NCBI GenBank assembly: GCA_030949705.1
Contig: JAUZSF010000018.1
Location: forward strand, 62,001-126,000
Origin: Robiginitomaculum sp.
GTDB lineage: Bacteria > Pseudomonadota > Alphaproteobacteria > Caulobacterales > Maricaulaceae
DNA: 64,000 nucleotides
Direction of reading: 5' to 3'
This document shows positions 1 through 64,000 of this stretch, in pieces. The first letter of the stretch is position 1. Each line of letters begins with the position of its first letter. Position numbers and translations under genes: made by a program. The notes beneath the pieces are model-generated. The model worked only from the letters and a program-made list of their open reading frames with translations, was not told the DNA's origin and ran no database searches.

Positions 1-1176
1 CGAGCGCAAGGCATCGGCATAGGCGGTTACCAGCCGGTCATTGTCGGGATTCTCTTCGGCAAGTCTGCGAAAGACGGTCAGAGCCTCATCGCGATGATCC
101 GTGCGGAACAGGACCCGGGCGCGGTTCAGGTCTGCATCCAGACGATAAGGTGATTTTGGCGATATGCTGGCAAAGGCCCTTAAGGCATCTTCGGGGCGTT
201 TTTCAACTTCCATCACCCGGGCCAGCAATTGCACTGCGGCCCCGTGATCAGGATTAATAAAGCGGGCCATTTCCAGATAGACCAGCGATTTGTCAAAATG
301 CGCCTGCGCTGCCAAGATCTGCGATGTCCCATAAAGGGCCTCGGCGGCCCCTTCGCTGGCATTGCGCACCAGACGGCGCGGACGGCGTTTGGTGGTTTTA
401 TGGTCATTCAGCTGGGTCAGTGCCATCGTCGACATGGGGGCCTGGGCGAAAAAGTGGCTGGCCTTTTCATACACCGCCCTGGCCTCATCGATGCGGCCAT
501 GGCGCTCCAGAAACGCGCCATAGGCATAAAGCGCGCGGTCCGAGACCTGGCCCGGTTCGACCGCAATTTTATAGGCACCTTCGGCCTCGTCCGTGCGGTT
601 TTCCAGGTCCAGCATCAGCGCCAGTTGCAAATGCACAATGCGTGCAAAAACCGGGGCCTCGCCAGCGCTTTTGATATATTCAAGGGCCTTGTCTGCATCC
701 CCGGTGCCATAGGCGGCCCAACCGCGCAATAACTGCCTCACCTCGCCGTTAAACGGGCCGTATTTACCGGTTTCCAGCACACCAAGTGCCGCCGCATAAC
801 GCTTTTTCCCCAACGCATTGGTGGCAATGGCCAGACGCATAAGGTTGGCTTCGCTGTCGGTACCAAGCGCCGGGGCAGCATAATTCGCGCTGTCGGCAAT
901 CCGACCCGCCAATAGCGCGCTTAAGAAGGCCTGTTGGCGCAACAAATCATTATCGGGTTCTTTTTCCAGCGCCGCCGCATAATAGTGCGCAGCGGCATGC
1001 ACATCATTCATACCACTGGCAAAACGCGCGGCCAGATAGTCCCCATAGGCAGATTCCGTAACCCGTTCCCCACCCTCATCCACCAAAGAGGTGGTCGCAC
1101 AAGAAGCCAGCAGAAACAGCCCCGCGGCAATCGCAAAAGAGGCTATACTTCGTTTTATGGTCCTTGGGGATTTCAT
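1..1176 (-). CDS. TPR-repeat lipoprotein, C-terminus beyond left edge
   Basis: The reverse-strand frame stays open from the ATG at 1176 to the window edge. The N-terminus is a basic stretch, a hydrophobic core and a lipobox (LLASC, Cys at about residue 26), so the protein is probably acylated and anchored in the periplasm. The rest is alanine-rich helical sequence with repeated A-x-x-Y-Y-x-x-A-L-x-x-x-P-D-N patterns, which are tetratricopeptide repeats. TPR lipoproteins of this kind usually act as scaffolds; no partner is evident here. It lies 46 bp upstream of the ETF-QO stop codon in the opposite sense of transcription order, i.e. downstream of that gene on the same strand, so cotranscription is possible. 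The exact family is not recognised. Confidence 0.75.
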   Translation of the reverse strand, partial: MKSPRTIKRSIASFAIAAGLFLLASCATTSLVDEGGERVTESAYGDYLAARFASGMNDVHAAAHYYAAALEKEPDNDLLRQQAFLSALLAGRIADSANYAAPALGTDSEANLMRLAIATNALGKKRYAAALGVLETGKYGPFNGEVRQLLRGWAAYGTGDADKALEYIKSAGEAPVFARIVHLQLALMLDLENRTDEAEGAYKIAVEPGQVSDRALYAYGAFLERHGRIDEARAVYEKASHFFAQAPMSTMALTQLNDHKTTKRRPRRLVRNASEGAAEALYGTSQILAAQAHFDKSLVYLEMARFINPDHGAAVQLLARVMEVEKRPEDALRAFASISPKSPYRLDADLNRARVLFRTDHRDEALTVFRRLAEENPDNDRLVTAYADALRS

Positions 1177-1222
1177 ATTCCTAGCCTACGCCAAACCTTC
1201 ACACTCGCAAGTCATGGATACA

Positions 1223-2902
1223 TCACATATTCGGATAATTGGGGCCGCCGGCCCCTTCAGGACAGGTCCAGGTAATATTCTGTGACGGGTCTTTGATATC
1301 ACAGGTTTTACAGTGCACACAATTTTGCGCATTGATCTGGAAGCGCGGGTTTTCACCCTTGTCATCATAAATGAATTCGTACACCCCGGCCGGGCAATAG
1401 CGTTGTGACGGCCCGGCAAATGCCGGCAGATTAACATCCACCGGAACGTCCGGGTTGGCCAATTTCAAATGCACCGGCTGATCTTCTTCATGATTGGTGA
1501 ATGAAAACGACACGCTGGTCAGCTTGTCAAAGGTCAGCACCCCATCGGGTTTGGGATAGGCAATGGGTTTGTGTTCGCTGGCCGGCTCGGTGGATTGGGC
1601 ATCGGTTTTGCCATGATGCAACGTACCAAAGAAAGAAAACCCGCCGGTGATCGTGTTGACCCATAAATCCGCACCGGTCAGCGCAATGCCGCCTGCCCAC
1701 GTGCCAAACTTACTCCATAGCGGCTTGGCATTGCGTACAATTTTCAACTCGCGGCGGACCGGGCTGGCCTGATAGGCCTCGCTATAGCTGTCCAATACAT
1801 CACCGCCGCGGCCACTTTGCACCGCGTCAAACGCTGCCTTGGCCGCCATCATGCCGGTACGCATGGCATTATGGCTGCCCTTGATGCGCGGTAGATTCAT
1901 AAAGCCTGCGGCGCAACCGATCAGTGCCCCCCCCGGGAAAGCCAGTTCCGGTACCGACTGGAACCCGCCTTCGGTCAGGGCGCGCGCGCCATAGGCTATG
2001 CGCTTGCCACCTTCAAAGGTTTCGCGAATGGCCGGATGGGTTTTTAAGCGCTGAAATTCGTCATAGGGCGACAAATACGGGTTTTTGTAATTCAGATGCA
2101 CCACCAGACCCAGCGCCACATAATTGTCTTCAAAATGATAGAGGAAGGAGCCACCGCCGGTGGTATTGTCCAGTGGCCAGCCAAAGGTGTGTTGCACCAG
2201 GCCGGGTTTGAAGACCTCGTCACGTACCTGCCACAACTCTTTAATGCCGATGCCGAATTTTTGCGGATCGGAATTCTTGTCCAGTTCATATTTCGCAATG
2301 ATCTGCTTGGAGAGCGACCCGCGCGCCCCCTCGCCCAGCAAGACATATTTGCCGTTCAGCTCCATACCTGGCTGATAGTCCGGTTTGTACGAACCATCGG
2401 CAGCCACACCAAAGACGCCAGCCACCACACCGCGCACCGCGCCATCGTCATTGTACAAAATTTCAGAGGCGGCCATGCCGGGATAGACCTCGACACCCAT
2501 GTTTTCCGCCTGCTCGGCCAGCCAGCGGCACAGATTGGCCAGCGAGACAATATAATTGCCATGATTGTGAACCAGCGGCGGCATGACAAAGCCCGGCAGG
2601 GTGAGCGATCCGGCCTCGCCCAGAACCATAAAGCGATCCTTGGTCACCTTGGTGGTGACCGGTGCGCCCCGCTCGGCCCAATCGGGAAAGAGCTCATTCA
2701 GGCCACAGGGGTCCAGCACCGCCCCCGAAAGAATGTGTGCCCCCACTTCGGAGCCTTTTTCCAACACCACCACCGAAAGCTCCTGCCCGGCGTCTTGCGC
2801 CAGTTGCTTAAGATGAATGGCCGCGCTTAACCCCGCTGGCCCAGCCCCAACAATCACCACATCAAAATCCATGGCTTCGCGCGTCATTTCCTGATCACTC
2901 AT
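1223..2902 (-). CDS. Electron transfer flavoprotein-ubiquinone oxidoreductase (ETF-QO)
   Basis: This enzyme passes electrons from reduced ETF, fed by acyl-CoA and amino-acid dehydrogenases, to ubiquinone at the inner membrane. Near the N-terminus is an FAD-binding Rossmann motif (VVIVGAGPAGLSAA). The C-terminus carries the [4Fe-4S] cysteines (CPAG, then CVHCKTC and WTCPEGAGGP), as in human ETFDH. The length, about 559 residues, is normal for the bacterial form. A longer frame extends to 3082, but the ATG at 2902 (MSDQEMT) has a GAGGG Shine-Dalgarno sequence about 7 nt upstream and places the FAD motif close to the N-terminus, so that start is preferred. It is divergent from the uracil-DNA glycosylase gene, with about 135 bp between their starts. 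Confidence 0.96.
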   Translation of the reverse strand: MSDQEMTREAMDFDVVIVGAGPAGLSAAIHLKQLAQDAGQELSVVVLEKGSEVGAHILSGAVLDPCGLNELFPDWAERGAPVTTKVTKDRFMVLGEAGSLTLPGFVMPPLVHNHGNYIVSLANLCRWLAEQAENMGVEVYPGMAASEILYNDDGAVRGVVAGVFGVAADGSYKPDYQPGMELNGKYVLLGEGARGSLSKQIIAKYELDKNSDPQKFGIGIKELWQVRDEVFKPGLVQHTFGWPLDNTTGGGSFLYHFEDNYVALGLVVHLNYKNPYLSPYDEFQRLKTHPAIRETFEGGKRIAYGARALTEGGFQSVPELAFPGGALIGCAAGFMNLPRIKGSHNAMRTGMMAAKAAFDAVQSGRGGDVLDSYSEAYQASPVRRELKIVRNAKPLWSKFGTWAGGIALTGADLWVNTITGGFSFFGTLHHGKTDAQSTEPASEHKPIAYPKPDGVLTFDKLTSVSFSFTNHEEDQPVHLKLANPDVPVDVNLPAFAGPSQRYCPAGVYEFIYDDKGENPRFQINAQNCVHCKTCDIKDPSQNITWTCPEGAGGPNYPNM

Positions 2903-3037
2903 ATCGGCCCTCACTTTAATCGGTTTTTCCTCTCTTAACCGACCCTTGCCCCCAGGGCCATAGCTTTGATGCCCCACTGGTGCAAGATCGTGCATTTGTT
3001 CGAAAAATATCCTAAACTCGCCTGGAAAGGCATGGTG

Positions 3038-3877
3038 ATGAGCAATCCGGTTAAAACACCCGACAGCATTTCCACGGCCCATCAGGCCTTGAACGCCTGG
3101 TGGGAGGCCGCCGGCGTGGACATACCCCCTGTGCCCAAAAAGGCCCGGCCTACCAGACCAACGTCACCCTCCACCCCGGCCAGATCGCCGCACGTCGCCG
3201 CCTCCCCGGCCTCACCACCACCCAAAAGCCCAGCCGCGCCCGCCCCGGCACTGGCCCGCCAAGCCGCCGCCAGCGCCGAATCGCTGGAGGCGTTAAAAAC
3301 CGCGCTTGAAAATTTTGATGCCGGGCCGGTCAAAGCCGGGGCGCGCCATACGGTTTTTGCCCGGGGCAATCCCAAGGCCCCCATCATGATCATTGGCGAG
3401 GCCCCCGGGCGCGATGAGGATGAACAAGGCCTGCCCTTTGTCGGGGCCTCCGGCCAATTGCTGGATCGAATGCTGCGCACCGCGGGCTTTGGCGAAGACG
3501 ATATCTATATCACCAATGCCTTTAACTGGCGGCCGCCCAAAAACCGCAAGCCCACGCCGGATGAACTGGCCATGACCCTGCCGTTTCTGGAACGCCATAT
3601 CGCCTTGATCGCCCCCAAAATTATCCTGCTGGTGGGCGCCAGCCCGATGCAGGCGGTGCTGGGCCTGTCCGCCGGCATCACCCGCGCCCGGGGCCAGTGG
3701 CATGATTATACGGTCAAGAATGCGGACGGCACCAATAGCGATCAAACCATCCCGGCTCTGCCCACCTTCCACCCGGCCTTCCTTTTGCGTGCGCCACTGG
3801 CCAAACGCGATGTCTGGCATGATTTACAGAGTATCCGGGAACGGCTGGCGGCAATCGACGGAAAACAGTGTCATTGA
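3038..3877 (+). CDS. Uracil-DNA glycosylase, family-4-like, without Fe-S cysteines
   Basis: This is a base-excision repair enzyme predicted to remove uracil from DNA. After a proline/alanine-rich N-terminal linker of about 80 residues comes the family-4 core: motif 1 GEAPGRDEDEQGLPFVGASG, then TNAFNWRPPKNRKPTP and the C-terminal TFHPAFLLR segment. Classic family-4 enzymes ligate a [4Fe-4S] cluster with four cysteines. Here the position in the RPP motif is Trp, the one before PFLERH is Thr, and the only Cys is three residues from the end at GKQCH, so no cluster is expected. The start at 3038 has GGAAAGG 7 nt upstream; an in-frame ATG at 3032 is also possible, and one at 2966 is unlikely. The stop codon lies inside the first operator of the downstream toxin-antitoxin locus. 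Confidence 0.9.
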   Translation: MSNPVKTPDSISTAHQALNAWWEAAGVDIPPVPKKARPTRPTSPSTPARSPHVAASPASPPPKSPAAPAPALARQAAASAESLEALKTALENFDAGPVKAGARHTVFARGNPKAPIMIIGEAPGRDEDEQGLPFVGASGQLLDRMLRTAGFGEDDIYITNAFNWRPPKNRKPTPDELAMTLPFLERHIALIAPKIILLVGASPMQAVLGLSAGITRARGQWHDYTVKNADGTNSDQTIPALPTFHPAFLLRAPLAKRDVWHDLQSIRERLAAIDGKQCH

Positions 3878-3911
3878 CACAATTAACTTGACATTTTCGT
3901 GTCAATGACAC
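3868..3911. promoter_or_regulatory. Twin 13-bp palindromic operator of the toxin-antitoxin operon
   Basis: Two copies of GTGTCA-N-TGACAC occur at 3868-3880 (centre T) and 3899-3911 (centre A). They are 31 bp apart start to start, about three helical turns. A TTGACA -35 hexamer lies between them (3888-3893). The second copy sits between this hexamer and the candidate -10 elements CACTAT (3911-3916, spacer 17) and TATTAT (3914-3919, spacer 20). This geometry fits an autorepressor, most simply the downstream XRE-type antitoxin alone or with its toxin. The palindromes and spacing are directly visible; the binding protein is inferred. Confidence 0.75.
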
Positions 3912-3917
3912 ACTATT

Positions 3918-4250
3918 ATGTATGAAATTTGTTCGCACGACACCTTATGTCAAAGCGCTTGCCAGGATGAAGTTGAGGCATTCGAGGATGCCATTGCGGC
4001 CAACCCGCTGGTAGGGAAGCTCATTCCCGGTCTTGGTGGCATGCGCAAATTTCGCTTTGCCTATGGTAATAAAGGCAAACGCGGTGGTGGACGGACGATT
4101 TATTATTATGCCGCCGGGCCAGACACCGCCTTTATGATTGCGGCCTATGCCAAAAGTAAAAAGACCGACCTGACCCCGGCCGAGAAAAAAGAAATCGCCA
4201 AACTGGCAAAAGAGCTGGCGCGGCATTCAAAAAAGAGCGGAGAGATATGA
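3918..4250 (+). CDS. HigB/RelE-family toxin (Gp49-like), probable N-terminal frameshift
   Basis: The body of the protein (NPLVGKLIPGLGGMRKFRFA, then GKRGGGRTIYYYA and a lysine-rich C-terminus) matches the RelE-like toxins of HigB-type modules, which cleave mRNA at ribosomes. The open frame begins with the atypical MYEICSHDTLCQSACQ. A second ATG at 3922, in the +1 frame, encodes MKFVRTTPYVKALARM, which is what the N-terminus of this family looks like. The two frames would join near 3960-3970. Relative to relatives, about four codons plus one base appear altered there, so the toxin may be inactivated. If the open frame is functional as it stands, its first 16 residues are non-homologous. It overlaps the antitoxin start by 4 nt. 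Confidence 0.7.
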   Translation: MYEICSHDTLCQSACQDEVEAFEDAIAANPLVGKLIPGLGGMRKFRFAYGNKGKRGGGRTIYYYAAGPDTAFMIAAYAKSKKTDLTPAEKKEIAKLAKELARHSKKSGEI

Positions 4251-4546
4251 TGACCACCTTAGCCAATGATCTTCGTGAAGGCTTAAAAGAAGCCATCGCG
4301 CACACCAAGGGTGATATCACCCTGCCAACGCGCAGTGTTGATCCCCTGCCCGCCGAAGCCATTTTGCACATCCGTAAAAGCGTATCTAAAAACCGCAAGG
4401 ATTTTGAGCGCCGCTTTGGCATCCCCGCCGAAACCCTGCGCGGCTGGGAAACCGGCCTGCGCGTTCCCGACCAAACCGCGCGGGTATTTTTGCGGGTGAT
4501 CGAAAAGACCCCCGAAGAAGTGGAGAAGGCCGTTATGGGTGGGTGA
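4247..4546 (+). CDS. HigA-like XRE-family antitoxin and autorepressor
   Basis: This protein of about 99 residues has a helix-turn-helix in its second half (FGIPAETLRGWETGLRVPD, about residues 56-75), as in antitoxins of the HigA/MqsA-like XRE group. It should neutralise the upstream RelE-like toxin and bind the operator pair ahead of the operon. The ATG at 4247 overlaps the toxin stop codon, with a GGAGAG Shine-Dalgarno sequence; the adjacent ATG at 4250 could serve equally. Toxin-first order is typical for higBA. The antitoxin frame is intact although the toxin seems frameshifted. Confidence 0.85.
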   Translation: MMTTLANDLREGLKEAIAHTKGDITLPTRSVDPLPAEAILHIRKSVSKNRKDFERRFGIPAETLRGWETGLRVPDQTARVFLRVIEKTPEEVEKAVMGG

Positions 4547-4556
4547 GAGGAATAGC

Positions 4557-4607
4557 ATGAGCAAAAAAGATATTGGTTTGCAACTTAAGTTAACTGGGTG
4601 CATATGA
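4557..4607 (+). other. Short leader-like ORF or gene remnant (16 codons)
   Basis: ATG at 4557 with a good AGAGGAA ribosome-binding site encodes MSKKDIGLQLKLTGCI and then stops at 4605-4607. It sits 10 bp after the antitoxin stop, in the same frame as the AT-rich orphan that begins at 4626, with two stop codons (4605 and 4611) between them. It could be the truncated start of a former third operon gene, cut when the AT-rich sequence arrived, or a leader peptide. No homology can be claimed. Confidence 0.3.
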
Positions 4608-4625
4608 CGATAAACCACCCAACTT

Positions 4626-5159
4626 ATGAGAAACCTCTCTACTTTTTTTGCTGATGCCATAAAAATGGTTATTAAAGATATAGAGCGCGCATCTGAAGAT
4701 ATGGACGCGGAAGAATTACAATTCGTGATATATGAGGACATAGAGTTTATTGAAACCTTGCTTAGTGCTTCATTTTTAGTCATTCAGACCTACATTACTT
4801 TAGTCCTCGAGAAAGCAAAGGCACTTTGCAAAAATTCTCATGAATCTCATGCTGATTACAAGAAACGTATACTAAAAAAAGGACCTTCTTTCGATGAAAA
4901 TTATTCTAAAATTGAAATCTTGTGGGCACTGGCAAATTACGTAAAACACAATGAAGAGTGGACTCAAGATATATGGAAAAATCCAGAAGCTAAGCAAGAA
5001 GTCAAAGCTGTCGGCCTTAGATTAGGCTCAACAGGTAACTTACGTAAAGCAGCAAAAGCCTTGGGAAATGAGAATTTTAGCGACACATCAGTGTTCATCA
5101 AGATTGTTGATGATTGGGCTAAAGAAATTTATGAAGAAGCATCGTCGGCGTCTACATAA
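4626..5159 (+). CDS. Hypothetical protein of AT-rich composition
   Basis: The predicted protein has 177 residues, is mostly alpha-helical with many acidic and lysine residues, and has no signal peptide or membrane segment. A segment NYVKHNEEWTQDIW (about residues 106-119) resembles a KH-x-E-W signature seen in uncharacterised helical proteins, but no family is recognised. The codon use and base composition are much richer in A and T than in all flanking genes, which suggests recent acquisition. No clear Shine-Dalgarno sequence precedes the ATG at 4626; an internal ATG at 4665 is an alternative. Its place directly behind a toxin-antitoxin pair, followed by a palindromic repeat, marks an accessory insertion spot. 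Confidence 0.6.
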   Translation: MRNLSTFFADAIKMVIKDIERASEDMDAEELQFVIYEDIEFIETLLSASFLVIQTYITLVLEKAKALCKNSHESHADYKKRILKKGPSFDENYSKIEILWALANYVKHNEEWTQDIWKNPEAKQEVKAVGLRLGSTGNLRKAAKALGNENFSDTSVFIKIVDDWAKEIYEEASSAST

Positions 5160-5167
5160 ACATCCCC

Positions 5168-5236
5168 GTCATCCCGGCGAAGGCCGGGATCCAAATTGAG
5201 GCATCACTATGGATTGCGGCCTTCGCCGCAATGACG
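5168..5236. repeat. Palindromic intergenic element with two hairpins
   Basis: The element begins CGTCAT and ends ATGACG. It contains two perfect 8-bp hairpins: ATCCCGGC-gaag-GCCGGGAT (5171-5190) and ATTGCGGC-cttc-GCCGCAAT (5213-5232). The same plan, with different stem sequences, recurs at 56631-56711 and partly at 6476-6712. Such CGTCATCCCGG elements are common non-coding repeats in alphaproteobacterial genomes. It follows the AT-rich orphan at its 3' end and could also act as an RNA-stabilising structure. Confidence 0.8.
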
Positions 5237-5279
5237 AATAGTTTGTTATCATACCCCTGCCTTTCCCGAACGACATTGG

Positions 5280-5594
5280 ATGCAAAAATTGAAACCCGAT
5301 CTGCAATTTGAATTTACCGCCGCACTGTGGCTGTACCCCGGCAAGGCGGCCTGGCATTTTGTCACGGTGCCCAAGGCCATATCCGAAGAGATCAAATTTT
5401 TTACCAGCGCCAATAAAACCGCCTGGGGGTCGGTGCGGGTGGGCGTGCGCATAGGGCAAAGCCAATGGAACACCTCGCTGTTTCCCGATAAAAAATCCGG
5501 ATGCTATTTCCTGCCCATCAAGGCAGAGATCCGCAAGAAAGAAAAAATCAGCACCGGTGATGCGCTGGACATCCAACTGGATGTGCTGGTTTAG
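5280..5594 (+). CDS. DUF1905 domain protein
   Basis: A 104-residue protein that is a single DUF1905 domain, a small beta-barrel-like fold of unknown function. The family-like segments are LWLYPGKAAWHFVTVP, WGSVRVGVRIGQSQW, SLFPDKKSGCYFLPIKAEIR and a C-terminal GDALDIQL. There is no signal peptide, so it is cytoplasmic. It stands alone between a palindromic repeat and a predicted terminator, hence monocistronic. The ATG at 5280 is the first in-frame start; its Shine-Dalgarno sequence is weak. Confidence 0.85.
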   Translation: MQKLKPDLQFEFTAALWLYPGKAAWHFVTVPKAISEEIKFFTSANKTAWGSVRVGVRIGQSQWNTSLFPDKKSGCYFLPIKAEIRKKEKISTGDALDIQLDVLV

Positions 5595-5642
5595 CCTCTC
5601 AGGCCAAAAATAAACACATGCCGATAAGGGCAACAAAACAAG

Positions 5643-5669
5643 AGGTTATCATTTTACGATAGCCTTTTT
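5643..5669 (+). terminator. Rho-independent terminator after the DUF1905 gene
   Basis: AGGTTATC (5643-5650) can pair with GATAGCCT (5658-5665) with one G-U pair and a 7-nt loop. The stem is followed by a run of five T. It lies about 50 nt downstream of the DUF1905 stop codon. Confidence 0.6.
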
Positions 5670-5702
5670 GGTCTATTATTTATAACATAATATATATTGT
5701 TT

Positions 5703-5731
5703 TTGACTTTGTGCTCATAATTTCTTACATA
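5703..5731 (+). promoter_or_regulatory. Sigma-70-type promoter of the membrane protein/XRE pair
   Basis: TTGACT (5703-5708) and TACATA (5726-5731) are 17 bp apart, in an AT-rich stretch ending about 30 bp before the ATG at 5762. This is a prediction from consensus only. Confidence 0.45.
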
Positions 5732-5761
5732 CCAATCAGGAAATTCATTAGGAAGAACACA

Positions 5762-6238
5762 ATGTCCCTCAAAATATGGTCGTCTCTTTCAAACCGGGAA
5801 AAGAACATTATGGGCGCCATGGCGCTGGATGGGGCGGTGACGCTGTATTATTTTTCACACGCCATGGCGCTGAATGGCGGGCCAAGTCTGAACAGTCTGG
5901 CCATGGGGATATTGGTCGGCAAAACCATTGTTCTCTCCATAGTGCTGGCCATTTTGCTGCATATGCTGATCAACGGACGCAAAGATCCCGAAGCCGCGGA
6001 TGAACGCGATAGCGTCTTTGAGGGCAAGGCCAATGCCATTGCCTATGTGGTGTTATTGCTGGGCGTGATGATCGTTATGGGAAGCGTTCTCACGGGCAGC
6101 TGGTTTGATACTGCCTTCGCGGCGATCCGTTTCATCAACACACCGTTTTTTGTCTTTCACGGGCTGGTGCTGGCCATTACCGCCTCGGACTTTGCCCGCC
6201 ACAGCGCGCAGCTGGTTTTCTATCGACGGGGCTATTGA
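5762..6238 (+). CDS. Integral membrane protein paired with a small XRE regulator
   Basis: This protein of 158 residues has four predicted transmembrane segments (near residues 15-35, 42-66, 95-115 and 130-150) and a charged cytoplasmic loop NGRKDPEAADERD between segments 2 and 3. The start at 5762 (MSLKIWSSL) is chosen because AGGAAG lies 6 nt upstream; an in-frame ATG at 5711 would lie over the predicted promoter. The next gene, a 76-residue helix-turn-helix protein, begins 1 nt after the stop. Small membrane protein plus YozG-like XRE regulator is a recurrent two-gene unit; the membrane partner may modulate the regulator or be its target. Its biochemical function is unknown. Confidence 0.75.
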   Translation: MSLKIWSSLSNREKNIMGAMALDGAVTLYYFSHAMALNGGPSLNSLAMGILVGKTIVLSIVLAILLHMLINGRKDPEAADERDSVFEGKANAIAYVVLLLGVMIVMGSVLTGSWFDTAFAAIRFINTPFFVFHGLVLAITASDFARHSAQLVFYRRGY

Positions 6239-6239
6239 G

Positions 6240-6470
6240 ATGGCCAAAAAACCACCCTGCAATATCCGCAATACCATCCGGTCTTTACGTTTTCATGCGA
6301 ATGAGATGACGCAAGCCGAGCTGGCCGAAAAAATCGGCGTTACCCGGCAAACCGTGTTGGCGATTGAGGCGGCAAAATACCCGCCCTCGCTGGAGTTGGC
6401 CTTTCGCATTGCCGAGGTTTTTGATGTACCGCTGGGCGAGGTGTTTATGCGGGAAAATGCTAAAAAGTAA
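6240..6470 (+). CDS. Small XRE-family transcriptional regulator
   Basis: A 76-residue protein made almost wholly of a helix-turn-helix: IRSLRFHANEMTQAELAEKI, then VTRQTVLAIEAAKYPPSLEL, ending ALGEVF-type sequence (VPLGEVFM). It belongs to the YozG/YgzD-like group of stand-alone regulators. The start at 6240 is one base after the membrane-protein stop, so translation is coupled. The frame is open upstream to 6105, but that extension is only the out-of-frame shadow of the membrane gene. It probably controls its own operon. Confidence 0.88.
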   Translation: MAKKPPCNIRNTIRSLRFHANEMTQAELAEKIGVTRQTVLAIEAAKYPPSLELAFRIAEVFDVPLGEVFMRENAKK

Positions 6471-6475
6471 GCGTG

Positions 6476-6586
6476 TCATCCCGGACTTGATCTGCGCAAT
6501 GCATCCTTCGAGACGATTGCTTCGCAATCCCTCAGGATGAGGAGGTAATTAGCAACACCTCATGCTGAGGTGGCGCGTTAGCGCCC
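6476..6586. repeat. Cluster of REP-like palindromes
   Basis: The stretch opens with TGTCATCCCGG, as in the other repeats here. It then holds nested palindromes: CATCCT (6502-6507) with AGGATG (6534-6539) around the hairpin GATTGC-ttc-GCAATC (6515-6529); ACCTCA-tgc-TGAGGT (6557-6571); and GGCGC-gtta-GCGCC (6572-6585). These CATCCTTCGAGA and CTCAGGATGAGG motifs are typical dispersed alphaproteobacterial repeats. No protein-coding potential is apparent. Confidence 0.75.
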
Positions 6587-6601
6587 TCGAAACATAAAAG
6601 C

Positions 6602-6712
6602 GTGTCATCCCGGAAAAGGGTCCGGGACGCTGAAATTGCCTCATGCCCGGCCTGTGGGCATAGCCCACATGCGTTCGGCCTGAAAAGCGTCCCCCCGGAC
6701 CCTTTTCCGGGC
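6602..6712. repeat. Long imperfect inverted repeat at the 3' end of mmsA
   Basis: The arm at 6609-6631 (CCCGGAAAAGGGTCCGGG plus ACGCT) is complementary to 6686-6711, apart from three extra C. Between them sits a small hairpin GTGGGC-ata-GCCCAC. The element starts GTGTCATCCCGG, again linking it to the repeat family of 5168-5236. It ends 5 bp from the mmsA stop codon, so it may also help to end transcription from both sides. Confidence 0.7.
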
Positions 6713-6716
6713 GGCC

Positions 6717-8216
6717 TCACCCCATGGTGGGGATAATAAAGCTTTGATCCTCTACCGAGCCATCGGGCCAGCGCTGGGTGATGGTTTTGATCTTGGTCCA
6801 GAACCGTACGCCTTCGGGGCCATGCTGGTTCACATCGGCAAAGGCCGAGCGCTTCCAGCCGCCAAAGGTGTGATAGGCCACCGGCACCGGGATCGGCACA
6901 TTAATGCCAACCATGCCGACCTGTACCTTGGCGGCAAATTCACGGGCCGCCAGCCCATTGCGGGTAAAGATGGCCACGCCATTGCCGTATTGATGGTTGG
7001 AGGGCAGCGCCGCGGCTTCCTCCAGCGTTTCGGCGCGCACCACCTGCAATACCGGGCCAAAAATCTCGTCCTGATAGGATTTCATACCGGCGGTGACATT
7101 GTCGAACAAAGTCGGTCCGACAAAAAAGCCGCCTTCCTGACCCGGCACGGTCAGACCACGTCCATCGATCAGTAATTTGCCGCCTTCGTCCTCGCACATC
7201 TTTATATAGTTCTCGATCCGGGCCTTGTGCGCTGCGGTAACCACCGGTCCATAATGCGCCGTGGCATCGGTGGAGACACCGACTTTCAGCTTTTTGATCT
7301 CAGGGGTGATGCGCGCAATAAACTCATCAGCCGTAGCCTTGCCCACTGGCACCGCCACGGGCAGAGCCATACAGCGCTCCCCGGCCGAGCCAAAGGCCGA
7401 GCCCAGAAAGTCGCGCACCACCTGATCCATATCGGCGTCCGGCATAATAATGCCGTGGTTTTTGGCCCCAGCCATGGCCTGCACCCGTTTGCCGTTTGCC
7501 GCGCCGGTTTGATAAACATAGTGCGCAATATCAGAGGAGCCAACAAAGCTGATGGCGCGTACATCGGGATGCGTTAGCAGGGCATCCACCGCCTCTTTAT
7601 CACCATTGACCACATTCAAAACCCCCGCCGGTGCGCCAGCCTCGAGGAATAGTTCTGCCAGCCTCAAAGGCACGGACGGATCTTTTTCGGAAGGTTTCAA
7701 AATAAAAGTATTGCCGCACGCAATGGCCACGCCAAACATCCACATGGGGATCATGGCCGGAAAGTTGAACGGGGTAATGCCGGCGACCACGCCCAAGGGC
7801 TGGCGCATGGAATAAACATCAATGCCGGGGCCGGCCCCTTCGGTATATTCGCCCTTTTGAAGGTGCGGAATACCACAGGCAAATTCGATCACTTCCATAC
7901 CGCGCTGTACATCGCCGCGCGAATCGGCAACCACCTTGCCGTGCTCGGCCGAAAGCAGTTCGGCCAGTTCGTCCAAATGTTCTTCCAGCAGAGTTTTGAA
8001 GCGGAACATCACCCGCGCCCGGCGTTGGGGGTTCATCGCCGACCAGGCCGGAAAGGCGGCTTGCGCCGCGGCTACGGCGGCACCCATTTCGTCTACCGAG
8101 GCCAAAGGCGTCTTGGCCTGTACTGCCCCGGTATTGGGATCAAACACATCGGAAAACCGGCCGGATTTGCCGGATACGGTTTCACCATTGATAAAGTGAT
8201 TTAGCTCGCGAGTCAT
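6717..8216 (-). CDS. mmsA: CoA-acylating methylmalonate-semialdehyde dehydrogenase
   Basis: This enzyme converts methylmalonate semialdehyde to propionyl-CoA (and malonate semialdehyde to acetyl-CoA) with NAD+ and CoA, in valine and myo-inositol degradation. The 499-residue length is typical. Visible features are the ALDH substrate/cofactor segment GITPFNFPAMIPMWMF, NAD-binding ISFVGSS, and the catalytic cysteine in SAGERCMALP (about residue 285). The MmsA/IolA subgroup signature at the C-terminus (FWTKIKTITQRWP) separates it from other aldehyde dehydrogenases. The start at 8216 (MTRELNHFING) has AGGA about 8 nt upstream; the open frame continues to 8291. It is monocistronic here. Confidence 0.95.
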   Translation of the reverse strand: MTRELNHFINGETVSGKSGRFSDVFDPNTGAVQAKTPLASVDEMGAAVAAAQAAFPAWSAMNPQRRARVMFRFKTLLEEHLDELAELLSAEHGKVVADSRGDVQRGMEVIEFACGIPHLQKGEYTEGAGPGIDVYSMRQPLGVVAGITPFNFPAMIPMWMFGVAIACGNTFILKPSEKDPSVPLRLAELFLEAGAPAGVLNVVNGDKEAVDALLTHPDVRAISFVGSSDIAHYVYQTGAANGKRVQAMAGAKNHGIIMPDADMDQVVRDFLGSAFGSAGERCMALPVAVPVGKATADEFIARITPEIKKLKVGVSTDATAHYGPVVTAAHKARIENYIKMCEDEGGKLLIDGRGLTVPGQEGGFFVGPTLFDNVTAGMKSYQDEIFGPVLQVVRAETLEEAAALPSNHQYGNGVAIFTRNGLAAREFAAKVQVGMVGINVPIPVPVAYHTFGGWKRSAFADVNQHGPEGVRFWTKIKTITQRWPDGSVEDQSFIIPTMG

Positions 8217-8428
8217 GATGGAATTCCTTGCATCTTTGGACACCTCTTCATGGGGACCCTTCACCTGGCGTGATACGCTGTGCAATCGCAAAGGTCCAGA
8301 TGAGATGACGCGACCAATTGCCCAACGTCACAGACATTTTTTTCACATGTGCATTTACCACAAAAATATGATAGTAATTCTCCCCAGAGGGCAAAATCAT
8401 GCAAGCCAAACCTTGGGGGGACGGCTAA

Positions 8429-10882
8429 ATGACACAGGCAGCACGGCCTTTGGCCACCTATTTCTTACTAGCACTTTTACTGGCCATAACGCCTGTGTTT
8501 GCCCGCGCACAGACACCCGAAGAAACCCAGGCTGCCGCCGAGTTGAAAGCCGCCGAGGCCAAGGTGGCTGCCGCCCAATCTGCCTATGATGCCGCCAACC
8601 AGAAAGCCGGGGCCGCCATCAAGGCCTATGAGGCCGCACGCGACAAGGCCCGGGCCCAAGCCGCCAAAGTGGCTCGCCTGCGCGAAAGTCTGCAGGCCGC
8701 CAAGGCACAATACCGCCGCACCGCGCCACATATTCGTTCAGAACTGGAACGCTGGAAAAAAGAGCTGGAGAACCGCCAGAACAATGGCCAGAGCGCCGAC
8801 AAGATTGCGGAGGCACAACGCTATGTCACCGCCCATGAAAACTGGTTGCGGCGGCGCCTGAAAAAGTCATCGGAACGGTCCATTGTTAAAATACGCGCTG
8901 CCCGGCTGAAGACCGCCATGCAGGATCTGGATACCTTGACGGCAAAAAAGAAAGCCATATCCGACAAAGGCGTGGTGCGATTGAAAGAACGCGATGCGGC
9001 CATGGCGGCGCTGGCCACCGCCCGATCGGATCTGGACCGTTTGCGCAAGGAGATAGATAAAAAACTTGCCCGCAGCGAGCCACCGTTTTTACAGACCGTA
9101 CAGGTGCGCAGCCCCGGCGGAAAATTGCTCTATGACGCAAAATGGGTGCCCGCCGAAGAGAAACTGGAACAGGAACTGCGCCTGACCGAATATCTGGTCA
9201 AGGACCTCAGCGGGGTTTTGGCCAAACGCAAAAAACGCATTGATGACTGGATCGAGCTAACCCTCAGCGCACAGAAACGGGCGCAAAAAAAGCTTGATCA
9301 TTACCTGGCCTATGTTGGCGGCGAGGGAATCGGCTTTCTGGGCGGTGGCACCGGCACATGGCTGACCATCGGGGTCGAATTGCTGGATGCCGGCGTTACG
9401 GTTTTCAGGGACTGGAAGACATTTGGTCCATACGCCGTCGCCATTGAGGCGGCCTTTCAGGTCAAGGATGCCCTGACCCGTGATGGCAAGAAATACCCGC
9501 AATGGGATGTTGCCGCCTTGCCAGGCATTGCCAATTCAGGCAGCCAGCCAACCCCCGCGGAGGCGGCCATGGACGGGGCCAGCGGCAATGCCAACAGCAC
9601 CGCGCAGAAAAACGCCCTGAAAAACTCTCTCAAAGCCATTGTTCGCCAAGAAGGCAAGGCCCTGGCCAGTGTGAATTATATGAAATCGCTGGCCGCACGC
9701 CATAAACGCGGTGTGGTGGCAATCGCCCTTAGCGATTCGGTGGTAAACGGCAGCGAACCGGTGTTGAAGGCCCTGCACACCGGCGCGGCGCGAGTAACCT
9801 CGCCCAGCCAGGTGATCCAGCAATTCTGGAAAAATCCATCGCGACTGGCAAGGAACTTCAAAAGCGAATTCCTTGATCCCGGCAATTGGAAAGATGTCGC
9901 CCGTGATTTGGTTCAAACTGCCCTGAAAGATGCCTTGATATCAGCCATAGACTCCGAACGGATTGCCCGCTGGACTGCCTATATGGTGGTGGATGCAGAG
10001 CGCAACTATCTGGTCAGCCAGTTAAAAGCCGAAGGCGCAATGCGCCGTAATGATCAACAGCTCTTGCAAAGCATTCTGGATCGACAAGAGGAATTACGCC
10101 AGGAAATCCTGACCGCCAAAAAGGCTCGCACACTGGAAATCAAGGTCAACAAAACCCTGAAGGGTAAGGGGCAGTTCAAACTGAAACTTGGTTTCAATCG
10201 CCCGGTAAACCTGCAATCGGTTCAGGTGGGCAGCAAGGAAGCAAAAGAGACCGCCGGAAAAACCGGCAAGGCCATAGAGGTGCGTTTTGATCTGGTCGAT
10301 CTGCCTGACCCGGCCAAACTTTCCGTTCAGGCAGTACACCCCGTGGTATCCACGCGGGTATTGGATGATCCCGCCAGTCGGGCGATTTGGAACCCGTTTT
10401 CTCATCGCTTTAGCGGCTATGAAAGCGGGCCCGACACCAATCACAAATTCAGAACCCGGCCCATTAAAGACGGCAAAGCCTACGCGATTATCCTCGATAC
10501 CTCGGGATCCATGGACGACAATAATCGCATTGGACAGGCCAAAAGTGCCCTGCAATCCCTGCTGGCCAGCAAGACCATCAAAAAGAAAGATACGGTGGCG
10601 CTTTATACATTTGTCGGGTGTGGCATCGCCAACCCCGTGCCGTTCACATCCAATAAAAAGCAGGTTTCAGAGGCCATTAATAACGCCTCGACTGGGGCAT
10701 CAACGCCATTGGCCGCCGGTATCTTAACCGGTGCCCGCGCCCTGTTTGAAGAGGGACGACGCAAAGAAGGCGTTCTGGTTGTGGTTACCGATGGCGAAGA
10801 AAGTTGTGACGGCAACCCGGCGGCAGCGCTGATGGCCGCACGCAAAATGGCCGATGCTATCAAGATACGAAAGGAGCGCTGA
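8429..10882 (+). CDS. Secreted coiled-coil protein with truncated C-terminal vWA domain
   Basis: An 817-residue protein. Signal peptide at residues 1-28 (cleavage near FARAQ), then long alanine/lysine-rich coiled coils (about 30-220), a glycine-rich hydrophobic patch near 300, a middle region without recognised fold, and a von Willebrand factor A domain from about residue 685. The MIDAS motif DTSGSM (Asp690), the later STPLAAG threonine and TDGEESCDG are all present, so metal binding is plausible. The protein stops 26 residues after TDG, before the last beta-strands and helix that complete a vWA fold. A matching C-terminal portion appears near the end of the next gene. The stop TGA overlaps the next ATG (TGATG), and its last codons supply that gene's GGAG ribosome-binding site, so the two are translationally coupled. 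Confidence 0.85.
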   Translation: MTQAARPLATYFLLALLLAITPVFARAQTPEETQAAAELKAAEAKVAAAQSAYDAANQKAGAAIKAYEAARDKARAQAAKVARLRESLQAAKAQYRRTAPHIRSELERWKKELENRQNNGQSADKIAEAQRYVTAHENWLRRRLKKSSERSIVKIRAARLKTAMQDLDTLTAKKKAISDKGVVRLKERDAAMAALATARSDLDRLRKEIDKKLARSEPPFLQTVQVRSPGGKLLYDAKWVPAEEKLEQELRLTEYLVKDLSGVLAKRKKRIDDWIELTLSAQKRAQKKLDHYLAYVGGEGIGFLGGGTGTWLTIGVELLDAGVTVFRDWKTFGPYAVAIEAAFQVKDALTRDGKKYPQWDVAALPGIANSGSQPTPAEAAMDGASGNANSTAQKNALKNSLKAIVRQEGKALASVNYMKSLAARHKRGVVAIALSDSVVNGSEPVLKALHTGAARVTSPSQVIQQFWKNPSRLARNFKSEFLDPGNWKDVARDLVQTALKDALISAIDSERIARWTAYMVVDAERNYLVSQLKAEGAMRRNDQQLLQSILDRQEELRQEILTAKKARTLEIKVNKTLKGKGQFKLKLGFNRPVNLQSVQVGSKEAKETAGKTGKAIEVRFDLVDLPDPAKLSVQAVHPVVSTRVLDDPASRAIWNPFSHRFSGYESGPDTNHKFRTRPIKDGKAYAIILDTSGSMDDNNRIGQAKSALQSLLASKTIKKKDTVALYTFVGCGIANPVPFTSNKKQVSEAINNASTGASTPLAAGILTGARALFEEGRRKEGVLVVVTDGEESCDGNPAAALMAARKMADAIKIRKER

Positions 10883-12546
10883 TGCAAGGCATAAGAAACA
10901 TCTTGTCTCTCATGTTCCTGTGCGCCATGGCGGCGCCCGCCATGGGACAAGACACCGATAAAACGGCCTCCAACGCCCAAAACAATGACCCGCGGGAAAA
11001 TATCGCTTTTGCCGATATGGAAGCAGTGACGCCAGGCACGGTCCTGGTGACCCTGTTTCCCGCTGCGGACCAGGATGAAATTGCCTTGCAAATGGATGAA
11101 GAGGGCTATGTCTTTACATCCCTTGGCGATACCGCCGAAGATTTTAGCCTGTATGTAGAGATTTACGACCCGCTAGGGCGCATGATGGGAATTAATGCGG
11201 CGCGGATAGACTTTCCCGGCCGGGTGCGGCTGGTGGTGCGTGACCGTTGGAACGATTTCAGCAGCCCGGATCCCTTTCCCCTGGTCATAGAAACCAAGCC
11301 GGAAGTGGACCTGAATGAGCCCAATGATCAACCTGAACAGGCCTTTCCCCTCACCCTGGACGCGTGGAATGATGTCATTCTGTTGCCCGTTGGTGATGTT
11401 GATTATTTCTCTTTTGACGTGCCCGCCAAAGGCACCATCATTACCGACGTTCGCGATCCGCCCGTTGCCATTGCGGTACAGATTCGCCCCGCGGACACGC
11501 CTGATTTTTCGGATGGCTGGGCCGCTGCCGTTGAACCGGGCAAGCATTTTCTTAAAATCAAAGAACGCTGGGGCAGCGCAGCCTCTGAAAACTCCTTTCC
11601 CGTGCGATTGCGCTTTGTGCCTGACCCTCCCAGTACGCCAACCGAGCTCAGCCTGAGTCTGCCAGCCCAAGTCTGGCTGGCGCGTAGCGGCCTGTCACAA
11701 AAATTTATACTGAAAGTTCCGCAATTTGGCCTGTATACCATACGTCTGGATGGGCCGGTCCCCGATGGTGCAAAGATATTTGTGACCCCAGCGGACGATA
11801 CAGATACCGACGCCAGCCCCCAAAATGATGGGACAAAGCGCTTTGAAAAACATCTGGCCAAAGGGGTCTATGAAATCGACGTCCGCAGTGGATCAGAGGG
11901 GGCCAAGGCACCCTTTTATCTGATTGCCGAAGCCGAGGTTTCCACCGATACAAGCGAGCCAAACGATACGCCACAAAGCGCGCTGGCGCTAAAAACCGGG
12001 GAAGAAACACCGGTGACGCTCTATCCCTATACCGATTCCGACTGGATATCGCTGAAGGCCAAAGGCCGGGGCAATTTCTATTTGCGCGTTCAGGATCTAA
12101 ATCGGGACGACGGTATTACCGGCGGCATGATTGAGGTCTTTTTTCTGGATAAAGACGGTGAACGCAAACCCTTATCTGTGCGGCCAGGAGCCGGCTATGA
12201 TATTTTCGGCCCGATACCTGTAGATAAGAAAGACATAAAGATAGAGCTTAAAAACCGCGGCTATACGCGCTGGATACCCTTGATGGTAACGCCGGTTTTT
12301 ACGGCAGAGGGAGAAAAGGCGGACAGTGCCATTACGCTGATTGGCGTTGAACTGGACGAAAACCAGGCGCGTAATATGAAAGCCATGGCGATGAATGCGG
12401 GGGTTGATTTCGTTCTGGCGGAATCCGCCAGCGATCTGGGTCAACGCCTGAAGGAAGCCACCACGGCCAAACGACAATTCCCCTGGTGGTTGTGGGGACT
12501 GCTGGTTTTGATCGGGGCCGGATATTATTTTTGGCGACGCAAATAA
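10882..12546 (+). CDS. Membrane-anchored PPC-repeat protein ending in a vWA-tail-like segment
   Basis: A 554-residue protein with a signal peptide (residues 1-23, ending AMGQ), acidic linkers and at least two, probably three, pre-peptidase C-terminal-like beta domains. Two of them begin EPNDQPEQAF (about residue 145) and EPNDTPQSAL (about 359) and contain VGDVDYFSFDVPAKG and YTDSDWISLKAKG. From about residue 484 the sequence ITLIGVELDENQARNMKAMA, followed by GVDFVLAESASDLGQRL, resembles the final strand and helix of a vWA domain. A last transmembrane helix (WWLWGLLVLIGAGYYF) and RRK end the chain, so the domains face the periplasm. It overlaps the upstream vWA gene by one base. The role is unknown; PPC and vWA domains both mediate extracytoplasmic protein contacts. 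Confidence 0.82.
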   Translation: MQGIRNILSLMFLCAMAAPAMGQDTDKTASNAQNNDPRENIAFADMEAVTPGTVLVTLFPAADQDEIALQMDEEGYVFTSLGDTAEDFSLYVEIYDPLGRMMGINAARIDFPGRVRLVVRDRWNDFSSPDPFPLVIETKPEVDLNEPNDQPEQAFPLTLDAWNDVILLPVGDVDYFSFDVPAKGTIITDVRDPPVAIAVQIRPADTPDFSDGWAAAVEPGKHFLKIKERWGSAASENSFPVRLRFVPDPPSTPTELSLSLPAQVWLARSGLSQKFILKVPQFGLYTIRLDGPVPDGAKIFVTPADDTDTDASPQNDGTKRFEKHLAKGVYEIDVRSGSEGAKAPFYLIAEAEVSTDTSEPNDTPQSALALKTGEETPVTLYPYTDSDWISLKAKGRGNFYLRVQDLNRDDGITGGMIEVFFLDKDGERKPLSVRPGAGYDIFGPIPVDKKDIKIELKNRGYTRWIPLMVTPVFTAEGEKADSAITLIGVELDENQARNMKAMAMNAGVDFVLAESASDLGQRLKEATTAKRQFPWWLWGLLVLIGAGYYFWRRK

Positions 12547-12567
12547 ACCCGGTAACCAACCAGCAAT

Positions 12568-13056
12568 TCATATTTCTCTGGAATCAAACAGCGCGGCCAG
12601 CCGGGGGCCTTGCTCCCGGATATCAAAGGCCGCGGCCCAGCCGGTTTTGAACTGGCCGTTCAGCAGACGAGCCGACGGGCCGTCATGATCGAACCCTTCG
12701 TCCAGTAATTGATGTGCCAATATGGCAATGCCGGGATTATGGCCAATCAGGGCCAGCGTCTGACCGTCTTTTCCCTGCTGGTGGAACACCTCGTCCAGGG
12801 TTTTGGGTGAGGCCAGATACAGTTTTTCTTCGACTATGGCGGGGCAGGTTTCCATGGCCATGGCCTGCCAGCTATCCAGCGTGCGTTGGGCGCTGGAGAC
12901 GATGGCCAGATCCGGCACCCAGTTTTCCCGCCGCAATATGTCGCCAAGCCGGTGCGCGTGTGCCTGTCCCTTTGCGGAAAGCGGGCGTCCATGGTCCCCC
13001 GGTTCGCGCCCAAAAGCGGCTGCTTTGGCGTGACGGATAAGGAGGAGGCGCTGCAT
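12568..13056 (-). CDS. SixA-type phosphohistidine phosphatase
   Basis: A histidine-phosphatase-superfamily protein of 162 residues. The catalytic RHA-type motif is at the N-terminus (LLLIRHAKA, His about residue 8), the second arginine is in SSAQRTLDS and the second histidine in LIGHNPGI. SixA in E. coli dephosphorylates phosphohistidine proteins such as ArcB or NPr. The start at 13056 (MQRLLLIRHAK) gives the family's usual N-terminus; the frame is open to 13134, but this would overlap the divergent gene. The Shine-Dalgarno sequence is weak. It converges with the PPC-protein gene, 21 bp apart. Confidence 0.88.
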   Translation of the reverse strand: MQRLLLIRHAKAAAFGREPGDHGRPLSAKGQAHAHRLGDILRRENWVPDLAIVSSAQRTLDSWQAMAMETCPAIVEEKLYLASPKTLDEVFHQQGKDGQTLALIGHNPGIAILAHQLLDEGFDHDGPSARLLNGQFKTGWAAAFDIREQGPRLAALFDSREI

Positions 13057-13093
13057 GATTTGACCCGAATCAGATGGATGGTTACCGTCCATT

Positions 13094-14674
13094 ATGCGCT
13101 TTTTTATCTTCTTTGCTGCGGTGTCGCTATTCATAGCATCGCTTCAGTTTGCGTGGTTATCACCATATTTTTATGTGAGCGCATTTTTATTTGGCATTTT
13201 AGTGCTCTATGGCATTTTTGATCTAACCCAGCGCCGCCATGCCTTGTGGCGCAATTACCCCATTGTTGGCCGCGCCCGCTGGTTACTGGAATTTGTGCGC
13301 CCGTATTTGCGCCAATATCTGGTCGAGAGCGACACCGATGGCATGCCCTATAATCGCGAACAGCGCAGCCTGGTCTATCGCCGTGCCAAAAACGTAGTCA
13401 GCGTCGAACCCTTTGGCAGCCATCTCAACTTTGATGAAAACCGCTATGAATGGCTGAACCATTCCGTGGCAGCGCGCCAGGCCGAACACAAGGATTTGCG
13501 TGTGGATGTCGGCGGGCCAGGCTGCAAGCAACCCTATTCGGCCAGTGTATTTAACATTTCCGCCATGAGCTTTGGGGCCCTGGGCGCCCATGCCATCGAG
13601 GCCCTGAACCGCGGCGCGGCGGCGGGCGGGTTTTATCATGATACCGGCGAGGGCGCGATCAGCCCCTATCACCGCATGGGCGGCGATCTGGTGTGGGAAC
13701 TGGGCACCGGCTATTTTGGTTGTCGGGCCAAAGACGGTGGGTTCGATCCAGAAAAATTCAAGGATACGGCAGCCTTTGAGGCGGTCAAAATGATCGAAAT
13801 CAAGCTCAGCCAGGGGGCCAAACCCGGCCATGGCGGCGTCCTGCCCGGGGCCAAGGTTACCCGCGAGATTGCCCAGACCCGCGGCATACCCGAAGGCGTC
13901 ACCTGTGAATCGCCGCCCTTTCACCGGGCCTTTTCCACCCCTCTTGGCCTGATGGAGTTTATCGCAGATTTGCGGGATCTTTCCGGCGGCAAACCGGTGG
14001 GGTTCAAACTGTGTATTGGTCATCGCTGGGAATTTCTGGCCATGATCAAGGCCATGCTGCAAACCGGCATTCGCCCGGATTTTATTGTCATTGATGGCGC
14101 CGAAGGCGGCACGGGGGCTGCCCCGGTGGAGTTTCAGGACCATATTGGCGTGCCCTTGCGCGAAGGCATTATCTTTGCCCGCAATGCCCTGGTGGGGGCG
14201 GGCCTGAAAGAGGAAATTCGGATTGGGGCGTCCGGCAAGATGATCTCGGCCTTTGGCCTGGCCTCCTCCATGGCCATGGGGGCCGACTGGTGCAATGCGG
14301 CGCGCGGTTTCATGTTTGCGCTGGGCTGTGTGCAATCGCTGAATTGTCATACCAATCGCTGTCCGACCGGCATTGCCACACAAGACAATCTCCTGCAACG
14401 CGGTCTGGTGGTGGATCACAAGGCGGTGCGGGTCACCAATTATCACCGCAATACCATCCATGCCCTGGGCGAAGTGGTGGCCGCGGCAGGTCTGTCGCAC
14501 CCATCCGAACTCAGACCCTGTCATCTTTATCACCGCCTCAGCGCCACCGAGGCACGCCCCGCCAATGAAGTTTATGACTTTCTGGCCCGTGGTGTTTTGC
14601 TGGATGATCCGGACAGCACGTATCTCGCCTCTTCCTGGGCCAGCGCCAGTGCCGAAACTTTTGTCTCGGTATAA
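13094..14674 (+). CDS. FMN-binding glutamate synthase family protein, membrane-anchored
   Basis: This 526-residue protein has two hydrophobic helices at the N-terminus (residues 1-40) and then a GltB-type FMN-binding TIM barrel. Typical segments are the IDGAEGGTGAAPVEF phosphate/FMN site and a cysteine cluster ALGCVQSLNCHTNRCPTGIA, which in glutamate synthase ligates a [3Fe-4S] centre. The glutaminase domain is absent. Stand-alone proteins of this type (YerD-like) are thought to be redox enzymes with unknown substrates. Start at 13094 is the first ATG; no strong Shine-Dalgarno sequence is visible. It is divergent from the SixA gene. Confidence 0.9.
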   Translation: MRFFIFFAAVSLFIASLQFAWLSPYFYVSAFLFGILVLYGIFDLTQRRHALWRNYPIVGRARWLLEFVRPYLRQYLVESDTDGMPYNREQRSLVYRRAKNVVSVEPFGSHLNFDENRYEWLNHSVAARQAEHKDLRVDVGGPGCKQPYSASVFNISAMSFGALGAHAIEALNRGAAAGGFYHDTGEGAISPYHRMGGDLVWELGTGYFGCRAKDGGFDPEKFKDTAAFEAVKMIEIKLSQGAKPGHGGVLPGAKVTREIAQTRGIPEGVTCESPPFHRAFSTPLGLMEFIADLRDLSGGKPVGFKLCIGHRWEFLAMIKAMLQTGIRPDFIVIDGAEGGTGAAPVEFQDHIGVPLREGIIFARNALVGAGLKEEIRIGASGKMISAFGLASSMAMGADWCNAARGFMFALGCVQSLNCHTNRCPTGIATQDNLLQRGLVVDHKAVRVTNYHRNTIHALGEVVAAAGLSHPSELRPCHLYHRLSATEARPANEVYDFLARGVLLDDPDSTYLASSWASASAETFVSV

Positions 14675-14751
14675 AAGACAAATTCAATTAAATGTCATTT
14701 GGAATGTGGCGCGTTTTGTCGTTCACTGTCCCCAGCAAAAAGGGGATCATC

Positions 14752-15525
14752 ATGTGGTTAAGAAAGCTTGGGTTAGTCGTACTGGCCATCGGTGCCATGA
14801 TCATGGCACCCGCATGGGCAGACGATGCCATACCGGCAAAAGCCGTCCACTTTAAGGCTGCCGATGGCGTTACCGTTTATGCGGATGAATATCTGGCCAA
14901 AACCGGCAAGAGCGCGCCGCTGGTCATTCTGTTTCATCAGGCCGGTTCCAATGCCCGCGGCGAATATGGCCCCATCATCCCGCGCCTGACCGGGCTGGGC
15001 CTGAGTGTTCTGGCCGTGGATCAGCGTTCGGGCGGTTCGTATTTCGGGGCGGAAAACCGCACTGTTAATGCTTTGGGCCACAGCACCAAATACTGTGACG
15101 CCTATCCCGATATGGAGGCCGCCCTTGCCTATGCCATTCAGAATGATTTTACCGGCCCGCGCTTTGCCTGGGGCAGTTCCTATAGCGCGGCGCTGGTTTT
15201 AAAACTTGGCGGCGATCACAAGAATGATCTTACTGCCGTGCTGGCCTTTTCACCGGCGGCGGGTGGGGCCATGGGGGCCTGTAATGCCAATCACTATCTG
15301 GACAGTGTGGCGGTACCAGTACTGGCACTTAGTCCACGTTCCGAAATGGCGGGCCGCCAGGCGCAATTTGCACGGTTGAAGGAACGGGGCTATCAAACCT
15401 TTGTGGCCGAAGACGGCGTGCATGGTTCTTCCATGCTGGTAAAGGCACGCACCCATGCAGATACCAGCGCCACCTGGGATACGGTTATCGGCTTTTTGGA
15501 ACTTCACGGGGCAGAATATAAATGA
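14752..15525 (+). CDS. Secreted alpha/beta hydrolase, dienelactone-hydrolase-like
   Basis: A 257-residue exported hydrolase. Signal peptide residues 1-23 (ends APAWA). The oxyanion segment is LVILFHQAGSN, the probable nucleophile lies in WGSSYSAAL, and the histidine is in EDGVHGSSML. The acidic residue is less certain. The substrate is unknown. The start at 14752 follows an AAGGGG ribosome-binding site by 6 nt and puts the signal peptide at the N-terminus; the longer open frame from 14692 would bury it. The stop codon overlaps the ATG of the next gene (ATGA), so the two form an operon. Confidence 0.82.
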   Translation: MWLRKLGLVVLAIGAMIMAPAWADDAIPAKAVHFKAADGVTVYADEYLAKTGKSAPLVILFHQAGSNARGEYGPIIPRLTGLGLSVLAVDQRSGGSYFGAENRTVNALGHSTKYCDAYPDMEAALAYAIQNDFTGPRFAWGSSYSAALVLKLGGDHKNDLTAVLAFSPAAGGAMGACNANHYLDSVAVPVLALSPRSEMAGRQAQFARLKERGYQTFVAEDGVHGSSMLVKARTHADTSATWDTVIGFLELHGAEYK

Positions 15526-16169
15526 GTATGCAGTTTGATCTTTTCTGGTCGTTTCGTTCACCCTATTCCTATCTGGCGGCCCCCAAACTTTTGCAAATGA
15601 CAAAGGATTATGATCTGGTTTGTCATTTCCGCCCGGTTTATCCGCTGGCCGTGCGGGTGGAGGGGTTTTTCAAATCTGTCAATCCACTCTGGCCCGGCTA
15701 TCTGATCCAGGACGTGCCGCGCGAGGCCGAACGTCTGGGCCTGCCTATCCACTGGCCCGACCCGGACCCGATTGTACAGGATTTTTCCACCATGGAGGTG
15801 GCCAAAGACCAACCCTATATCACCCGTCTGACCCGCCTTGGCGCGGCGGCGGAACGATCCGGCAAGGGCCTGGCCTTTGCCACCACAGTCAGCGCCCGCC
15901 TCTGGGGCGGCGTCAAGGATTGGGACAAGGGCAGTGTGTTGGCCGAAGCCGCCACCGAGGCCGGGCTGGACCTGCAAACTCTTGAGGAGATCATTGATCA
16001 GGACGCCGATGCGCTGGATGCGCAGATCGAACAGAACGAAGCCGACCAGACCAAGGCCGGGCATTGGGGGGTTCCCCTGATGGCTTTTGAAGGCGAGCCG
16101 TTCTTTGGACAGGACCGCATCGATACACTGTTATGGCGGCTGCAACAAAAGGGCCTCAAGAGGCGTTGA
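15522..16169 (+). CDS. 2-hydroxychromene-2-carboxylate isomerase/DsbA-like family protein
   Basis: A 215-residue thioredoxin-fold protein of the HCCA isomerase (kappa-class GST-like) family. It begins FDLFWSFRSPYSYLAAPKL, where Ser replaces the DsbA cysteine, as is usual in HCCA isomerases that use glutathione. The family's C-terminal signature is GHWGVPLMAFEGEPFFGQDR. Known members isomerise a naphthalene-pathway intermediate, but many genomes carry paralogues without that pathway and no aromatic degradation genes are near. Start overlaps the hydrolase stop by 4 nt. Confidence 0.88.
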   Translation: MSMQFDLFWSFRSPYSYLAAPKLLQMTKDYDLVCHFRPVYPLAVRVEGFFKSVNPLWPGYLIQDVPREAERLGLPIHWPDPDPIVQDFSTMEVAKDQPYITRLTRLGAAAERSGKGLAFATTVSARLWGGVKDWDKGSVLAEAATEAGLDLQTLEEIIDQDADALDAQIEQNEADQTKAGHWGVPLMAFEGEPFFGQDRIDTLLWRLQQKGLKRR

Positions 16170-16195
16170 TTTATTGAGTTTTCTCAAGATATACA
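16166..16195 (+). promoter_or_regulatory. Possible promoter of the S9 peptidase operon
   Basis: TTGATT (16166-16171) and TATACA (16190-16195) are 18 bp apart in an AT-rich 117-bp gap. A small palindrome TTGAG-tttt-CTCAA (16174-16187) lies in the spacer. A second -35-like TTGACA at 16225-16230 has no good -10 partner. Consensus match only. Confidence 0.3.
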
Positions 16196-16286
16196 TGTAC
16201 AGGATTTTTTCTTCTATACGATACTTGACAACACATGGAAATATTGAGAAATCACAGCTTTACGTAACAATAAACCGGGGTCTGGC

Positions 16287-18287
16287 ATGTCTGGAGGAGG
16301 GGGGCGCACGTTTGCGCTGATGTTGATTTGCCTTGTTGCCGGGTTATCCCGGGCGACACCAGTCCGAGCAAGTGTATCACTCGAAGCTTTCGGTGCCCTG
16401 CCTAAAGTTGCCGACATGGCCCTGTCCCCAGATGGCAGCCGGATTGCCTACATCCTTCACCGCAATGGCACATCCATGATGCTGGTGCGTGAACTTGATA
16501 ACCCCGAAGCTCGCCCTATGGGGATCGATGTCAGCAAACTCAAGGCCCGCGCTGTCAGCTGGGCCAATGACCGTTATGTGCTGCTGCACACATCAATAAC
16601 CCTGAACACCACCGTCTTTACCGCCCACAAGATCGAGTTCGGCGGCGTTTTTTCCTATGATACGGTTACGCGCAAGGCACGACCATTGCTGCATGGCAGC
16701 AAGCAACTTGGCATCAATGCCAGCCTCGGACGCATTGACCGCATCTTGCCCGAAGAAGATGCCGTGCTCATGCCTGCCTTTACCGGTCAGGTCGCTGGCG
16801 AACGGGTACGCGTTCTCTTCAAGGTCAGCCTTAAGACCGGCAAAGGGAGAATTGTCGCGCGGGGCTATCGCACACAGACCGATCATTTCATCGTCAATGG
16901 CAAGGGGCAAACAATCGCCCGCATCGACTTCGCCGACAAGACCGGCAAGTTCGTCATCAAAGCTATACGCACCGGTATCTGGCAGGATCTCTATACTGAA
17001 GACAGCAAATTTTATCCGCTTTCGGTGACCGGCCTCTCTACCGACGGAAAGTCGCTGATGATACTTGACCATCGCGGTCGTGACACCCTTGCTCTTTATG
17101 CCATGAGCCTTGCAGACGGAAGCATAACCGGCCCAATACAGGCACGAGAAAAAGCTGATATAGACCATACTCTTGCCGATGGGGCGGACGGCGTAGTCCG
17201 CGCCGTGGCCTATGCCGACATTAGCGGCACCGATTATGTCTTTATAGATCCGGACATGGCCAGCACCTGGAAAGCCATCAAGAAAGCCCTTGCTGGTAGC
17301 GTGGTCAAGCCTTTGGATTGGAGCGCCAACAGGCGCAAATGGTTGCTCTATGTCGAGGGGGGACGCACTGCTGGCGCCTACATGCTCTATGATACGAGCA
17401 GTGGAAAGTTTCGCTTTCTTGCCAGTGTGCATCCGGACATTCGCCCCGAGGATATTGCCGACGTGGTGACCATTGCCTACAAATCGAAGGACGGCACCCG
17501 CATCTCCGCTCTACTGACCCTGCCACCGGGCTATGAAAAACACCCGGCTGCCATGGTGGTATTGCCCCATGGCGGCCCTGCCAGCCATGACAGCCTTGGC
17601 TGGGACTGGCTGGCACAGTTTCTTGCCAATCAGGGCTATCTCGTCTTGCAACCCAATTTTCGGGGTTCCGATGGTTTTGGTGCCGCCTTTGAGAATGCCG
17701 GCGATGGCGAATGGAGCGGCATAATTGTAGATGATGTCACTGCCGGGGTCCGAGGCATGATTCGTTCCGGCTATGCCGACCCCAAACGCATCTGTATCGT
17801 CGGAGCAAGTTTTGGTGGTTACATGGCTCTTGCCGGCTTGGTGTTCACGCCAGATATTTATGCCTGCTCCGTCGCCATCGCCCCGATATCAGATGCAAGT
17901 GCATTCATTGCTGACCGGGCAAAAGGCTCCGGCAGAAAAAGCTCGTCGGTCAGTTACTGGCAGGAGGCCATGATGGGCGAAAAGGGCAAGGCGCACCTCG
18001 ACACTATCTCCCCGGCCAAACACGCCGCGGCTGCCAAGGCGCCTCTGCTGCTGATCCATGGCAAGGACGACACAGTAGTGCCTATTGCTCAGAGCCGGAT
18101 CATGAAACGTGCCATGGATCGCACCGGCAAACCGGTGCAGATGATGGATCTAAAGGGCGAGGATCACTGGCTTTCCCGGGCGAATACCCGTATCGCCACC
18201 CTGCGTGCTTTGGAAGGTTTCCTGAAGAGATACCTAGCTCCTGCAAACACGCAGATGGCAACGGAAGGACGAAAAGAAAAGCCATGA
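16287..18287 (+). CDS. S9-family prolyl-oligopeptidase-like peptidase, exported
   Basis: A 666-residue protein with a signal peptide (residues 1-29), a beta-propeller built of WD-like strands (for example MALSPDGSRIAYI; about 35-400) and a C-terminal alpha/beta hydrolase. The catalytic Ser is in GASFGGYMAL (Ser508), the Asp in HGKDDTVVP and the His in GEDHWLS. This is the dipeptidyl-peptidase/acylaminoacyl-peptidase layout; the enzyme probably trims short peptides in the periplasm. Start at 16287 is preferred because the signal peptide follows directly. The stop overlaps the next ATG (18284), so the DJ-1-like gene is in the same operon. Confidence 0.92.
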   Translation: MSGGGGRTFALMLICLVAGLSRATPVRASVSLEAFGALPKVADMALSPDGSRIAYILHRNGTSMMLVRELDNPEARPMGIDVSKLKARAVSWANDRYVLLHTSITLNTTVFTAHKIEFGGVFSYDTVTRKARPLLHGSKQLGINASLGRIDRILPEEDAVLMPAFTGQVAGERVRVLFKVSLKTGKGRIVARGYRTQTDHFIVNGKGQTIARIDFADKTGKFVIKAIRTGIWQDLYTEDSKFYPLSVTGLSTDGKSLMILDHRGRDTLALYAMSLADGSITGPIQAREKADIDHTLADGADGVVRAVAYADISGTDYVFIDPDMASTWKAIKKALAGSVVKPLDWSANRRKWLLYVEGGRTAGAYMLYDTSSGKFRFLASVHPDIRPEDIADVVTIAYKSKDGTRISALLTLPPGYEKHPAAMVVLPHGGPASHDSLGWDWLAQFLANQGYLVLQPNFRGSDGFGAAFENAGDGEWSGIIVDDVTAGVRGMIRSGYADPKRICIVGASFGGYMALAGLVFTPDIYACSVAIAPISDASAFIADRAKGSGRKSSSVSYWQEAMMGEKGKAHLDTISPAKHAAAAKAPLLLIHGKDDTVVPIAQSRIMKRAMDRTGKPVQMMDLKGEDHWLSRANTRIATLRALEGFLKRYLAPANTQMATEGRKEKP

Positions 18288-19045
18288 GCGTTCTGATTGC
18301 CATAGGCACCACCGATTTTGACCCCACGGAAGTCGCCATACCATGGAAAATATTGCGCGAGGCAGGCCAGGAGGTTCGTTTCGCCACCGACACCGGCCAT
18401 GCGGGTGAAACTGACCCACGCATGCTCTATGGCGATGGCCTTGGCATTTTCAAAGGCATGCTCGCTGCGCGCAAAAATGCCCGCCAGACCTATTTGCGGC
18501 TTTGTCAGGAACCCGCCTTTTTGAATCCGATCCGGTTTGAAGACATCAAGCCAGAGGATTATGATGGCCTGATCCTGCCGGGCGGCCATGCCAAAGGCAT
18601 GATTCCGTATCTGGAATCAGAGATTTTGCAGGAAAAAATTACAGCGTTTTTTGCCGCTGACAAACCGATCGGGGCCATTTGCCATGGGGTGGTGGCGGCA
18701 TGCCGCGCCAAAGACCCCCAAACCGGTAAATCGGTTCTGTATGGCCGCAAGACCACGGCCTTGCTCAACCGTCAGGAATTGCTCGCCCATAAACTGACCA
18801 AGGCAAGGCTGGGGGATTATTTTCTTACCTATCCAGGCCTCACCGTCGAGGACGAGGTGACCGCCGCTTTGCAATCGGCCGATGATTTTTTGCACGGCCC
18901 CACGCCACTTTTACGCGACACCCCCAAAAAACTCTCGCGCGGGTTTGTGGTCCAGGATGGCCAGTACCTGTCAGCACGCTGGCCCGGCGATGCGCACCGC
19001 TTTGGGCAGGCCTTTGCGGATATGATCATGGCCAAGGCCGCTTAG
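18284..19045 (+). CDS. DJ-1/PfpI superfamily protein
   Basis: A 253-residue protein of the type 1 glutamine amidotransferase-like fold. The nucleophile elbow is GAICHGVVAA, with Cys and the adjacent His; the strand YDGLILPGGHAKGM precedes it. Members act as glyoxalase III, deglycase-like or protein-repair enzymes; the insertion around residues 40-80 is longer than in small PfpI proteins and recalls Hsp31-like forms. No signal peptide, so cytoplasmic. Overlaps the peptidase gene by 4 nt. Confidence 0.87.
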   Translation: MSVLIAIGTTDFDPTEVAIPWKILREAGQEVRFATDTGHAGETDPRMLYGDGLGIFKGMLAARKNARQTYLRLCQEPAFLNPIRFEDIKPEDYDGLILPGGHAKGMIPYLESEILQEKITAFFAADKPIGAICHGVVAACRAKDPQTGKSVLYGRKTTALLNRQELLAHKLTKARLGDYFLTYPGLTVEDEVTAALQSADDFLHGPTPLLRDTPKKLSRGFVVQDGQYLSARWPGDAHRFGQAFADMIMAKAA

Positions 19046-19148
19046 GTCCGACCAACACTTCTTCTCAAACTTTCGTGAGATGGTGCGCTTTGATCTAGGC
19101 AAAACGTCCAGGAGCCTTCATGACAAGGCCATAAACATGGAGAAAGTT

Positions 19149-19727
19149 ATGCGCATTGCCCTGATGGTTGTTTTTCTGGCGTTTTCTGCCCCATTGGCCT
19201 TTGCCGGTGAAGATATGGCCCCCACGGATCGTGGGCCGGCAGTTGGCAGCGTGATCCCCTCGGACCTTGCCAGCATTGATCAATATGGAATGGCCCGCAA
19301 TTTTGAAACCTTGACCGGCAAAAACGGCCTGGTGCTGGTGTTTTTCCGCTCGGCCAAATGGTGCCCGTTTTGCAAACGCCAATTGATGAGCCTGGCGAAA
19401 GAGGTCGACAAAATTACCTCTCGCGGCTATACGCTGGCCGCGCTCAGTTATGACTCGCTGGATGACATCAAACGCTATGTTGACGAGCATAAACCCGGCT
19501 TCACCATGCTCTCTGACCGGCATTCCAAAGTGATTGATGCCTTTGGTATCCGCAATGAAAAATATGGCAAAATGCACTTTGCCAATGGGGTGCCGCATCC
19601 GATGATTTTTGTCATCAGCCCCCAGAAAGTGGTGATGGCAAAACTGGCTGAAAAAGGGTATAAAGATCGCCCGCCGGTCAGTGCGATCGTCGAAGCCATC
19701 GATGCGTTGTCTGCATCCAAGGAGTAG
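19149..19727 (+). CDS. Exported peroxiredoxin-like thioredoxin-fold protein
   Basis: A protein of 192 residues with a signal peptide ending APLAFA, then an AhpC/TSA domain. The redox site is SAKWCPFCKRQL, a thioredoxin-like CxxC in the place of the peroxidatic cysteine. It may reduce peroxides or periplasmic disulfides. ATG at 19149 has GGAG 6 nt upstream; an alternative ATG at 19137 adds four residues. The AAGGAG at its 3' end acts as ribosome-binding site for the next gene. Confidence 0.85.
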   Translation: MRIALMVVFLAFSAPLAFAGEDMAPTDRGPAVGSVIPSDLASIDQYGMARNFETLTGKNGLVLVFFRSAKWCPFCKRQLMSLAKEVDKITSRGYTLAALSYDSLDDIKRYVDEHKPGFTMLSDRHSKVIDAFGIRNEKYGKMHFANGVPHPMIFVISPQKVVMAKLAEKGYKDRPPVSAIVEAIDALSASKE

Positions 19728-19729
19728 TG

Positions 19730-20341
19730 TTGAGCACCAAAGCCCATTGGGACAAGGCCTGGCAAGGCGCAGACCCGGCCAGCAAAAGCTGGTATCAGGA
19801 AGAGGCCGGTCATTCACTGGAAATGATCGAGGCCTCGGCCATTGCCCATGGTGAGGCCATTATTGATGTTGGCGGCGGGGCCTCGGTGCTGGTGGATGCC
19901 CTGTTGGAGCGCGGGTTTAAAAATCTCAGCGTGCTGGATATTTCCAAGGCAGCCCTGCAAAGCGCCCAAGCGCGCCTTGGCCACCGGGCCAGTGATGTCA
20001 AATGGCTGTGCGAAGATGCCACCAATTGGGTCCCGGCACACCCGTTTCGTCTGTGGCATGATCGGGCGGTCTTTCATTTTCTGACTAATGCCGAAGACCG
20101 GCAGAAATACCGCGAAATTGCCAACGCCAATATTGTGCCTGGCGGCCATTTGATTATGGCAACCTTTGCCATGGATGGGCCGGAAAAATGCTCTGGCCTG
20201 CCGGTTCAGCGCTATAGTGCCCAGACCATGGCCGCTGAGATGGGTGATGGATTTTCCCTGATTGAAGATCGTATTGAGGCACACACCACCCCCGGCGGCA
20301 GCATCCAAACGTTTCAGTATTGCCGGTTTTTGCGGGCGTGA
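19730..20341 (+). CDS. Class I SAM-dependent methyltransferase
   Basis: A methyltransferase of about 203 residues. SAM-binding motif I is AIIDVGGGASVLVDALL, motif II LSVLDISKAALQSA, and DVKWLCEDATNW and LWHDRAVFHFL follow; this set resembles tellurite-resistance/thiopurine-like small methyltransferases. Substrate unknown. The start is non-ATG: TTG at 19730 is 5 nt after AAGGAG, while GTG at 19727, which overlaps the upstream TAG, is only 2 nt from it. Probably cotranscribed with the peroxiredoxin-like gene. Confidence 0.85.
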   Translation: MSTKAHWDKAWQGADPASKSWYQEEAGHSLEMIEASAIAHGEAIIDVGGGASVLVDALLERGFKNLSVLDISKAALQSAQARLGHRASDVKWLCEDATNWVPAHPFRLWHDRAVFHFLTNAEDRQKYREIANANIVPGGHLIMATFAMDGPEKCSGLPVQRYSAQTMAAEMGDGFSLIEDRIEAHTTPGGSIQTFQYCRFLRA

Positions 20342-20346
20342 AGCAC

Positions 20347-21000
20347 CTACCAGACGCGCTTTAATCCCTCAAAAGGCCGGGACAGGATGAACAGAACCAC
20401 GCCGGCATAAATGGACAATTCGCCAAATTCATCAAAACTGAAATAATCTCCCGGGTGCATCAACCGGCCCGCGACCAGTGCCAATACGCCCCCGGCAAAC
20501 AAGGCCCCGGGCAAGAGGAATATTTTTCTGACATAGGCGATCAACCCTTCCAGCCCCCGTTGCAATGCAACAAAAGTCAACAATGTCACGCCCCCGGCCA
20601 TGACCGCCAAAAGCAGAACCATACGCAGATACTTTTCCATGCCAAAGGCATTGTGCAAGGCCATTTCGCCATAGGCATTGTTTTGGGCCAGCACCGATAG
20701 TGGCGGATAACCCAGATAAGGTTGCGCCCAGTCAATCTCTTCCATGGCCAGCACAAAAAGACCCAACACCACAAGATAACGCCACCAGCGCCCTGTTGGA
20801 TCGGCCCGCAGAGCCAAGGCCACCATGCCCCCCAGCAGGATGACAAATTGCAGCCATTCAATGAGGCCTTCGTCCAGATCTATATTTCTGACAAAACTGA
20901 ACTGGGCACACAAAATCAGAACGGCCCCAATGGCAAGGCTGTAAAGCACGCCGCGCAGAACCAACCGGGCAAACGCGATCACTATATTTTTGGTATCCAT
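20347..21000 (-). CDS. Uncharacterised membrane protein with EEIDWAQ and LHN motifs
   Basis: A 217-residue protein with about six hydrophobic segments. Between segments 3 and 4 it has EEIDWAQPYLGYPP and NNAYGEMALHN, matching the conserved EEISWGQ...N.Q.E..LHN pattern of a widespread but uncharacterised bacterial membrane family; the conserved acidic and histidine residues hint at a metal or lipid-headgroup site. The start at 21000 (MDTKNIVIAF) follows a GGGGGG tract. It converges with the methyltransferase gene and is divergent from phoD. Confidence 0.75.
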   Translation of the reverse strand: MDTKNIVIAFARLVLRGVLYSLAIGAVLILCAQFSFVRNIDLDEGLIEWLQFVILLGGMVALALRADPTGRWWRYLVVLGLFVLAMEEIDWAQPYLGYPPLSVLAQNNAYGEMALHNAFGMEKYLRMVLLLAVMAGGVTLLTFVALQRGLEGLIAYVRKIFLLPGALFAGGVLALVAGRLMHPGDYFSFDEFGELSIYAGVVLFILSRPFEGLKRVW

Positions 21001-21158
21001 GATTGCCCCCCAAGGCCAGACCATGCTGCTTATCCTGATTCATCGGCTAAAAGCGTTAAAAAATAGCCATGTAATGAGGAGATAAAGGCCATCACCTTGT
21101 CACAGCACGTACATAGCGCCATGGTAAGTATCAAGAGTCAGATTACAGGAGCCTCCCC

Positions 21159-22829
21159 ATGCACAGTCTTTTCCATCGCCGGGATTTCATCAAACTAGCC
21201 GCCGGCATGACCGGTGCCTCCCTGCTCAGCCGTCCCGTATTGGCCAGCAACCTGCAACACGGCTTCACCCATGGTATTGCCAGCGGCGATCCCGATGCCC
21301 GTTCGGTGGTGCTGTGGACGCGTTATGTGGGAGATGGTGATACCGCTCTGGAATGGGAGGTTGCCAGAGATACGGATTTCAGCGCAATTGTACAAAAAGG
21401 CAAAGTGGTGGCCAGCCCCAAAAGCGATTATACCGCCAAGACCATTGCTGATGGTTTGCCGGCCGGTACCTGGTTTTTTTATCGCTTCAAGGCCCCCGAT
21501 GGGACCTATTCGGATACCGGGCGTACCCGGACCCTGCCTGATGGGGCGATTTCCTCATTAAAGCTCGCTGTGTTCTCATGCTCGAACCTGCCTTTTGGGT
21601 ATTTCAACGCCTATGGCCATGCCGCGGCACAAGGCGATTTTGACCTGGCGGTCCACCTTGGTGATTATTTTTATGAATATCCGGTGGGCACCTACCCTTC
21701 CAAGGAACAAAGCGTACAGGGGCGCCATATCGAGCCGGCTCATGAGCTGATCCAGCTTGCCGATTATCGCTTGCGCTATAATTCCTATCGCATGGACCCG
21801 GACCTTTTGGCCCTGCATCGAAATTATCCCATGATCAGTATTTGGGATGACCATGAAATCGCCAATGACACCTATCGCGATGGCGCCCAGAACCATGATC
21901 CGACCACCGAAGGCCCCTGGGAAGATCGCAAGAAAGCGGCGCGCCAGGCCTATTTTGAATGGCTGCCCATGCGTGGGCGTGCCTATGCCCGTTATGATTT
22001 TGGCGATCTGGCCTCGATCATCACTCTGGATACCCGCCTGACCGGGCGCACCAGACAACTGACCTATAGCGAAGCCTTAAAAGGCGTAGATATCAAAGAC
22101 CAAAAGGCAGTGATCAAAACGCTGAAGGCGTTTCGTGATGGCCCCTGGTCCGATCCGGCGCGCACGCTGATGGGCGACGTACAGGAAAAATGGCTGACCG
22201 ACACACTGGCAGCATCGAAACAGTCCGGGCGGCGCTGGCAGGTGCTGGCACAACAGGTCATTGTCGGGCGCAGCTATGGGCCAAAAAGCTTTCTGGATGC
22301 CCTGCCGGCACAGACCCCTGACTGGCTGAAGGCACGCATACAGGGCAGCGTGCTGGCCTCGTCCGTAGGCTTGCCGACCAGCAGTGATGCATGGAGCGGC
22401 TATCCCGCGGCGCGCACCCGCCTGATCAATGCTTTGCGCCAAAATGCCGATAATGCGGTGGTGCTGGCCGGTGACAGCCACAATGCCTGGGCCTATGATT
22501 TGTATGCTGGCACAGAACATAAATCCGGCATAAATCCGGCGGCGGTGGAATTTGCCGGCCACAGCGTATCCTCACCAGGGCTGGAAGCCTATTTGCCCAT
22601 CGAGGAAAAGAAGAGATCTGCCGACCTGATTGCCGTCAGCCCCGAACTGCGCTGGGCCAACACTGAAAGTCGCGGCTATATGGCGGTGCACATTACCCCC
22701 GATACCGCCCAATGTGAATGGTGCTTTACCGGCCCGGCGGATACCCGTTCGGCGACCTTAAGCGGCACCCACACCATGCAGGTACGCGCCCGCGATGGTG
22801 CTGGTACCAACACATTGGAGACCGCATAG
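21159..22829 (+). CDS. phoD: Alkaline phosphatase D family phosphodiesterase/phosphatase
   Basis: A 556-residue PhoD-type phosphatase that releases phosphate from phosphodiesters outside the cytoplasm. It has a Tat signal (RRDFIKLAAGMTGASLL), an N-terminal beta domain (FTHGIASGDPDARSVVLWTR) and the Ca/Fe-binding core with LGDYFYEYP, SIWDDHEIANDTYRDGA and VLAGDSHNAWAYDL. Length is typical. ATG at 21159 has AGGAG 7 nt upstream. No convincing Pho box was seen in the 158-bp gap, so phosphate regulation is not claimed. Confidence 0.94.
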   Translation: MHSLFHRRDFIKLAAGMTGASLLSRPVLASNLQHGFTHGIASGDPDARSVVLWTRYVGDGDTALEWEVARDTDFSAIVQKGKVVASPKSDYTAKTIADGLPAGTWFFYRFKAPDGTYSDTGRTRTLPDGAISSLKLAVFSCSNLPFGYFNAYGHAAAQGDFDLAVHLGDYFYEYPVGTYPSKEQSVQGRHIEPAHELIQLADYRLRYNSYRMDPDLLALHRNYPMISIWDDHEIANDTYRDGAQNHDPTTEGPWEDRKKAARQAYFEWLPMRGRAYARYDFGDLASIITLDTRLTGRTRQLTYSEALKGVDIKDQKAVIKTLKAFRDGPWSDPARTLMGDVQEKWLTDTLAASKQSGRRWQVLAQQVIVGRSYGPKSFLDALPAQTPDWLKARIQGSVLASSVGLPTSSDAWSGYPAARTRLINALRQNADNAVVLAGDSHNAWAYDLYAGTEHKSGINPAAVEFAGHSVSSPGLEAYLPIEEKKRSADLIAVSPELRWANTESRGYMAVHITPDTAQCEWCFTGPADTRSATLSGTHTMQVRARDGAGTNTLETA

Positions 22830-22831
22830 TC

Positions 22832-23374
22832 TTGCCCCCCCTTGGCCCCACACTGGAAACGGAACGCCTGATTATGCGCCCTCCCGGCGAAGATGGGTTT
22901 GAGGGCTATGCCGCCTTGTATGCAGATGAGGAAGCGGCAAAATTTATTGGCGGCACAAAAGACCAGGCCCAGGCCTGGCGCGCCATGGCCTCAGTAATCG
23001 GGATGTGGGTTTTACGCGGGTATGGCTTCTTTTTTGTTTATGAAAAAACCACTGGCAACTGGGTAGGCAGCATCGGCACCCACTACCCCGAAGGCTGGCC
23101 GGGGCGCGAGGTTGGCTGGTCCATTGCGCGCCCCCATTGGCGTAAAGGCTATGCCCGCGAAGCCGCTACAGCAGCCATGGACTATGCTTTTGATACGTTG
23201 GGTTGGGACCGGGTTATCCATGTGATCGACCCGCAGAACAAACCCTCCGAAGCACTGGCCGGCGCCCTTGGCAGCCAGATCGTCGGCACAGTAGATGAGC
23301 TGGCTGGTTTTGGCCCCATGCAATTAAACCTCTGGGGGCAAAGCGCCGACCAATGGCGTGCGCGTAAAGGCTAA
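22832..23374 (+). CDS. GNAT-family N-acetyltransferase (RimJ/RimL-like)
   Basis: A protein of about 180 residues with the RimJ/RimL-type opening LGPTLETERLIMRPP and the acetyl-CoA motif A region REVGWSIARPHWRKGYAREA. It probably acetylates an amine on a protein N-terminus or small molecule. The start is inferred as TTG at 22832, 2 nt after the phoD stop, because the homologous N-terminus begins there; the longer frame from 22718 overlaps phoD out of frame. GGAG lies 11 nt upstream, a rather long spacing. It converges with the TSUP gene, overlapping by 4 nt. Confidence 0.83.
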   Translation: MPPLGPTLETERLIMRPPGEDGFEGYAALYADEEAAKFIGGTKDQAQAWRAMASVIGMWVLRGYGFFFVYEKTTGNWVGSIGTHYPEGWPGREVGWSIARPHWRKGYAREAATAAMDYAFDTLGWDRVIHVIDPQNKPSEALAGALGSQIVGTVDELAGFGPMQLNLWGQSADQWRARKG

Positions 23375-24123
23375 CCCAAAACTAGACGAACTCCCCGGAA
23401 TATATAAAACAATCCGATCAGGGAGATGAGCACTCGTACGATTTGCACAAAGCCAATATCCGTCATTTTTCCCAATATCTGCTTGCCGCACCAGGTCCCC
23501 CCAAAGGACAGTGGCAAGGCCAGTGCAAACAGCCATAAAGGTGGCAAAGCCCCCACCCCCAGCGTCTGGATGACCGCCCAGCTCCAATAGATCACTTTGA
23601 CCCCATGACCGACCATCTGGCCAATGGCCTTGGTGGCCACAATTTCATGGCGAGTCAGGGCGGCCCGAACGAAGAATATATCCATCACGGTCGAGGATAT
23701 GCCGGCGGTAACGCTGAACCCCGCGGCCAGAAACCCACACAAGACCGCATGGGCCGGTCGACGCACATTCAGATGCAACCAGCGACGCGGTACCCAAACA
23801 AGAAGCGGCAACACCCCCAACATCAGAAACACACTGGCCTTGTTGGGGTGCAAGGGAATCAGAACCAACAGAAAAACCGCCCCCATCGTACCCAGCGCGA
23901 ACAGGCTAATGATTTTCCATTGAATGTGACGGCGTAATAAATAGGCGCGCCAGCTATTGGCAGAGATTTGCAAAACCCCATGAGTGACCATGGCCGGGCC
24001 AAGAGGCAGCAGGGCGGTCAACACTCCCATCAGCACCAACCCGCCCGCCATGCCGAACGTGCCAGACAGAAAAGCGGTAAAAAAAGCGGTGACGATGATC
24101 ATCGCGGCCGTTAAGATTGCCAT
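23371..24123 (-). CDS. TSUP family membrane protein (TauE/SafE)
   Basis: A 250-residue protein with eight hydrophobic segments arranged as two similar halves. The conserved FLSGTFGMAGGLVLMG and VTHGVLQISANSWRA elements in the first half identify the TSUP family, which carries sulfite, sulfoacetate or related anions; the substrate here is unknown. Start at 24123 (MAILTAAMIIV) has GAGG about 7 nt upstream; ATG at 24147 is possible. Divergent from the PepSY gene, starts 78 bp apart. Confidence 0.87.
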   Translation of the reverse strand: MAILTAAMIIVTAFFTAFLSGTFGMAGGLVLMGVLTALLPLGPAMVTHGVLQISANSWRAYLLRRHIQWKIISLFALGTMGAVFLLVLIPLHPNKASVFLMLGVLPLLVWVPRRWLHLNVRRPAHAVLCGFLAAGFSVTAGISSTVMDIFFVRAALTRHEIVATKAIGQMVGHGVKVIYWSWAVIQTLGVGALPPLWLFALALPLSFGGTWCGKQILGKMTDIGFVQIVRVLISLIGLFYIFRGVRLVLG

Positions 24124-24201
24124 GGCTGCCTCATCCGCCTTTCCCATCTTTGATTGCTGCCACGGCCTATCAGTCAACCAGCCATAAAAGAAGATGCCAT
24201 C

Positions 24202-24927
24202 ATGAAGTTTTTTGCCATTCTGACCCGTGTCCACAAATGGGCTGGCCTGTTTGTGGGCCTGCAAATCATCCTTTGGACTGCTGGTGGTCTGGTGATGAGT
24301 GTCTTTCCCATTGAGACCGTGCGTTCAGAACATCTGATTGCCGCCCCGAACCAAACCCCGATCCGCACGCCGGACATTCTCTCGCCCGTTGAAGCAGCAC
24401 AAAAGGCAGGCCTGGCCGCTCCCATTACGGCCCGCTTGCACACCTGGCTGGACCGACCCGTTTACACCCTCGAAGGAGAAGCGGGGCGCAAAGACCTGGT
24501 GGATGCCCGCACCGGCGCACCACTTACGCCGATTGACAAGGATACTGCGCTCAAAATTGCCCGGACCGATTATGCGGGATCAGGCAAAATCAAAGACGTG
24601 AGCTGGGTAGAAAAAGGCCCGATTGAGGTGCGCTATAATGGTCCCTTCTGGCGTGTGGAGTTTGACCGACCCAAGGGCTATGCGGTCTGGGTGGATCCGG
24701 CCAGCGGCGAGGTGCGTGCCCACCGTTCTTCGGTATGGCGGCTTTATGATTTTTTCTGGATGCTGCATATTATGGACTATGGCGAACGGGAGAATTTTAA
24801 TACGCCATGGCTGATCGCCTTTGCCGCGTCAGCCCTGATTTTTGCCCTTACAGGTGCCGGTTTGCTGTTACACCGATTTCTATTACGGCCCCGGCGACGG
24901 CACAAAACCCGCCCAAAATCCCTATAA
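24202..24927 (+). CDS. PepSY domain membrane protein
   Basis: A 241-residue protein. An N-terminal transmembrane segment (KWAGLFVGLQIILWTAGGLVM) follows the RVHKWAG motif typical of PepSY-associated membrane proteins. Two periplasmic PepSY-like domains (about 70-190) include ALKIARTDY and YAVWVDPASGEV. After FFWMLHIMDYGER comes a second membrane segment and a basic tail. The conserved His residues of such proteins may bind haem, and the family is often linked to iron-siderophore reduction. Start at 24202 (MKFFAILTR). Lone gene ahead of a hybrid kinase. Confidence 0.85.
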   Translation: MKFFAILTRVHKWAGLFVGLQIILWTAGGLVMSVFPIETVRSEHLIAAPNQTPIRTPDILSPVEAAQKAGLAAPITARLHTWLDRPVYTLEGEAGRKDLVDARTGAPLTPIDKDTALKIARTDYAGSGKIKDVSWVEKGPIEVRYNGPFWRVEFDRPKGYAVWVDPASGEVRAHRSSVWRLYDFFWMLHIMDYGERENFNTPWLIAFAASALIFALTGAGLLLHRFLLRPRRRHKTRPKSL

Positions 24928-24989
24928 AAAATATACACGTTCACCCTATCGTAAGGGAGTTAAGGTAGAACGGTTCAAACTGCACCTGC

Positions 24990-27101
24990 ATGACGGAGCA
25001 CCAATTGCAAACTGGGCACGGACAACAAACCACCTTGCCAAAACGGCAACGGCTACCCGAAAACAAGGCAATTCATGCTTTGCTTGCGGATATTTCTCTT
25101 GGCATTATCGCTTTGGGTGCCGGGAATTTCATCAATAATTTTGCCACGGCCGCCGGCGAAGTCATTGGCGCGGATATGCTGTTCATCAGCCGGATCAAAT
25201 CCAAAGATGTGCCGGTGGAAACCTATGCCCTTTATGATCGCAGCGGACAAACCACCCATTATTCCTATCCCTTGCAAGGCACCCCTTGTGAGATTGTTTA
25301 TAACGAACAGCGCCCTTACGAGGTTAACGAGGAAGTGGTTGCGTGTTTTCCCGATGACAAGGATCTGGAAGTGCTGGGCCTGTGTGCCTATGCCGGCGTT
25401 CCGCTGATTGATGAAAACCAGAAATGCATTGGCCTGATCGCGGCCATGTGGAAAACGCCGCAACAGGATCTGGGCCTTAAAACCAAGGCGTTGGAATATT
25501 TCGCTCCTCTGTTGACCGTCAATATGATGCAACTGGAAGCCCAGGCGCGCAATGAACTGGCCGTCGCCGGGGCGGCCTCCGGGGCCTGGTACACCGATTT
25601 TGAAGAAGATGTTGAATACTTCTCTCAGGCCGCCCGGCGAATTATGGGCCATCCGGATATGCCGGAAAAGGCACCGCGCAACAGTGCCTACAAAACCCTG
25701 CAACCCAACGACCGGCGGATCATTGCAGAAGCGTTCGAAGCCTATCGGCGCGGCGAAGCCCCCTATGATGTAAACTTTCGGGTATATCCTCCCCATGGTG
25801 ATCCGCGCTGGTTACGTATGACCGGCAAAGCCCAGTACAATGCCAATGGACACATGACCGCCATTGCCGGCGATATCACCGATATATCAGAATTGGTCGA
25901 TGCGAAACGAGCCGCCGAAGCGGCCTCGATCGCCAAGAGCGACTTTCTGGCCACCATGAGCCATGAAATCCGTACCCCCATGAACGGGGTGCTGAGCATG
26001 GCAAGTATTCTGGCCAAGGCGGACATTCCGGAAGAGAACAAGCGTCAGGCCGAGGTCATCCGCAAATCCGGGGAAGCCATGATGGTAATCCTCAATGATG
26101 TTCTGGACCTGAGCAAGATCGAAGCGGGCAAGCTGGAACTTGAAGAACGGCCCTTTTCACCGCGCGAAGTGGTCGAGGACGTGGCCATGCTCTGGCAAGA
26201 CACCATCAAGCAAAAAGGCATTGCATTTTCGCTTGATATTCAAGACCCCATACCGCCCATGGTCATTGGCGATGAAACCCGGCTGCGTCAGGTTTTGACA
26301 AATCTGGTCTCTAATGCGCTTAAGTTTACGCAAGAGGGCAACATCACCATCGCCCTGCAAAATCTTGGCACCGGCCAAAACCCGACCCTGAAATTCAGTG
26401 TTTCTGATACCGGAATCGGCATCAGCAAAGCCCAACAATTGCGCTTGTTCGAAGCCTTTAACCAGGCCAATAGCAGCATTGCCCGGCGCTTTGGTGGCAC
26501 GGGCCTGGGGCTGGCCATCAGCGATAAAATCGTGCGCCTTATGGGTGGACAGTTTGAAATTACGTCCAAACCATCCCAAGGCTCGACCTTCAGCTTTACT
26601 GTAGTCTTTGAACCCGCCGAACAAGTGACCCCCAAACAAACCTCGTCCTCTGCTGCCAAAACCAATGATGCCCAGACCACGATGCAGGCTGAGCGCACCA
26701 TCCTGATTGCCGAAGACAATGAAATCAACCAATCGGTCCTGAAGGCATTTTTATCGCGCCTGCCGGTTGCCCTCACCTTTGTGGATAATGGTGCCAAAGC
26801 AGTGGAACTGGCCCAGGCACAGGCCTTTGACATTATTCTGATGGATGTACAAATGCCCATTCTGGATGGTATTGGGGCCACCAGGAAAATCCGTGCCGGT
26901 AATGGTCCTTGCCGTCACGCCCCGATCATTGCCTTGACCGCCAATGCCATGCCGGGCGATCGCCAGCGCTATATGGACCTGGGCATGACCGGTTATGTGT
27001 CCAAACCCATCGACCCGGCGGCCCTTTATGAGGCGATCAAGACGGCAAAGCCTTTGGGCGGTGCCGATACTTCATTCAAAGACAAGGCCCGCACCGCCTA
27101 A
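24990..27101 (+). CDS. Hybrid sensor histidine kinase (GAF-PAS-HisKA-HATPase-REC)
   Basis: A 703-residue cytoplasmic sensor kinase. GAF domain about residues 35-180, PAS/PAC about 190-300 (ending AGDITDISEL), HisKA dimerisation domain with the phosphoacceptor in SHEIRTPMNG (His325), ATPase domain with VSNALKFT, DTGIGIS and GGTGLGLAIS, and a C-terminal receiver with MDVQMPILDG (Asp619). There are no membrane segments, so the signal is intracellular. The receiver suggests a phosphorelay to a separate phosphotransfer protein, not in this window. ATG at 24990 is the first in frame. Confidence 0.94.
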   Translation: MTEHQLQTGHGQQTTLPKRQRLPENKAIHALLADISLGIIALGAGNFINNFATAAGEVIGADMLFISRIKSKDVPVETYALYDRSGQTTHYSYPLQGTPCEIVYNEQRPYEVNEEVVACFPDDKDLEVLGLCAYAGVPLIDENQKCIGLIAAMWKTPQQDLGLKTKALEYFAPLLTVNMMQLEAQARNELAVAGAASGAWYTDFEEDVEYFSQAARRIMGHPDMPEKAPRNSAYKTLQPNDRRIIAEAFEAYRRGEAPYDVNFRVYPPHGDPRWLRMTGKAQYNANGHMTAIAGDITDISELVDAKRAAEAASIAKSDFLATMSHEIRTPMNGVLSMASILAKADIPEENKRQAEVIRKSGEAMMVILNDVLDLSKIEAGKLELEERPFSPREVVEDVAMLWQDTIKQKGIAFSLDIQDPIPPMVIGDETRLRQVLTNLVSNALKFTQEGNITIALQNLGTGQNPTLKFSVSDTGIGISKAQQLRLFEAFNQANSSIARRFGGTGLGLAISDKIVRLMGGQFEITSKPSQGSTFSFTVVFEPAEQVTPKQTSSSAAKTNDAQTTMQAERTILIAEDNEINQSVLKAFLSRLPVALTFVDNGAKAVELAQAQAFDIILMDVQMPILDGIGATRKIRAGNGPCRHAPIIALTANAMPGDRQRYMDLGMTGYVSKPIDPAALYEAIKTAKPLGGADTSFKDKARTA

Positions 27102-27115
27102 GGTCAGAACCTGGG

Positions 27116-28414
27116 TTAGTTCTTGTTTTTATATATTCTTCCGCCCTTCATGACGAAGTCGACGTCCAGCAGCTCGTTAACATCGTCCAGCGGGCTGGCC
27201 CCGACCGCAATCAGGTCTGCATATTTACCGACCTCCAAAGACCCCACCTGATCGGCCATTTGCAGATGTTCCGAGGCCACAATCGTGGCCGAGCGAATGG
27301 CTTCCATCGGGGTGAATCCGGCCTCGACCATCAGGGGAAATTCACGGGCATTATCCCCATGGTGTGACACGCCGGAATCCGTGCCAAAGGCGATTTTTAC
27401 GCCGCCCTCATGGGCCATGCGCAGCATTTTGATCATGTGAGGTCCAACTTCCAGTGCCTTTTTGCGCGATGGCGGCGGTAAAAACCCTTTGGGGTCTTTG
27501 GCCATTTCCACCACCGTGGCCCCGGCGAGCAGCGTCGGGATCAGATAGGCATTGTTTTTCTTGAAAAGGCGGATGCTTTCCTTGTCCAGATAGGTGCCAT
27601 GTTCGATAGAATCGATACCGGCGCGCAAAGCGGCATCCACGCCTCCTTTGCCATGGGCATGGGCCGTAACCTGTCGGCCCATATAGTGCGCGGCCTTGAC
27701 GATGCTTTGCATTTCATCATCAAAAAACTGTTGTTCCGTGCCCGCCGCGGTATTGGAAAGCACCCCGCCAGTGGCGGTGATTTTGATCACATCTGCCCCT
27801 TTGCGAATGTTCTCTCGCACCGCCCGGCGGCAATCATCGGCTCCATTGCAAATGGACGGACGGTAAAGCGCCGCGGCGACGGCCTCGGCATAACCATGAC
27901 GCGGATCCCCATGACCACCCGAGGCGGTGATGATCTGGCCGGCGGCACGAATGCGCGGCCCGGGCAAATCACCACGGTTAATGGCATCACGAACCGCAAA
28001 GATGGCATCTTCGCCATTGGCCCCCACATCCTGAACGCTGGTAAACCCGGCCATCAAAGTCTTGCGCGCAAACTTGGTGGCATTCATGGCCCAATCCGCA
28101 TCCGAATTGGTCACAGTATCCAGCCGCCCCTTGGGGCCCAGCTCGGAAGTCAGGTGCACATGGCTGTCGATCAGGCCTGGAAGACAAAATTTATCTTTCA
28201 GATCAACAATTTCAGCACCCTTTACGGTGCTGTACCCGTCGCGAAGTTCCAGGATTTTCCCTTCGTGGCTGACCAATATGGTGCTGGCCCCGCGCGGGGC
28301 CTGGCCGGGTTGGTCCAGCACCGCGCCACATTGCACGGCTTTGGTATGGGCAAGCGCCGACGTGGCCAATCCCGCCAGCAAGGCGAGCGATAGTGTTGCC
28401 GTTTTCATGATCAT
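27116..28414 (-). CDS. Exported metal-dependent amidohydrolase (imidazolonepropionase-like)
   Basis: A 432-residue amidohydrolase with a signal peptide (ends SALAH). Metal ligands are visible in order: GLIDSHVHL, a lysine in VIKITATGG, TAHAHG, IEHGTYL and AFGTDSGV. This is the set for a binuclear zinc site in the prolidase/imidazolonepropionase-like subgroup; periplasmic members hydrolyse Xaa-Pro or Xaa-Lys/Arg dipeptides. GGGG lies 8 nt before ATG 28414; ATG 28408 is an alternative. It converges with the histidine kinase gene and lies downstream of purD on the same strand, about 40 bp away. Confidence 0.92.
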   Translation of the reverse strand: MIMKTATLSLALLAGLATSALAHTKAVQCGAVLDQPGQAPRGASTILVSHEGKILELRDGYSTVKGAEIVDLKDKFCLPGLIDSHVHLTSELGPKGRLDTVTNSDADWAMNATKFARKTLMAGFTSVQDVGANGEDAIFAVRDAINRGDLPGPRIRAAGQIITASGGHGDPRHGYAEAVAAALYRPSICNGADDCRRAVRENIRKGADVIKITATGGVLSNTAAGTEQQFFDDEMQSIVKAAHYMGRQVTAHAHGKGGVDAALRAGIDSIEHGTYLDKESIRLFKKNNAYLIPTLLAGATVVEMAKDPKGFLPPPSRKKALEVGPHMIKMLRMAHEGGVKIAFGTDSGVSHHGDNAREFPLMVEAGFTPMEAIRSATIVASEHLQMADQVGSLEVGKYADLIAVGASPLDDVNELLDVDFVMKGGRIYKNKN

Positions 28415-28455
28415 AATCTTTTCCCCTGATGGCTCCAGATGGCCTTTTCCCGGCC

Positions 28456-29727
28456 TTAGGAGTTTAGCTTAGTGCCAATATCCCGACGATAAAACCCACC
28501 GGCAAAATCAATTCGGTCAATTTCCTGATAGGCGGCAGCAACTGCCTCAGGCAGAGTGGGTGCCAACGCGGTCACGGCCAGCACCCGCCCCCCGGCGGAC
28601 ACCAAATGACCGGCATCATCCAAGGCCGTGCCGGCTTGAAAAATCTGTATATTCCGGTCCTGCCCTGCCTCTGCCGGCAAGGTTATGGGCAAGTTCTTTT
28701 CATAGGCCCCCGGATAGCCCTTTGCCGCCATGATTACCGTGGCGCAGGCGGCCTCGGTCCAGTCCGGCGGTGATGCTGCCTCCAACGTACCTGTGGCACA
28801 GGCCTGTAAAAGCGGCACCAGATCGCTTTGCAGGCGCATCATCAACACCTGACATTCCGGATCGCCAAAGCGCACATTATATTCGATCAGACGCGGCCCC
28901 GCCTGCCCGATCATCAGACCCGCAAACAACACCCCGCAAAAGGGATGCCCCTCGGCCTGCATGCCCGAAACCGTGGGCATGATAATCTCGTCCATCACCC
29001 GTTTGGTCATGGCCGCATCCATTGATGCCACCGGCGAAAACGCCCCCATGCCGCCGGTATTGGGGCCCTGATCCCCATCAAAGGCCCGTTTGTGATCCTG
29101 CACCGCCATCAGGGGCATTACGGTTTTTCCATCGCTGAGCGCAAAGAACGATGCCTCCACCCCGTGCATGAATTCTTCAATCACCAGGGTTTGCGAGGCC
29201 GCGCCAAACTGTCCGCTCAGCATATCGCGGGCCGCCAGTACCGCCTCGGCCATGGTATCGGCGATCACCACGCCCTTGCCTGCGGCCAGGCCATCGGCTT
29301 TGAGCACATAAGGGGCAGTCAGTGTCTGCAAAAACGCTTCGGCCTCTTGGGGCGTTTTGACCACTTTATAAGCCGCCGTGGGGATGGCATGGCGGGCACA
29401 AAACTCTTTGGTGAAAGCTTTGGAACCTTCCAATTGCGCCGCCTTGGCCGAAGGGCCAAACACGAACATGCCGTGTTCGCGCAATCGGTCTGCCAAACCG
29501 GCGGCCAGCGGCACTTCGGGGCCGATCACCACCAGATCCGGACGTTCCTTTTCGGCCAGTGCCATCAGTGCCGGCACATCTTCGCCATCCACCGGGACGC
29601 ACCGGCCCAGCTTTGCCAGCCCCGGATTGCCCGGCGCGCTGACAAGTTCATCCACCAGCGGGCTTTGCCGCATTTTCCAGCCCAGCGCATGTTCGCGCCC
29701 ACCACCACCGATCAGCAGAACTTTCAT
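28456..29727 (-). CDS. purD: Phosphoribosylamine-glycine ligase
   Basis: Second step of de novo purine synthesis: phosphoribosylamine plus glycine plus ATP gives GAR. The 423-residue protein has the N-terminal [18 protein letters not shown], the ATP-grasp segments [15 protein letters not shown] and [33 protein letters not shown] and [11 protein letters not shown]. The start at 29727 is chosen by this conserved N-terminus, although the frame is open to 29769. It is divergent from xseA across 61 bp, an arrangement found in many Alphaproteobacteria. Confidence 0.97.
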
Positions 29728-29788
29728 CTGTTTCCTCCCGCCCAGCTTGCGTATACTGGCGACGGCCACCTTATTAGGATTCGCGAAC

Positions 29789-31207
29789 GTGTCAGACCCA
29801 TCTCCATCAAATGCCCATGAATTTACGGTTTCCGAACTGGCTGGGGCGCTAAAGCGTACGGTCGAGGAAAATTACGGCCATGTGCGGGTGCGCGGCGAAT
29901 TGGGCCGAGTAGTCATTGCCCGTTCCGGCCATGTGTATATGGACCTGAAAGACGATCGTGCGGTGATCTCCTCGATTATCTGGAAAGGCGTGGCCTCGCG
30001 CCTGCGCTTTGCCCCCGAAGAAGGGCTGGAAGTGATCGCCGAAGGGCGACTGTCCACCTATCCCGGTCGCTCGCAATACCAGTTGATCATTGAGAGCATG
30101 GAGCCCGCCGGGGCCGGGGCGTTGATGGCGCTGCTCGAAGAACGCCGCAAAAAATTTCAGGCTGAGGGCCTATTTGACGAGGCGCGTAAAAAACCCCTGC
30201 CGTTTTTGCCAAAAACCATTGGCGTGATCACCTCGCCCACCGGCGCGGTGATTCGCGATATTTTGCACCGCCTGCGCGACCGCTTTCCCCGTCATGTCCT
30301 CTTATGGCCGGTATTGGTACAGGGCGAGGCCGCCGCCGCGCAGATCAGTGCCGCCATTGATGGCTTTAATGCCCTTGCCCCGGATGGGCCGGTGCCCCGG
30401 CCGGACCTGCTGATCGTTGCCCGCGGCGGCGGCTCGATCGAGGATTTATGGGCGTTTAACGAAGAAAACGTGGTCCGCGCCGCTGCCCGTTCGGATATTC
30501 CGCTGATCTCGGCCGTGGGTCATGAAACCGACTGGACGTTGATCGATTATGTTTCTGATCGGCGGGCGCCCACCCCCACCGGCGCCGCCGAGATTGCCGT
30601 GCCGGTCCGTACTGAATTGCTGGGCACCTTGCAAAGTCACCACACTCGCCTGGGCGGGGCCATGATGCGCCTGACCGGACGCAAGGAGACCGAGCTGCGC
30701 GCCGCCGCCCGGGGCCTGCCGCGCCCTGAAGATTTGCTGGGCGTGCTGTCGCAACGCTTTGATTTTGCCGCCGAACGGCTGATGCGGGCCTTGCAAAGCG
30801 GGCTGGATGCGCGCCGGGAACGACTGACCTCCATTGCCGGCAGATTGCGCCCGCGCGCATTGAGTCAGGATGTGCAAAGGCGAACCGATGCCCTTAAACG
30901 GTTGGGAGATCGGGCGAGAATTGCCTATTCGCGCGGTATTGCCGAGCGCGAACGCCGTCTGGCCAGCGCGGCGCAGTTATTACGGTCCTTGTCCCACGAA
31001 GGGGTGTTGGCGCGCGGCTTTGCCCTGGTGCAGCGCCCGGATGGCACCTTGGTGCGCAAGGGGGCAGAATTACAAAACGGCGACGCGGTGCAATTACAAT
31101 TTGCCGATACCAAACGCGCTGCGCGTATCGAAGATGGCACTAAAAAGCCAGCACCCAAAAAACGAAAAGCCTCCCCGCCCCCATCCGAGCAAGGGTCTTT
31201 ATTTTAA
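29789..31207 (+). CDS. xseA: Exodeoxyribonuclease VII large subunit
   Basis: Single-strand-specific exonuclease subunit acting in both directions, with XseB (not in this window). 472 residues: an OB-fold N-terminus ([21 protein letters not shown], then RGELGRVV), the catalytic region [18 protein letters not shown] and [28 protein letters not shown], then coiled coil and a basic tail. The start is GTG at 29789 ([12 protein letters not shown]), since the open frame further upstream runs antisense to purD. AGGA lies about 9 nt upstream. Its stop overlaps the end of the convergent DUF2794 gene by 4 nt. Confidence 0.96.
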
Positions 31208-31530
31208 ATCACCCGAAAACGGCGCGTATCGAAAACTTTGAGTACGGCGCGCAAATCCTTGCCGCGTTTTAAAATCTGATTGCCCGGAGCCAGCACCTGA
31301 TACTGTCCCTGACGATGCAACAGCGCCGGTATTTTTTCCACCCGATAGAGCGGCATTTCGCTGGCATGGCGGAATATGGAAAAGACGGCCCGATCCCGCA
31401 GTGAATCAATGGCGTAATCACGCCACTCCCCCGCGGCCACCATACGCCCATAAAGCGCCATGATGGCCGTCAGTTCAGGCCGATCAAAATGAATAGGGGC
31501 GGCGGTGATGAGATTCAAACGTATATCCAA
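31204..31530 (-). CDS. DUF2794 family protein
   Basis: A 108-residue protein almost entirely made of the DUF2794 domain, known mainly from Alphaproteobacteria. Diagnostic segments are [40 protein letters not shown] and [10 protein letters not shown]. Function unknown. No ATG is available upstream of the domain; TTG at 31530 (MDIRLNL) is the best start, though without a clear Shine-Dalgarno sequence, and a stop codon closes the frame a few codons further up. Confidence 0.85.
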
Positions 31531-31783
31531 TGCTAAAAACGAATCTTTTTTCTATTATTACAGCGAATTTAGGCAAAACCACAAAACCGCCACATTTCGA
31601 ACTTGAACGCGCCCCATCCCGGCACCATCTTGCACTTGTCGGTTCGGCGCAGCAATAACGCCCGCCCTGGTTTCCAGACAGCCCCCCCCAGCCCCCCCCG
31701 GGACAGGCGGCAGCATCGAACCGACCCCTCTTCCCTCATTTTAAGCGCTTGCCTCCTTGGCCGAACTGGCGAACCATGTCGCC

Positions 31784-32474
31784 ATGCTGGAAATACGCAA
31801 CTTAAAAAAAATCTTTTGCCGGCAACCCGGCGCTAAGAAACATTTCCCTTAGTGCCAAACGCGGCGAGGTGGTGGCGCTGGTGGGCCGCAACGGGGCCGG
31901 CAAATCCACCTTGATGCGCACCATTGCCGGTTGTCTTAATCCCGATGATGGCGAAATTCAGCGGTCCGAACAATGCACTATTGGGTATCTGCCCGAAGGC
32001 GCGCCGCTATATAAAGAACTAAGCCCGCGCGCCTGCCTTAAATTTGCGCTCAGCGCTCATGGCATTCATGGCAAAGCCCAACGCCTGCGCATCACAGAAA
32101 TTCTGCAAAGCCTGGATCTGGAAGATACCGCCGATCTGGTGCTGGGCACGCTATCCAAAGGCTATCAGCGGCGCGCGGCGCTCGGCATGGCGCTGGCACC
32201 GGATCCGCATATTCTGATTTTGGACGAACCCTTTGATGGGTTTGACCCCATTCAAAAACATACCGCCGTCCAATTGCTCAAACGCCTGAGCGTCAATAAA
32301 CTGATCCTGATCAGCACCCATACGCTCAGCGATGCCAAGAGCCTGTGTACGCGCCTGGTGGTGATTGATCATGGCCTGATCCGGGCCGATGCCGCCCCAA
32401 AAGATATTTTGAAGCAAACGAAAAGCGCCAATCTGGATTCGGCCTTTCGTAAACTGGTGGGCAATACACCATGA
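31784..32474 (+). CDS. ABC transporter ATPase (Gld-like), frameshift at an A8 tract
   Basis: ATPase of the ABC-2 exporter whose permease is the next gene. ATG 31784 encodes MLEIRNLKK and runs into eight A (31804-31811), after which this frame stops at 31850. With seven A the frame would continue SFAGNPALRNISLSAKRGEV into the long downstream frame, a perfect family N-terminus. The rest is standard: Walker A GRNGAGKST, signature LSKGYQRR, Walker B ILILDEPFDGFDP and the H-loop STHTLSDAK. Total about 229 residues if joined. Without the shift, translation could only start at GTG 31869, just before Walker A. Overlaps the permease start by 4 nt. Confidence 0.85.
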
Positions 32475-34798
32475 CCGGATTTTGGGCCGTTTTACGCAAA
32501 GACCTTAGGCTGGTACTGGCCCGCCCGGCCATGTTTGTCTTTATCGCCCTTTTCGCCATCAGTGCCGGGGCGTTGACATTTTATACCGGGCGTTTTTTTG
32601 ATGCCAACCGCGCGGACCTTAGCCTGTTATTTGCAACCTTTCCCTGGCTGTTTGCCATTTTTGCCCCGGCGCTGGCCATGGAAACCCTTAGCGCCGAACG
32701 CCGGGCCGGTACGGCAGAGCTGTTACATGCTTTGCCCCTGCACCCGCTGGCCATCATTCTGGCCAAATGGCTGAGCCTGTGGCTGGTCTGTCTGTTTGCC
32801 CTTGGCCTGACCATGAGCCTGTGGCTCAGCATCAGCTGGCTGGGCACGCCCGATCACGGGGCAATTATGGCGGGCTATCTGGGATCAACCTTATTGGCGG
32901 GTAGCGCCTGTGCGTTATCACTGGCGGCCTCGGCCCGCACCCATAGCCAGATCATGGCATTTCTGGGTGGCTTGGTCGCCAATACGCTGGTCACCATTGG
33001 CGCCTTGCCATCCCTGCACCGTCTGCCCCAGACTATCTCGCGGGCCTTGGCCGACTTTTCCACACCCGTGCATCTGGTGCCGTTCATTCGGGGGGTGATC
33101 AGCCTGACCGATGTCATGTTTTTTGTATCGCTGATCGTGTTTGGCCTTTTTTGCGCCTGTGTGCTCTGGAAAGAGGGGTCTTGGCGTGTGCAAAAAATAG
33201 CCGGCGCGGGATTGGCGGTTTTAGTGCTGAATATGGGTTTCTCGGTGCCCGCCTTGCGCGCGGTGCGGCTGGATGTAACCGCCGGGCATCTTTACACACT
33301 CAGCCCCGCCGCCAGGAAAATTATCCATGACCGGCACGAACCAACCCAGTGGACCTTTTACTATTCGCGGGCGCTGGCATCAAACTATCCCGAGATTCGC
33401 AATTATGGTGCCCAGGTCGAAGAAAGCCTGCGCAGTTTTGCCGATGCCAGTGGTGGCAAAATCCGTCTGCGCATTATTGATCCGGGGGTGGATACCCCGC
33501 GCGAGGATCAGGCCATGGCCGCCGGTATAAAGGCGCTGCCCACGGATCGCAACCAGCCATTATATTTTGGTCTGGCCGGAGATAACGGGGCCGTTATTCC
33601 CCGGTTTGATCCGCAAAGGGCCGGCAGTCTGGAATATGATCTGGCCCGGGTGCTGGTACAGCAAACCACCACAACACCACCAATCGCCCTTTGGGACGGT
33701 ATCGACCTTGCCGGGCGGGACTGGTTTGTCACCGGGCGCAAGGAAAGCCTGATCTTTCGCCAAATGGCCAAGCGTTTTCACGTGGACCTTTTGGGCCCGG
33801 ACTTCGGTCTGGAAGACCTGCAGGATCATATTCTCATGCTGGTGCATCCGCCGGCCCTTGGGCAGGCCCAGGATCAGGCCATCAGCGATTTTATCGCCGC
33901 CGGTGGCCGGGCTTTGGTGTTTTTGGACCCCTATAGCGAAGCCTCGGCCCGCCCGGCGCTGAACGGTCTGCCCAAGGCCGGGGCCTATATGGCCTCCACC
34001 GCCCCCGGCTTTTTGGTGCCGATGCAACTGGGCTGGTCCAGCACCCGCATTGTCCTTGATCGCGATGCGGCCATGCCGGTGGAGCGCAAGGCCAAGGGCA
34101 TTACCCGCACCCTGCGCCAGCCCGCCTGGCTGGGCATAACCACCAACAATATGGCACCGGACAGCCCCATAACCCCCCAATTGCATCGCGGTCTGGTGAT
34201 GGCCAGCGCCGGCAGATTAAGCACCAATGCCGCGGCGGGCTGGACCCCGCTGATCTTTTCCAGCGCCAACAGCGCTTTGCTGGATGTCAATGTGTTTGCC
34301 ACCGACCCGGATCCAGTTACCCTGATGCAGGCACCGGCCGCTACTGGCCAATCCTATTGGCTGGGCGCGGTCAAGGATGGTGTCATCGTGCTGGGCGATG
34401 CCGACATGCTGGACGATGATTTTTACGTGCAAAACGATCCGGTCTTTGGGCCCCGCGCCCAGACCGACAATGCCAACTTTGTCTTAAACGCCCTCGACTG
34501 GCTCACCGGGGCGGACGAGGTGTTGGCCCTGCGCGCCCACCAGCCCGTATCACGCACTTTGACCCGCATTGACACGTTACGCACCCAGGCACAGAAGCAA
34601 TTGCGCAAAGAGGAATTAAGGCTGGGCAATGCCCCCGATAAAGAGGCCCGCCAGACTTTACGCGCTGTGCGACAGAAATTTCACCGCCAGATCAAGGCCG
34701 TGGAAACTCTGTTGGAAATAACCAATATCTGGCTGGCACCGGCACTGGTACTGCTCTTGGCTGGTTTACTGACCTTATGGAGACGGCGACAGTTTTAA
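32471..34798 (+). CDS. ABC-2 permease fused to a GldG-type auxiliary domain
   Basis: A 775-residue protein. Residues 1-260 are a six-helix ABC-2 permease (opening VLRKDLRLVLARPAMFVFIA, then LSAERRAGTAELLHALPLHP). A further membrane segment at about 240-260 leads into a large extracytoplasmic region (about 265-740) of the GldG/ABC_transp_aux type, with RLDVTAGHLYTLSPAARKII, LIIVHP-like LMLVHPPALGQ and VFLDPYSEA. A terminal helix (APALVLLLAGLLTLW) ends in RRRQF. GldF and GldG are separate in Bacteroidota; here they form one chain, as in some Proteobacteria. The exported substrate is unknown. Confidence 0.88.
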   Translation: MTGFWAVLRKDLRLVLARPAMFVFIALFAISAGALTFYTGRFFDANRADLSLLFATFPWLFAIFAPALAMETLSAERRAGTAELLHALPLHPLAIILAKWLSLWLVCLFALGLTMSLWLSISWLGTPDHGAIMAGYLGSTLLAGSACALSLAASARTHSQIMAFLGGLVANTLVTIGALPSLHRLPQTISRALADFSTPVHLVPFIRGVISLTDVMFFVSLIVFGLFCACVLWKEGSWRVQKIAGAGLAVLVLNMGFSVPALRAVRLDVTAGHLYTLSPAARKIIHDRHEPTQWTFYYSRALASNYPEIRNYGAQVEESLRSFADASGGKIRLRIIDPGVDTPREDQAMAAGIKALPTDRNQPLYFGLAGDNGAVIPRFDPQRAGSLEYDLARVLVQQTTTTPPIALWDGIDLAGRDWFVTGRKESLIFRQMAKRFHVDLLGPDFGLEDLQDHILMLVHPPALGQAQDQAISDFIAAGGRALVFLDPYSEASARPALNGLPKAGAYMASTAPGFLVPMQLGWSSTRIVLDRDAAMPVERKAKGITRTLRQPAWLGITTNNMAPDSPITPQLHRGLVMASAGRLSTNAAAGWTPLIFSSANSALLDVNVFATDPDPVTLMQAPAATGQSYWLGAVKDGVIVLGDADMLDDDFYVQNDPVFGPRAQTDNANFVLNALDWLTGADEVLALRAHQPVSRTLTRIDTLRTQAQKQLRKEELRLGNAPDKEARQTLRAVRQKFHRQIKAVETLLEITNIWLAPALVLLLAGLLTLWRRRQF

Positions 34799-34806
34799 GG
34801 TCAGAC

Positions 34807-36705
34807 CTACTGACAGGCGAGGCATTCCTCGTAATCAGTCGGGGCCGCCATTTGCAGGCCCTCTGCCTTGTTGTCGTCCTTGGTACCATTGGCAAAGGCG
34901 GTGCGTTGCACCGATTTTGAGCGGCAGTAATAAAGCGACTTGACGCCTTTTTCCCAGGCTGACCAATGCAGCATATGCAGATCCCATTTGCTGACATCAC
35001 CGGGCAGAAAGACATTGACCGATTGCGACTGACAGATCAGCGAGGCACGATCCGCCGCATGTTCGATGATCCAGCGCTGGTCAACCTCGAACGCAGTGCG
35101 GAAAAGCGCTTTTTCATCTGCGCTGAGCACATCCAGATGCTGTACAGAACCTTCGTGCTCTAAAATGCTGTCCCAGGTGTCCTGTGTGTTGGCGCCCTTT
35201 TCTTCCAGCAGGCGTTCCAGTTGCGCATTGCGCACGGTGAACGAGCCGGACAGGGTTTTATGGGTGTAGATATTGGCTGGGATGGGTTCAATCCCCGCCG
35301 ACGTGCCGCCGCAAATGATCGAGATGGACGCCGTGGGCGCAACGGCCATTTTATGTGAAAAGCGCGCCTTCAGCCCCGCATCTTGCGCATCGGGGCAGGC
35401 CCCGCGCTCTTCGGCCAGCTTGACCGAGGCGGCATCGGCCCCGCGGCGAATATGTTTGAAAATCTGCAAGTTCCAGGATTTGGCCAAGGCCGATTCAAAG
35501 GGTGCGTTTTGTGATTGCAAAAACGAGTGAAAGCCCATCAGACCCAGCCCGACCGAGCGTTCACGCTCAGCGGAATATTTGGCCCGTTCCATGGCGCTGG
35601 GCGCGGTATCGATAAATTCCTGCAGGACATTATCCAAAAAGCGGTAAATATCCTCGATAAAGTGCTCGTCCTCGCGCCATTCCAGAAACTTTTCGGCATT
35701 TAGCGAGCTGAGACAGCAAACCGCGGTGCGTTCCTTGCCCAGATGATCCGGCCCGGTGTGCAACATGATCTCGGCACACAAGTTTGACTGCTTCACGCTG
35801 AGCCCCAGATCGCGCTGATGCTTGGGCATGGCGCGGTTCACGGTATCAGAAAAAATAATATACGGCTCGCCGGTCTGGACCCGCATTTCCAACAGTTTCT
35901 GCCACAAGGCGCGGGCATTGACCGATTTTACCGGTTTGCCGGTTTTGGGGCTAAGAAGGTCAAATTCGGTATCGTCGCGCACCGCCTCCATAAAGGCATC
36001 GGTGATATTAATGCCGTGATGCAGGTTCAGCGATTTGCGGTTAAAATCGCCAGAGGGTTTACGGATCACCAGAAATTCTTCGATTTCCGGGTGGTGAATG
36101 TCCAGATAGACCGCCGCCGATCCCCGGCGCAAAGATCCCTGGGAAATGGCCAGGGTCAGCGAATCCATCACCCGCACAAACGGGATGATCCCGGCGGTAT
36201 GACCCTTTTCGCCAACCCGCTCGCCAATGGAGCGCACCCGGCCCCAATAGGTGCCGATGCCGCCGCCATTGGAGGCCAGCCAGACATTTTCATTCCAGGT
36301 CTCAACAATACCATCCAGCGAATCACTGACTGAGTTCAAAAAGCATGAAATCGGCAGGCCACGCTTGGCCCCGCCATTGGACAGCACCGGCGTTGCCGGC
36401 ATGAACCACAGATCCGACATGTAATTATACAGGCGCTGGGCATGGTCCAGATCGTCACCATAGGCCATGGCCACCCTGGCAAACATATCCTGATAGCTTT
36501 CGCCCGGCAGCAAATAGCGATCCCGCAAGGTGGTCTTGCCAAAATCGGTCAGATTGTCGTCCTTGGAATAATCAAGTTCAATGCCTTTGACGACGCGCAA
36601 GCCGGATTTTCTGGCCCCTTCCTGCTGGCCATCAGCCCGCTTGGAAGTCTCCAAAATGTCCGTTGCAATTTTCGCTTTTTTGGCGATTGACATCGTCTTG
36701 TTCAT
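34807..36705 (-). CDS. nrdA: Ribonucleoside-diphosphate reductase alpha subunit (class I)
   Basis: Catalytic subunit that makes deoxyribonucleotides with an NrdB partner (not in this window). 632 residues. Visible are the first redox cysteine in PISCFLNSVSDS, the radical-site segment QSNLCAEIML (Asn-x-Cys-x-Glu), APTASISIICGG, the tyrosine pair in SLYYCRSKS and the C-terminal ECLACQ redox shuttle. No N-terminal ATP cone is evident, so overall activity control by dATP may be lacking. The start at 36705 (MNKTMSIAKK) has GGAG 5 nt upstream; the frame is open to 36843 but that would include the promoter. Two NrdR boxes precede it. Confidence 0.95.
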   Translation of the reverse strand: MNKTMSIAKKAKIATDILETSKRADGQQEGARKSGLRVVKGIELDYSKDDNLTDFGKTTLRDRYLLPGESYQDMFARVAMAYGDDLDHAQRLYNYMSDLWFMPATPVLSNGGAKRGLPISCFLNSVSDSLDGIVETWNENVWLASNGGGIGTYWGRVRSIGERVGEKGHTAGIIPFVRVMDSLTLAISQGSLRRGSAAVYLDIHHPEIEEFLVIRKPSGDFNRKSLNLHHGINITDAFMEAVRDDTEFDLLSPKTGKPVKSVNARALWQKLLEMRVQTGEPYIIFSDTVNRAMPKHQRDLGLSVKQSNLCAEIMLHTGPDHLGKERTAVCCLSSLNAEKFLEWREDEHFIEDIYRFLDNVLQEFIDTAPSAMERAKYSAERERSVGLGLMGFHSFLQSQNAPFESALAKSWNLQIFKHIRRGADAASVKLAEERGACPDAQDAGLKARFSHKMAVAPTASISIICGGTSAGIEPIPANIYTHKTLSGSFTVRNAQLERLLEEKGANTQDTWDSILEHEGSVQHLDVLSADEKALFRTAFEVDQRWIIEHAADRASLICQSQSVNVFLPGDVSKWDLHMLHWSAWEKGVKSLYYCRSKSVQRTAFANGTKDDNKAEGLQMAAPTDYEECLACQ

Positions 36706-36815
36706 TCTCACTCCGCCCCCGGCAGCTGGCACAAATCTGCCTCGTATACGCCCCGCAGAGGCAGGGCATACCTGATTGATTGTTACTCTCTGAATTGTCA
36801 GAATTTTAGCCCCTG

Positions 36816-36863
36816 ACACCACATATAGTGTTTCGCTTCGCACAAAGGGTCAATATGTTGGAA
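36816..36863 (-). promoter_or_regulatory. nrdA promoter with tandem NrdR boxes
   Basis: On the plus strand ACACCACATATAGTGT (36816-36831) and GGTCAATATGTTGGAA (36848-36863) fit the NrdR box acaCwAtATaTwGtgt; the ten-base cores begin 32 bp apart, the usual tandem spacing. On the minus strand a -35 TTGACC (36848-36853) and a -10 CACTAT (36825-36830), 17 bp apart, fall exactly inside the two boxes. Binding of the ATP/dATP-sensing repressor NrdR would therefore cover both promoter elements. The nrdR gene itself is not in the window. Confidence 0.8.
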
Positions 36864-37203
36864 GCAAGAAAAATGCTTTTTTTCTTAACAACCCGTTAAG
36901 ACGCGAAAAACGCTTGAGAAATTCTTTACAGTTTTACGACAGCGCGCGCCTTAAAATTCTGACCAAATGCACAAGATTTCTGGGGATAAGTTGTGAACAT
37001 TTTCAGAAAACCGAGTGTTGCCAACCGCTTGTAAAATCCGATTTGAAAAAAAGGATTTTGGGGCGCACCTTTTACCACCAAACGAGTGCGCCTCAAGAAC
37101 ACTACCTATGGGTGAACCCTGAACGGGTTTGCTGGACAGAAGGGTACATTCACCGTCAGAATTTCTGCTAAAAAGATCCGGTTTTGCCACCGAGGCGGAA
37201 AAT
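36864..37203. other. AT-rich 340-bp intergenic region upstream of the nrdA promoter
   Basis: No coding frame is convincing. It contains the palindrome CTTAAC-aaccc-GTTAAG (36884-36900), a DnaA-box-like TGGGGATAA (36981-36989) next to GTTGTGAAC, an inverted repeat AAAATCC/GGATTTT (37033-37059) and AACCC-tgaac-GGGTT (37115-37129). It lies between the 3' end of the hemY-like gene and the nrdA promoter. No strong terminator for the hemY operon was found. Confidence 0.5.
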
Positions 37204-38919
37204 TTAATGCACTTCGCGCTTACGGCTCTGCACATCGGCGTCGTCTTCACCCTCATCTTCGACCAGCGGACCCGGGTCATCGGGCTGGCGCGGAAAACCA
37301 GCAACATTCAGATCCGGGCTGGGGGCCGGTTCCGGCTTTTTCTCTTCCACAACAATTTCTGGGGTTTTTGCTTTTCCCTTGGGCTTGGCTTTGGGCTTTG
37401 CCGTCCGGCGCCGCCGGGGCCGTTTGGGTTTGGCCGGCGCGATAATCTTTATTGGTTGCGTATCTTCCTCAATGGCTTCTGACGCTTCTGTACTTTCAGA
37501 CGCATCAGCAATATCGGAGCCCTTCTCTTCGCCCACATCATCTTCGGCTTCGTCCTCTGCGTGCTGGGCTTCCAGAAACAGCATTTGATCCGGGTTGAGC
37601 GGGATGCGTTCAAAGCGCTCATGGCGCGGGTGAATCAGCTCGCCCGCATCGCCATAGGAATAGACCAGTCGCGCCCAGTCTTCATCGCGATAGCCAAAGG
37701 CCGGGCCTTCGGGGTCCAGATCCGACCAGTCCGGCTCTGATGGCGCAGAGAGCGACCGGGTCAGCCATTCATTGGCTGCTTTGCGATTGCCGGCCTTGCG
37801 TTCGATCTGATTCATCAGGGTGCATAGCCGCGAAGAGGGCGGCGATTCGGTTTCCAGCACCGGCATGATGGCCTCGCGCGCGGCCTCTACATCATCCTCA
37901 TCCAGGGCAATTTCGGCGGCAAAAATACGACTTTCGCGGTGTTTGGGATTCAGTTCCACCAGACCACGCAGGCGTTTGGCCCGCGCCTTGGGCTTCTCGT
38001 CTTCTTTCAGATCACGATAGGCCAAAGCCAGCGCCGGGTGCGGCTTGGCCGCCCAGGCATCTTCCAAGAGGCCAGCGGCCCGCCAGCCCTTGCCCGCGGC
38101 CACCAGCAACCGCGCCGCCAGTGCCGCGCCCGGGGCAAAGCCCGGGGCGGCCCCCACGGCCTTTTCTGCCAGACGACGGGCTTCATCCATATCGCCGCGG
38201 GCTTCGGCCTCACCACTTTCCGCGGCCAGCAGAACCGCCCGGCGGCGTTTGGCCGCCAAGGGTACAATATGACCTCGTTTTTCGCCGCGGCTGAGGGTAG
38301 CAATGGCCCCGACCCAGTCGCGGGCCGCCACTTGCGCATCAAAGAGCGCATCAAAGGCCCACTTTGCCCCCGGTTCCGCGTCCAGCGCCGCCATGGCCTC
38401 TTTAATGGCGGCGCTGTAATCGCGCCGTTCCAGGGCCGCACGCACCAGACCACGTCGCGCCGCCAGCGCTGTGCGCTTATCCTCCAGCAAAGTCTGATAC
38501 TGGCGTTCCGCCCCGGCAATATCGCCCACCGCCTCGGCGGCGCGGGCCGCCAGCAGGCCCGACAGGGCCGGGCGGTCCAGCAGCATTTTAACCCGCTCTG
38601 CGTTCTTTACCGCGCCTTGCGCATCCCCGGAGGCGGCGGCAATCACGGCCTGTTCCAGCGCGTCATAGCCCTTGTCCCGGCGCGATTGGGCGCGCCCTTT
38701 GCGCACCTGCCCCGGCAATTCAATCAGCCAGCCCAGCCCGCGCCAGAAAAAGGCAAAGGCAAAGGTCAGCAACAGCAAGACCACCATGGAGACCGCGGCA
38801 CTGGTGCGAATTTCAAAGCCAAAGGCGGTGATCGCCACCTGCCCGGGATGGGCCGCCAGCCAAAAGGCAAAAATGCCAATGAGCAAGGCAATCGCCACAT
38901 AAAATGCCAACCGGATCAT
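37204..38919 (-). CDS. HemY-like TPR membrane protein
   Basis: A 571-residue inner-membrane protein. Two membrane segments at the N-terminus (about 3-22 and 40-62) carry the HemY_N pattern ending WLIELPGQVRKGRAQSRRDKGYDALEQ. TPR-like helices follow (about 80-400), then an acidic and finally lysine/proline-rich C-terminal tail (about 440-571) likely disordered. In the hem clusters of Proteobacteria this protein accompanies uroporphyrinogen-III synthase; a direct role in haem synthesis is unproven. GGAGG precedes the ATG, which overlaps the mitofilin-like stop (ATGA). Last gene of the hemC-hemD-mitofilin-hemY unit. Confidence 0.9.
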   Translation of the reverse strand: MIRLAFYVAIALLIGIFAFWLAAHPGQVAITAFGFEIRTSAAVSMVVLLLLTFAFAFFWRGLGWLIELPGQVRKGRAQSRRDKGYDALEQAVIAAASGDAQGAVKNAERVKMLLDRPALSGLLAARAAEAVGDIAGAERQYQTLLEDKRTALAARRGLVRAALERRDYSAAIKEAMAALDAEPGAKWAFDALFDAQVAARDWVGAIATLSRGEKRGHIVPLAAKRRRAVLLAAESGEAEARGDMDEARRLAEKAVGAAPGFAPGAALAARLLVAAGKGWRAAGLLEDAWAAKPHPALALAYRDLKEDEKPKARAKRLRGLVELNPKHRESRIFAAEIALDEDDVEAAREAIMPVLETESPPSSRLCTLMNQIERKAGNRKAANEWLTRSLSAPSEPDWSDLDPEGPAFGYRDEDWARLVYSYGDAGELIHPRHERFERIPLNPDQMLFLEAQHAEDEAEDDVGEEKGSDIADASESTEASEAIEEDTQPIKIIAPAKPKRPRRRRTAKPKAKPKGKAKTPEIVVEEKKPEPAPSPDLNVAGFPRQPDDPGPLVEDEGEDDADVQSRKREVH

Positions 38920-40142
38920 GGGTTTGCCTCCGCTGTTATGGCTTTTAACCGGGCCAGCGCCTGCTCCAGCGTCAGGCGCGCCTGGGCCTGAGCAAGCCAG
39001 CCTTGTGCCGCTTGGCGAGCCCCGGCATCCAGCGTTTCCAGCGCATTAATGGCCCCCGCCAGATCCTGGTCATGCAAGGCGGCCTCGGCCCGCGCCAGTA
39101 CCGCATCCACACCGGTGGCCTTGTCATCAATGCGCCGCACGCTGATCAAAGAACCAAAGGCCCCCTTCATTTTGCTCACCATACCCGGCTTTGCCGCCGG
39201 GTCCTGCCCGGCGGCGGCCCGAATGGTCGGCACCGCCTTGGTGAATTGGCGCACCAGTGAGGCCCGGCCGGGAACACCGGTGCGTGCCAGGGAGGCCAGC
39301 ATATGCACATCCGCATTTTGCGGCAAAAGCTGTGACAGGGTGCGCCATTCGCGCTCAAACGGGGCTCCACTTTGTGCAGCGCTATCCAGCGCCAAAAGGG
39401 CCAGGGCCAAAGCGCTGGTTTTGGGACTATCGGTTTGTTGAGTTTCCAGCGTCAAAAGGCGCGCCTCCAGCGCCGCCAGATCACGGCTCATGGCCTCCAG
39501 GCGATCAGTAATGAATGGCGATGGCTGGCTAGTCCCACCATCCGTTGAGGCCGCGTTTTCCAAAGCGGCAAGACGGCGCCCCAGCGTCTGCAGGCGTTCT
39601 TCATCCACAGGAGCCGGGGTTGTTGAGCCTTTCAGAGCCAGCATTTGTGCATCCAGCTGATCGAGCCTTTGGGTGAGCGCATCCAAAGCACCGGGATCGG
39701 TAGTGTTTGACGGGACCGCGCTTTCCAGCACGGCGAGGCGGGCCTGCAGATCCGCAATAACCTGATCATCCACTGCCGCCGGAACGGGTTTGTTTTCCAA
39801 TGCCGCCAGCCTGTCCAGCACGCTCTGGCGGGCATCCTCTTCTTGGCTTTGCAAGACCGTTAGGTCGTTTTGCAACTGCTCCAGCCGCGATGAAAGGGCC
39901 GTAATTTCGGCATTCGGATCACTGATGCCGGGTGGACTGTCGGTATTAAAAACCACTAATTTCACCGCCAGCACCAACACCGCCGCCAGCGCCAGAGCGC
40001 CGGCCAGAATCAACCAGCTTTTATACTTTGCCGTTTTGGCCGCAGAACGGGGTGCCTTGCCCGCATCCCCCGCCTCCTCCAGCGTTTCAAACTCGGCGTC
40101 AATCGGCGCGTTGGAATCATCGGGTGTGCTGGAATCGGTCAT
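38916..40142 (-). CDS. Mitofilin-like inner-membrane protein
   Basis: A 408-residue protein with an acidic, proline-containing N-terminus (MTDSSTPDDSNAP), one membrane anchor (about residues 43-64), long coiled coil (about 75-230) and an alpha-helical C-terminal domain with AALHDQDLAGAINALETL. This is the alphaproteobacterial COG4223 family, the relative of mitochondrial Mic60, which shapes cristae; in Alphaproteobacteria it sits beside hem genes and affects intracytoplasmic membranes. Start at 40142 fits the family; the frame is open to 40205. Overlaps the HemY-like start by 4 nt. Confidence 0.9.
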   Translation of the reverse strand: MTDSSTPDDSNAPIDAEFETLEEAGDAGKAPRSAAKTAKYKSWLILAGALALAAVLVLAVKLVVFNTDSPPGISDPNAEITALSSRLEQLQNDLTVLQSQEEDARQSVLDRLAALENKPVPAAVDDQVIADLQARLAVLESAVPSNTTDPGALDALTQRLDQLDAQMLALKGSTTPAPVDEERLQTLGRRLAALENAASTDGGTSQPSPFITDRLEAMSRDLAALEARLLTLETQQTDSPKTSALALALLALDSAAQSGAPFEREWRTLSQLLPQNADVHMLASLARTGVPGRASLVRQFTKAVPTIRAAAGQDPAAKPGMVSKMKGAFGSLISVRRIDDKATGVDAVLARAEAALHDQDLAGAINALETLDAGARQAAQGWLAQAQARLTLEQALARLKAITAEANP

Positions 40143-40231
40143 GGCCTGCTCGATGGTTGATAGAGGGCATAATGTAAGGGCTGTGCCCCGGTGCCGAAAG
40201 GGCAAACATGCCGCATTTACCAGTTTTTCGC

Positions 40232-40957
40232 TTAGGGAAGCGGCAAATGACTTTGCAAGGCTCCGATCATCGCCGCCTCGCCCGGTACAATGGCGCGATT
40301 GACCTGAAAAAATCCCTGATTTTCAAGGCCCGCCGCCACTTCGGCACTCATGGCAATGGCCGTGATTTTCTCCAAACTCAGCACGCTTTGCTGTGCCAGT
40401 GCCAGAAATGTTTTTGCCCCCCGGGCAGAATGAAACAACGCTGCCTTTATCGCCCCTTGGCGAATCGCCTGGCTGGCTTCTTTGGTCAAGGCACTGGCCG
40501 GACGGGCCTCATAGCCCTGCCATTCGCGCACGGTGAAGCCTTGGCTGGTCAAGGCAGCCTTCATATCAAAGGCAAAATGACGGCCGCGCACCCACAATAC
40601 CGGTCCTTTATCAGGGGCTAATGTCTCTATTATGGTTTCGCTAAGCACCCGGGCGGTGATCGCATCGGCATGAAGGGGGCCGCCAACCCCCCTTTCCCTG
40701 GCCATATCCACACTGCCCCCCGCCAGACAAAAAAGCGGTAAATCTCTGGCACCGGAGGCATTGGCAATGGCCACCACCCCGTGGGCGCTGGTGCAGATTA
40801 TGGCCTGAATATCATGTAATGCCGGGGTCGGGTTTTGTGAGGGGCAAACGGTCAGCGCTGGGCTGATCAGCGCGGTATAGCCCAGCCCCCGCAAGGTGGC
40901 CGCCGTGCGTTCCGCCCCCGGCTGGGTGCGGGTGATGAGGACGCCTATCCCTCCCAT
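40232..40957 (-). CDS. hemD: Uroporphyrinogen-III synthase
   Basis: Cyclises hydroxymethylbilane to uroporphyrinogen III. The 241-residue protein has the weakly conserved two-domain form: VLITRTQPGAERTAATLRGL at the start, IICTSAHGVVAIAN, then domain two with VLWVRGRHFAFDMKAAL, AALFHSARGAKTFL and AIAMSAEVAAGL. Identification rests mainly on these and on overlap with hemC (13 nt), the gene for the preceding step. Confidence 0.92.
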   Translation of the reverse strand: MGGIGVLITRTQPGAERTAATLRGLGYTALISPALTVCPSQNPTPALHDIQAIICTSAHGVVAIANASGARDLPLFCLAGGSVDMARERGVGGPLHADAITARVLSETIIETLAPDKGPVLWVRGRHFAFDMKAALTSQGFTVREWQGYEARPASALTKEASQAIRQGAIKAALFHSARGAKTFLALAQQSVLSLEKITAIAMSAEVAAGLENQGFFQVNRAIVPGEAAMIGALQSHLPLP

Positions 40958-41898
40958 CGCATTTCATCTCCGGCCGCCCGGGCGATCTTTTTCCCCTCGG
41001 CCTGTCCCAGCCTGGTGGCCGCCAATATCGGATCCGAACCCAGCAACAAGGTCACATCACAGGCCCAGCTTTTATCCCCATTGGGGGTATAGACCGCGCC
41101 ACGAAAGCGTAAGTTATCGCCCTCCATCTCTGCCAAGGCGGCAATGGGCGTGCGGCACGAACCATCCAATGCGGCCAGAAAGGCGCGCTCGGCCGCCAGC
41201 CGGATCGCCGTTTGTACGCAAAGTATGGGGGCCAATGCATCGCATGATACCCCGTCCCCACCGCGCACCTGCAAGCCAATGGCCCCCTGCGCCGGGGCCG
41301 GCAGCATGATATCGGTATCGATAATGCCACTGGCCCGATCGGCCAGCCCCAGCCGTTTCAACCCGGCCAGCGCCAAGAACGTGGCATCAAAATCCCCATC
41401 GGTGATTTTCGCTAATCTTGTGCCCACATTACCGCGCAAGGTTTCCACCACGCAATCGGGCCGGATCTGTTGCACCTGCGCCTGACGACGCAAGGAGGCC
41501 GTGCCAATACGCGCGCCCTTTGGCAAGGCCTGCAAGGTTGGAATATTGCGGGCGATCAGGGCTTCGCGCGGATCTTCGCGGGGCAAAAACCCCGCCAGTT
41601 TCAGGCCATCCGGTTGCACCACGGGCATATCCTTCATGGAGTGCACAGCCACATCAATATCCCCGTCCAGCAAAGCCTGTTCGACCTCTTTGGTGAAAAG
41701 CCCCTTGCCGCCGGCCTCGATCAGGCGGCGGTCGGTTATCCGATCCCCCGTGGTGGTGATGCGGGTGATGGGAAAGGCTGCTTTGGCCTCGGCATCCCCG
41801 GTTATGTCCATTTGCGCGGCCAGCAGTGAGCGGGTCAGGCGGCTTTGCGCCAGCGCCAACGGTGATCCACGAGATCCCAGCTTCAAGATTGGTTGCAA
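40945..41898 (-). CDS. hemC: Porphobilinogen deaminase (hydroxymethylbilane synthase)
   Basis: Joins four porphobilinogens to hydroxymethylbilane. 317 residues with LKLGSRGSPLALAQSRL, TTTGDRITDRRL, AVHSMKDMPV, GTASLRRQAQ and the dipyrromethane-cofactor cysteine in LDGSCRTPIA. No ATG lies near the conserved N-terminus. TTG at 41898 (MQPILKLGSRG) has GGAG 7 nt upstream and is the best start; the frame is also open up to another TTG at 41961. It is divergent from tsaD, with 64 bp between starts. Confidence 0.95.
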   Translation of the reverse strand: MQPILKLGSRGSPLALAQSRLTRSLLAAQMDITGDAEAKAAFPITRITTTGDRITDRRLIEAGGKGLFTKEVEQALLDGDIDVAVHSMKDMPVVQPDGLKLAGFLPREDPREALIARNIPTLQALPKGARIGTASLRRQAQVQQIRPDCVVETLRGNVGTRLAKITDGDFDATFLALAGLKRLGLADRASGIIDTDIMLPAPAQGAIGLQVRGGDGVSCDALAPILCVQTAIRLAAERAFLAALDGSCRTPIAALAEMEGDNLRFRGAVYTPNGDKSWACDVTLLLGSDPILAATRLGQAEGKKIARAAGDEMRWEG

Positions 41899-41962
41899 GA
41901 GTGTGCTCCGGGCGTTATCGATCCAGCCATGGACATACGCCTCAAAGAGTGTGCGGTGCAAG

Positions 41963-43069
41963 ATGCATAAACCGCTAATGGTGCTGGGCCTGGAAACCAG
42001 TTGCGATGAAACCGCCGCGGCGGTGGTGCAACTGGATGCGGATGGTAAGGCGCATCTCTTGTCAGATCAGATTTACAGCCAGATTGAAGAGCATACCCTG
42101 TATGGCGGCGTGGTGCCCGAAATTGCCGCCCGCGCCCATGTGGGGGCGCTGGATGCCCTGATTGAGCGCGCTTTAACCGAGGCCGATATCACCTTTGTCG
42201 AGCTGGATGGCGTCGCCGCCACCACCGGCCCAGGCCTGGTGGGCGGGGTTATGGTGGGCATGATGGCCGGTAAGGCCATTGCCCTGGCCCATGACATTCC
42301 GTTTTTGCCGATCAATCATCTGGAAGGTCATGCGCTCAGCCCGCTTTTGGCGCAACAGGGCGGGGACGAACCCCTTCGCTTTCCCTATCTGTTATTGCTG
42401 GTATCGGGCGGGCACACCCAATTGCTGAGCGTCGAAGGTCTGGGGCAATATACCCGCCTTGGTTCCACCATTGATGATGCCGTGGGCGAGGCCTTTGATA
42501 AAAGCGCCAAGATTATGGGGCTGGGGTTTCCGGGTGGACCGGCGCTGGAACGGGCGGCACAAAAGGGCGATGCGGCGCGCTTTACCCTGCCGCGCCCATT
42601 AACCGGCAAGCCGGGGTGTGATTTTTCCTTCGCCGGACTGAAAAGCGCGGTGCGCCGCGCCTGGGAAGAACTGCCCGTGCATAATGATCAGGCCCGTGCC
42701 GACCTCTCGGCCGCGTTTCAGGCCGCCGCCACCGATGTGCTGGCCAATCGCACCGCCAACGCCATGGATATTTTTGCCAAAACCCACGGTCCACGCCCGC
42801 TGGTCGTGGCCGGCGGGGTGGCCGCCAATACGGTTTTGCGCATGCGCCTGATGGAGGAGGCCGACAAAAAAGGCTTTACCTTTATAGCCCCGCCGTTTTC
42901 CCTGTGTACCGATAATGGCGGCATGATTGCCAATGCCGGGGCCTTGCACCTGCGCGCCGGATACCAGGGCGATCTGGGGGTCAGCGCCCGGCCACGCTGG
43001 CCATTGGATGAACAGGCCGCCAAGGCCAGCCCCGCTTCGGGCAGCGGAAAAAAAGGACCAAAATCATGA
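41963..43069 (+). CDS. tsaD: tRNA N6-threonylcarbamoyladenosine transferase TsaD
   Basis: Transfers the threonylcarbamoyl group to A37 of ANN-decoding tRNAs, together with TsaB and TsaE. 368 residues; ASKHA/Kae1 motifs are [27 protein letters not shown], the metal-binding [19 protein letters not shown] and [11 protein letters not shown]. The start ATG 41963 ([11 protein letters not shown]) is 7 residues before the motif; the long frame upstream is antisense to hemC. Its stop overlaps gpsA (ATGA), the conserved alphaproteobacterial pairing. Confidence 0.96.
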
Positions 43070-44064
43070 GTAGCGATCTGCAAAATGTCAGTGTCATTGG
43101 CGGCGGGGCCTGGGGTACGGCGCTGGCCCAGACCTGTGCGCAGGCGGGCCGTGAGGTGTGCCTGTGGGCACGCGAAGATGATGTGGTGGACAGCATCAAT
43201 GTCGCCCATGAAAACAAACGTTTTTTACCGGGGGCAAAGCTGCATGAAAACGTGCGCGCCAGTGGCGATCTGGCCGCCGCCGCCAAGGCCGGTATTGTTT
43301 TGATGGTGGTGCCGGCGCAATTCACCCGCACGGTAATGGACGATATGAAGGCCCATATTCGCGAAGGTACGCCGGTCCTTTTGTGCTCAAAGGGTATCGA
43401 ACAGCAAAGTCTGGAATTGATGAGCGATGTTCTGATTGCCACCTTACCCCAGGCCATTCCGGCGGTGCTTTCCGGGCCCAGCTTTGCCAAGGATGTAGTG
43501 CGCGGCCTGCCCACGGCGGTGACCCTGGCCTGCATGGATGCCGCCCTTGGCCGGGCCCTGATGCACGCCATCGGCACGCGCAGTTTTCGCCCCTATCTGA
43601 GCACCGATATTGTGGGCGCGGAAATCGGCGGGGCGGTGAAAAATGTGCTGGCCATCGCCTGTGGTATTGTGTTGGGCCGACAGCTGGGCAAAAGCGCCCA
43701 TGCGGCCTTACTCACCCGTGGCTTTGCCGAAATGACCCGCCTGGGCATTGCCTTTGGGGCCCAGCCCGAAACCCTGCGCGGGCTTTGCGGGCTGGGGGAT
43801 CTGGTGTTGACCTGTTCGTCCGAACAATCGCGCAATATGTCCTGCGGTCTGGCATTGGGGCGCGGCGAAAGTCTGGATGAAATTCATGCCAGGGGAACCG
43901 GCGTGATTGAGGGCGCAGCCACCGCCCCGGCCCTGGCCGCGCTGGCGGCGCACAAGGATGTGGATATGCCGATCAGCGAAGCCGTGGCCGCCATTCTGGC
44001 TGGCAAGATCGGCATTGATGCGGCCATTGAAGGCCTGCTCTCGCGCCCGTTTCAGGTGGAATAA
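43066..44064 (+). CDS. gpsA: NAD(P)-dependent glycerol-3-phosphate dehydrogenase
   Basis: Makes sn-glycerol 3-phosphate from DHAP for phospholipid synthesis. 332 residues with the dinucleotide motif [42 protein letters not shown], the catalytic lysine region [15 protein letters not shown] and the [14 protein letters not shown] signature. Overlaps the tsaD stop by 4 nt. It converges with the nucleoside transporter gene, 8 bp apart. Confidence 0.97.
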
Positions 44065-44072
44065 GGCCGCCT

Positions 44073-45302
44073 CTAGCCCACCGTCACCAACATGGAGGCC
44101 AAGGCCGCACTCATCAGATTGGAGAGCGACCCGGCGGCAATCGCCTTCATTCCCATGCGGGATATATCGCCGCGCCGTTCCGGGGCCAGCCCCCCCAGAC
44201 CGCCCAGCAGAATGCCCAGGGATGACAGATTGGCAAAGCCACACAGGGCAAAGGTTACCACCATCACCGTATGAGGGCTCAGGCTTTCCTGTACCTGCGC
44301 CAGACTGGCATAGGCAACAAATTCGTTCAGGACCAGTTTCTGGCCGATCAGATCGCCCGCCGCCATGGCCTCATCCCAGGGAATACCCAACAGATACATC
44401 AGGGGCGAGAAAATCCAGCCCAAAATGGAATTCATGGTAATGCCGTCAAAGCCAAACAAGCCGGCAACGCCGCCCACCAGACCGTTCAGTAGCGCAATCA
44501 GGGCCACAAAGGCGATCAGCATCGCCCCGATATTAGCGGCCAGGCGCAAGCCTTCGGACGCCCCCAGCGCCGCCGCATCGATGACATTGGCCGGGCGGTC
44601 TTCATCATCCTCGGTGGTGTCAGTCAGTTCCACATGTTCTTCGGGCAAGGGACCAACATCGGGGCGAATGATCTTGGCCATCAACAGGCCACCCGGTGCG
44701 GCCATAAAGCTGGCGGCGATCAGATATTCGATATTCACACCGAGCAGGGCATAACCGGCCAAAATGGCCCCGGAAACCGAGGCCAGACCCGACACCATTA
44801 CGGTGAAAAGCTGATTATCGGTCAGGCGGGAAATATAGGGGCGGATGACCAGCGGGGCTTCGGTCTGGCCCAGAAAGATATTGGCCGAGGCACACAGGCT
44901 TTCCACACGCGAAGTGCCAATGACAAAGCGCAGGGCTCCCCCAAAGATCTTCACCACCCATTGCATGATATGCAAATGATAGAGAACCGCCGTCAGCGAG
45001 CCGATAAAGATAATCACCGGCAGCACCTGAACCGCGAACACAAAGCCAAGATTTGGGGAAGTGGCCAGCCCGCCAAAGACAAAATTGATACCCACTTTGG
45101 AGAAATCAATCACCACCTGCACGCCATTGGATATGGAAGACAGCACGCCTTTGCCAAAGGGGATATAAAGCACGAATACCGCAATGCTGGCCTGCAGGGC
45201 AAAAGCGGCGCCAACAACCCGTAAATTAATTTTTCCGCGATTGTCCGATAACGCCACCGCCAGGCCCAATAATACTACGATGCCAATAATGGTGACGAAC
45301 AT
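44073..45302 (-). CDS. Concentrative nucleoside transporter (NupC/CNT family)
   Basis: Cation-coupled importer of nucleosides in the inner membrane. 409 residues, eight to ten hydrophobic segments; conserved features are LSDNRGKINLRVVGAAFALQ, LFIGSL-like IFIGSLTAVLYHL, the substrate segment GQTEAPLVIRPYI, LTDNQLFTVMVSGLASVSG and GFANLSSLGILLGGLG. The ATG at 45302 (MFVTIIGIVV) follows GGGGAGGGG and matches the usual N-terminus; ATG 45338 is an alternative. The cargo could feed the purine-degradation genes 10 kb away, an inference only. Confidence 0.93.
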   Translation of the reverse strand: MFVTIIGIVVLLGLAVALSDNRGKINLRVVGAAFALQASIAVFVLYIPFGKGVLSSISNGVQVVIDFSKVGINFVFGGLATSPNLGFVFAVQVLPVIIFIGSLTAVLYHLHIMQWVVKIFGGALRFVIGTSRVESLCASANIFLGQTEAPLVIRPYISRLTDNQLFTVMVSGLASVSGAILAGYALLGVNIEYLIAASFMAAPGGLLMAKIIRPDVGPLPEEHVELTDTTEDDEDRPANVIDAAALGASEGLRLAANIGAMLIAFVALIALLNGLVGGVAGLFGFDGITMNSILGWIFSPLMYLLGIPWDEAMAAGDLIGQKLVLNEFVAYASLAQVQESLSPHTVMVVTFALCGFANLSSLGILLGGLGGLAPERRGDISRMGMKAIAAGSLSNLMSAALASMLVTVG

Positions 45303-45376
45303 GCCCCACCCCTCCCCTGAATTTATAATTTGCGTCATAGAGGCATAGCCAAAAGCCGGGCGCAAGAGTCCTACCC

Positions 45377-46750
45377 TTAAAAATCACCGCCAAGGGCCAG
45401 GTAGACATCAAGCCGCGCATCCAGGCGGGCGCGCTGATTGGCCAGCCGGGCCCGGCTGGCGGCAAAGGCGCGCTGGCGCAGGGTCAGTACATCCAGAAGA
45501 TCGCTTTGCCCGGCCTGATAGCGCAATTGCGCCAGCCGCAGGGTTTCATTGGCAGCCTCTTCGGCCTCCACCAGATAACCGCCGCGCTCCTGCAAGGTGC
45601 GCCAGCGATCAAGGCCGCTTTCCACCTCGGCATAGGCATTCAGGACACTTTGGCCATAGCGGGCCAGGGCCTGACGCTGGCTGGCCTTGGCCGCGGCAAT
45701 GCGGTTTTTACGTAAATTGCCGTCAAAGAGAGGCGCCGCCAAACGCGCGCCCAGATTGAAGGCCAGATTGGGCCCATCAAAAAGCGTGTTCAGGTTTTGC
45801 CCAGCCGCATCCAGATCCGCAGACAGGTTCAATGCGGGCCAGCGATCGGCCTTGGCACGGCTGGTCAGCGCAAATGCAGAACGCACATCGGCCTTGGCCG
45901 CCAGAATATCTGGCCGTCGCTCCAGAAGTGCCACCGGCGTACCGGCGGGAATCGGGCGGGCATGTTCAGGCAAAGATGTTTTCAGGGCGATTTTGGCATC
46001 GGGATAGCGCCATAACAACACCTCCAACGCCCGCAGGGCATTGCGGTGCGCATTTTTGGCGGCGGTCAAATTATCGCGCGCGCTCGATACATCGGACAGG
46101 GCCAGCACCAGATCCTGGCGGGCGGAAAAGCCAAGCCGCTTGCGCGCCTTGACAATGCTTAAGGTTTCTTCCTGGGCCTTCAGGGTAGAGGCGCTCAGCT
46201 CGCTTTGCAATTGGGCTTCAATGGCCAGAAAATAGGCCCGCGCGGTTTGCGCCGCCAGCGATAACCGGGCCGCTTTGAAGCGGGCACTGGCGGCCAGATA
46301 ATCGGCGGCGGACGCAGCTTTGCCAGCGGATAATTTGCCCCAGATATCGGCTTCCCAACTGGCCCCCAGGCCAGTGCGCAAAGCGGTACGCGAAGACGTG
46401 CCCCCACCCAGCGCGCCGCTTTCACTGGCCGACGCGCTCACATTCAGGCTGGGCAACAGCGTTGCCCGGGATTGGCCCAACAGCGCCTTGGCCCGGGCCA
46501 CATTTTGCGCCGCGATTTCAATATCCCGATTGGCGTTCAGTGCCTCAGTTACCAGAGCGGTGAGCGCCGGATCAGCAAAATCATCCAGCCAGTGACCGCC
46601 GATCTCACCGGCAATGGTTTCTTGTGTCCACCCCGATGGCGGCGGCATTTGCGCCGCGGTCTGTGCATCGATTTTCGCCGTCGGCGGCGCATAGGCACAG
46701 GCCCCAAGAGCAAGGGCAGCTAAGAGCGGTAAGGGAAAAAAATTATTCAT
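45377..46750 (-). CDS. TolC-like outer-membrane lipoprotein (NodT family)
   Basis: Outer-membrane channel of the exporter encoded just upstream. 457 residues; lipoprotein signal with LALGACAYAPP (Cys about residue 18), two OEP repeats of long helices and strands, and typical motifs PSLNVSASAS, GASWEADIWGK, LERRPDILAAKADVR and LAAPLFDGNLRKNRI. The start at 46750 overlaps the permease stop by 8 nt; the frame is open to 46819. Last gene of the adaptor-ATPase-permease-channel operon. Confidence 0.92.
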   Translation of the reverse strand: MNNFFPLPLLAALALGACAYAPPTAKIDAQTAAQMPPPSGWTQETIAGEIGGHWLDDFADPALTALVTEALNANRDIEIAAQNVARAKALLGQSRATLLPSLNVSASASESGALGGGTSSRTALRTGLGASWEADIWGKLSAGKAASAADYLAASARFKAARLSLAAQTARAYFLAIEAQLQSELSASTLKAQEETLSIVKARKRLGFSARQDLVLALSDVSSARDNLTAAKNAHRNALRALEVLLWRYPDAKIALKTSLPEHARPIPAGTPVALLERRPDILAAKADVRSAFALTSRAKADRWPALNLSADLDAAGQNLNTLFDGPNLAFNLGARLAAPLFDGNLRKNRIAAAKASQRQALARYGQSVLNAYAEVESGLDRWRTLQERGGYLVEAEEAANETLRLAQLRYQAGQSDLLDVLTLRQRAFAASRARLANQRARLDARLDVYLALGGDF

Positions 46751-47972
46751 AACGAAGCGCATCAATGGGGTTAAGGCGTGCCGCGCGGCGCGCCGGAAAA
46801 TAACCAAAAAACAGGCCAACAGCCACCGCGGCCCCCAGAGAAATCAGGGTGATTTGCGGGCTGATGGCCATCTCCCATCCCCCGGTTTTGGCGGCAATCC
46901 ATGAGCCGGCAAAGCCCAGGGTTACGCCAATCAGGCCCCCGGTGCCGCATAACACCAAAGCCTCGGCCAGAAACTGTACCATAATATCGCTGCCGCGCGC
47001 GCCCAGCGCCATGCGCAGGCCAATTTCGCGGGTGCGCTCGGTCACCGAGACCAGCATGATATTCATCACCCCAACCCCGCCAACAAAAAGCGCCACCGCC
47101 GCCATAAAGGCCAGCAACACCCCCATGGTGGCCTGGGTGGCCGAACGGGCGCGGACAAAATCGGCAATGTTAAAGACCATAAAGTCATCATCACCACCGG
47201 CCTTGATATGGCGCCGGTCGCGCATGTATTCGACCAGTTCATTTTGCGCCTCTTTCAGATCATAGCCATCGGCCACCATCACCTCGATGCGGGATACATT
47301 TTTAGGGGTGGTGCGGTGAGCGCCAATAATGCGGTTTCGCGCCGTTCGCAGGGGAATAATGATCACATCATCCCGGTCCGAGCCAAAACTGCTCTGGCCT
47401 TTTTCTTCGAGCACACCGATCACGGAAACCGGCACATTATTGACGCGAATGCGCTGGCCCACAGGGTCGGTACCATCAAAGAGATTTTCCACAATGGATT
47501 TACCGACCACCGCCACGGCTGCGCCGGTACGCACTTCGCGGGGCGTAAAAATCCGCCCCTCGACCGGGTGCCAGTCATGGATTTCAAAATAGGCGTCATC
47601 GGTGCCGGTCAACGACGTGGACCAATTGGTCTGGCCGGAAACGGCGGTTACCGAACTGCTCAACTGACCACTGACAGCGCCCGCATAGGGAAGCGCGGCC
47701 AGCGCATCCAGATCAGCCTCGGTAAAGGGGGTGGCGGCCCCGGCCCCCATCGAGCGCCCGCCCCGTCGCATGGCCCCCGGACGCAGGGTCAGGGTGCTGG
47801 CCCCCAGGGCAGAGATTTGTTCATCAATGCGCGCCTTGGCGCCCTCGCCCATGGCCATCATGGTCATCACCGAGGCCACGCCAATGATAATGCCCAGCAT
47901 GGTCAGAAAACTGCGCAGCAGATTGGCAAACAGCGCCTCGATCGCCGAGGCAATGGCCACGGAAAACTTCAT
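46743..47972 (-). CDS. MacB-type ABC permease (FtsX family)
   Basis: Membrane subunit of the tripartite exporter. 409 residues with one N-terminal helix (LLRSFLTMLGIIIGVASVMTMMAMGEGAK), a periplasmic MacB_PCD domain (about 50-250) and three C-terminal helices with GGVGVMNIMLVSVTERTREI and PARRAARLNPIDALRYE. Unlike E. coli MacB, the ATPase is a separate chain, encoded immediately upstream with a 4-nt overlap. Such mechanotransmission pumps move substrates from periplasm through the TolC-like channel. Confidence 0.93.
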   Translation of the reverse strand: MKFSVAIASAIEALFANLLRSFLTMLGIIIGVASVMTMMAMGEGAKARIDEQISALGASTLTLRPGAMRRGGRSMGAGAATPFTEADLDALAALPYAGAVSGQLSSSVTAVSGQTNWSTSLTGTDDAYFEIHDWHPVEGRIFTPREVRTGAAVAVVGKSIVENLFDGTDPVGQRIRVNNVPVSVIGVLEEKGQSSFGSDRDDVIIIPLRTARNRIIGAHRTTPKNVSRIEVMVADGYDLKEAQNELVEYMRDRRHIKAGGDDDFMVFNIADFVRARSATQATMGVLLAFMAAVALFVGGVGVMNIMLVSVTERTREIGLRMALGARGSDIMVQFLAEALVLCGTGGLIGVTLGFAGSWIAAKTGGWEMAISPQITLISLGAAVAVGLFFGYFPARRAARLNPIDALRYE

Positions 47973-48664
47973 GAGGCTCGCCTTTCATCGCTTTCGATCA
48001 GGCCATCGCGAAAATGGATCTGACGCTGGGCAAATTCGGCTACTTCGGGCTCGTGGGTGACCAGTATAATCGTAATGCCCGAGGCATTCAGTGTGACCAG
48101 CAGCTCCATAATATCGGCGGAGGTTTTGGTATCCAGCGCCCCGGTCGGCTCGTCCGCCAGTATAATATGCGGCTTGCCGGCCAGCGCCCGGGCAATGGCC
48201 ACGCGCTGTTGCTGGCCACCTGAAAGCTGTGCCGGGCGGTGATCCATGCGCTCGCCCAGCCCCACCAGTTCCAGACATTCGCGTGCCCGTGCATCGGCAT
48301 CAATGTGTTCATGACGGGCATAGCGCAGCGGCAGTTTGACATTTTGCAGGGCATTGGCGCGGGGCAACAGATTAAATTGCTGAAACACAAAGCCCAATGT
48401 CCGGTTGCGCAGGTCCGCCAGATCATCGGGGCGCATGGTGGAAAGGGAATGTCCCTCGATCAGCATATCGCCACTGGTCGGCTGATCCAGTGCCCCGATC
48501 AAGTTCATCAGAGTGGATTTACCCGATCCGGATGGTCCCATAATGGCGGTAAACTCCCCGGGCGCAATCTCCAGGTCAATGCCGCGCAAGGCATGCACCT
48601 TTTGATCACCCATGGTGTAAACCTTGGTCACCTGGCGGGCCTCAATGATTGGTGCCGGCCCCAT
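47969..48664 (-). CDS. MacB/LolD-like ABC transporter ATPase
   Basis: 231-residue ATPase for the downstream permease. Walker A GPSGSGKST, Q-loop FVFQQFNLLP, signature LSGGQQQRVAIARAL, Walker B IILADEPTGALD and H-loop LVTHEPEV are intact. It starts 2 nt after the adaptor stop and overlaps the permease start by 4 nt. Confidence 0.95.
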   Translation of the reverse strand: MGPAPIIEARQVTKVYTMGDQKVHALRGIDLEIAPGEFTAIMGPSGSGKSTLMNLIGALDQPTSGDMLIEGHSLSTMRPDDLADLRNRTLGFVFQQFNLLPRANALQNVKLPLRYARHEHIDADARARECLELVGLGERMDHRPAQLSGGQQQRVAIARALAGKPHIILADEPTGALDTKTSADIMELLVTLNASGITIILVTHEPEVAEFAQRQIHFRDGLIESDERRAS

Positions 48665-48666
48665 GC

Positions 48667-50136
48667 TCAGCTCTTGCCGACGCTTTTGATCCGCAGCCGG
48701 GTCACAAAGGCATCGCCTTCCTTGGCACCGCGTATGATTTCGACATATTCGCCATCATCCAGACCCAGCACCAAGGGGTGCGGGACCAGGGTGCCGTCTT
48801 CTTTATATTCCCAGGCCTGGGCCCGTTTCAGATTGGCACTGGCCTTTTGCGTTTTGACATAGGCATCATATTGCTCGGCGCTAAGGTGGCGTTTTAAGAC
48901 CCGCTCGATAATGGCGCGGCGGCGCTGGCGCAAGCCATTGCGATCAAACTGTGCCGCCGGGCTTTGCGCCAGCTTGGCAAAGGCCTGCATTTCCTTGCGC
49001 ATATCGGCACCAATGGCCTTTTGCGCCTCGGCACTGACCCCCAGTTCTGCAAACTGGCGGGCAAAGGCCCCGCCCCGGCGATCATTGCCGCCCCGACCGG
49101 AAGAGCCGGTCTGAGCCACGGGCGGGCCATTTTTGGGTGGGGAAAAGCGCAAGGCCCCCGAGGCAATGCGCAGCACGTCTTCACGCTTATCAGCGGTAAT
49201 TTCCACATTGGCGGTCATGCCCGGTAACAGCTTCATTTGCGGATTACGCGCCGCGATGACCACCGTATAGGTCACCACATTTTGCAGCTCGGTTGCCGCC
49301 AGACGAACCTGTTCCACCACGCCGCTAAACTGGTCATCGGGATAGGCATCCACGGTAAAGACCACCTTGTCGCCTTCGCTAATGCCGCCAATGTCGGCCT
49401 CGACCACCGCGGCATCAATGCGAATATCCCCCAGGTCCTGAGCAATGCGAAAGAGCACCGGCGCTGAAAAGGAGGCCGCCACCGTCTGGCCCACATCAAT
49501 GGAACGCTCGATCACCACCCCATCAATGGGTGAGCGGATATAGGTACGCTCAAAATCCACATTGGCGGTTTCCAGCGCCGCTTCGCGTTGGGTTTTTGAG
49601 GCCAGCGCGCTCTGGTATTGGGCCTTGGCCAGGGCCAGGTCTGCCTCAGCCACCGCCAAGGCGCGCTCAGTAGAATCAAAAAGCGCCTGCGAGATGGCAT
49701 CTTCTTTGAGCAATTGTTCCTGTCGCTGAAAATCCTTTTGTGCCTGCGACAGCGTTGCCACGGCGCGGGCAATCCCGGCCTCTTGCACGGCGACATTGGC
49801 CTTGGCACTCAGCAGATCTGCCTTGGCCTGTTGCACCCGGGTGGCAAAGGTTTGCGGATCGATCCGCGCCACCAATTGCCCGGCTTTGACCTTGGAGTTG
49901 AAATCCGCATACAACTCGACCACCTGACCCGACAATTGCGAGCCAACCTCGACCGTGGTCAGCGCCCGCACGGCACCCGAGGCCGAAACAATGCGCGCCA
50001 CATCACCTTTGCTGACCTTGGCGGTCTCAATATCATATTGCCCACCCGCGACATCGCCTTTGCCGCGAAAGATAAACAAGGCCATTATGGCGAGCACGAT
50101 CAGGCCACCCAGCACCAATACCGGTGTTCGTTTCAT
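48667..50136 (-). CDS. MacA-like periplasmic adaptor with an inserted helical segment
   Basis: Membrane-fusion protein of 489 residues. One membrane anchor (VLVLGGLIVLAIMALFIF), then lipoyl half-motifs (VSASGAVRALTTVEVGSQLSG), a hairpin of coiled coil (about 80-200) and beta-barrel domain (IRSPIDGVVIERSIDVGQTV). Between the barrel and the last membrane-proximal strands (VLGLDDGEYVEIIRGAKEGD) there is a charged, mainly helical insert of about 110 residues (SGRGGNDRRGG to NLKRAQAWEY), not part of E. coli MacA. The start at 50136 (MKRTPVLVLGG) follows the family; the frame is open to 50205. First gene of the exporter operon. Confidence 0.9.
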   Translation of the reverse strand: MKRTPVLVLGGLIVLAIMALFIFRGKGDVAGGQYDIETAKVSKGDVARIVSASGAVRALTTVEVGSQLSGQVVELYADFNSKVKAGQLVARIDPQTFATRVQQAKADLLSAKANVAVQEAGIARAVATLSQAQKDFQRQEQLLKEDAISQALFDSTERALAVAEADLALAKAQYQSALASKTQREAALETANVDFERTYIRSPIDGVVIERSIDVGQTVAASFSAPVLFRIAQDLGDIRIDAAVVEADIGGISEGDKVVFTVDAYPDDQFSGVVEQVRLAATELQNVVTYTVVIAARNPQMKLLPGMTANVEITADKREDVLRIASGALRFSPPKNGPPVAQTGSSGRGGNDRRGGAFARQFAELGVSAEAQKAIGADMRKEMQAFAKLAQSPAAQFDRNGLRQRRRAIIERVLKRHLSAEQYDAYVKTQKASANLKRAQAWEYKEDGTLVPHPLVLGLDDGEYVEIIRGAKEGDAFVTRLRIKSVGKS

Positions 50137-50344
50137 GGTCCGGACCCTTATTTTGTAACTTGCACACGTTTTCCCTGCTTTCTGTCTTGGCGGTTTACGA
50201 CGCACTAAACAAGCCAGAAACTGATGATGACGAAAACTTCATGTTTCCACCCCGCCATATCAGGGGAGCTTTTGCCAAGAAAACAAACTGTTTTTCCCTG
50301 ATTTGCTTGGTTTTCTTGTGCCCGGGGCCTGATATACTCGGCCT

Positions 50345-50441
50345 TGGAGGCTGGCAGCGGACGTGCTCCTCGCCAACCCGGTCAGGTCCGGAAGGAAGCA
50401 GCCGTAACGAGTTTTTGCGCGGGTCGTTGTTCAGTCTCCAC
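50345..50441 (+). ncRNA. ffs: Signal recognition particle 4.5S RNA
   Basis: The SRP core loop GGTCAGGTCCGGAAGGAAGC (50380-50399) is an exact match to the universal small bacterial SRP RNA. The ends TGGAGGCTG and CAGTCTCCA pair to close a hairpin of about 97 nt. The RNA joins Ffh to target membrane proteins to SecYEG. A -10 element TATACT at 50333-50338 predicts transcription starting at about 50345, in agreement with the 5' end; the -35 is poor. It precedes dnaX, as in many bacteria. Confidence 0.96.
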
Positions 50442-50505
50442 CCTATCCTCTGCATTTGTAATGCAAACGCTGGCCTGTGCCTTCGGGTCAGGCTAAAGTG
50501 CGCTC

Positions 50506-52275
50506 ATGACAATGAACGATTCTTCCACACCAAGCGATACTGCCGAAGCCAGTCTTGGCCTTGATTTGCCTGAAACCACCTCTGGTGGCACCGGCTATCA
50601 GGTGTTGGCGCGCAAATACCGCCCGCAATGTTTTGAAGACCTGATCGGCCAAGACCCCATGGTCCGCACCCTGACCAATGCGTTCGCGACAAACCGGGTG
50701 GCCCATGCGTTTATGCTGACCGGGGTGCGCGGGGTGGGCAAAACCACCACAGCGCGCCTGTTGGCCCGGGCCTTGAACTATGAGCGCGAGGGCGTGGATG
50801 GCCCGTCCATATCGCTGAACCCGCCGGGCGTGCATTGCGCCGCCATTGCCGCCTCGCGCCATGTGGATGTGATGGAAATGGATGCGGCTTCGCATACCGG
50901 CATTAACGACATTCGCGAAATACTGGACGGGGTGCGCTATGCCCCCGTCTCGGCGCGCTATAAAGTCTATATTATTGACGAGGTGCACATGCTCTCCACC
51001 TCGGCGTTTAATGCGCTGTTAAAAACCCTGGAAGAGCCGCCCCCCCACGCCAAGTTTATTTTTGCCACCACGGAAATCCGCAAAGTGCCGGTAACGGTAT
51101 TATCCCGCTGCCAACGCTTTGATCTGGCGCGCATTGGCCGCGAACAATTGATTTCCCATTTGCAGAACATTTGCGAAAAAGAAGGCGCCGAGATTGCCAG
51201 TGACGGCCTGGCGCTGATCTCCCGCGCGGCCGAGGGATCGGTGCGCGATGCCCTCTCTATTCTGGATCAGGCGCTGGTGCAGGAAGAAGGCAAAAAACAG
51301 GTTTCCGGCGAAGATATTCGCACCATGCTGGGCCTGGCCGATCGCACCCGGGTGCTGAACCTTTTTGCCATGGCCGCCAAGGGTGATGCGGCCGCGTGTT
51401 GCGCCGAACTGCAAAGCCAGTTCGAGGCCGGGGCCGACCCGTTGATCATCCTGCGCGATCTGCTGGACCATTGTCACCAATGCACCCGCGCCAGCATTAT
51501 GGGCGAGGATACGCCGCTGGAAGAATATGGGGACAGCGCCGCCACGGTGCGCCAACTGGGCGCCGATCTCAGCCTTGGGCAATTGGCCAGGCTCTGGCAA
51601 ATGTTGCTCAAAGCCCTGGACGAGGCCCGTCTGGCCCCGGACCCGCTAAGTGCCACCGAAATGGCGCTGATCCGTATCTGTGCCGCCGCGGCATTACCCG
51701 GCCCCGAAGAAGCGGCGCGATTGTTGCGCAATGGCCCACAAAACCAGGCTGAAGAGCTCGCGCCGGCGCCTGCCGCCACGCCCAACAACTCTGCGCCCAG
51801 GCCCGGCCCCCAGGCCAGCAGCGGCGGTGCCGCCCCGGCCATGCAGGTCATGCCCGAGAGCGCTCCGATGCCCGAAGGCGAACCCATGGCGCAATTGCAC
51901 TCGCTGGAAGAGGTGGTGGCCTTGCTGGGGGCCAAACGGGAAATGCATCTGAGCGCCATGGTACGCCGTTGTGTCCGTCTGGTCAGTTTTCGCCCCGGCT
52001 CTATTGTGTTCGAGCCTGAACCGGATGCCCCGGCGGATCTGGCGCCGCAACTGACCCGGTTTTTGCGGGACCAGACCGGCCAGAACTGGCTGATCAGTCT
52101 GGACGGCAAGGCCAAGGGCGCCCCAACCCTGGCCGAACAGAAAAAAGAAAGAGACGCAAAATTGCGCCTCGAAGTGGAACAATCCGCCGAGATGAAGCAC
52201 ATTCTGGATGCATTTCCAGGGGCCAAGATTGTCAGCATCAAAATGCCCAATGATGGATCAGGAGATAAATCATGA
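50506..52275 (+). CDS. dnaX: DNA polymerase III subunits gamma and tau
   Basis: Clamp-loader ATPase, 589 residues. AAA+ motifs: Walker A GVRGVGKTTTARLL, Walker B IIDEVHMLS, sensor 1 FIFATTEIRKVP, arginine finger SRCQRFDL. A proline/alanine linker (about 400-460) leads to the tau C-terminal domain that binds polymerase and helicase. The zinc-module segment keeps a single cysteine (PPGVHCAAIA) where E. coli has four, so zinc is unlikely to bind. Starts at ATG 50506 or 50512. Stop overlaps ybaB by 4 nt. Confidence 0.97.
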   Translation: MTMNDSSTPSDTAEASLGLDLPETTSGGTGYQVLARKYRPQCFEDLIGQDPMVRTLTNAFATNRVAHAFMLTGVRGVGKTTTARLLARALNYEREGVDGPSISLNPPGVHCAAIAASRHVDVMEMDAASHTGINDIREILDGVRYAPVSARYKVYIIDEVHMLSTSAFNALLKTLEEPPPHAKFIFATTEIRKVPVTVLSRCQRFDLARIGREQLISHLQNICEKEGAEIASDGLALISRAAEGSVRDALSILDQALVQEEGKKQVSGEDIRTMLGLADRTRVLNLFAMAAKGDAAACCAELQSQFEAGADPLIILRDLLDHCHQCTRASIMGEDTPLEEYGDSAATVRQLGADLSLGQLARLWQMLLKALDEARLAPDPLSATEMALIRICAAAALPGPEEAARLLRNGPQNQAEELAPAPAATPNNSAPRPGPQASSGGAAPAMQVMPESAPMPEGEPMAQLHSLEEVVALLGAKREMHLSAMVRRCVRLVSFRPGSIVFEPEPDAPADLAPQLTRFLRDQTGQNWLISLDGKAKGAPTLAEQKKERDAKLRLEVEQSAEMKHILDAFPGAKIVSIKMPNDGSGDKS

Positions 52276-52607
52276 CCGATATTGCCGCCATGATGAAGCA
52301 GGCCCAGGAAATGCAGGCCCGTCTGGCCGCCGCCCAACAGGGGCTGGCTGATCAGGAAGTTGAAGGGCGCGCCGGGGGTGGCATGGTCTCGGTGACCTTG
52401 AATGGCAAAGGCGAAGCCCGCACCGTGCACATTGACCCGACCCTGATGGAGGAAGGTGAAGAGGCCGCCACGGTTCTGGAAGACCTGATCGTGGCCGCCA
52501 TCAACGATGCCCGGCGCAAGGTGGATGAAGTTGCCAAGGAGCAAATGGCCAAAGTGGCCGGGCCGCTGGCGGCAATGATGCCCAAGGGCTTTAACCCCAT
52601 GGGCTGA
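52272..52607 (+). CDS. ybaB: YbaB/EbfC nucleoid-associated protein
   Basis: DNA-binding protein of 111 residues with the family pattern MKQAQEMQARLAAAQQ, then GMVSVTLNGKGEARTVHIDP and LEDLIVAAINDARRKVDE. Dimeric, coats DNA and influences transcription. Translationally coupled to dnaX (ATGA). The usual next gene recR is absent; yebC takes its place. Confidence 0.95.
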   Translation: MTDIAAMMKQAQEMQARLAAAQQGLADQEVEGRAGGGMVSVTLNGKGEARTVHIDPTLMEEGEEAATVLEDLIVAAINDARRKVDEVAKEQMAKVAGPLAAMMPKGFNPMG

Positions 52608-52691
52608 ACTTGGCGCGTTACGGCTCTTGCCGCGCCGGCGCGGCCGTCTTACACAGTTTCAAAATTGATCACGATACCGATGGAGGCCCCG

Positions 52692-53438
52692 ATGGCCGGA
52701 CACTCAAAATGGGCAAATATTCAGCACCGCAAGGGACGCCAGGACAAGGCCCGTTCCAAGCTGTTTTCCAAACTGTCCAAGGAAATTGCCATTGCCGCCA
52801 AAATGGGCGGCGGCGACCCGGATGCCAATCCGCGGTTGCGCCTGGCGATCAATAACGCCAAATCCCAATCGGTGCCCAAAGACAATATTCAGCGCGCCAT
52901 CGACAAGGCCACCGGCGCAGACGGGGCCGATTACGAAGAAATCCGTTATGAAGGTTTTGGCCCGGCGGGTATTGGTATCATTGTTGAGGTTTCCACCGAC
53001 AACAAAAACCGCGCCGCCGCCGAAGTGCGCTCTGCCTTTGCCAAAAATGGCGGTAATTTGGGCGAAACCGGCTCGGTCGCCTTTATGTTCGACCATATTG
53101 GCCAGGTGCAATATGCCGCCGATGTGGCCGATGAGGATACCATGCTGGAAGCGGCCATCGAGGCCGGTGCCGAAGATGTGGTTTCGGATGAGGAAACCCA
53201 CACGATTTATTGTGCCCGCGAAGACCTGCACGAAGTGGTCAAGGCGCTGGAAGCCAGCTTTGGCGAGCCAAGCTCGGCCAATATGATCTGGAAACCGCAA
53301 AACACCATCGATGTGGGCGCCGACAAGGCCGGCACATTATTAAAACTGATGGATGCGCTGGAAGATTCCGATGACGTGCAAAACGTCTATGCCAATTTCG
53401 ACATCTCCGAAGAGGTGATGGAAAACCTGGGCGACTGA
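52692..53438 (+). CDS. yebC: YebC/PmpR family regulatory protein
   Basis: 248-residue TACO1-like protein. N-terminal [19 protein letters not shown], then [19 protein letters not shown] and [14 protein letters not shown]. Family members bind DNA or act as ribosome-associated factors that help translate polyproline stretches. Start ATG 52692 fits the invariant N-terminus and has GGAGG 7 nt upstream; the frame is open to 52665. The stop overlaps the MOSC gene (TGATG). Confidence 0.96.
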
Positions 53439-53887
53439 TGAACACATCATCTGGACGCCTGATCGCCATCGCCCGCCATGCGCGCTCTCATGGAGATCTG
53501 GAAGAACTGGAAACCATCGACATCTCTGCAGAAAGCGGACTGTCTGGTGATTTTCGCGGGGCCAGCCCCGGGCGGCAGATCAGCATTTTATCGCAAACTT
53601 CTTGGGATGCTGCCTGCGCGGCGCTGGGCGAAACCCTGCCCTGGACAGTCCGGCGGGCCAATTTGCTGGTGGATGGATTAGACCTGCAAGACAGCATTGG
53701 CGCCGTTATACGCATTGGCAAGGTGGCTTTGAAAATCACCGAAGAGTGTAAACCCTGTTCGCGAATGGAGGCGGCTCGCCCGGGCCTGCGCGCGGCCCTT
53801 GGCCCCGATTGGCGCGGCGGCGTTTTGGCTGTGGTGCTGAACGGCGGCCAGATCAGCCGCAATGACCTTATCACACTTGAAGTTTAA
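53438..53887 (+). CDS. MOSC domain protein
   Basis: 149 residues, a single MOSC (molybdenum cofactor sulfurase C-terminal) domain: GRLIAIARHARSHGDLEEL, SGDFRGASPGRQISIL, RRANLLVDGLDL and the conserved cysteines in KITEECKPCSRMEAA. Such stand-alone proteins probably bind a sulfur or molybdenum-cofactor ligand. Since xanthine dehydrogenase in this window needs sulfurated molybdopterin, a link is conceivable but not shown. Overlaps yebC by one base and the convergent SulP gene by 4 nt. Confidence 0.9.
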   Translation: MNTSSGRLIAIARHARSHGDLEELETIDISAESGLSGDFRGASPGRQISILSQTSWDAACAALGETLPWTVRRANLLVDGLDLQDSIGAVIRIGKVALKITEECKPCSRMEAARPGLRAALGPDWRGGVLAVVLNGGQISRNDLITLEV

Positions 53888-55527
53888 GCGTTTTCGCGCG
53901 CCACCAGATCCAGTGCCGCCAGAATCGCCTCGTGACGGGTTTCAAAGCGGTGTTCGCGCTCTACCAGATCAAGAATGCCAAAGCCCTCCAGGGTCTTTTT
54001 GGCCTTGCCGCTAAGGCCCGCCACCATAATGGTCTGATTGCCCGATTTTGCCTGTTTGAACACATCATCCAGCGCCATGGCGGCACTGGGGTCGATATAA
54101 CCGGCCTCTGAAAAATCATAAATATCCACCAGACGACCCAGGATTTGCTGGCTGACACGGCGGCCCAGCTCGCGCGCCGACGCATAGGAAAACGCCCCGC
54201 GCAGGCGGGTGACAATCACGCGGCCCTTGGCCTGGCGCAACAGATTGCGTTCTTCCTCGGTTAATATGGCGTCATCATCACCTTCGCCGCTATGGTGGTG
54301 CACGCCTTTCAGCTGTTCCTCGCTAAGGGCGCGGGCATTGACAAAGGCGGCCAGAATGATGCCCACCGCCACAGCGGTGATCAGGTCGACAAACACGGTC
54401 ATCAAAAAGGTGATAATCATCACCACCGCCTTGTCGCGGGGCACCATATGTACGTGTTTCAGATAGGCCCAGTCGATAATATCCCAGCCGACTTTCATCA
54501 AAATCCCGGCCAATACCGCCAACGGGATTTGCGCCGCCAATGGCCCCAGCCCCAGTGCCAATGTCAGCAGCACCAGCGCATGGATGGCCCCCGATATCGG
54601 GGTGCGCCCCCCGGCGCGTACATTGATCACCGTGCGCATGGTGGCCCCGGCGCCCGGCAGACCACCGATCAGCCCGGCCACCATATTGCCAATGCCCTGC
54701 CCGATCAGCTCCTGATTGGAATCATGGGCAGTGCGGGTGATGGAATCGGCCACCAAAGAGGTCAGCAGGCTGTCGATAGAGCCCAGCAGGGCCAGCACCA
54801 GTCCGGCCTGAACCATGCCGCCCAGATGAGCAAAGCTGAACACCGGGATATGCAGATCCGGCAAGCCGCCGGGAATGGCCCCAATGGTCGGCACGCCTTT
54901 AAGCAGGAACACGCCGGCCAGTGTGCCGACCAGCAAAGCGGCCAGCGGCGAGGGTACAAAACGGCGCAAAGCCTGTGGCCACAACACAATCGTCACCAGT
55001 GAAAGAATGGCCAGCGCCGGGGCATTAAAACCAATAGTGCTGGGATCAATCAGCAACAGGGCGCGCACCGCCCCCACCGGGCCGCCTTCGGCCGCCGGCA
55101 GACCCAGAAACGGCAGGGTCTGGATAATGATGATGATCAGGCCAATGCCGGTCATAAAGCCGGACACCACCGAATAGGGCGTATAGCGCACATAATGACC
55201 GACCTTGGCAAAACCAAAAAGGATCTGAAACGCCCCGCCCAGCATGACAATGGCAAAGGCCTCGGGCAGGGTGCCCGCATGGGCGGCAACCACCGCGCCC
55301 ATCACCACGGTCATCGGTCCGGTGGGGCCAGAAACCTGTGCTGGCGTGCCGCCAAAGATGGCGGCAAAAAACCCGGTGGCAATGGCCCCATAGAGCCCCG
55401 CCGCCGGGCCAAGGCCCGAGGCCACCCCAAAAGCCAAGGCCAAAGGCAGTGCAATCACGGCGGCGGTCAGACCACCAAAAATGTCGCCCTTGAGGTTTCG
55501 AAACGGGTTATTGCGCACGGTTTCCAT
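53884..55527 (-). CDS. SulP family anion transporter with STAS domain
   Basis: A 547-residue inner-membrane transporter, 12-14 hydrophobic segments with the SLC26 signatures GLTAAVIALPLALAFGVASG, GGTPAQVSGPTGPM and IPLAVLAGILMKVGWDIIDW, and a C-terminal STAS domain (about 430-540; YDFSEAGYIDPSAAMALDDV). Known substrates of the family are sulfate, bicarbonate and dicarboxylates; the one here is open. Start at 55527 (METVRNNPF); the frame is open to 55596. Confidence 0.93.
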   Translation of the reverse strand: METVRNNPFRNLKGDIFGGLTAAVIALPLALAFGVASGLGPAAGLYGAIATGFFAAIFGGTPAQVSGPTGPMTVVMGAVVAAHAGTLPEAFAIVMLGGAFQILFGFAKVGHYVRYTPYSVVSGFMTGIGLIIIIIQTLPFLGLPAAEGGPVGAVRALLLIDPSTIGFNAPALAILSLVTIVLWPQALRRFVPSPLAALLVGTLAGVFLLKGVPTIGAIPGGLPDLHIPVFSFAHLGGMVQAGLVLALLGSIDSLLTSLVADSITRTAHDSNQELIGQGIGNMVAGLIGGLPGAGATMRTVINVRAGGRTPISGAIHALVLLTLALGLGPLAAQIPLAVLAGILMKVGWDIIDWAYLKHVHMVPRDKAVVMIITFLMTVFVDLITAVAVGIILAAFVNARALSEEQLKGVHHHSGEGDDDAILTEEERNLLRQAKGRVIVTRLRGAFSYASARELGRRVSQQILGRLVDIYDFSEAGYIDPSAAMALDDVFKQAKSGNQTIMVAGLSGKAKKTLEGFGILDLVEREHRFETRHEAILAALDLVARENA

Positions 55528-55629
55528 GTTTTTTCTGCCTGCAAATAGAGGGTGGGCGCACCGGTTTTGGTGTCCATTTGCGCCTATGCGCCTCAAATTA
55601 CCGCTTGTAAAGGCAGGTGTATGGATAAT

Positions 55630-56613
55630 TTATGCGAGCTTGCCCCACAGCCTTAACCGGCTAATGCCGCCATCAGGAATGATGTTCAGGCGCACATGGC
55701 TGACCGGGCCGATCGCCGCCAAGGCATCGGTAAATTCATGCACCGTGTCGGCGGAGAGTTTTTGCTCTGGCAATAAAACCGGCCAGCTTTCGGCCTCGGC
55801 CAAAACTTGCTCATCGGTTTTATCCGTAATCAGGGCGGCCTGTAAAAATGCCCGGTCCGGGTAATTGCCCTTGAAAAATGCAGTGTCGATCACCGCCTTT
55901 TCAATCACGCCGGAATGCGCCAAGGCGATCACCGCCCAGTCATGGCCCGGCTCGCGCCGTCGCCGGGTTTCCCAGCCATCGCCCATATTAATGCCCTTGG
56001 TCGGCGCCAGCATGTTTTCCGGCGTGCCAAAATGTTGATCATTGCAACCGATCGGGCGCGCGCCCTCTTCCAAAGCCGCCAGATTGACCAGCCTACCAGC
56101 CGGCACCTGCGACCAGTCCTTGTGAATGGTCCCATAAACGCGCAGGCGCGCCACCCCACCATCGGGATAGATATGCAGGCGCACATGGGTGAAGGCCTCG
56201 GCTTCCTTCACCGCCACATAATGCTGGGAATCGCCGTCTAATGCCATTTTAGACACCAGTTCGCACCAGCCCTCCTCGCCCGGAATCTCCGCATCCGAGA
56301 TACAAGCCTCCAGCGAAGCAAAGGGTGGATAATTGCCGGTAAAATGCGCGGTATCGATTAAAAATCCACGGATCACCCCCGGGCGGCCAAGGCGGATAAT
56401 GCAATGATCATGGCCGGGCACCCGCTTGCGCCGGCTTTCCCAGCCATCCATCCATTTGCCGTTATCATCGTATTTGCCTTCGATGAATACTGGCGCTTCG
56501 GGACTGATCAAACGGGCCTTGTCAGCAAAAAAATCATCCGTGGCATACACGACTTCTGACCCCAAACGCGGCTGGGCCAGATCGATATTTTCTTTGGCAA
56601 AATCAGGGATCAT
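55630..56613 (-). CDS. alc: Allantoicase
   Basis: Hydrolyses allantoate to ureidoglycolate and urea, the last visible step of the urate pathway here. 327 residues composed of two similar jelly-roll repeats: each has DGWESRRKR or DGWETRRRR followed by PGHD, then an IDTAHFTGNYP or IDTAFFKGNYP motif, and ends HVRL-x-IYPDGG or HVRLNIIPDGG. ATG 56613 (MIPDFAKENID) has GGAG 9 nt upstream; GTG 56628 is in frame but touches the intergenic repeat. Same strand as uraD and puuE, 119 bp downstream. Confidence 0.96.
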   Translation of the reverse strand: MIPDFAKENIDLAQPRLGSEVVYATDDFFADKARLISPEAPVFIEGKYDDNGKWMDGWESRRKRVPGHDHCIIRLGRPGVIRGFLIDTAHFTGNYPPFASLEACISDAEIPGEEGWCELVSKMALDGDSQHYVAVKEAEAFTHVRLHIYPDGGVARLRVYGTIHKDWSQVPAGRLVNLAALEEGARPIGCNDQHFGTPENMLAPTKGINMGDGWETRRRREPGHDWAVIALAHSGVIEKAVIDTAFFKGNYPDRAFLQAALITDKTDEQVLAEAESWPVLLPEQKLSADTVHEFTDALAAIGPVSHVRLNIIPDGGISRLRLWGKLA

Positions 56614-56630
56614 GTCGTTTAGCTCCACGC

Positions 56631-56711
56631 TGTCATTGCCCGATTTATTCGGGCAATCCAGTCAATAATGAAAACTGCCTCTGGATTACCCGGACACGCC
56701 GGGTAATGACA
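56631..56711. repeat. Palindromic intergenic element with two hairpins, second copy
   Basis: Begins TGTCATT and ends AATGACA. It contains ATTGCCCGA-tttat-TCGGGCAAT (56635-56657) and ATTACCCGG-acacg-CCGGGTAAT (56685-56707), both with perfect 9-bp stems, and inner arms ATCCAG/CTGGAT between them. Same architecture as 5168-5236 but with different stem sequences, so stems have co-varied. It lies between uraD and alc inside the purine operon. Confidence 0.8.
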
Positions 56712-56732
56712 CATTGGGGGTAAGCCCCGGAA

Positions 56733-57254
56733 TCATGTTTCATCTTCCATGGCAGCCAGACGCAGGCGGGCGATTTTATTCACCTCGTTCAGCGCCGTTT
56801 GCAATTCTTTATCGCGGCTATTGTTCAGACGCGCCGCGAACTGGTCCAGAATATCATGGCGGGTCAGCCCCTTGACCGCGACAATAAAGGGAAAGCCGAA
56901 CGTTTCCTTATAGGCGGCATTCAGGCGTTCAAAGCGGGCAAACTCTTCGGCTGTACAGGCATCAAGGCCCGCGCCCGCCTGCTCGCTGCGCGAGGACCGT
57001 GTCAGGTCACCGGCAATAGCCGCCTTGCCCGCCAGATCCGGGTGGGCGCGCAAAAGCGCCAGTTTGGCATCCATATCGGCCTTTTCCAGCTCCCCGGCCA
57101 TCAGCAAAGACAGCTTCCGGGCGCTGTCCGGCACCTTGCCGTCCAGGCGTTGCCAGACCGCCTTGGTGATCCAGGGCGAATGCTCGTAAACGCCGCCATA
57201 GGCGGCAACAAAGCCATCTTCATCCAATGACGTCGGATCAGGGTTCAAACTCAT
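56733..57254 (-). CDS. uraD: 2-oxo-4-hydroxy-4-carboxy-5-ureidoimidazoline decarboxylase
   Basis: Converts OHCU to S-allantoin. 173 residues, all helical, with the family motifs FVAAYGGVYEHSPWI, LLRAHPDLAGKAA (catalytic His), SRSEQAGAGLD and FGFPFIVAVKGLTRHDIL. The start overlaps the puuE stop (ATGA). Cytoplasmic, no signal. Confidence 0.96.
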   Translation of the reverse strand: MSLNPDPTSLDEDGFVAAYGGVYEHSPWITKAVWQRLDGKVPDSARKLSLLMAGELEKADMDAKLALLRAHPDLAGKAAIAGDLTRSSRSEQAGAGLDACTAEEFARFERLNAAYKETFGFPFIVAVKGLTRHDILDQFAARLNNSRDKELQTALNEVNKIARLRLAAMEDET

Positions 57255-58174
57255 GTTCTGGTCCCTTCATAGGGGTGGTGCTCGTGCCAGTAACGGGCAA
57301 TGTCCACACGCCGGGCAAACCAGACATCTTCATGGCTTTGCGCATAACGGATAAAGCGTTCCAGCGCCGCCAGACGACCGGGCTTGCCGACAATGCGGCA
57401 ATGGGTGCCAATCGACATCATTTTGGGGCAGGTTTCGCCCTCCCGATAAAGCGTGTCAAAGGTGTCTTTCAAGTAAGTATAAAACTGATCCCCGGCGTTA
57501 AAGCCTTGCGGCGCACAGAAGCGCATATCGTTTACATCCAGCGTATAGGGCACGATCAAGTGCGGCCCTTCAACTTGCGTGGACCAGAACGGCAGATCGT
57601 CGGAATAATCATCGGCATCATATAAAAAGCCACCATAATCGGCCACCAGATCGCGAGTATGGGGGCTGGTCCGCCCGGTATACCAGCCCAGCGGCCGCTC
57701 GCCGGTCAGACGGGTGAGGATCTCCATCGCCTCATCCATATGGGCGCGTTCCACCGCCACCGGCACGTTCTGGTAGTTAATCCAGCGCAGGCCATGGGAG
57801 GCAATTTCATGGCCTGCCCGCATGATGGCGTCGCACACCGCCGGGTGACGTTGCAAGGCCATGGCCACCGCAAACACCGTCACCGGCACGCCCGTGCGCA
57901 CAAAGAGGTCCAGCAAACGCCATACCCCGGCGCGAGCCCCATATTCATACAGGCTTTCCATGCTCATATGGCGGGCATCCGGCACCGGCGCCGCGCCAAT
58001 GATTTCGGACAAAAAGGTTTCCGCCCCGGCATCGCCGTGCAGTATGGAATTTTCGCCGCCTTCTTCATAATTCAGTACAATCTGAATGGCGATGCGCGCC
58101 CCGCCCGGCCAATTTGCCTTTGGTGGATTAGGGCCATAACCGATAAGGTCGCGCGGATAAGGGTTTTGTGTCAT
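57251..58174 (-). CDS. puuE: Allantoinase PuuE (polysaccharide-deacetylase fold)
   Basis: Metal-independent allantoinase that opens allantoin to allantoate. 307 residues: PRDLIGYGPNPPKANWPGGA at the N-terminus, LNYEEGGENSILHGD, HEIASHGLRWINYQ, GWYTGRTSPHTRDLV and MSIGTHCRIVGKPGR all match this NodB-fold family. It differs from the DAL1/AllB amidohydrolase type. First gene of the leftward puuE-uraD-alc unit, divergent from uraH. Confidence 0.96.
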   Translation of the reverse strand: MTQNPYPRDLIGYGPNPPKANWPGGARIAIQIVLNYEEGGENSILHGDAGAETFLSEIIGAAPVPDARHMSMESLYEYGARAGVWRLLDLFVRTGVPVTVFAVAMALQRHPAVCDAIMRAGHEIASHGLRWINYQNVPVAVERAHMDEAMEILTRLTGERPLGWYTGRTSPHTRDLVADYGGFLYDADDYSDDLPFWSTQVEGPHLIVPYTLDVNDMRFCAPQGFNAGDQFYTYLKDTFDTLYREGETCPKMMSIGTHCRIVGKPGRLAALERFIRYAQSHEDVWFARRVDIARYWHEHHPYEGTRT

Positions 58175-58299
58175 TTTAGAATCTCTTGGGCCAAAGGGCA
58201 GAAAACAAACTTGTCTTTTTGGTCAATTTGGCAACACTACGGGGTTACCGATTTTACACGGCCCTGACAATGCCGTGCGTCTGTACCTTGGGAGAAAAA

Positions 58300-58645
58300 A
58301 TGGCTGGATTGACCACGCATGTATTGGATACCGCCAATGGCTGTCCGGCGGCCGGGATGAGCCTGCGCCTGTATTTTGAGGGCGGCCAGCTTCTTCTTGA
58401 GACCCATACCAATGCGGACGGGCGCTGCGATGCGCCGCTGATTGCACCCGAAGACATGCGCCCCGGCCTGTACCGTCTGGAATTTGGCGTGGCCGATTAT
58501 TACCGCGCCCGGGGGGGTGGATCTGCCGGAGCCTGCCTTCTTAGGCGTGGTTGCCATTGAATTTGGCCTGGCGGAAATGGACGCCCATTATCATGTGCCG
58601 CTGTTGGTTTCGCCCTTTGGTTATTCCACATACCGGGGTAGCTGA
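58300..58645 (+). CDS. uraH: 5-hydroxyisourate hydrolase, frameshift at a G7 tract
   Basis: Transthyretin-like enzyme that hydrolyses 5-hydroxyisourate to OHCU. ATG 58300 (GGGAG 5 nt upstream) encodes [17 protein letters not shown] and reaches DYYRARG at a run of seven G (58511-58517). Read with six G, the frame continues [17 protein letters not shown] and ends with the diagnostic C-terminal YSTYRGS, giving 114 residues, the normal length. As written, the frame stops at 58560 with an unrelated tail. Either a sequencing error or a slippery/inactivated gene. The true stop overlaps the xdhA start (TGATG). Confidence 0.9.
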
Positions 58646-60078
58646 TGCGCGATACCATTTGCTTTACCTTGAACGGCAAACCCGTTGCGGTACAAAACCC
58701 CGATCCCACCCTGACCTTGCTCAACTGGCTACGACAGACACGCAGCCTGACCGGTACCAAGGAAGGCTGTGCCGAGGGTGATTGCGGGGCCTGTACGGTG
58801 GTGATTGGTGATCCGGATGCGACGCCGACATGGCGGGCGATGAACGCCTGTATCGTCTTTTTACCCACGCTGGATGGCAAAACCGTCATAACGGTTGAAG
58901 GGGTGGCCAAGGACGGCAAATTGCACCCGGTGCAGCGCGCTTTGGTCGAGCATCACGGATCGCAATGCGGCTTTTGCACGCCAGGCTTTGTGATGAGCCT
59001 TTATGCCCATTACCGCAATGATGGCGCGGTGGATGAAGAAACGCTGAATGACATTCTGGCAGGCAATCTGTGCCGCTGTACCGGCTATGCGCCGATCATT
59101 CGCGCGGCCAAAGCCATGTATGAGTATCCCAAGATTGACGAGATTGTCTTGGCCCCGGCCATTAAACAGGACACGCTGGCGCTGACCATGACCTGCCCAA
59201 TAACCGGCACGATGAAAAAGTATTTTGCGCCGCAGACGCTGGACGAGCTGGCCACGCTGTATGGGGAGCATCCAAATGCCACCATTTTGGCCGGTGGCAC
59301 CGATGTGGGTCTGTGGGTGACCAAAAAACACGCCGTCCTTGAAACACTGATCGACATTGGCCGAGTGGCGGGCTTTGCCGAAATTTCGCAAGATAAAACC
59401 GGCCTGAATATCGGGGCCGGGGCACGCTATGCCGCCGCCCATGCCGCGCTTGGTGGTCTGCACTCCACGCTGGGGGAAATGGTGCGCCGCATCGGCTCCA
59501 CCCAGATCCGCAATGCCGGCACCATTGGCGGCAATATTGCCAATGGCTCGCCCATTGGCGACATGCCGCCGCCGCTGATCGCCCTGGGGGCCAAACTGGT
59601 TTTGCGAAAAGGCGAAACCACAAGACGCATGGCGCTGGAAGATTTCTTCATCGCCTATGGTAAGCAGGATCGCCGCCCGGGCGAGTTTGTCGAAAGCCTC
59701 TTTGTGCCCGCAATGGACCCGGCCGCACGCTTTGCGGTTTATAAAATATCCAAACGCTTTGATCAGGATATTTCCGCCCTGTGCGGGGCGTTTTATGTGC
59801 GCCTTCAAGATGAAAACGTGACCGAGGCGCGCTTTGCCTTTGGCGGTATGGCGGCCACGCCTGCCCGGGCCAAAACCGCCGAGGCGGCGCTGATTGGCAA
59901 AGCGTGGAATGAGGCCAATATCCGGGCGGCCATGAGCGCGCTGGCGCAGGACTTCACCCCGCTTAGCGACATGCGCGCCAGTGCCAACTATCGCCTGCAA
60001 GCGGCCCAGAATCTCTTGTGGAAATTTTATCTGGGCGAGGCCGCCCCCTATCTGGCAAGGGGGGTAAACCATGGTTAA
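58645..60078 (+). CDS. xdhA: Xanthine dehydrogenase small subunit (Fe-S/FAD)
   Basis: Carries electrons from the molybdenum subunit to NAD+. 477 residues: plant-type [2Fe-2S] domain with GCAEGDCGACTVV, second [2Fe-2S] domain with CGFCTPGFVMSLYAHY and NLCRCTGYAPII, then the FAD domain (about 195-360) with ATILAGGTDVGLWVTK and IGSTQIRNAGTIGGNIANGS, and the CO_deh_flav_C domain. Overlaps xdhB by 8 nt. Confidence 0.97.
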   Translation: MRDTICFTLNGKPVAVQNPDPTLTLLNWLRQTRSLTGTKEGCAEGDCGACTVVIGDPDATPTWRAMNACIVFLPTLDGKTVITVEGVAKDGKLHPVQRALVEHHGSQCGFCTPGFVMSLYAHYRNDGAVDEETLNDILAGNLCRCTGYAPIIRAAKAMYEYPKIDEIVLAPAIKQDTLALTMTCPITGTMKKYFAPQTLDELATLYGEHPNATILAGGTDVGLWVTKKHAVLETLIDIGRVAGFAEISQDKTGLNIGAGARYAAAHAALGGLHSTLGEMVRRIGSTQIRNAGTIGGNIANGSPIGDMPPPLIALGAKLVLRKGETTRRMALEDFFIAYGKQDRRPGEFVESLFVPAMDPAARFAVYKISKRFDQDISALCGAFYVRLQDENVTEARFAFGGMAATPARAKTAEAALIGKAWNEANIRAAMSALAQDFTPLSDMRASANYRLQAAQNLLWKFYLGEAAPYLARGVNHG

Positions 60079-62368
60079 ATTTCGAGGCGTGCCCCATGAC
60101 AGCGCCCACAAACACGTCACCGGCGAGGCGATCTATGTCGACGATCTGCCCTGCCCGCCGGGTCTTTTGCATTTGCAACCGGGACTTTCCCCCCGCGCCC
60201 ATGCCAAGATCACAAAACTGGATCTTGCCGCCGTGCGCGCCGCGCCGGGGGTGGTCTGCGTCCTTACTGCCAAGGACATTCCCGGCGCCAATGATGTCAG
60301 CCCCACCGGCACCGGTGATGATCCCATCTTTGCGGTGGATGAGGTGGTCTATGCGGGCCAGGCGATCTTTGCCGTGGCCGCCACCAGCCTGGCCGCCGCG
60401 CGCCATGCCGCGGCGCTGGCCGTGATCGAATATGAAGACCTGCCGGCCATTTTGACCATTGAAGACGCCCGCGCCGCCAAGGCTGATCTGGAGCCGGAAC
60501 AGCTGATGTTTATGGGGTCGACCGAAGAAGCTTTGCGCTTTGCCCAACATACGCTTAGCGGGCATTTACGCGTCGGCGGGCAGGACCATTTTTATCTGGA
60601 AAGTCAGGCCGCGCAATGCCTGCCCGGCGAGGATGGGGATTTGGTCCTCACCTCCTCGACCCAGCACCCCAGCGAAGTGCAACATTTGATCGCCCATATG
60701 CTGGACAAGCACAGCCATGATGTGCGCGTGCACGTGCGGCGCATGGGCGGCGGCTTTGGCGGCAAGGAAACCCAGGCCGCTTTGATTGCCGCCATGACGG
60801 CACTGGCCACCCATAAGACCGGGCGACCGGCACGTCTGGTGCTGGACCGCGATGATGACATGATCATGACCGGCAAGCGTCATGATTTTGAAATTGACTA
60901 TAAAGTCGGCTTTGATGATACGGGCCGCCTCAGTGGTATTTTTCTGGATCTGGCTTCGCGCTGTGGCTGTTCGATGGACCTGTCGGCGGCAATCAATGAC
61001 CGCGCCATGTTTCATGCGGACAATGCCTATTTTCTGAATAATGCCGACATTACCTCACGGCGATTTCGCACCAATACCGTCTCCAACACCGCCTTTCGCG
61101 GCTTTGGCGGCCCGCAAGGCATGATGGCCATTGAACGGGTGATGGATGCCATTGCCCTGCATTTGGGCAAAGACCCTTTGGACGTGCGAAAGGTCAATCT
61201 TTACAACAAAATGGGGCGCGATTTTACCCCCTATGGCCAGCGGGTGATGGATAATGTGGCACCGCAAATCATCGAGGAATTAGAGACCCGCGCCGATTAT
61301 GCAGCCCGCCGCGTGGCGGTGCGCGCCTTTAATGACAGCCACCAATATGTGCGCCGGGGGATCGCCTTAACGCCGGTCAAGTTTGGCATTTCCTTTACCA
61401 CCACCTTTCTTAATCAGGCCGGCGCGCTGGTGCACGTCTACACCGATGGCAGCGTGCATCTGAACCATGGCGGCACGGAAATGGGGCAGGGCCTGAACAC
61501 CAAAATCGCCCAAATTGTCGCCGCAGAATTTCAGATTGATTTTGCCAAGGTCAAGATTACCGCCACCGATACCGACAAGGTGCCCAATACCTCGGCCACG
61601 GCGGCCTCTTCCGGCACAGACCTGAACGGCATGGCGGCCCAGCAGGCGGCGCAAACCATCAAGACCCGCCTTGTGGACTTTGCCGCCAGGGATGCCGGAT
61701 GCACCTCTGCAGACGTTGTTTTTGAAAACGGTCATGTGCGCGCAGGCGAAAAGAATTGGACATTCGCTGATCTGGTCAAGGCGGCCTATATGGCCCGCAT
61801 TTCGCTGTCCTCGACCGGATTTACGCCACGCCAGACATTTATTATGACCGCGAAAAGCATATCGGCACGCCGTTTTATTATTACGCTTACGGGGCCGCGG
61901 TCAGCGAAGTTGAGATTGATGTGCTGACCGGCGAGAGTCGGATTTTGCGCGTTGATATTGTCCATGATGTGGGCAAATCCATCAATCCGGCGCTGGATAT
62001 TGGCCAGATCGAGGGCGGCTTTGTCCAGGGGGTGGGCTGGCTCACCTCCGAAGAGCTGGTGTTTGATGATCAGGGTGTTTTGCGCACTCATGCGCCCTCA
62101 ACCTATAAAATCCCGGCCTGTTCGGACCGCCCACCGGTGTTCAATATCGCGCTTTATGAAGATGGCGAAAACACAAAAGACACCATCCACAAATCCAAGG
62201 CCGTGGGCGAGCCCCCCTCTCATGCTGGCCATTTCCGTCTTTAGCGCCATCACCGATGCGGTGGCCAGCATTGGCAATTACAAGACCCTGCCCGATCTGC
62301 ACGCCCCGGCCACGCCAGAGGCCATTTTGCGCGCCATTACGGCCCTGCAAGAGGGGGGCAAAAAATGA
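60071..62368 (+). CDS. xdhB: Xanthine dehydrogenase large subunit (Mo), two compensating frameshifts
   Basis: Oxidises hypoxanthine and xanthine to urate at a molybdopterin centre. The first 584 residues are intact, including RRMGGGFGGKETQA, FRGFGGPQGM and MGQGLNTKIAQI. Near 61820-61822 one T seems missing (GGATTTACG; TTTTAC expected), and the protein continues in the next frame as YATPDIYYDREKHIGTPFYY through VDIVHDVGKSINPALDIGQI. At the C6 run 62212-62217 one C too many returns it to the first frame (GEPPLMLAISVFSAITDA). Joined, it has about 765 residues, normal for XdhB. As written it stops at 61927. Overlaps xdhC by 4 nt. Confidence 0.92.
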
Positions 62369-63171
62369 GTGCCTGGCACGAAAATGCACTGCGTGAACTT
62401 GGCCAGACAGAAGGCGCCGTTCTGGTCAGCCTGGCCGATGTCAAAGGCTCGGCCCCGCGCGGTACCGGCACGCAAATGCTGGTCACCGCCACACGCCAAT
62501 ATGGCACCATAGGTGGCGGCGCGCTGGAATTTGGGGCCGCGGCCCGGGCCAGAGAAATTTTGCAAAACGGCCCACAAAACCTAAGCGAAACCATGATACT
62601 GGGCCCGGATCTGGGCCAGTGTTGCGGCGGTCAGGTGGCCCTGAAATATGAGCGTTTTAGCGGATCATCGGAGGCCATTCGGGCACGCCTTATCGAAAAT
62701 GCTGCCCCGCCCGTCCCGCTTTATCTTTTTGGCGCGGGCCATGTAGGCACCGCTTTGGTACGGGTGCTGGACGGTTTGCCCTTTGCCATTTCCTGGGTCG
62801 ATCAACGCCCGGAAAGCTTTGCGCACAAGGTCCGTAATGGGGTGAAAACCCTGCGCCTTGATACCCCCGTACACGCCATTAGAAACGCCCCCAAGGATGC
62901 GATTTTCCTCGTCCTGACCCATGATCACGATCTGGATTATCAACTGGTGCGCGCGATTTTGCGGCGCAGCGATTTTTCCTTTTGCGGCCTGATTGGCTCG
63001 AAAACCAAGCGGGCGCGGTTTGTCCATCGCCTTGAAAAAGAAGGCATCGCGCCAGACAGGCTGGACCGTCTGACCTGCCCCATCGGCATGGACGGCATTC
63101 CCGGCAAGGCCCCCGAAGCCATTGCCATTGCGGTGGCGGCGCAACTTCTGACCCTGATTGAAACGGACTAG
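62365..63171 (+). CDS. xdhC: Xanthine dehydrogenase accessory protein XdhC
   Basis: Binds molybdenum cofactor, helps its sulfuration and inserts it into XdhB. 268 residues: VSLADVKGSAPRGTGTQMLV, GTIGGGALEF, GQCCGGQVAL, the Rossmann-type LYLFGAGHVGTALVRVL and VLTHDHDLDYQLVRAIL, and GLIGSKTKRARF. Overlaps the xdhB stop (ATGA). puuD begins 2 nt after its stop. Confidence 0.95.
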   Translation: MSAWHENALRELGQTEGAVLVSLADVKGSAPRGTGTQMLVTATRQYGTIGGGALEFGAAARAREILQNGPQNLSETMILGPDLGQCCGGQVALKYERFSGSSEAIRARLIENAAPPVPLYLFGAGHVGTALVRVLDGLPFAISWVDQRPESFAHKVRNGVKTLRLDTPVHAIRNAPKDAIFLVLTHDHDLDYQLVRAILRRSDFSFCGLIGSKTKRARFVHRLEKEGIAPDRLDRLTCPIGMDGIPGKAPEAIAIAVAAQLLTLIETD

Positions 63172-63173
63172 AT

Positions 63174-64000
63174 ATGGACCTCGACATCACCCCCTGGCTG
63201 AATATGGCGATCCGCTGGCTGCACGTCATTGCGGGCATTGCCTGGATTGGTTCCAGCTTTTATTTCATCTGGCTGGACAATTCCTTGCGCCCTGAAAAGG
63301 ACGAAAAAGACAAGGGTGTCTTTGGTGCGCTCTGGGCGGTGCATGGCGGCGGGTTTTACCACAAGAAAAAATATCTGGTGGCGCCCGATCACATGCCCGA
63401 TGATTTGCACTGGTTCAAATGGGAGGCCTACACCACCTGGCTTTCCGGCTTCGCGCTTTTGGCGTTGATGTATTACTGGTCCGCTGATCTGTATCTGGTG
63501 GATCGTTCCAAGCTGGACATGACCAATCTTCAGGCCACGGGCCTTGGCCTTCTTGTTTTGGCGGCCGGTTGGCTGATTTATGATGGCCTGTGCAAATCGC
63601 CTTTGCGTAAAAACAATGCGGCGCTGGGTACAGTGTGGTTTTTCGTGCTCCTTGGCTTTGCCTATGGCTTAAATCTGGTATTTTCCGGGCGCGGCGCAGT
63701 GATGCATATGGGGGCCATTGTCGGCACCGCCATGGCCGCCAATGTGTTCTTCATCATCATCCCCAACCAGCGCAAGGTGGTCGCCGCCATGCTGGCAGGT
63801 CGTGCACCCGATCCAAAACTGGGGCAGGCCGCCAAACAACGCAGTTTACATAATAATTACATGACCTTACCAGTGGTGCTGATCATGATCAGCAACCATT
63901 ATCCGCTGCTGTTTGGCAATCCCTATAACTGGGCTTTGCTGGCCGGTTTTGCCATTTGCGGCATGTTGATCCGCCACTTTTTCAATCGTCGCCACAAAAA
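63174..64000 (+). CDS. puuD: Membrane urate hydroxylase PuuD, C-terminus beyond right edge
   Basis: Oxidises urate to 5-hydroxyisourate in the inner membrane. The open frame codes for 275 residues before the window ends: MDLDITPWLNMAIRWLHVIA, then GIAWIGSSFYFIWLDNSL, VHGGGFYHKKKY, and repeated membrane segments with histidines likely to bind haem or the active site. Full-length PuuD proteins of about 400 residues end in a cytochrome c domain, which should lie just past the edge. It replaces the soluble cofactor-free uricase. Start ATG 63174 has little Shine-Dalgarno sequence, probably coupled to xdhC. Confidence 0.93.
   Translation, partial: MDLDITPWLNMAIRWLHVIAGIAWIGSSFYFIWLDNSLRPEKDEKDKGVFGALWAVHGGGFYHKKKYLVAPDHMPDDLHWFKWEAYTTWLSGFALLALMYYWSADLYLVDRSKLDMTNLQATGLGLLVLAAGWLIYDGLCKSPLRKNNAALGTVWFFVLLGFAYGLNLVFSGRGAVMHMGAIVGTAMAANVFFIIIPNQRKVVAAMLAGRAPDPKLGQAAKQRSLHNNYMTLPVVLIMISNHYPLLFGNPYNWALLAGFAICGMLIRHFFNRRHK

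What the first reader, a model, noticed from the sequence alone, without database searches (positions are those of the whole stretch)
10440..12546. A vWA domain apparently split over two overlapping genes
The first protein's vWA domain has DTSGSM, the MIDAS threonine and TDGEESCDG but ends 26 residues later (KMADAIKIRKER), before the last strand and helix. The second protein, which has its own signal peptide and PPC-like domains, ends with KADSAITLIGVELDENQ, then FVLAESASDLGQRL and a membrane helix, which is the normal ending of a vWA-plus-anchor protein. KMADAIK and KADSAIT resemble each other at the junction. Either the PPC gene was inserted into an ancestral vWA gene and captured its tail, or two secreted proteins complete one fold between them.
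Basis: partly seen in the sequence, partly recalled or inferred. Interest (0 to 1): 0.75.

Follow-up and report, generated by a model that had tools for sequence, protein, structure and literature searches.

The report
A binding domain split across two proteins
Two neighbouring bacterial genes each encode part of one metal-binding "vWA" domain, and the same split is kept in related bacteria, which suggests that two separately exported proteins must join to make one working domain.

Summary
ORF1 (8429-10882) carries a vWA domain with a complete MIDAS that stops after the helix following TDGEESC. ORF2 (10882-12546; own ribosome site, signal-peptide-like start, PPC-like body) ends with about 48 residues homologous to the missing strand-helix-strand-helix, then a membrane helix. 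The same split was seen in all 25 loci read, from five families. Tail profiles of three sub-types match the C-terminal segment of single-chain vWA proteins; 0 of 100 column shuffles reach each score. In 24 pairs scanned, that segment was found in 12 ORF2s, always in the tail, and in no ORF1. The five sub-type A ORF1s end exactly 24 residues after the same Cys. Among 398 genomes of the order, sub-type B ORF2 occurs in exactly the 10 that have its ORF1. Most likely the two exported proteins complete one vWA fold in trans, and membrane-anchored ORF2 captures ORF1. Split and homology are shown; docking is inferred, because no complex could be modelled. Our literature searches found no report of a natural split vWA domain.

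The parts
8429..10882 (+). ORF1, 817 aa: exported protein; N-terminal helical, coiled-coil-like region (by eye), a beta-rich domain and a C-terminal truncated vWA domain
   Evidence: relatives
8429..8512 (+). signal-peptide-like start of ORF1 (MTQAARPLATYFLLALLLAITPVFARAQ)
   Evidence: read by eye; no signal-peptide program was available
10478..10879 (+). truncated vWA domain of ORF1 (residues 684-817): MIDAS D690-S692-S694, T759, D788; invariant Cys731 and Cys793; ends 24 residues after Cys793
10870..10876 (+). AAAGGAG Shine-Dalgarno-like site, 5 bases before the ATG of ORF2
   Evidence: read from the sequence
10882..12546 (+). ORF2, 554 aa: exported, PPC-like body, vWA tail, membrane anchor
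10882..10950 (+). signal-peptide-like start of ORF2 (MQGIRNILSLMFLCAMAAPAMGQ)
   Evidence: hydrophobic stretch; like starts read by eye in the relatives
11035..12303 (+). all-beta PPC-like body of ORF2, two EPND motifs
   Evidence: PPC below the Pfam cut-off
12322..12471 (+). vWA tail of ORF2 (residues 481-530, DSAITLIGVELDENQARNMKAMAMNAGVDFVLAESASDLGQRLKEATTAK): the strand-helix-strand-helix that ORF1 lacks
12484..12540 (+). C-terminal membrane helix of ORF2 (residues 535-553)
   Evidence: sequence, and helix in the model

Best explanation
A vWA (MIDAS) domain is split between two adjacent genes at the loop between the helix after its fourth strand and its fifth strand. ORF1 and ORF2 are exported separately. 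ORF2 is held by a C-terminal membrane helix and presents the missing strand-helix-strand-helix just outside the membrane. ORF1 brings the metal-binding half, whose edge strand is left open. When they meet they complete one vWA domain, so that docking, folding and a working MIDAS depend on both proteins, and ORF1 becomes tethered to the envelope. SHOWN: both halves, their homology to a vWA domain, the conserved split, gene adjacency and co-occurrence, purifying selection. INFERRED: export of both, physical docking, envelope tethering, ligand binding by the MIDAS.
For: 1) ORF1's vWA lacks positions 129-174 of PF00092; the 5 sub-type A ORF1s end exactly 24 residues after the conserved Cys. 2) ORF2 tails match single-chain vWA C-termini: window 25.8 bits, 0 of 500 own shuffles; profile-profile A 42.9, C 27.5, B 28.8, 0 of 100 column shuffles each. 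Scanning whole proteins, the segment was found at E < 0.1 in 12 of 24 ORF2s, each time in the tail, and in 0 of 24 ORF1s. 3) Joining each ORF1 part to its own tail raised the PF00092 score in 5 of 5 pairs tried (+6.8, +4.0, +1.8, +2.4, +4.8 bits) and extended the match to profile 145-166; shuffled tails changed it by -1.0 to 0 in 9 of 10 and by +1.0 in one. 4) A profile of 15 joined pairs aligns through the junction to the solved vWA chain 4rck (45.1 bits, chain 20-211); with reversed tails 35.5 bits and 20-138 only. 5) Split in 25 of 25 loci read. 6) Sub-type B ORF2 found in exactly the 10 of 398 genomes that have sub-type B ORF1; the 5 of 137 genomes with a P0002 match all have ORF1 beside it. 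7) Tail dN/dS 0.088 against the nearest relative (6 non-synonymous, 15 synonymous).
Against: No complex was modelled. The two AlphaFold models used four sequences each and have low confidence (pLDDT 54.8 and 60.5). The best Foldseek match of the ORF1 model is not a vWA protein (Clp1, E 9e-4, TM 0.23); vWA chains (Ro60, Rpn10, collagen VI) come only at E 0.3-0.65. A profile of the tails alone found no vWA chain in the PDB and phmmer with the window tail found nothing. Of 13 PDB chains matched by the joined profile only 4rck aligns through the whole tail, and ITIH4 into its start. Of the Pfam vWA models only PF00092 gained from the tail; VWA_2, VWA_3 and VWA_CoxE did not. Seven of 9 single sub-type B tails are matched or beaten by 15 to 284 of 500 shuffles; only their profile is significant. 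Tails were cut out by a motif that I chose, which favours them somewhat over shuffles. In sub-type C and in L101 the tail is not followed directly by a membrane helix.
Confidence: 0.83

Rival explanations
1. Fission relic without trans-completion: the vWA gene broke long ago, ORF1's shortened vWA folds and works alone, and ORF2's tail is kept for another task such as spacing its body from the membrane.
For: The tail sits directly before the anchor in sub-types A and B. The complete MIDAS lies in ORF1 alone.
Against: The tail keeps a vWA pattern in three diverged sub-types and is under purifying selection. Adjacency and co-occurrence are complete in what was read. The low-confidence model of ORF2 makes no strands in the tail.
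Confidence: 0.1
2. Pairing with several partners: the tail completes vWA domains of several exported proteins, not only ORF1, as a shared anchor.
For: Other vWA proteins are encoded in related genomes.
Against: The other vWA proteins that I printed are single-chain with their own C-terminal segment. Sub-type B ORF2 did not occur without its ORF1 in 398 genomes.
Confidence: 0.04
3. Assembly join or frameshift error that broke one gene.
For: The genes overlap by one base; the window is from a draft genome of 29 contigs.
Against: Same split in 25 of 25 loci from different genomes; ORF2 has its own ribosome site and signal-peptide-like start; spacing ranges from -4 to +6 bases.
Confidence: 0.01
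4. Sub-types B and C complete the vWA in cis with the further domain that follows it in ORF1, so the tail is redundant there.
For: Such a domain exists in B and C.
Against: A profile of the missing segment finds nothing in the 24 ORF1s scanned (best 1.9 bits, L070, placed before the vWA domain). Sub-type A has no such domain at all.
Confidence: 0.02

Closest known systems
Single-chain bacterial vWA proteins of the BatA/BatB kind (solved chains 3ibs, 4jdu) and 4rck
   Same: MIDAS motifs and C-terminal segment; the joined-pair profile aligns through to the C-terminal part of 4rck
   Different: Those are one chain; here the C-terminal third is on another exported protein with a PPC-like body
Strand complementation between exported proteins in pili (fimbrial donor strand, recalled; predicted PilX-PilY1 pairing, PMC13190605, passages read)
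   Same: One exported protein supplies beta structure to another; some PilY1 proteins also carry a vWA domain
   Different: In the passages the pairing is between PilX and PilY1 and is not described as completing the vWA domain; here two strands and two helices of a MIDAS domain are supplied
Natural gene fission with complementary products, such as mitochondrial cox2 (PMC5374615 and PMC9895450; titles and starts of abstracts seen)
   Same: One ancestral protein is made by two genes; PMC9895450 says such products can form heteromeric complexes
   Different: Here the break lies inside one small domain, the pieces are exported separately, and the second piece carries a large extra region

Membership tests
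vWA domain (PF00092/PF13519) | MIDAS DxSxS, Thr and Asp | tested here: met
   D690/S692/S694, T759, D788 in ORF1; invariant in the alignments (6 rows; 8 rows); motif roles recalled
vWA domain (PF00092/PF13519) | full-length PF00092 profile match in one chain | tested here: not met
   ORF1 covers 4-128 of 174
vWA domain (PF00092/PF13519) | C-terminal strand-helix-strand-helix present in the pair | tested here: met
   in ORF2, by sequence
vWA domain (PF00092/PF13519) | Rossmann-like fold with six-stranded sheet (recalled) | tested here: inconclusive
   ORF1 model has four vWA strands and stops after the following helix, pLDDT 54.8; complex not modelled
PPC domain (PF04151) | Pfam gathering score | tested here: not met
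   P0002 15.9 bits, L071 ORF2 20.3 bits, cut-off 25.9
Donor-strand type complementation | strand of one protein inserted in the sheet of another | not testable with these tools
   no two-chain prediction was offered
Split gene by fission | unsplit relative of the same family | tested here: inconclusive
   none among the 22 genomes with an ORF1-core match at E <= 1e-39; one origin of the split is not rejected (p-AU 0.26) but not shown

The most novel reading that the evidence does not exclude
The split is a switch. In integrin-type vWA domains the C-terminal helix relays the state of the metal site (recalled). Here that helix lies in the anchored partner, directly joined to a membrane helix. 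Pull on the anchor, or loss of ligand or metal, could open the two-chain domain and release ORF1, making a reversible, force- or ligand-gated coupling between two exported proteins.
Probability: 0.22. Interest if true: 0.86.

Novelty: new variant of a known kind. Interest (0 to 1): 0.72.

Why it matters
vWA domains are common binding modules and are treated as single-chain units. A stably inherited natural split would show that the fold can be completed in trans outside the cytoplasm. It offers a ready-made two-part MIDAS module, a clean way to ask what the C-terminal helix does for metal and ligand binding, and a specific pairing mechanism between exported proteins. It also warns annotators that a 'truncated' vWA protein may have its missing third in the next gene.

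Tried and rejected
Rejected: assembly join (25 of 25 loci split). Junction repeat KMADAIK/KADSAIT (not conserved). Completion in cis by the extra domain of sub-types B and C. Plasmid spread: no tblastn match of P0001 at E <= 1e-8 in 72,556 plasmid records.

Led nowhere: tail-only searches of the PDB; Foldseek with the low-confidence models; NCBIfam, where no match of the two proteins reached its cut-off. A first version of the single-chain profile missed the 'HVIGF' group and held one wrong row (L095); it gave lower scores (window 10.5 bits) and was corrected. The alignment text at the end has an extra letter on some rows, because a text filter picked up stray lines; the scores come from another file and are not affected. 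In one search the L077 ORF2 start was misread; it was corrected. Searches in the families of G521 (1 genome), G446 (3) and G417 (105) gave no new locus. The phylum search (398 genomes) gave 7 matches beside the window's own, E 1.9e-17 and weaker; I printed 5 of these 7, all single-chain, and did not read L094 and L096. Neighbour genes were looked at only in passing.

Literature: search listings only, except passages of PMC13190605. Searches for a split or incomplete vWA domain or like cases; the two hits (wheat, Giardia) are by title and abstract start about eukaryotic proteins. The library lacks most subscription journals and holds no bioRxiv preprints.
Full report
What is there. ORF1 (8429-10882, 817 aa) and ORF2 (10882-12546, 554 aa) lie together on the + strand between long ORFs on the - strand (6717-8291 and 12568-13134). 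The stop of ORF1 and the start of ORF2 share one base, TGATG, and an AAAGGAG site lies 5 bases before the ORF2 ATG, so ORF2 has its own start. It also begins with a signal-peptide-like stretch. A programmed frameshift that fuses the two is therefore unlikely.

ORF1's vWA domain is incomplete. Pfam VWA_2 (a short model of 107 positions) matches in full, but PF00092 matches only profile positions 4-128 of 174. The MIDAS residues are all in ORF1 and invariant in the aligned relatives, as are Cys731 and Cys793. In the AlphaFold model of ORF1 564-817 (mean pLDDT 54.8, four sequences) the vWA part has four strands and ends with the helix after the fourth.

ORF2's end is the missing part. Single-chain vWA proteins of related genomes run, for example, VLVVLTDGEETCDGDPAAAIQALRNLGWDIRVNIVGFAIDDAELERTFESWAAAGGGSYFSAADAEGLGEAMTRA (L021). 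ORF1 stops at ...VLVVVTDGEESCDGNPAAALMAARKMADAIKIRKER and ORF2's tail reads ITLIGVELDENQARNMKAMAMNAGVDFVLAESASDLGQRLKEA. Five tests were made. (a) A profile of 12 non-redundant single-chain C-terminal segments (15 found) scores the 48-residue window tail at 25.8 bits; none of 9,500 shuffled tails (maximum 15.7) and none of 696 other ORF2 pieces (maximum 4.4) reach it. Of the 19 tails in that test, each of the 5 sub-type A and 5 sub-type C tails was reached by at most 1 of 500 of its own shuffles; of the 9 sub-type B tails one was reached by none (L076), one by 3 (L069) and the other seven by 15 to 284. The tails had been cut out by a motif of my choice. (b) The same profile run over whole proteins, with no such choice, matched 12 of 24 ORF2s at E < 0.1, each time in the tail (window 19.7 bits, residues 488-528), and 0 of 24 ORF1s (best 1.9 bits, E 0.49). 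The 12 ORF2s not matched are L038 (E 0.72, in the tail), ten of sub-type B and L101. (c) Profile against profile, tails of sub-types A (5 of 5), C (5 of 6) and B (11 of 13) score 42.9, 27.5 and 28.8 against the single-chain segments, and 0 of 100 column shuffles reach any of them (maxima 17.9, 16.2, 21.6); reversed tails score 9.7 to 13.2. Sub-type B against A gave 83% probability; C against A (11%) and B against C (2%) were not significant. (d) Joining each ORF1 part to its own tail raised the PF00092 score in 5 of 5 pairs and extended the match; 9 of 10 shuffled controls did not raise it and one (L042) gained 1.0 bit and also extended. The other Pfam vWA models did not gain. (e) A profile of 15 joined pairs (of the 19 pairs then in hand; near-duplicates L037, L067, L072 and L073 left out) aligned to the solved vWA chain 4rck through the junction at 45.1 bits; with reversed tails it fell to 35.5 bits and stopped before it. 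It is the only one of 13 chains aligned through the whole tail; ITIH4 reached into its start. Against this: the tail alone finds no vWA chain in the PDB.

The split is widespread and stable. A profile of the ORF1 core found matches at E <= 1e-20 in 19 of 398 genomes of the order. All 19 loci were read, plus G122, G129 and G068 from the family search and the three strong matches of the class search (G446, G679, G521; 385 genomes). All 25 show ORF1 with the truncated vWA and, next to it (-4 to +6 bases in the 24 measured), an ORF2 with a signal-peptide-like start and a tail. They come from five families (f1, f2, f5, f8, f83). For L101 (G521) the tail is my reading by eye; its profile score is weak (3.0 bits). 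Three ORF1s (L041, L074, and L020 as fetched) are cut at their start. Sub-type A (5 loci: window, L038, L039, L040, L074): ORF1 ends at the vWA domain, always 24 residues after the conserved Cys. Sub-type B (13 loci): where complete, ORF1 is about 1,370-1,460 aa, the vWA part followed by a linker and a further domain; ORF2 is about 330-380 aa. Sub-type C (6 loci): ORF1 about 1,020-1,060 aa with a like domain; ORF2 about 510-570 aa, the tail followed by further sequence instead of a membrane helix. L101 stands apart. The other 12 class matches (E 3.6e-21 and weaker) are mostly over the vWA part only; the 10 of 12 that I printed are single-chain with their own C-terminal segment.

The two genes go together. 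A profile of sub-type B ORF2 matched 10 of 398 genomes of the order at E <= 1e-15, exactly the 10 that hold sub-type B ORF1. In the family, the 5 of 137 genomes with a P0002 match all hold ORF1 beside it. Between the window and G124, dN/dS is 0.134 for ORF1, 0.126 for its vWA part, 0.104 for the ORF2 body and 0.088 for the tail (6 non-synonymous and 15 synonymous changes). A tree of the vWA parts (24 split, 21 single-chain) does not reject one origin of the split (p-AU 0.26) but does not show it; several long branches meet.

How it most likely works. Both proteins are exported. ORF2 is held at the membrane by its C-terminal helix and offers the strand-helix-strand-helix. The isolated ORF2 model leaves the tail without strands, at pLDDT below 50 around residues 477-490, which fits a segment that needs a partner but is weak evidence at that confidence. 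ORF1's open edge would take it up. The result is a MIDAS domain that exists only in the pair and ties ORF1 to the envelope. Docking, tethering and ligand binding are inference. In sub-type C, where the tail is not followed by a membrane helix, tethering would have to differ.

What is known. The solved relatives found are single-chain. Strand complementation between exported proteins is known in pili. In the searches listed under Tried and rejected I found no report of a natural vWA domain split over two genes. The window's genus is that of a Robiginitomaculum metagenome genome (G124; Maricaulales).

Verdict. I rate it a new variant of a known kind.

Noticed in passing
window 3918-4250 and 4247-4546 (+): Two small overlapping ORFs that look like a RelE/HigB-type toxin and a helix-turn-helix antitoxin, in a stretch of lower G+C (0.465 at 4001-6000); named from recall, no family search made.
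   Followed up: no
L042 7480-11760 (-) and other sub-type B ORF1s: The N-terminal part resembles zinc-dependent phospholipase C or S1/P1 nuclease proteins by eye (EGYAQHFLQDRWAMGHMF); Pfam gave no match there.
   Followed up: partly
L068 4518-5498 (-): This ORF2 begins with a lipobox-like LMLVAC, so one relative may be a lipoprotein as well as carrying a C-terminal helix.
   Followed up: no
window 50346-50442 (+): Bacterial small SRP RNA (RF00169), 60.7 bits, the only Rfam match at gathering level.
   Followed up: no
L041 614-3693 (+) and L042 12418-13923 (-): Tryptophan-halogenase-like flavin proteins near the sub-type B pair in both genomes (named from recall).
   Followed up: no
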